Shown here: piece after piece, positions 1-12,828 of the stretch
Layout: every line of letters begins with the position of its first letter
Numbering within the stretch: position 1 is the first letter of the stretch
Assembly (NCBI GenBank): GCA_947378615.1
Contig: CANCKV010000028.1
Span: 1 to 12,828, forward strand
Direction of reading: 5' to 3'
Source: Chitinophagaceae bacterium
GTDB lineage: Bacteria; Bacteroidota; Bacteroidia; Chitinophagales; Chitinophagaceae
Length of the DNA stretch: 12,828 bases
The notes under the pieces: generated by a model
Told to the model about the DNA's origin: nothing
Databases searched by the model: none
What the model saw: the letters and a program-made list of their open reading frames with translations, nothing else
Program-made: the position numbers and the translations under genes

Positions 1-1
1 G

Positions 2-532
2 AATCGCTTCTTGATAGTAAATAAAAACAAGACTACTAGTTACAATGTCAACGATTCTATTATTTCGGATAGAGTTATTGTTGCACTTACTGACGTTAAA
101 ATAAAGAGTTCAAAAGGTAAAATAAATCTAGTTCGTAGAGAATGTGCTGTATTTCATTTCGTAGAGAGTTTTGAAATTATGAAAGGAGAATATTTTGAGA
201 TATCAATCAAAAAGAATCATCCTAAACCTATTCAGCCAAAGGTTTGGTATGAACCTACAAAGAATAAATCTGTTTTTGAAAATGAAGACTTCCGAATATT
301 CAAAGAACAGTTAGGTGCAGGTGAAGAACGAGCATTTCATAGTCATTTGGAAAGATTGGTAGTTAGACTAAATAAGGTTCAGTTGACAGATCCTCGTTTT
401 TTTCCTAAGGGTCAGGAGGGGGTAGGTATTCAAGAACCTAATACCGTTAAATTTGCTGAACCCGTAGAACATGTGGTAAAAAACTTAAGTAATATACCGT
501 TATTCAATATTGTACTTGAGTTTAAACCGTAA
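2..532 (+). CDS. Two-domain cupin protein, C-terminal part (5' end outside the window)
   Basis: The reading frame is open to the left edge, so the first TTG (base 11) need not be the start and the gene is probably truncated by the window. The visible 176 or so residues look like two cupin repeats. The first covers roughly the first 75 residues and lacks metal-binding histidines (its counterpart region reads VIVALTDVKI, then a lone FHF). The second carries a G-x5-HSH motif (HSH at bases 338-346) and a later VEHVVKN segment, the usual third histidine position of small cupins of the type found in many bacteria. So one metal-binding and one degenerate barrel is likely. Metal and substrate cannot be told from sequence; no signal peptide is visible because the N terminus is missing. 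It ends with TAA just before a heptad repeat array and is not obviously co-transcribed with the next gene. The cupin fold is fairly sure; the function is unknown. Confidence 0.7.
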   Translation, partial: NRFLIVNKNKTTSYNVNDSIISDRVIVALTDVKIKSSKGKINLVRRECAVFHFVESFEIMKGEYFEISIKKNHPKPIQPKVWYEPTKNKSVFENEDFRIFKEQLGAGEERAFHSHLERLVVRLNKVQLTDPRFFPKGQEGVGIQEPNTVKFAEPVEHVVKNLSNIPLFNIVLEFKP

Positions 533-536
533 GTTA

Positions 537-606
537 GTGATGAATTATGAGTGATGAATTATGAGTTATGAATTATGAGTGTTGAATTATGAGTGATGAG
601 TTATGA
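537..606. repeat. Tandem heptanucleotide repeat array (10 x 7 bp, also 5 x 14 bp)
   Basis: Ten consecutive 7-bp units fit the consensus RTKATGA with little variation: GTGATGA or GTTATGA units alternate with ATTATGA, giving a 14-bp higher-order period (GTGATGAATTATGA) repeated five times. One unit is GTGTTGA. Since 7 is not a multiple of 3, the TGA in each unit falls in all three forward frames, so the array cannot be translated. It lies between the cupin stop and the MbnP-like gene, ending 33 bp before that ATG. Short heptad arrays of this kind are known in cyanobacteria and some other genomes; here slippage would change the spacing upstream of the operon in 7-bp steps. Any regulatory effect is inference. 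Confidence 0.9.
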
Positions 607-639
607 GTTTGGTTTAACAGTATTATAAGAATTTGATTT

Positions 640-1434
640 ATGCATAAAAAAATTTTGTTTCCTCTTGTCATTCTGTTGCTATTCATTATTTGTAATTCAT
701 TTACTACCAAAAATAAGATTGGATGGGGGAATGGAAATAGTCAATTAATGATTCATTTCATTCATTCTGTAAATGGGAAACCTGCTCAATTTAATCAGTT
801 AATTTATAATAACAAATCTGGTAATCGATATATGATTAAGGAGTTGCAATATTTTGTTTCAGAACTTACCTTGAAAAAAAACAATGGCGTACTATTGCCT
901 TTAAATATTCCAAAAGGTATTCATTATGTAGATTCTGATTTACCAAAAACTAGTACCCTAACGATACCAATTGATACCGAAATGGATAGTTGTATAGGTT
1001 TGAGTTTCAGATTTGGTATTGTTAAAGAGAAAAACAAATCCTATCTTTTCAAAAATCCTCCTAATAACTTAATGTCTTGGCCTGATCAAATGGGAGGTGG
1101 TTATCATTATATGAAGCTCAATCTTAAATATGCAAATAAAGACGGGCAGCTATCAAACTTTAATTGTCATCTTGGTCTGGGAAAGGCAAATGAATCGGAT
1201 ACCGCAACTATCATTGATAATAGTTTTCGTGTGAATGTAACTTCAATAAATCCGATAGTTGTTCAAACAGGAAAGACAACAGAAATTTGGTTGGATATGG
1301 ATATTGCAAAGTGGTTTGATGGTCCATACAAAATGGACATGAATAAATATGATGGCATCATGGACAATCAAGAGGTAATGCACCAATTTTGTAGAAATGG
1401 TGGGCAGGCTTTTTCCCTTAAAACTATTCGATAA
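640..1434 (+). CDS. MbnP-like exported protein, putative copper-binding partner of diheme peroxidase
   Basis: A 264-residue protein with a Sec signal peptide (basic MHKK, hydrophobic residues 5-17, probable cleavage near 20; the C18 context is a poor lipobox). The mature part matches the MbnP family pattern: a region around residues 67-78 (KELQYFVSELTL, like the family's NL-YYIS segment), a beta segment at 119-127, the hallmark segment with W147 followed by PDQMGGGYHYMKL (to about 160), and a C-x-LG histidine (H177) in the place of the conserved HIG histidine. In the methanotroph prototype a tryptophan is oxidised to kynurenine by the diheme enzyme MbnH and the product binds copper; W147 is the candidate here by position. 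The next gene, a diheme peroxidase, starts one base after this stop, as expected for such a pair. Methanobactin itself is not implied, because no precursor or biosynthesis genes are visible. Family assignment is good; copper binding is inference. Confidence 0.78.
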   Translation: MHKKILFPLVILLLFIICNSFTTKNKIGWGNGNSQLMIHFIHSVNGKPAQFNQLIYNNKSGNRYMIKELQYFVSELTLKKNNGVLLPLNIPKGIHYVDSDLPKTSTLTIPIDTEMDSCIGLSFRFGIVKEKNKSYLFKNPPNNLMSWPDQMGGGYHYMKLNLKYANKDGQLSNFNCHLGLGKANESDTATIIDNSFRVNVTSINPIVVQTGKTTEIWLDMDIAKWFDGPYKMDMNKYDGIMDNQEVMHQFCRNGGQAFSLKTIR

Positions 1435-1435
1435 T

Positions 1436-2695
1436 ATGGTGCGTATAAATTTTAATTTGCCAATAAAGCGAATCGAACTAGTTAGTTTGGTGATTATTCT
1501 TTTCTTCCTCATCTATTCCTGTATTGATAGAAAAGCAATTTTATCTACTGAAAAATCTCCTACCAATTCAAATACTTCAACAGCTTCAAAACTATTTAAT
1601 ACGACTCCTTATCATTTTGAAATAGAAAAGTTTCCCGATTATACGAATGTTCCTGTGGACAATCCTACGACTGTAGAAGGAGTTACACTTGGAAGGTATT
1701 TGTTTTATGATGGTCGATTGTCCGGCAATACAGATACAGCCCAATTAATGTCTTGTTCTAGTTGTCATTTACAAAAGCATTCTTTTGAATGTGGCCTAGA
1801 TAATCCCCGTTTTAAGGATGGTCATCCGATTGGATTGACAGGAAAACCTACGCCTCATAGTATGATGCCATTAATTAATTTGGCGTGGAATACTTCGGGC
1901 TATATGTGGAATGGCATGTTGAATGACCTCAATATGAATCTTGGTTCTGTGAGATATAATATGCCTGCAAAAGAACCCTATAATTTTAAGAATATAGAAT
2001 CATTTGTATGGATGGCAATTGTGGCGCCCCACGAAATGAATGGTAGGGTGGAAAGAACAGTTGAACTTTTGCAAAAGATACCGATGTATCCTACATTATT
2101 TGCGAAAGCATTCGGTTCGGACACAGTTACTTTCGAAAGACTGTCAAAGGCTATTGCACAATTTGTACGTACGCTAGTATCTGCTAACTCTAAATTTGAC
2201 CAATATCAGGATGGCAAAAAACAGTTGACTGCAGCTGAATTAAACGGTCTTTCGTTATTTAATTCTGAGAAAGCAGATTGTTTTCATTGTCATGGAATGC
2301 CCGCTATTCCTGTTTGGACTACCGATAGATTTATGAATAATGCGATGGATACGGTATTTAATGACCCTTTCGATCGTAGATATGTAACAAAGGATCCACA
2401 AGATTGTGGTAAATATCGTGTTCCTACTTTACGAAATATTGCCTTGACAGCACCCTATATGCACGATGGAAGATTTAAAACATTACGGGAAGTATTGGAA
2501 TTTTATAATTCAGGTCTGAAACAATCTCCTTATTCTGACCCATTAATGAAATATGCAAATCGGGGAGGAACGCATCTTTCTAATAAGGAATTAGATGATT
2601 TAGAAGCCTTCTTAAATACGCTTACAGATTCGTCTTTTATTAATAATCCTGCATTTTCTAATCCTAGACCTAGGGATAGATTCTTTATTAATTAA
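1436..2695 (+). CDS. Diheme cytochrome c peroxidase / MauG / MbnH-type lipoprotein
   Basis: A 419-residue protein. I start at the ATG one base after the preceding stop rather than at an in-frame ATG 39 bp upstream, because the later start gives a clean export signal: KR, hydrophobic residues 15-27, then IYSC (a loose lipobox, C29), so probably a periplasm-facing lipoprotein. Two c-type heme sites are visible, C107-SS-C110-H111 and C282-FH-C285-H286. Between them lie the family's LGRYLFYDGRLSG segment before heme one and a PHEM segment holding the usual catalytic glutamate. M342 in PYMHDGRFKTLREVLEFYN is the usual axial methionine of bacterial cytochrome c peroxidases; MauG has tyrosine in the equivalent role. 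Family members reduce H2O2 or carry out protein-residue oxidations. Pairing with the MbnP-like gene favours post-translational oxidation of that partner over simple peroxide removal, but the retained Met leaves peroxidase activity possible. Confidence 0.9.
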   Translation: MVRINFNLPIKRIELVSLVIILFFLIYSCIDRKAILSTEKSPTNSNTSTASKLFNTTPYHFEIEKFPDYTNVPVDNPTTVEGVTLGRYLFYDGRLSGNTDTAQLMSCSSCHLQKHSFECGLDNPRFKDGHPIGLTGKPTPHSMMPLINLAWNTSGYMWNGMLNDLNMNLGSVRYNMPAKEPYNFKNIESFVWMAIVAPHEMNGRVERTVELLQKIPMYPTLFAKAFGSDTVTFERLSKAIAQFVRTLVSANSKFDQYQDGKKQLTAAELNGLSLFNSEKADCFHCHGMPAIPVWTTDRFMNNAMDTVFNDPFDRRYVTKDPQDCGKYRVPTLRNIALTAPYMHDGRFKTLREVLEFYNSGLKQSPYSDPLMKYANRGGTHLSNKELDDLEAFLNTLTDSSFINNPAFSNPRPRDRFFIN

Positions 2696-2905
2696 GGAAT
2701 GCTTGATGTAGAGTTAAAAAACTATTTGTTCTTTAAATTTTGTAAAAAAAAATAGTTAATCATTTATCATCTTAAATTAAAGATAAAAAAAGTCTTATTA
2801 TCATTAATTAGTAAAAGAAATTATTATTTTTCTTAGAAAAGAAGATATAAATCCGTTATTTGTAAAATAAATTTCATTTTAAATAGTACTCTTCAATAAA
2901 AAAAT
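2696..2905. other. AT-rich intergenic region before the PARIS-like pair
   Basis: This 210-bp stretch has no plausible gene. It holds an 8-bp inverted repeat, aactattt at 2720-2727 and aaatagtt at 2750-2757, with a 22-nt loop and no clean T tract, so it is at best a weak terminator for the peroxidase gene. A TTTG at 2859-2862 lies 21 nt before TAGTACTC (2884-2891), the right spacing for a Bacteroidota promoter but a poor match to TAnnTTTG. By eye it is among the most AT-rich parts of the window. Confidence 0.5.
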
Positions 2906-4159
2906 ATGTTTAGACTAAATTTCATAAAACTAAAAGGATTTAAAGACCCGGACAGAGAAGTTACAGTGGAATTTTCAAAAGAGCCAATAACAGTTATTTA
3001 TGGAGAAAATGGTTGTGGCAAAACAACATTATTGAAAGTTCTATATGCAATTTTTAAGAATGACTTGGTATATTTAGATAATGAACATATTTCAAAAGTT
3101 ATCCTTGGATATTCATTGGAAAATAAAGAAGAAAAGGAAATTAGCATTATCCTTGAAAAAGATAGAGATGGATTTGGAAGTAGTATTTTAGGAGACATTG
3201 GAGACCTTGATAACTTAACTTCAATATTGTTTGGTGTAAATAGAGGATTGGTTTCTACAGATATATCTATAAATGAAAATTTATTGAAATCAAACTTTCC
3301 ATCGGAATCAAGCAAATTAATTAAATATTTCTTTTCTCACCGTGATGAAATGATTGCTCAAAAAGAAAAGTTAGAAATTAATACGGACTTTTCAGGCGAG
3401 AATCATATTTTAGTTGATAATATAGGAATTGACAGAATAGAATCAATAATAATAAAAGAATATCGTGCTGCACAAAGGGATATATCTGAAAAAGTGAAAA
3501 ACGCATTTTTAAACACTATTTCAAATGCAGTAGATATTGAATTAAACACAAAGGAGTATCCCCTGCCTGACGAATTTGAGAATAGATTGGAAAAAATAAG
3601 ACCAACGTTAATTTCTTTGGTTGAAAAATTAGACAAATCAACTGTACAAACTCAATTACTTGATTATTTGCATCATGGAACAAAGAAAGCTATTTCAGAG
3701 AGTAAAATTTTTAGGGCATTACTGGTAAATATTTTGGAAAAAGTAGAAGAAGTTAATCCTCAATTGAAATCAATTGACAAATTAATTTCGATATTTAATA
3801 GCCATTTGTATAAAAACAAGAAACTTGTTGTTACTGATGAAGAGATTTACATTGATTGTGCAAATTTAGAATCAAAACAGAGCAAAGATGTACATGATAA
3901 AAATAAAAAAGTGCATGATTTAAATAAGCTTTCAAGTGGGGAAAGACATTTATTGGTATTTCTTACCCTGTTTTTAGTAATAGGTAGGGGTCGAAACTTT
4001 TTTATTATTGATGAACCTGAGATTTCCTTAAATATGAAATGGCAAAGAGAATTATTGCCCTTATTAAGTGAATTAAGTCCAAACTCTCAAATAATAGTTG
4101 CTACTCATAGCCCTAGCATTGCATCAAATAACTCCAACTATTTAGTCGAAATGTTATAA
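2906..4159 (+). CDS. ariA: PARIS AriA-like ABC-type (AAA_15/AAA_21) ATPase
   Basis: A 417-residue soluble ATPase of the SMC/Rad50-like ABC class. Visible motifs: Walker A GENGCGKTT (K39), an ABC signature LSSGERH (S344-G345-E346), Walker B FFIIDEPEIS (D369, E370) with the D-loop after it, and the switch histidine in VATHSPS (H401). Residues 100-330 form a charged, largely helical insert. The protein ends right after the ATPase core, so unlike OLD-family nucleases it lacks its own TOPRIM domain; that domain is encoded by the next gene, 3 bases downstream. In PARIS, AriA forms a multimer that holds the AriB nuclease until a phage anti-restriction protein such as Ocr triggers release. That role is inferred from architecture. 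The start ATG has little Shine-Dalgarno support, as is common in this phylum. The assignment to this ATPase class is sure; the PARIS subtype needs a profile search. Confidence 0.75.
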   Translation: MFRLNFIKLKGFKDPDREVTVEFSKEPITVIYGENGCGKTTLLKVLYAIFKNDLVYLDNEHISKVILGYSLENKEEKEISIILEKDRDGFGSSILGDIGDLDNLTSILFGVNRGLVSTDISINENLLKSNFPSESSKLIKYFFSHRDEMIAQKEKLEINTDFSGENHILVDNIGIDRIESIIIKEYRAAQRDISEKVKNAFLNTISNAVDIELNTKEYPLPDEFENRLEKIRPTLISLVEKLDKSTVQTQLLDYLHHGTKKAISESKIFRALLVNILEKVEEVNPQLKSIDKLISIFNSHLYKNKKLVVTDEEIYIDCANLESKQSKDVHDKNKKVHDLNKLSSGERHLLVFLTLFLVIGRGRNFFIIDEPEISLNMKWQRELLPLLSELSPNSQIIVATHSPSIASNNSNYLVEML

Positions 4160-4162
4160 ACT

Positions 4163-5077
4163 ATGGGACTCAAGTATAATTTAAATGATGCACTCAACAA
4201 GGCAAGAATGACTAGTGAAGCTATGTTAATTGTTGAGGGTAAGGATGACTGTCAGATTTACTTTGAAATGGCAAAAATTGCACTGAAAAATATTTTTATT
4301 TATCAAGTAAATGAATTTGAAAACTATGAAGCGGGATGCACAGGCGTTGTCAAGTGTATGGAAACACTACAGCCCAAATTTATTGAAAGGTTTGATAATA
4401 TTAATTGGGTATTAGGTATTATTGATAGGGATATGAGGTTCTACAGAGGGGAAATTCCAAATAATCTTAAAGGCTTATTCATTACAAAATACTATTCCAT
4501 TGAATCATACTTTGCCACTGCAAATAACTTAAAGAAGCTTCTCACAAAGATTACTTATATATTAGAAAAAGACATTCAGCAGGAACACATTGATATAATT
4601 GAAGACAATTTTAAAATATCTATAGACCAACTTTACTTGATTTCATTGGAAGCTTTTAAAAATGCCTGTAGTAGTGGTTATGATAAACTATTAGGTTACG
4701 ATGATTCCCATGGAAAAATTACTGAACAAGGTTTCTTAAACTATATTTTACCGATATTAAAAGCAAGGGAGTCTTTATTGCAACAATTTGCAGACACAAA
4801 GAATGTCAAAATTGAAGATATTAAATTGATTGCTAAAGGGAAATGGTATTTGCATTGGTATGTAAAAAGAGCTTTTTTTGTGATTAAGCAGTTAAAGGGA
4901 AAGTGTAAAAATAAAGATATACCTCAATGCCGTTCTTGTATGGTTGAAAATTACAATGAGTGTTTGTTCGGTCTTAAAAGTAGTTTTACAGAAGAACAAC
5001 TTCACAATGAGATGCTTAACTTTATTGATAAAGCAGAATGTGCAGATATTATTGCTGCAGTATCAGTACTAAATTAG
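4163..5077 (+). CDS. ariB: PARIS AriB-like DUF4435 / TOPRIM nuclease
   Basis: A 304-residue protein with the DUF4435 layout. MLIVEGKDD near the N terminus supplies the TOPRIM glutamate (E25), LGIIDRDMR gives the D-x-D pair (D88, D90), and YYSIESYF (E114) is the conserved segment that follows in this family. In characterised PARIS the freed AriB dimerises and acts as a toxic nuclease that cleaves host tRNA-Lys, stopping phage growth. All the acidic residues expected for catalysis are present, so the effector looks intact. Toward the C terminus there is a regular cysteine cluster, C248-x7-C256-x2-C259-x7-C267, which could bind zinc. The start lies 3 bases after the ariA-like stop, so the two are surely co-transcribed. 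Other AAA/DUF4435 defence pairs exist, so the exact system name is slightly less certain than the domain call. Confidence 0.78.
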   Translation: MGLKYNLNDALNKARMTSEAMLIVEGKDDCQIYFEMAKIALKNIFIYQVNEFENYEAGCTGVVKCMETLQPKFIERFDNINWVLGIIDRDMRFYRGEIPNNLKGLFITKYYSIESYFATANNLKKLLTKITYILEKDIQQEHIDIIEDNFKISIDQLYLISLEAFKNACSSGYDKLLGYDDSHGKITEQGFLNYILPILKARESLLQQFADTKNVKIEDIKLIAKGKWYLHWYVKRAFFVIKQLKGKCKNKDIPQCRSCMVENYNECLFGLKSSFTEEQLHNEMLNFIDKAECADIIAAVSVLN

Positions 5078-5200
5078 AATCATTTTTTTTCCACTTGAAC
5101 AACGTCCTTGATTATTCAAAGAATAAGATAACAATACTTATTGCTTTAATTATTGGGAAACTTATTCATAAAATAAAATAAAGCATCTTCTATATTTTAG

Positions 5201-5232
5201 TTTGACTACAAACTTTATATACTTTACTTTTA
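5201..5232 (+). promoter_or_regulatory. Candidate Bacteroidota-type promoter of the helicase gene
   Basis: TTTG (5201-5204) is followed after 20 nt by TACTTTTA (5225-5232), matching the TAnnTTTG box at five of six fixed positions with ideal spacing. The predicted transcript would begin about at the ATG (5240), implying a leaderless or nearly leaderless message. No other good promoter is seen in the 162-bp gap after the ariB-like gene. Confidence 0.4.
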
Positions 5233-5239
5233 CCCGATT

Positions 5240-7777
5240 ATGGTTACCGAACAAAATACCTTATTTCGTCTTGCGGCAGAATACGTACAATTTACCAACG
5301 AAAATATTTTCCTTACAGGTAAAGCAGGTACCGGCAAGACGACATTTCTTAGATATATTAAAGAAAATAGTGGCAAGGAATGTGCAATTGTTGCTCCTAC
5401 AGGTGTTGCCGCAATCAATGCTGGTGGTACCACTATACACTCCTTTTTCCAATTGCCATTTACCCCATTTATTCCAGGCCCGCTAAAAAGCTCATTCGAT
5501 ATGAGAGACGTTCATCAACAAGATGAGAAGATGATGGACAAGCATCATTTGTTAGGTAGAATCAAATTAAATCGTGAAAAAAGAGAACTAATAAGAAATG
5601 TAGAATTGCTGATAATAGATGAGATAAGTATGGTTCGTTGTGATACTTTGGACGCTATAGATACGGTAATGCGTCACTTTAGAGGAAGATTGAATGAACC
5701 TTTTGGAGGAGCACAAGTTTTATTGATTGGGGATATGCATCAATTGCCACCCGTTATTCCTAACGAAGAATGGGAAATGTTGAATCAGTTTTACAGTAGT
5801 CCCTATTTTTTTAGTAGTAAGGTAGCTGAAATGCAGCCTCCGGTATATATAGAATTAGAAAAGATTTATCGGCAGAGTGACCCACAATTTATTGATGTGC
5901 TTAATAAAGTACGGAATCATAAGATGGATGAAGAGGCGATGGAAATTTTAAGAAGTAGATATAATCCATCCTTTTCTACCCGTGATAACGAAGGATATAT
6001 TACCCTTACAACACATAATAACAAGGCTTTTACAATTAATCAGAGTGGTCTGCAAAACATCATTGCAGCCGCTACGCTTTATAAGGCAACTATTGAAGGC
6101 GACTTTAGTGAGAAAGCCTATCCTGCTGAGATGGACTTGCAGTTGAAGGTTGGTGCACAGGTAATGTTCATTAAGAATGATAAAGAGAAAATCAGGCGTT
6201 ACTATAATGGTAAGATTGGAACTATCACAAAGATGGATGACATTTCTGTGTATGTTCAATGTTCCGATTCGGACAAACCTATTCCTGTAATGAAAGAGAA
6301 GTGGGAAAACATACGATATACGCTTAATCAAACTACACAAAAAATAGAAGAGGAGGTGATAGGTTCCTTTACTCAATTCCCACTTCGATTGGCTTGGGCA
6401 ATCACAATTCATAAGAGTCAAGGTCTGACATTTGAGAAGGCACTCGTTGATGCGGGAAGTGCATTTGCACCGGGTCAGGTTTATGTGGCATTGAGTCGTT
6501 GTACTTCTTTGGAAGGACTCGTGTTGCAAAGCATGATTACTAGTAATAGTCTATATACCGACGAACGAATATTGGAATTCGATAGGAGTAAAAGTAATGC
6601 TGATGCTTTAGCGAAGAACCTTTCTTTTGGCAGACAGATTTATTTGGAGAAGACTATCATTAATTTGTTCAACTTTAATAAGGCGGTGGGTGCGGTTGAA
6701 GGACTACATAAATTTATTTCAGAACATCATAGTGCTTTTAATAAAGAAACGCTATTGTGGGTAGATGGTATTGCTGAGAAAATAAAAGGATTGCAAGAGG
6801 TTGGCGACAAATTTGAAAATCAACTGAGGCAATTATTTATGACTTTCAATAAGGAAGTAGTCAATGAAAGGGTGAAGAAGGCAGCCGTACATTTCTCAGG
6901 GATATTGAATCAATTGCTTGAAACTATTCCTCGTTCCCCTGCAACTACTGATAGTCGTAATTATGCAAAAGAATATTTTACTGAGCTGACTTCTACTTAT
7001 GCGGAACTTTTTGCGAAAAAGAAACTGATTGATACTGCTGCAAGTGGTTTTGATTTAGAAGTATATCAACTTCAAAAGTCAGTTATTCGAGTTCCTTTGC
7101 TAACGGTGAATGCCTATTCGGGTTCGTCGCCAAACAAAAGAACAAATAGTCCACACCCAATTTTGCATCGGCAATTGATGGATTTGAGAGATCAGATTGT
7201 AGCTAAAGATAATCTACCTATTTTTTTTGTGGCAGGAACGAGTACTATCGATGAAATGGCGAAGTTTATTCCATTGACACCTTACGATTTGATGAAGATA
7301 AAAGGCTTTGGAGAAAAGAAAGTAGAGAAATATGGGCAACAATTCCTTGAAATTATTCAAGCCTATGTAAAAGAAAAAGGACTTGATACTCATATCAAAG
7401 AAAAGGCAATTGAAATCAAGACAAGTGAAAAAAATGAAAAAGGCGAACATGTAACTAATAAGGAAAGTTCACAAGGGCAAACTTTAAAACTCTATCTCGA
7501 GGGGATTAGTATTCAAGAGATTGCCAAACAAAGGAATTTTAGTATTAGTACTATCGAAGGACATTTGGCACAGCTTGTCAAGACAAATGAAGTGGATGTT
7601 TTTAAGTTGCTGAGTGAAGAAAAAGTGAATGCAATTGTAAAAGCAATTGAAACGATTGAAACAGATTCTGCCACTTCATTATTAGAATATTTGGGTAGTG
7701 ATTACACCTACACGGAACTAAGGTTTGGCATAAATTATTCGAAGTGGTTGAAGGAAAAGCTGTTGACACAAAGTTAA
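5240..7777 (+). CDS. Pif1/RecD-like superfamily 1B helicase with HRDC and HTH_40 domains
   Basis: An 845-residue cytoplasmic DNA helicase. Domain order: an AAA/Pif1-type motor at about residues 5-430, with Walker A FLTGKAGTGKTT (K33), Walker B LLIIDEIS (D127, E128), the GDMHQLPPV motif III, and the late helicase motifs ITIHKSQGLTF (H391 to G395) and VYVALSRCTSLEGL; then a linker; an HRDC domain at about 639-712 containing IKGFGEKKVEKYG; a charged spacer; and a C-terminal helix-turn-helix region of HTH_40 type from about 743, as on some RecQ-like helicases. Pif1 enzymes unwind 5' to 3' and resolve forks, R-loops and G-quadruplexes; HRDC and HTH add nucleic-acid binding. This fusion is common in Bacteroidota, so it is probably a core genome-maintenance gene rather than part of the defence locus. 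The start is supported because the ATP-binding motif begins about 23 residues in, usual for the family. Confidence 0.9.
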   Translation: MVTEQNTLFRLAAEYVQFTNENIFLTGKAGTGKTTFLRYIKENSGKECAIVAPTGVAAINAGGTTIHSFFQLPFTPFIPGPLKSSFDMRDVHQQDEKMMDKHHLLGRIKLNREKRELIRNVELLIIDEISMVRCDTLDAIDTVMRHFRGRLNEPFGGAQVLLIGDMHQLPPVIPNEEWEMLNQFYSSPYFFSSKVAEMQPPVYIELEKIYRQSDPQFIDVLNKVRNHKMDEEAMEILRSRYNPSFSTRDNEGYITLTTHNNKAFTINQSGLQNIIAAATLYKATIEGDFSEKAYPAEMDLQLKVGAQVMFIKNDKEKIRRYYNGKIGTITKMDDISVYVQCSDSDKPIPVMKEKWENIRYTLNQTTQKIEEEVIGSFTQFPLRLAWAITIHKSQGLTFEKALVDAGSAFAPGQVYVALSRCTSLEGLVLQSMITSNSLYTDERILEFDRSKSNADALAKNLSFGRQIYLEKTIINLFNFNKAVGAVEGLHKFISEHHSAFNKETLLWVDGIAEKIKGLQEVGDKFENQLRQLFMTFNKEVVNERVKKAAVHFSGILNQLLETIPRSPATTDSRNYAKEYFTELTSTYAELFAKKKLIDTAASGFDLEVYQLQKSVIRVPLLTVNAYSGSSPNKRTNSPHPILHRQLMDLRDQIVAKDNLPIFFVAGTSTIDEMAKFIPLTPYDLMKIKGFGEKKVEKYGQQFLEIIQAYVKEKGLDTHIKEKAIEIKTSEKNEKGEHVTNKESSQGQTLKLYLEGISIQEIAKQRNFSISTIEGHLAQLVKTNEVDVFKLLSEEKVNAIVKAIETIETDSATSLLEYLGSDYTYTELRFGINYSKWLKEKLLTQS

Positions 7778-7863
7778 AAATTGTGGATAAACTACCTAAA
7801 CAGTACATTATTTCAAGAATTTTACCTAAAAGTTATCCCTACACATAATTTTATCGCTTTCTA

Positions 7864-7893
7864 TACGTTATATATATAACCGTACTTTTTTTT
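7864..7893 (+). terminator. AT-rich palindrome plus T8 tract: terminator of the helicase gene or promoter/operator of the next
   Basis: TACG (7864-7867), the perfect 12-bp palindrome TTATATATATAA (7868-7879), one unpaired C and CGTA (7881-7884) form a 16-bp near-perfect inverted repeat, followed after one base by eight T residues. This resembles an intrinsic terminator, though the stem is almost all A/T and the T run ends only two bases before the next ATG. An alternative reading is a promoter: TTTC (7858-7861), 21 nt, TACTTTTT (7883-7890), with the palindrome inside the spacer as an operator. The sequence alone does not decide. Confidence 0.4.
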
Positions 7894-7895
7894 GA

Positions 7896-9248
7896 ATGCA
7901 ACAGCCCATGTTACATACAGGCAATTTTCATAATGGCATCTTAAGGCGTGCTGCCTTGTTGTGCTTATTATTTGCGTGTACTGTTTTGGCTTTTTCTCAG
8001 GATCAAACTTCTATTTCCTGTAAAGTAAAAGGATATAGGGAGAATGGAATTTACGGGTCGAAAGATAGTAAGGTTGCCTACATTTTGAAGTTAAAGAATG
8101 TTATTAATGACAATCAAAAAGGGAATGTCTATGTTAATGTGGTCAATGATTTGGGCAACTCAGTTTACAATCAAGATATAGCCCTTTTTATCAAACCAAT
8201 TAGTACTTACAATAAAGAAGTTGAAATAGACATAGCCAAATTACCCACTGGATTTTATAACATTTATTTCACCATCAACACCAATCATTTTAGTCAGACA
8301 CTTACCTACGTATTTGCTGTGGAACCAGAGAAGATAAAACCGACAGGCATTCGGCCAGGCGACTTTACTACCTTTTGGGATAACGCCCGCAATGAATTGA
8401 CGAATATTAATCCTTCCTATAAAGTTACCCGAAGGGGAGATATTTCTACAAATAGCAATGATATCTACTTAATAGAATTTCAATCAATTGGTCATGTTTC
8501 TATCAGGGGATGGTTGAGCGTTCCTAAAAGGCATAGCAAGAATCCTGTTTTGTATCGTTTACCAGATTATGCGACTACTGCTTCACCTGAATCGAGGAAT
8601 GATATGGCAGTATTCTGTTTGGATGCTAGGGGATTCGGAAATAGTGCAGATATGGGCAGACAAGACTTTAGCACTTATTTAGTGAACGGCCTTAATACTC
8701 GTGATAGCTATATTTATCGTGCAGAATACATGGATGCCTTACGTGGATTGGATTTCATTTATAAAAATACCGACTTACACTTAGATGAAAACAAAGTAAT
8801 TCTCACTGGAATTGGACAAGGTGCCTCGATAGCATCTGTTATTGCAGGAATGGACAACAAGGTAAAGGGTTTGATTTTAGATAGACCGACACTAATGGAT
8901 TTGCGAACTATGTTTGCAATAGGGGAAGTTAAGTCGCAAGTACCATGGCCTATTAACGCTTTAAAGTTTTATTGTAGCACCAATAAAATTTATCTAGACA
9001 ATTTTTTTAAAGTTTGGGATTATTTCGATCCACTTAGTTTTGCTCCGATGATTAAATGCCCAATATTGATAGGCATTTCATTAAAAAGCAGCGTTAGTCC
9101 TCCTCAATGTGCCTACAATTTTTACAATCAGGTATTGAGTAGTAAACGAGAAATTTATAGTTGTCCTGACAATGAAGCAGGAATTGACGAATCATTCTAT
9201 ATTTTTGAAAACAATTGGATAAAGGAAACACTGAAGTTGCCTTTATAA
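7896..9248 (+). CDS. Secreted AXE1-fold alpha/beta-hydrolase homologue, catalytic triad apparently lost
   Basis: A 450-residue exported protein: basic residues near 17, hydrophobic 19-33, signal cleavage after about S34 or Q35. An alternative ATG at 7908 would leave the signal intact. Residues 36-145 look like a beta-sandwich accessory domain. From about 150 it follows the acetyl xylan esterase / cephalosporin-C deacetylase (AXE1) family: RPGDFTTFWDNA, IRGWLSVP, the oxyanion-side DARGFG (R245), then LTGIGQGASIA, SPPQCAYNFYN. Against the family pattern the nucleophile serine of GGSQGG is glycine (G307), the aspartate of L-x-D-x-x-C-P-P is serine (S398), and the terminal histidine of the YxxHEGG region aligns with asparagine (N426). 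So the fold is kept but the esterase is probably inactive and may bind carbohydrate or a partner. The barrel gene follows after 26 bp, probably the same transcript. The family call is good; the role is unknown. Confidence 0.75.
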   Translation: MQQPMLHTGNFHNGILRRAALLCLLFACTVLAFSQDQTSISCKVKGYRENGIYGSKDSKVAYILKLKNVINDNQKGNVYVNVVNDLGNSVYNQDIALFIKPISTYNKEVEIDIAKLPTGFYNIYFTINTNHFSQTLTYVFAVEPEKIKPTGIRPGDFTTFWDNARNELTNINPSYKVTRRGDISTNSNDIYLIEFQSIGHVSIRGWLSVPKRHSKNPVLYRLPDYATTASPESRNDMAVFCLDARGFGNSADMGRQDFSTYLVNGLNTRDSYIYRAEYMDALRGLDFIYKNTDLHLDENKVILTGIGQGASIASVIAGMDNKVKGLILDRPTLMDLRTMFAIGEVKSQVPWPINALKFYCSTNKIYLDNFFKVWDYFDPLSFAPMIKCPILIGISLKSSVSPPQCAYNFYNQVLSSKREIYSCPDNEAGIDESFYIFENNWIKETLKLPL

Positions 9249-9274
9249 AGTACCCTTATTTATAAACATAAAAG

Positions 9275-10111
9275 ATGAAAAAACTTACTTTAATTATTAT
9301 TGCTACAATCGCTTTTATTCAGAGTTCTCGAGCGGGCTTTCCTATTGGATATGGACGCTATTTATTGATTCCTGGATATAACTATTATACAGCAAGTGGC
9401 TATTGGGGACCTAATGGCAACTACAATTCTTATGGTTCAGGCAACTTTAGTTCACACTATTTTAATTTATATGGTGGATATGGAATTAGTCGTCGATTGA
9501 ATTTTTTATATAATATTCCATTAGTAAATCAAGTGGATAATAATACAAACGGAAAAAATAAAATCTATTCAGCCTTTGCATTAGGAGATGCGAGCCTTGG
9601 ATTAAGTTATTTCTTCAATGACTTTGATGAATTAACACATGTGTGCCTAACAGGAAACCTGATTGTTCCTTTATACCAAAATCAGGGAACACCATATCCA
9701 AATATTGGGTATCAATCATTGGGCGTGGAGGCTAAATTAGGCTTCTCAGGTTCTGCAACTGGAGGATTTAGAAACCCCTATTATGATATTGAATTTGGAT
9801 TGAGGCAATATTTTGCAAGCGATGGACCATTTCAAGTATTTGCCAACATTACAGGAGGTGTTCCTGTAAGTGACGATTGGAAGATTAGTGGTACAATTAG
9901 TGGTATCAATTCAGTTAGTAGCACTTTAACCACTTCTACTACTCAAATCTACAACTATACAAAGTCATTTTATTATCTACGTCTTGCAGCAAATGCTGGA
10001 TATGTTGTTAATGAAAACTTATCTATTTGGGGTGGTGTATATACCGATATTGCGGGAAGAGGTGTTGGTAAAGGAAGTGGGCTATCTATTTCGGCAGTAA
10101 TTAAATACTAG
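9275..10111 (+). CDS. Outer-membrane beta-barrel protein (transporter-like, Phenol_MetA_deg-type fold)
   Basis: A 278-residue protein with a classic signal peptide (MKK, hydrophobic 4-15, SRA cleavage after residue 20). The mature part has alternating hydrophobic/polar strands rich in Gly, Tyr, Phe and Asn, with the family landmarks YGGYGISRRLNFLYNIPLV, ALGDASLGLSYFF and NENLSIWGGVYTD, and it ends in AVIKY, a C-terminal aromatic typical of barrels inserted by BAM. The length suits roughly 12 strands. Members of this group are often annotated only as transporter or OMP; the substrate is not known. It follows the AXE1-like gene by 26 bp on the same strand, so the secreted protein and this barrel may act together at the outer membrane (inference). 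Residues 196-216 or so carry a Ser/Thr-rich loop (SGTISGINSVSSTL and on) that includes a short imperfect direct repeat in the DNA. Confidence 0.75.
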   Translation: MKKLTLIIIATIAFIQSSRAGFPIGYGRYLLIPGYNYYTASGYWGPNGNYNSYGSGNFSSHYFNLYGGYGISRRLNFLYNIPLVNQVDNNTNGKNKIYSAFALGDASLGLSYFFNDFDELTHVCLTGNLIVPLYQNQGTPYPNIGYQSLGVEAKLGFSGSATGGFRNPYYDIEFGLRQYFASDGPFQVFANITGGVPVSDDWKISGTISGINSVSSTLTTSTTQIYNYTKSFYYLRLAANAGYVVNENLSIWGGVYTDIAGRGVGKGSGLSISAVIKY

Positions 10112-10171
10112 ATCTAGATACCCTCTAATTCTTCTATAAATGCTCAACTATAATTTTTATTTAATTTACAC

Positions 10172-10188
10172 TATTTGCGACGCAAATA
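10172..10188. promoter_or_regulatory. 17-bp perfect interrupted palindrome, operator-like
   Basis: TATTTGCG-A-CGCAAATA is perfectly symmetric about one central base, 60 bp after the stop of the barrel gene. The one-base centre and absence of a T tract argue against a terminator and for a dimeric regulator site. It is one of the few GC-containing spots of this AT-rich gap. The related half-sites TTTGC and GCAAA recur at 10351-10364 with a 4-nt centre. Confidence 0.4.
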
Positions 10189-10273
10189 TTCGTAACAAGC
10201 TGTCTGTTAATTTTATACCTGTTCTATTTAATTCTTCCTAGATTACTGTATGTTTTTTAATTTGATTATGAGA

Positions 10274-10302
10274 AAATATTTTAATTCTCAATTAAAATAT
10301 TT
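10274..10302. repeat. Perfect 13-bp inverted repeat with a 3-nt loop
   Basis: AAATATTTTAATT (10274-10286), loop CTC, and AATTAAAATATTT (10290-10302) pair without mismatch. The stem is entirely A/T. There is no T run after it on the + strand, so it is not a standard intrinsic terminator; it may still end or protect the upstream transcript, or be a protein-binding dyad. Confidence 0.5.
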
Positions 10303-10459
10303 ATAAAAACACATTGGCTTCCTCTCAATTAAATTTATACAAATTCCTATTTTGCAGTGGCAAATAACTGAATAATTTCACGTAGAATTTCTGAAATAAT
10401 ATACGAAAACGTTGTAATAAGAATATATTTTCATTATTTTTTATGTTTCTAATTTTCTT

Positions 10460-10492
10460 TTTGGTTAGCAATTAAAAGTTCTTTTATCTTTA
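10460..10492 (+). promoter_or_regulatory. Candidate Bacteroidota-type promoter of gltA
   Basis: TTTG (10460-10463), 21 nt, then TATCTTTA (10485-10492) matches TTTG-N19-21-TAnnTTTG at all but the last base. It predicts a start site near 10497 and an unusually long, roughly 200-nt, AT-rich leader before the gltA ATG at 10697. No better match was seen closer to the gene. Confidence 0.45.
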
Positions 10493-10696
10493 GGGCAATA
10501 TTTTGAAGTTTTTTCAATAAAAACAACTTTTTATTGGTCAGATAATTAATATAAATTTCATATTCCTTTTTTCAATAAACAATCAAATTACAGTGAACTA
10601 TTCTAATAGAATAATACGATTGAGAAGGGAAGAAGAAATTTTGATTGAATACTTTTAAGCTGGAAATAATAAATTCAAATACATAAACAATTAAAA

Positions 10697-12019
10697 ATGG
10701 AATTATTAAAAGCGCGTTTCAAGGCTAAAGCAGATGCTGAGAATGCAGAGATTAAAGATTTGCTTAAACTTCATGGTGACAAAAAAATTGGTGAAGTAAC
10801 ATTGGGTCAGGCTTATCAGGGAATGCGAGGCATTACAGGATTAGTAACTGAAACTAGTTTATTGGATGCACAGGAAGGAATCAGATTTAGAGGTTACACA
10901 ATTCCTGAATTACAAGAAAAACTTCCAAAAATTATTGAGGGTGGGGAGCCTTTACCTGAGGCTTTATTTTATCTAATGCTAATTGGAGAATTGCCTACTG
11001 CTGAAGATGCAGACATGGTAACTGATTTATTGCAAAGAAGAAGCCATGTGCCTAATCATGTATTTGCTGCGATAGATGCCTTACCAATGAGAACGCATCC
11101 AATGACTATGTTTGTTATTGGTGTTATGGCTCTACAAACAGAGGGAGAATTTACTAAGGAATATGCAAAAGGGCTGAATAAGAAAGATTATTGGAGCGTC
11201 ACTTATGACGATACAATGGATTTGATAGCTCGTTTACCCCGTATTGCTGCCTATATATACAGAAGAAAATATAAAAATGGTGATCATATCAATCCTAAGG
11301 GTTTGATGGATTGGTCGGGCAACTTTGCTCACATGCTTGGTTATGATAATGATGGATTTAAGGAATTAATGCGTCTTTATATGACTATTCATGCTGATCA
11401 TGAAGGAGGAAATGTTTCTGCACACACTACTCACCTTGTAGGAAGTGCATTAGCAGATCCATATTTAAGTTATGCTGCAGGTATGAATGGACTTGCAGGA
11501 CCACTACATGGTTTGGCAAATCAGGAAGTTATCAAATGGATTTTTGAAATGCAACAAGAATTGGGTACCGATTTGCCTGCAAGGGAACAAATTGCCAATT
11601 ATGTTCAAGAAACAATCAGTGCAGGAAAAGTAGTTCCTGGATATGGTCATGCTGTACTTCGTAAAACAGATCCACGTTTCACTTGTCAAATGGAATTTGG
11701 TAAAAAATATATGCCTGAAGATAAACTCTGCCGTACGGTATGGAATATTTATGAGGTAACACCACCTATTTTGCAATCACTTGGAAAGATAAAAAATCCA
11801 TGGCCGAATGTAGATGCGCATAGTGGTGCATTGCTACATCACTACGGAATGGTAGAGTATGAGTTTTATACTGTATTATTCGCTGTAAGTAGGGCTTTAG
11901 GTGTATTGGCAAGTCTTTGTTGGGATAGAGCGCTTGGAATGCCTTTGGAAAGACCAAAGAGTGTAACTACAGAAGCTGTTAAGAATTGGTTGAATGGTAA
12001 AGGTGAAATTTGGGATTAA
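10697..12019 (+). CDS. gltA: Citrate synthase, mitochondrial (eukaryotic) type
   Basis: A 440-residue cytoplasmic enzyme that condenses oxaloacetate and acetyl-CoA to citrate, the entry step of the TCA cycle. It resembles the mitochondrial-type family found in many Bacteroidota rather than the NADH-regulated hexameric enzyme of E. coli: it has the N-terminal AQAYQGMRGITGLV-like and FRGYTIPE segments and matches the pig/chicken enzyme closely in spacing. The catalytic residues are H271 (PLHGLANQEV), H318 (PGYGHAVLRKTDPR) and D373 (NVDAHSG), corresponding to H274, H320 and D375 of the animal enzyme; the arginine-bearing RKTDPRF and the late LERPKSV segments are also present. The ATG at 10697 gives the standard family N terminus. 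It is monocistronic by appearance, with a long AT-rich upstream region carrying a candidate promoter and a strong terminator downstream. Confidence 0.96.
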   Translation: MELLKARFKAKADAENAEIKDLLKLHGDKKIGEVTLGQAYQGMRGITGLVTETSLLDAQEGIRFRGYTIPELQEKLPKIIEGGEPLPEALFYLMLIGELPTAEDADMVTDLLQRRSHVPNHVFAAIDALPMRTHPMTMFVIGVMALQTEGEFTKEYAKGLNKKDYWSVTYDDTMDLIARLPRIAAYIYRRKYKNGDHINPKGLMDWSGNFAHMLGYDNDGFKELMRLYMTIHADHEGGNVSAHTTHLVGSALADPYLSYAAGMNGLAGPLHGLANQEVIKWIFEMQQELGTDLPAREQIANYVQETISAGKVVPGYGHAVLRKTDPRFTCQMEFGKKYMPEDKLCRTVWNIYEVTPPILQSLGKIKNPWPNVDAHSGALLHHYGMVEYEFYTVLFAVSRALGVLASLCWDRALGMPLERPKSVTTEAVKNWLNGKGEIWD

Positions 12020-12065
12020 CTGATTTCGACATTGAGTTAGTCAGACAAAAAAGCTATATATTGAG

Positions 12066-12100
12066 AAGAGGCTGTCCCAAAAGGCAGCCTCTTTTATTTT
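12066..12100 (+). terminator. Strong intrinsic terminator after gltA
   Basis: AAGAGGCTG (12066-12074) pairs perfectly with CAGCCTCTT (12085-12093); a T-G wobble and a C-G pair extend the stem inward, leaving a CCAAAA loop. The stem runs into TTTTATTTT (12092-12100). It begins 46 bp after the gltA stop and isolates gltA from the next gene. Confidence 0.9.
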
Positions 12101-12220
12101 GAATAATACGCTACTTTTTACCACTCCCTATTTGAATATCAAAGGTCATATTGAAGAGAAAAAGGAATTTTGCATTAAAATAAATACAAATAAGAAACTA
12201 CCAATTAAAAGGTTTATAAA

Positions 12221-12487
12221 TTGAATGATATTGAGAAGATTTTAAGAAACAAGGAGACAATTGTTTCAGAATTATATGATTGGGCAACTACATTTGATGA
12301 TGATTTAGACAAAATAGGAGAGAAAAATAGGGATGGGTACCAAACTATTTCAAATTTAGCATTTAGACTAGAAAACGGACTTTGTAGTAAGAAAGATTAT
12401 GAAGACATTGCATTTCAAATTTGGCAAATAAATTACGATGAAATAATAATCGACTTTGATACCGAAATAGGAGGAATGCCAAATTAA
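12221..12487 (+). CDS. Hypothetical acidic 88-residue protein
   Basis: I do not recognise this protein. A stop codon lies immediately before base 12221, and the first in-frame initiation codon is TTG there, with AAAAGG about 8 bases upstream as a fair ribosome site; no in-frame ATG exists near the N terminus. The product is small, soluble and clearly acidic (clusters DDDLDK, DYEDIAF and IIIDFDTE), predicted mostly helical, with no signal peptide or membrane segment. It follows the gltA terminator and precedes a DNA adenine methyltransferase by about 110 bp on the same strand, so it may belong to that locus, for example as a regulator, immunity or accessory protein. That link is only positional. 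The codon pattern and clean start context make it more likely real than chance. Confidence 0.5.
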   Translation: MNDIEKILRNKETIVSELYDWATTFDDDLDKIGEKNRDGYQTISNLAFRLENGLCSKKDYEDIAFQIWQINYDEIIIDFDTEIGGMPN

Positions 12488-12596
12488 ATTCTAAATGGGC
12501 GACAAATTATTTATTTCTAAAATAATGGTTCTATAGACGTGATAGGTATAATTACAGGTTGGCATAATCGAAAAATAAATTAAATAATAGATAAGT

Positions 12597-12828
12597 TTGA
12601 GAAAGATTATTGAGAATAAAATTGCTAAACCATTTTTGAAATGGGCTGGAGGAAAAACACAATTAATAAATGAAATTGAAAGGACATTTCCTAAAGATTT
12701 TGAAAAACTTAAATTCACATATTTAGAACCATTCGTTGGAAGTGGAGCCATTTTATTTTGGATATTAAATAGGTGTAAAAATCTCAATAACGTCATCATT
12801 AGTGATATTAATGAAGCACTAATTAATA
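12597..12828 (+). CDS. Dam/DpnM-family (D12 class) DNA adenine methyltransferase, N-terminal part
   Basis: The window edge cuts this gene after 77 codons. The visible part has the family N terminus [13 protein letters not shown] (residues 11-23), the AdoMet-binding motif [13 protein letters not shown] (E44, F46, G48, G50) and the [10 protein letters not shown] segment with the acidic residue D70 that contacts the cofactor. These enzymes transfer a methyl group to N6 of adenine, typically in GATC or related sites, either as orphan regulators or in type II restriction-modification. A stop lies at 12588-12590 and no in-frame ATG precedes the conserved core, so TTG at 12597 is the best start, giving the ten or so residues normally found ahead of the motif. 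The catalytic DPPY motif and any restriction enzyme lie outside the window, so the partner and specificity are unknown. Confidence 0.88.

Follow-up and report, generated by a model that had tools for sequence, protein, structure and literature searches.

A divergent PARIS-type AriA/AriB gene pair in a Chitinophagaceae draft genome

The Locus and Its Genes

The window, the whole stretch of DNA that was analysed, is 12,828 nucleotides long and corresponds to the entire contig C28 of a Chitinophagaceae draft genome, which consists of 590 contigs and is 67.7% complete. Two ORFs lie on the same strand with a gap of 3 bases, at the positions given in the earlier note. The first encodes an ABC-type ATPase and the second a DUF4435 protein. 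The larger genes beside the pair are a 173-aa ORF, an MbnP-like gene, an MbnH-like gene, and, directly downstream of the pair, a PIF1/HRDC helicase gene. An acetyl-xylan-esterase-like protein, a 278-aa ORF, and citrate synthase are encoded elsewhere in the window. The features are as follows.

2696..5190, no strand: stretch without counterpart in G008, the closest relative, for the two fetched contigs that match its flanks (blastn and ORF comparison)
2906..4159, + strand: AriA-like ABC-type ATPase, 417 aa (ORF)
3002..3028, + strand: Walker A motif GENGCGKTT with K39, residues 33–41; G33, N35, G36, and G38–T41 invariant in 8/8 rows
3932..3943, + strand: ABC signature SSGE, residues 343–346; invariant in 8/8 rows
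4010..4015, + strand: Walker B Asp369-Glu370; invariant in 8/8 rows
4106..4108, + strand: H-loop His401; invariant in 8/8 rows
4163..5077, + strand: AriB-like DUF4435/TOPRIM effector, 304 aa (ORF)
4235..4237, + strand: TOPRIM Glu25; invariant in 8/8 rows
4424..4432, + strand: TOPRIM Asp88-Arg-Asp90 (DxD); D88 and D90 invariant in 8/8 rows
4904..4963, + strand: Cys4 motif C248-x7-C256-x2-C259-x7-C267, putative metal site; in 9/10 clade members

Among the neighbours in the window, our own reading of the Pfam and NCBIfam lists finds no defence family; PADLOC covered 3 of the 10 window proteins. The window contains neither a tRNA nor any Rfam match at the gathering score. Promoter-like sites in 2690–5250 are not in excess, with 15 counted and 13.9 in shuffles. 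Within ariA, the minus strand has two overlapping terminator-like sites, against 0.5 expected. The MbnP-like and MbnH-like ORFs (640–2695) overlap by 38 bases if each is read from its first start codon. G008 has both at about 94% identity, located instead near recA, as judged by reading of the protein start.

The ATPase

K39, S344-G345-E346, D369-E370, and H401, pointed out in the earlier note, and also S343, are present and invariant in the eight aligned rows, window included; inside Walker A, residues 34 and 37 are variable. E370 pairs with E393 of Escherichia coli AriA in the hhalign alignment. The top Pfam matches are AAA_21 (75.9 bits) and AAA_15 (71.0 bits), for which the published limits are 27 and 32. 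By our own reading, the 22 Pfam matches include no nuclease family, in agreement with an ATPase that has no nuclease domain.

With PADLOC profiles, AriA is the best family (1e-28), followed by PtuA (5.6e-21). E. coli AriA ranks first in the sequence search of PDB (59 bits). The profile-profile comparison of the clade described below with a 3-row prototype group gives an E-value of 1.2e-29, and the fold is closest to solved AriA (Foldseek, re-aligned by VIA-align), at 18–28% identity in structural alignments. The protein was described as somewhat short, and it is indeed 417 aa against 464 aa for E. coli AriA. The tail beyond residue 440, not covered by the aligned part of the solved AriA chains, accounts for part of this gap. 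Residues 112–160 are mostly poorly modelled and poorly conserved. An insertion of about 13 residues is found before the signature motif, at about residues 320–334, and is absent from the seven aligned relatives.

The DUF4435 Protein

The TOPRIM residues E25, D88, and D90, noted earlier as intact, are present and invariant in all eight rows. The 3-row prototype group has D88 and E90 (DRE) where the clade has DxD; the solved chain 8v46_D carries Ala at the Glu of the prototype's DxE.

The protein scores 26.8 bits against Pfam DUF4435, 0.2 under the published 27-bit cut-off in the present Pfam copy. This cut-off is not discriminating, because the same Pfam library finds no DUF4435 in the AriB of L014, which is almost identical to the solved prototype, and the clade relatives are mixed: five of the seven scanned pass 27 bits, L060 scores 21.2 bits, and L008 has no match. 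DUF4435 is still the sole Pfam family for the window protein, and AriB is its sole PADLOC family (43.8 bits, 7.6e-12).

No AriB chain was recovered by the PDB sequence search, either with the single sequence or with a 4-row profile. The profile-profile comparison with the 3-row prototype group gives an E-value of 1e-9 over residues 2–179 only, and residues 180–304, including the Cys4 motif, are outside that alignment. The fold is closest to solved AriB (Foldseek, re-aligned by VIA-align), with 11–13% identity in structural alignments. The next row after PARIS is the OLD C-terminal region.

Relatives and Phylogeny

The same two-gene order is seen in nine other fetched pairs, with BLAST identities to the window of 32–47% for the ATPase and 22–46% for the DUF4435 protein. 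This recurrence indicates that the pairing in the window is more than chance. PADLOC applied to five related pairs again gives AriA and AriB as the best families. The clade members come from a draft genome of Bacteroidia (L006), Microscillaceae (L007), Salirhabdus of Bacillota (L008), Saprospiraceae (L009), a genome of the same order, G726 (L060), three plasmids (L003, L004, and L076), and a P4-like satellite of E. coli (L074). The ten clade rows correspond to about eight lineages, as the three plasmid pairs are near-copies; L006 matches G098 (L002, L005, and L016) in the length of the contig and the position on it, and G098 belongs to the same order as the window genome. Based on the trees of 22 pairs, the ten rows constitute one side of a branch, with values of 98/99 for AriA and 96/95 for AriB, the latter tree built with the Cys4 columns kept in. 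Several branches are long, and most of the branching order within the clade, including the position of the window, is without resolution.

The Cys4 motif, with spacing x7, x2, and x7–8, is seen in nine of the ten clade AriBs and in none of the 12 other DUF4435 partners examined. The exception is L009 (6001–6924), which retains only the first Cys together with the TOPRIM residues and is a natural test of the motif. Since this protein is without three of the four cysteines, Cys4 is not indispensable in the clade. Judging from the sequence, the motif would most likely bind zinc and shape the docking of AriB on AriA or on the substrate. The Cys4 lineage is the one point that may come as a surprise to a specialist.

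The outsiders in both trees include L012, L013, L061–L066, and L075, in which the same two families (AAA and DUF4435) are side by side without Cys4. Seven places from the order scan described below were read: L060, a strong match, falls in the clade and L061–L066 are the other AAA + DUF4435 pairs. Weak matches (E-values of 5e-5 to 1e-3) were left out of the clade, namely six genomes and a second place in G726 from the order scan, and three genomes from the class scan, one of which (G218) is also in the order scan. The matches in G587, G191, and G837 were left out of the locus reading.

Some of these loci have additional genes. In L061 (4757–8872; G747), L064 (3491–8006; G672), and L066 (4340–8843; G726), the pair of the other lineage is directly followed by a GmrSD_N (DUF262) gene, assigned by Pfam for L061 and L064 and by sequence likeness for L066. 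L064 and L066 are close kin and L061 is distinct. AAA, DUF4435, and GmrSD_N could possibly be a three-gene system, in which a PARIS-like pair is joined to a type IV restriction-like protein. A PDDEXK_4 nuclease-superfamily gene is present just upstream of the clade pair in L060 (4249–5466), and another in L003 (138–1208), where it is on the opposite strand within 2.5 kb of the pair and separated from it by an IS1 gene. In L075 (3279–5508), a different AAA + DUF4435 pair is beside an integrase, in an element that E. coli carries at a tRNA-Arg gene.

Comparison with the PARIS Prototype

In PARIS of the E. coli P4-satellite type (PDB 8ux9 and 8v45–8v49; L014), an SMC/ABC-like ATPase gene is likewise adjacent to a following TOPRIM gene. 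The folds are the same and the catalytic motifs are in matching places; one clade member occupies the same P4 slot. There are several differences. The TOPRIM center is DxD in the clade and DxE in the prototype, and clade AriBs have the extra Cys4 motif. AriA of the window lacks the C-terminal tail and is 47 aa shorter. The genes are 3 bases apart in the window, whereas those of the prototype overlap by 4.

The window contains an intact SMC/ABC-like ATPase and an intact TOPRIM DUF4435 protein, encoded together, as a unit that is found in distant hosts. As in PARIS, an AAA_15/AAA_21 ATPase is adjacent to a DUF4435-type protein, and both the ATPase motifs and the acidic residues of TOPRIM are intact. 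The earlier proposal of a PARIS-like AriA/AriB pair, diverged from the enterobacterial prototype, is supported by family profiles, profile-profile comparison, structure comparison, and gene order. It also holds in the PADLOC check that the note had suggested. The assignment to the family, as a real, intact, and divergent PARIS-type pair, is firm, and the pair is likely an abortive-infection system of the PARIS type, from a divergent lineage. Points against this explanation are the low identities in the structural alignments, the AriB sequence search without an AriB chain, the profile alignment that stops short of the Cys4 region, and the neighbours without a defence-family match.

At such divergence, the specifics of trigger and target cannot be transferred from the prototype. 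The pair might share the switch architecture, with the Cys4 region and the DxD site giving it a different trigger and a different substrate, such as another RNA, or DNA as in OLD and Gabija nucleases. The restriction of Cys4 to the clade, DxD in place of DxE, the rank of the OLD C-terminal region in the AriB structure search, and the poorly conserved region of AriA all point in this direction, while the overall fold and the partner are those of PARIS, and L009 does without most of the motif. We regard this as a reading with a real chance of being right, if a smaller one than that of a PARIS-type abortive-infection system.

Distribution and Genomic Setting

None of the 12 genomes of the same genus has a match to AriB, while the helicase matches strongly in 12/12 (G003 over residues 369–840 only). 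AriB is found in 2 of 99 relatives, own genome counted, and in 1 of 395 genomes of the phylum, which is the own genome. The alignment search detects it in 9 of 396 genomes of the order, three of them strong including the own genome, and the search at the class level in 4 of 395, namely the own genome and three weak matches. In the scan of the genome collection, the window AriB alone yields no confirmed locus and the alignment yields four.

Mobile elements carry several of the relatives. AriB is present in 4 of 72,556 plasmid records, three of which were read (L003, L004, and L076); these enterobacterial copies are near transposases or an integrase. L074 is located between a polarity suppression gene and an integrase at ssrA, the slot taken by the prototype PARIS in L014, and is seen at an identity of at least 99% in 4 of 5,426 E. 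coli genomes, itself counted. No AriB match is found among 50,697 records of the phage collection, and no confirmed relative in the IMG/VR scan. The window AriA has one match in phage records, over 18% of its length, to the P2-like pair L013 outside the clade. The neighbours of the relatives that were read vary from case to case, and no constant housekeeping set is seen.

Compared with G008, positions 2–2695 of the window match contig C78 and 5191–10112 match C197; the sequence between them matches neither, and the whole of G008 contains no AriB match. A clean empty site cannot be demonstrated in G008, because the flanks are on separate contigs. The pair is at a break of gene order relative to G008, consistent with acquisition, though an assembly join is possible. 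The GC content of 2696–5190 is 28.3% against 34.3% in the rest of the window. Of the nine genes measured, AriA has the lowest GC3 (0.213), and the GC3 of AriB (0.279) is within the range of the others (0.229–0.335). As a sign of transfer, this composition is weak.

Could the pair be a non-functional remnant of horizontal transfer, situated where a rearrangement or an assembly join occurred? The break on both sides relative to G008 and the fragmented state of the draft genome would suit such an origin. Against it, both frames are open, all catalytic motifs are intact, and the same residues are conserved in the relatives, so a relic is unlikely.

Other ATPase and Nuclease Families

OLD-family nucleases also have an ABC ATPase part, with ATPase and TOPRIM in one polypeptide. 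The TOPRIM core is common to the Burkholderia OLD C-terminal region (6nk8) and the window protein, but the ATPase and the TOPRIM protein are two separate ORFs in the window, and membership in OLD was set aside on this point. The partner of PtuA in Septu and retron systems is the HNH nuclease PtuB, a pairing also seen in PDB titles. In the window, the partner of the ATPase is a DUF4435/AriB protein instead of an HNH nuclease, and PtuAB membership was also set aside. AriA outscores these families in both profile and fold, and a Septu/retron-type or OLD-type pair in place of PARIS is very improbable.

A housekeeping role for the ATPase and its TOPRIM partner, such as one in DNA repair, as the position just upstream of the PIF1/HRDC helicase gene could suggest, is hardly credible given the absence of AriB from the genus against the constant helicase and the varied settings of the clade relatives, several of them on plasmids or a satellite, and this role was set aside. 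Best hits to another AAA/DUF4435 family and constant housekeeping neighbours, the two observations that by the earlier note would have spoken against the pair, were looked for and neither appeared.

Possible Function

AriB is known as a tRNA-cutting nuclease restrained by the AriA assembly. As both parts are homologous, the pair in the window should work like PARIS in outline. By analogy with the E. coli system, AriA would assemble and keep AriB inactive until a phage protein, probably an inhibitor of restriction, binds AriA and frees AriB. The freed AriB would then cut some essential nucleic acid, tRNA being the probable one, and growth would halt before the phage matures. For the window pair, abortive infection, a phage trigger, and tRNA cutting are expected from this analogy.

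According to Rousset et al. 2022 (PMC9122126), both genes and the predicted catalytic residues are needed for defence by PARIS of E. coli B185, which halts growth on infection and has the anti-restriction protein Ocr as its trigger; PARIS does not require a type I system. The same study describes PARIS-1 of E. coli O42 as a distant homologue that is active when induced. PDB includes an AriA-Ocr complex. In the host genome of the window, HsdS-domain matches are seen on three contigs, and phages attacking this host could therefore gain from anti-restriction proteins.

It can be tentatively speculated that the clade is a separate PARIS lineage, in which a Cys4 zinc site and a DxD center would provide a different substrate or a different docking surface on AriA, answering to other phage proteins and cutting another RNA, and that this lineage has moved among Bacteroidota, Bacillota, and the plasmids and satellites of enterobacteria. 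A far relative of PARIS that shares its two-part layout and has a different effector tip would tell the constant switch apart from the parts that set trigger and target. As the L074 pair is carried by a satellite of E. coli, the Cys4 lineage is open to study with a standard coliphage panel.
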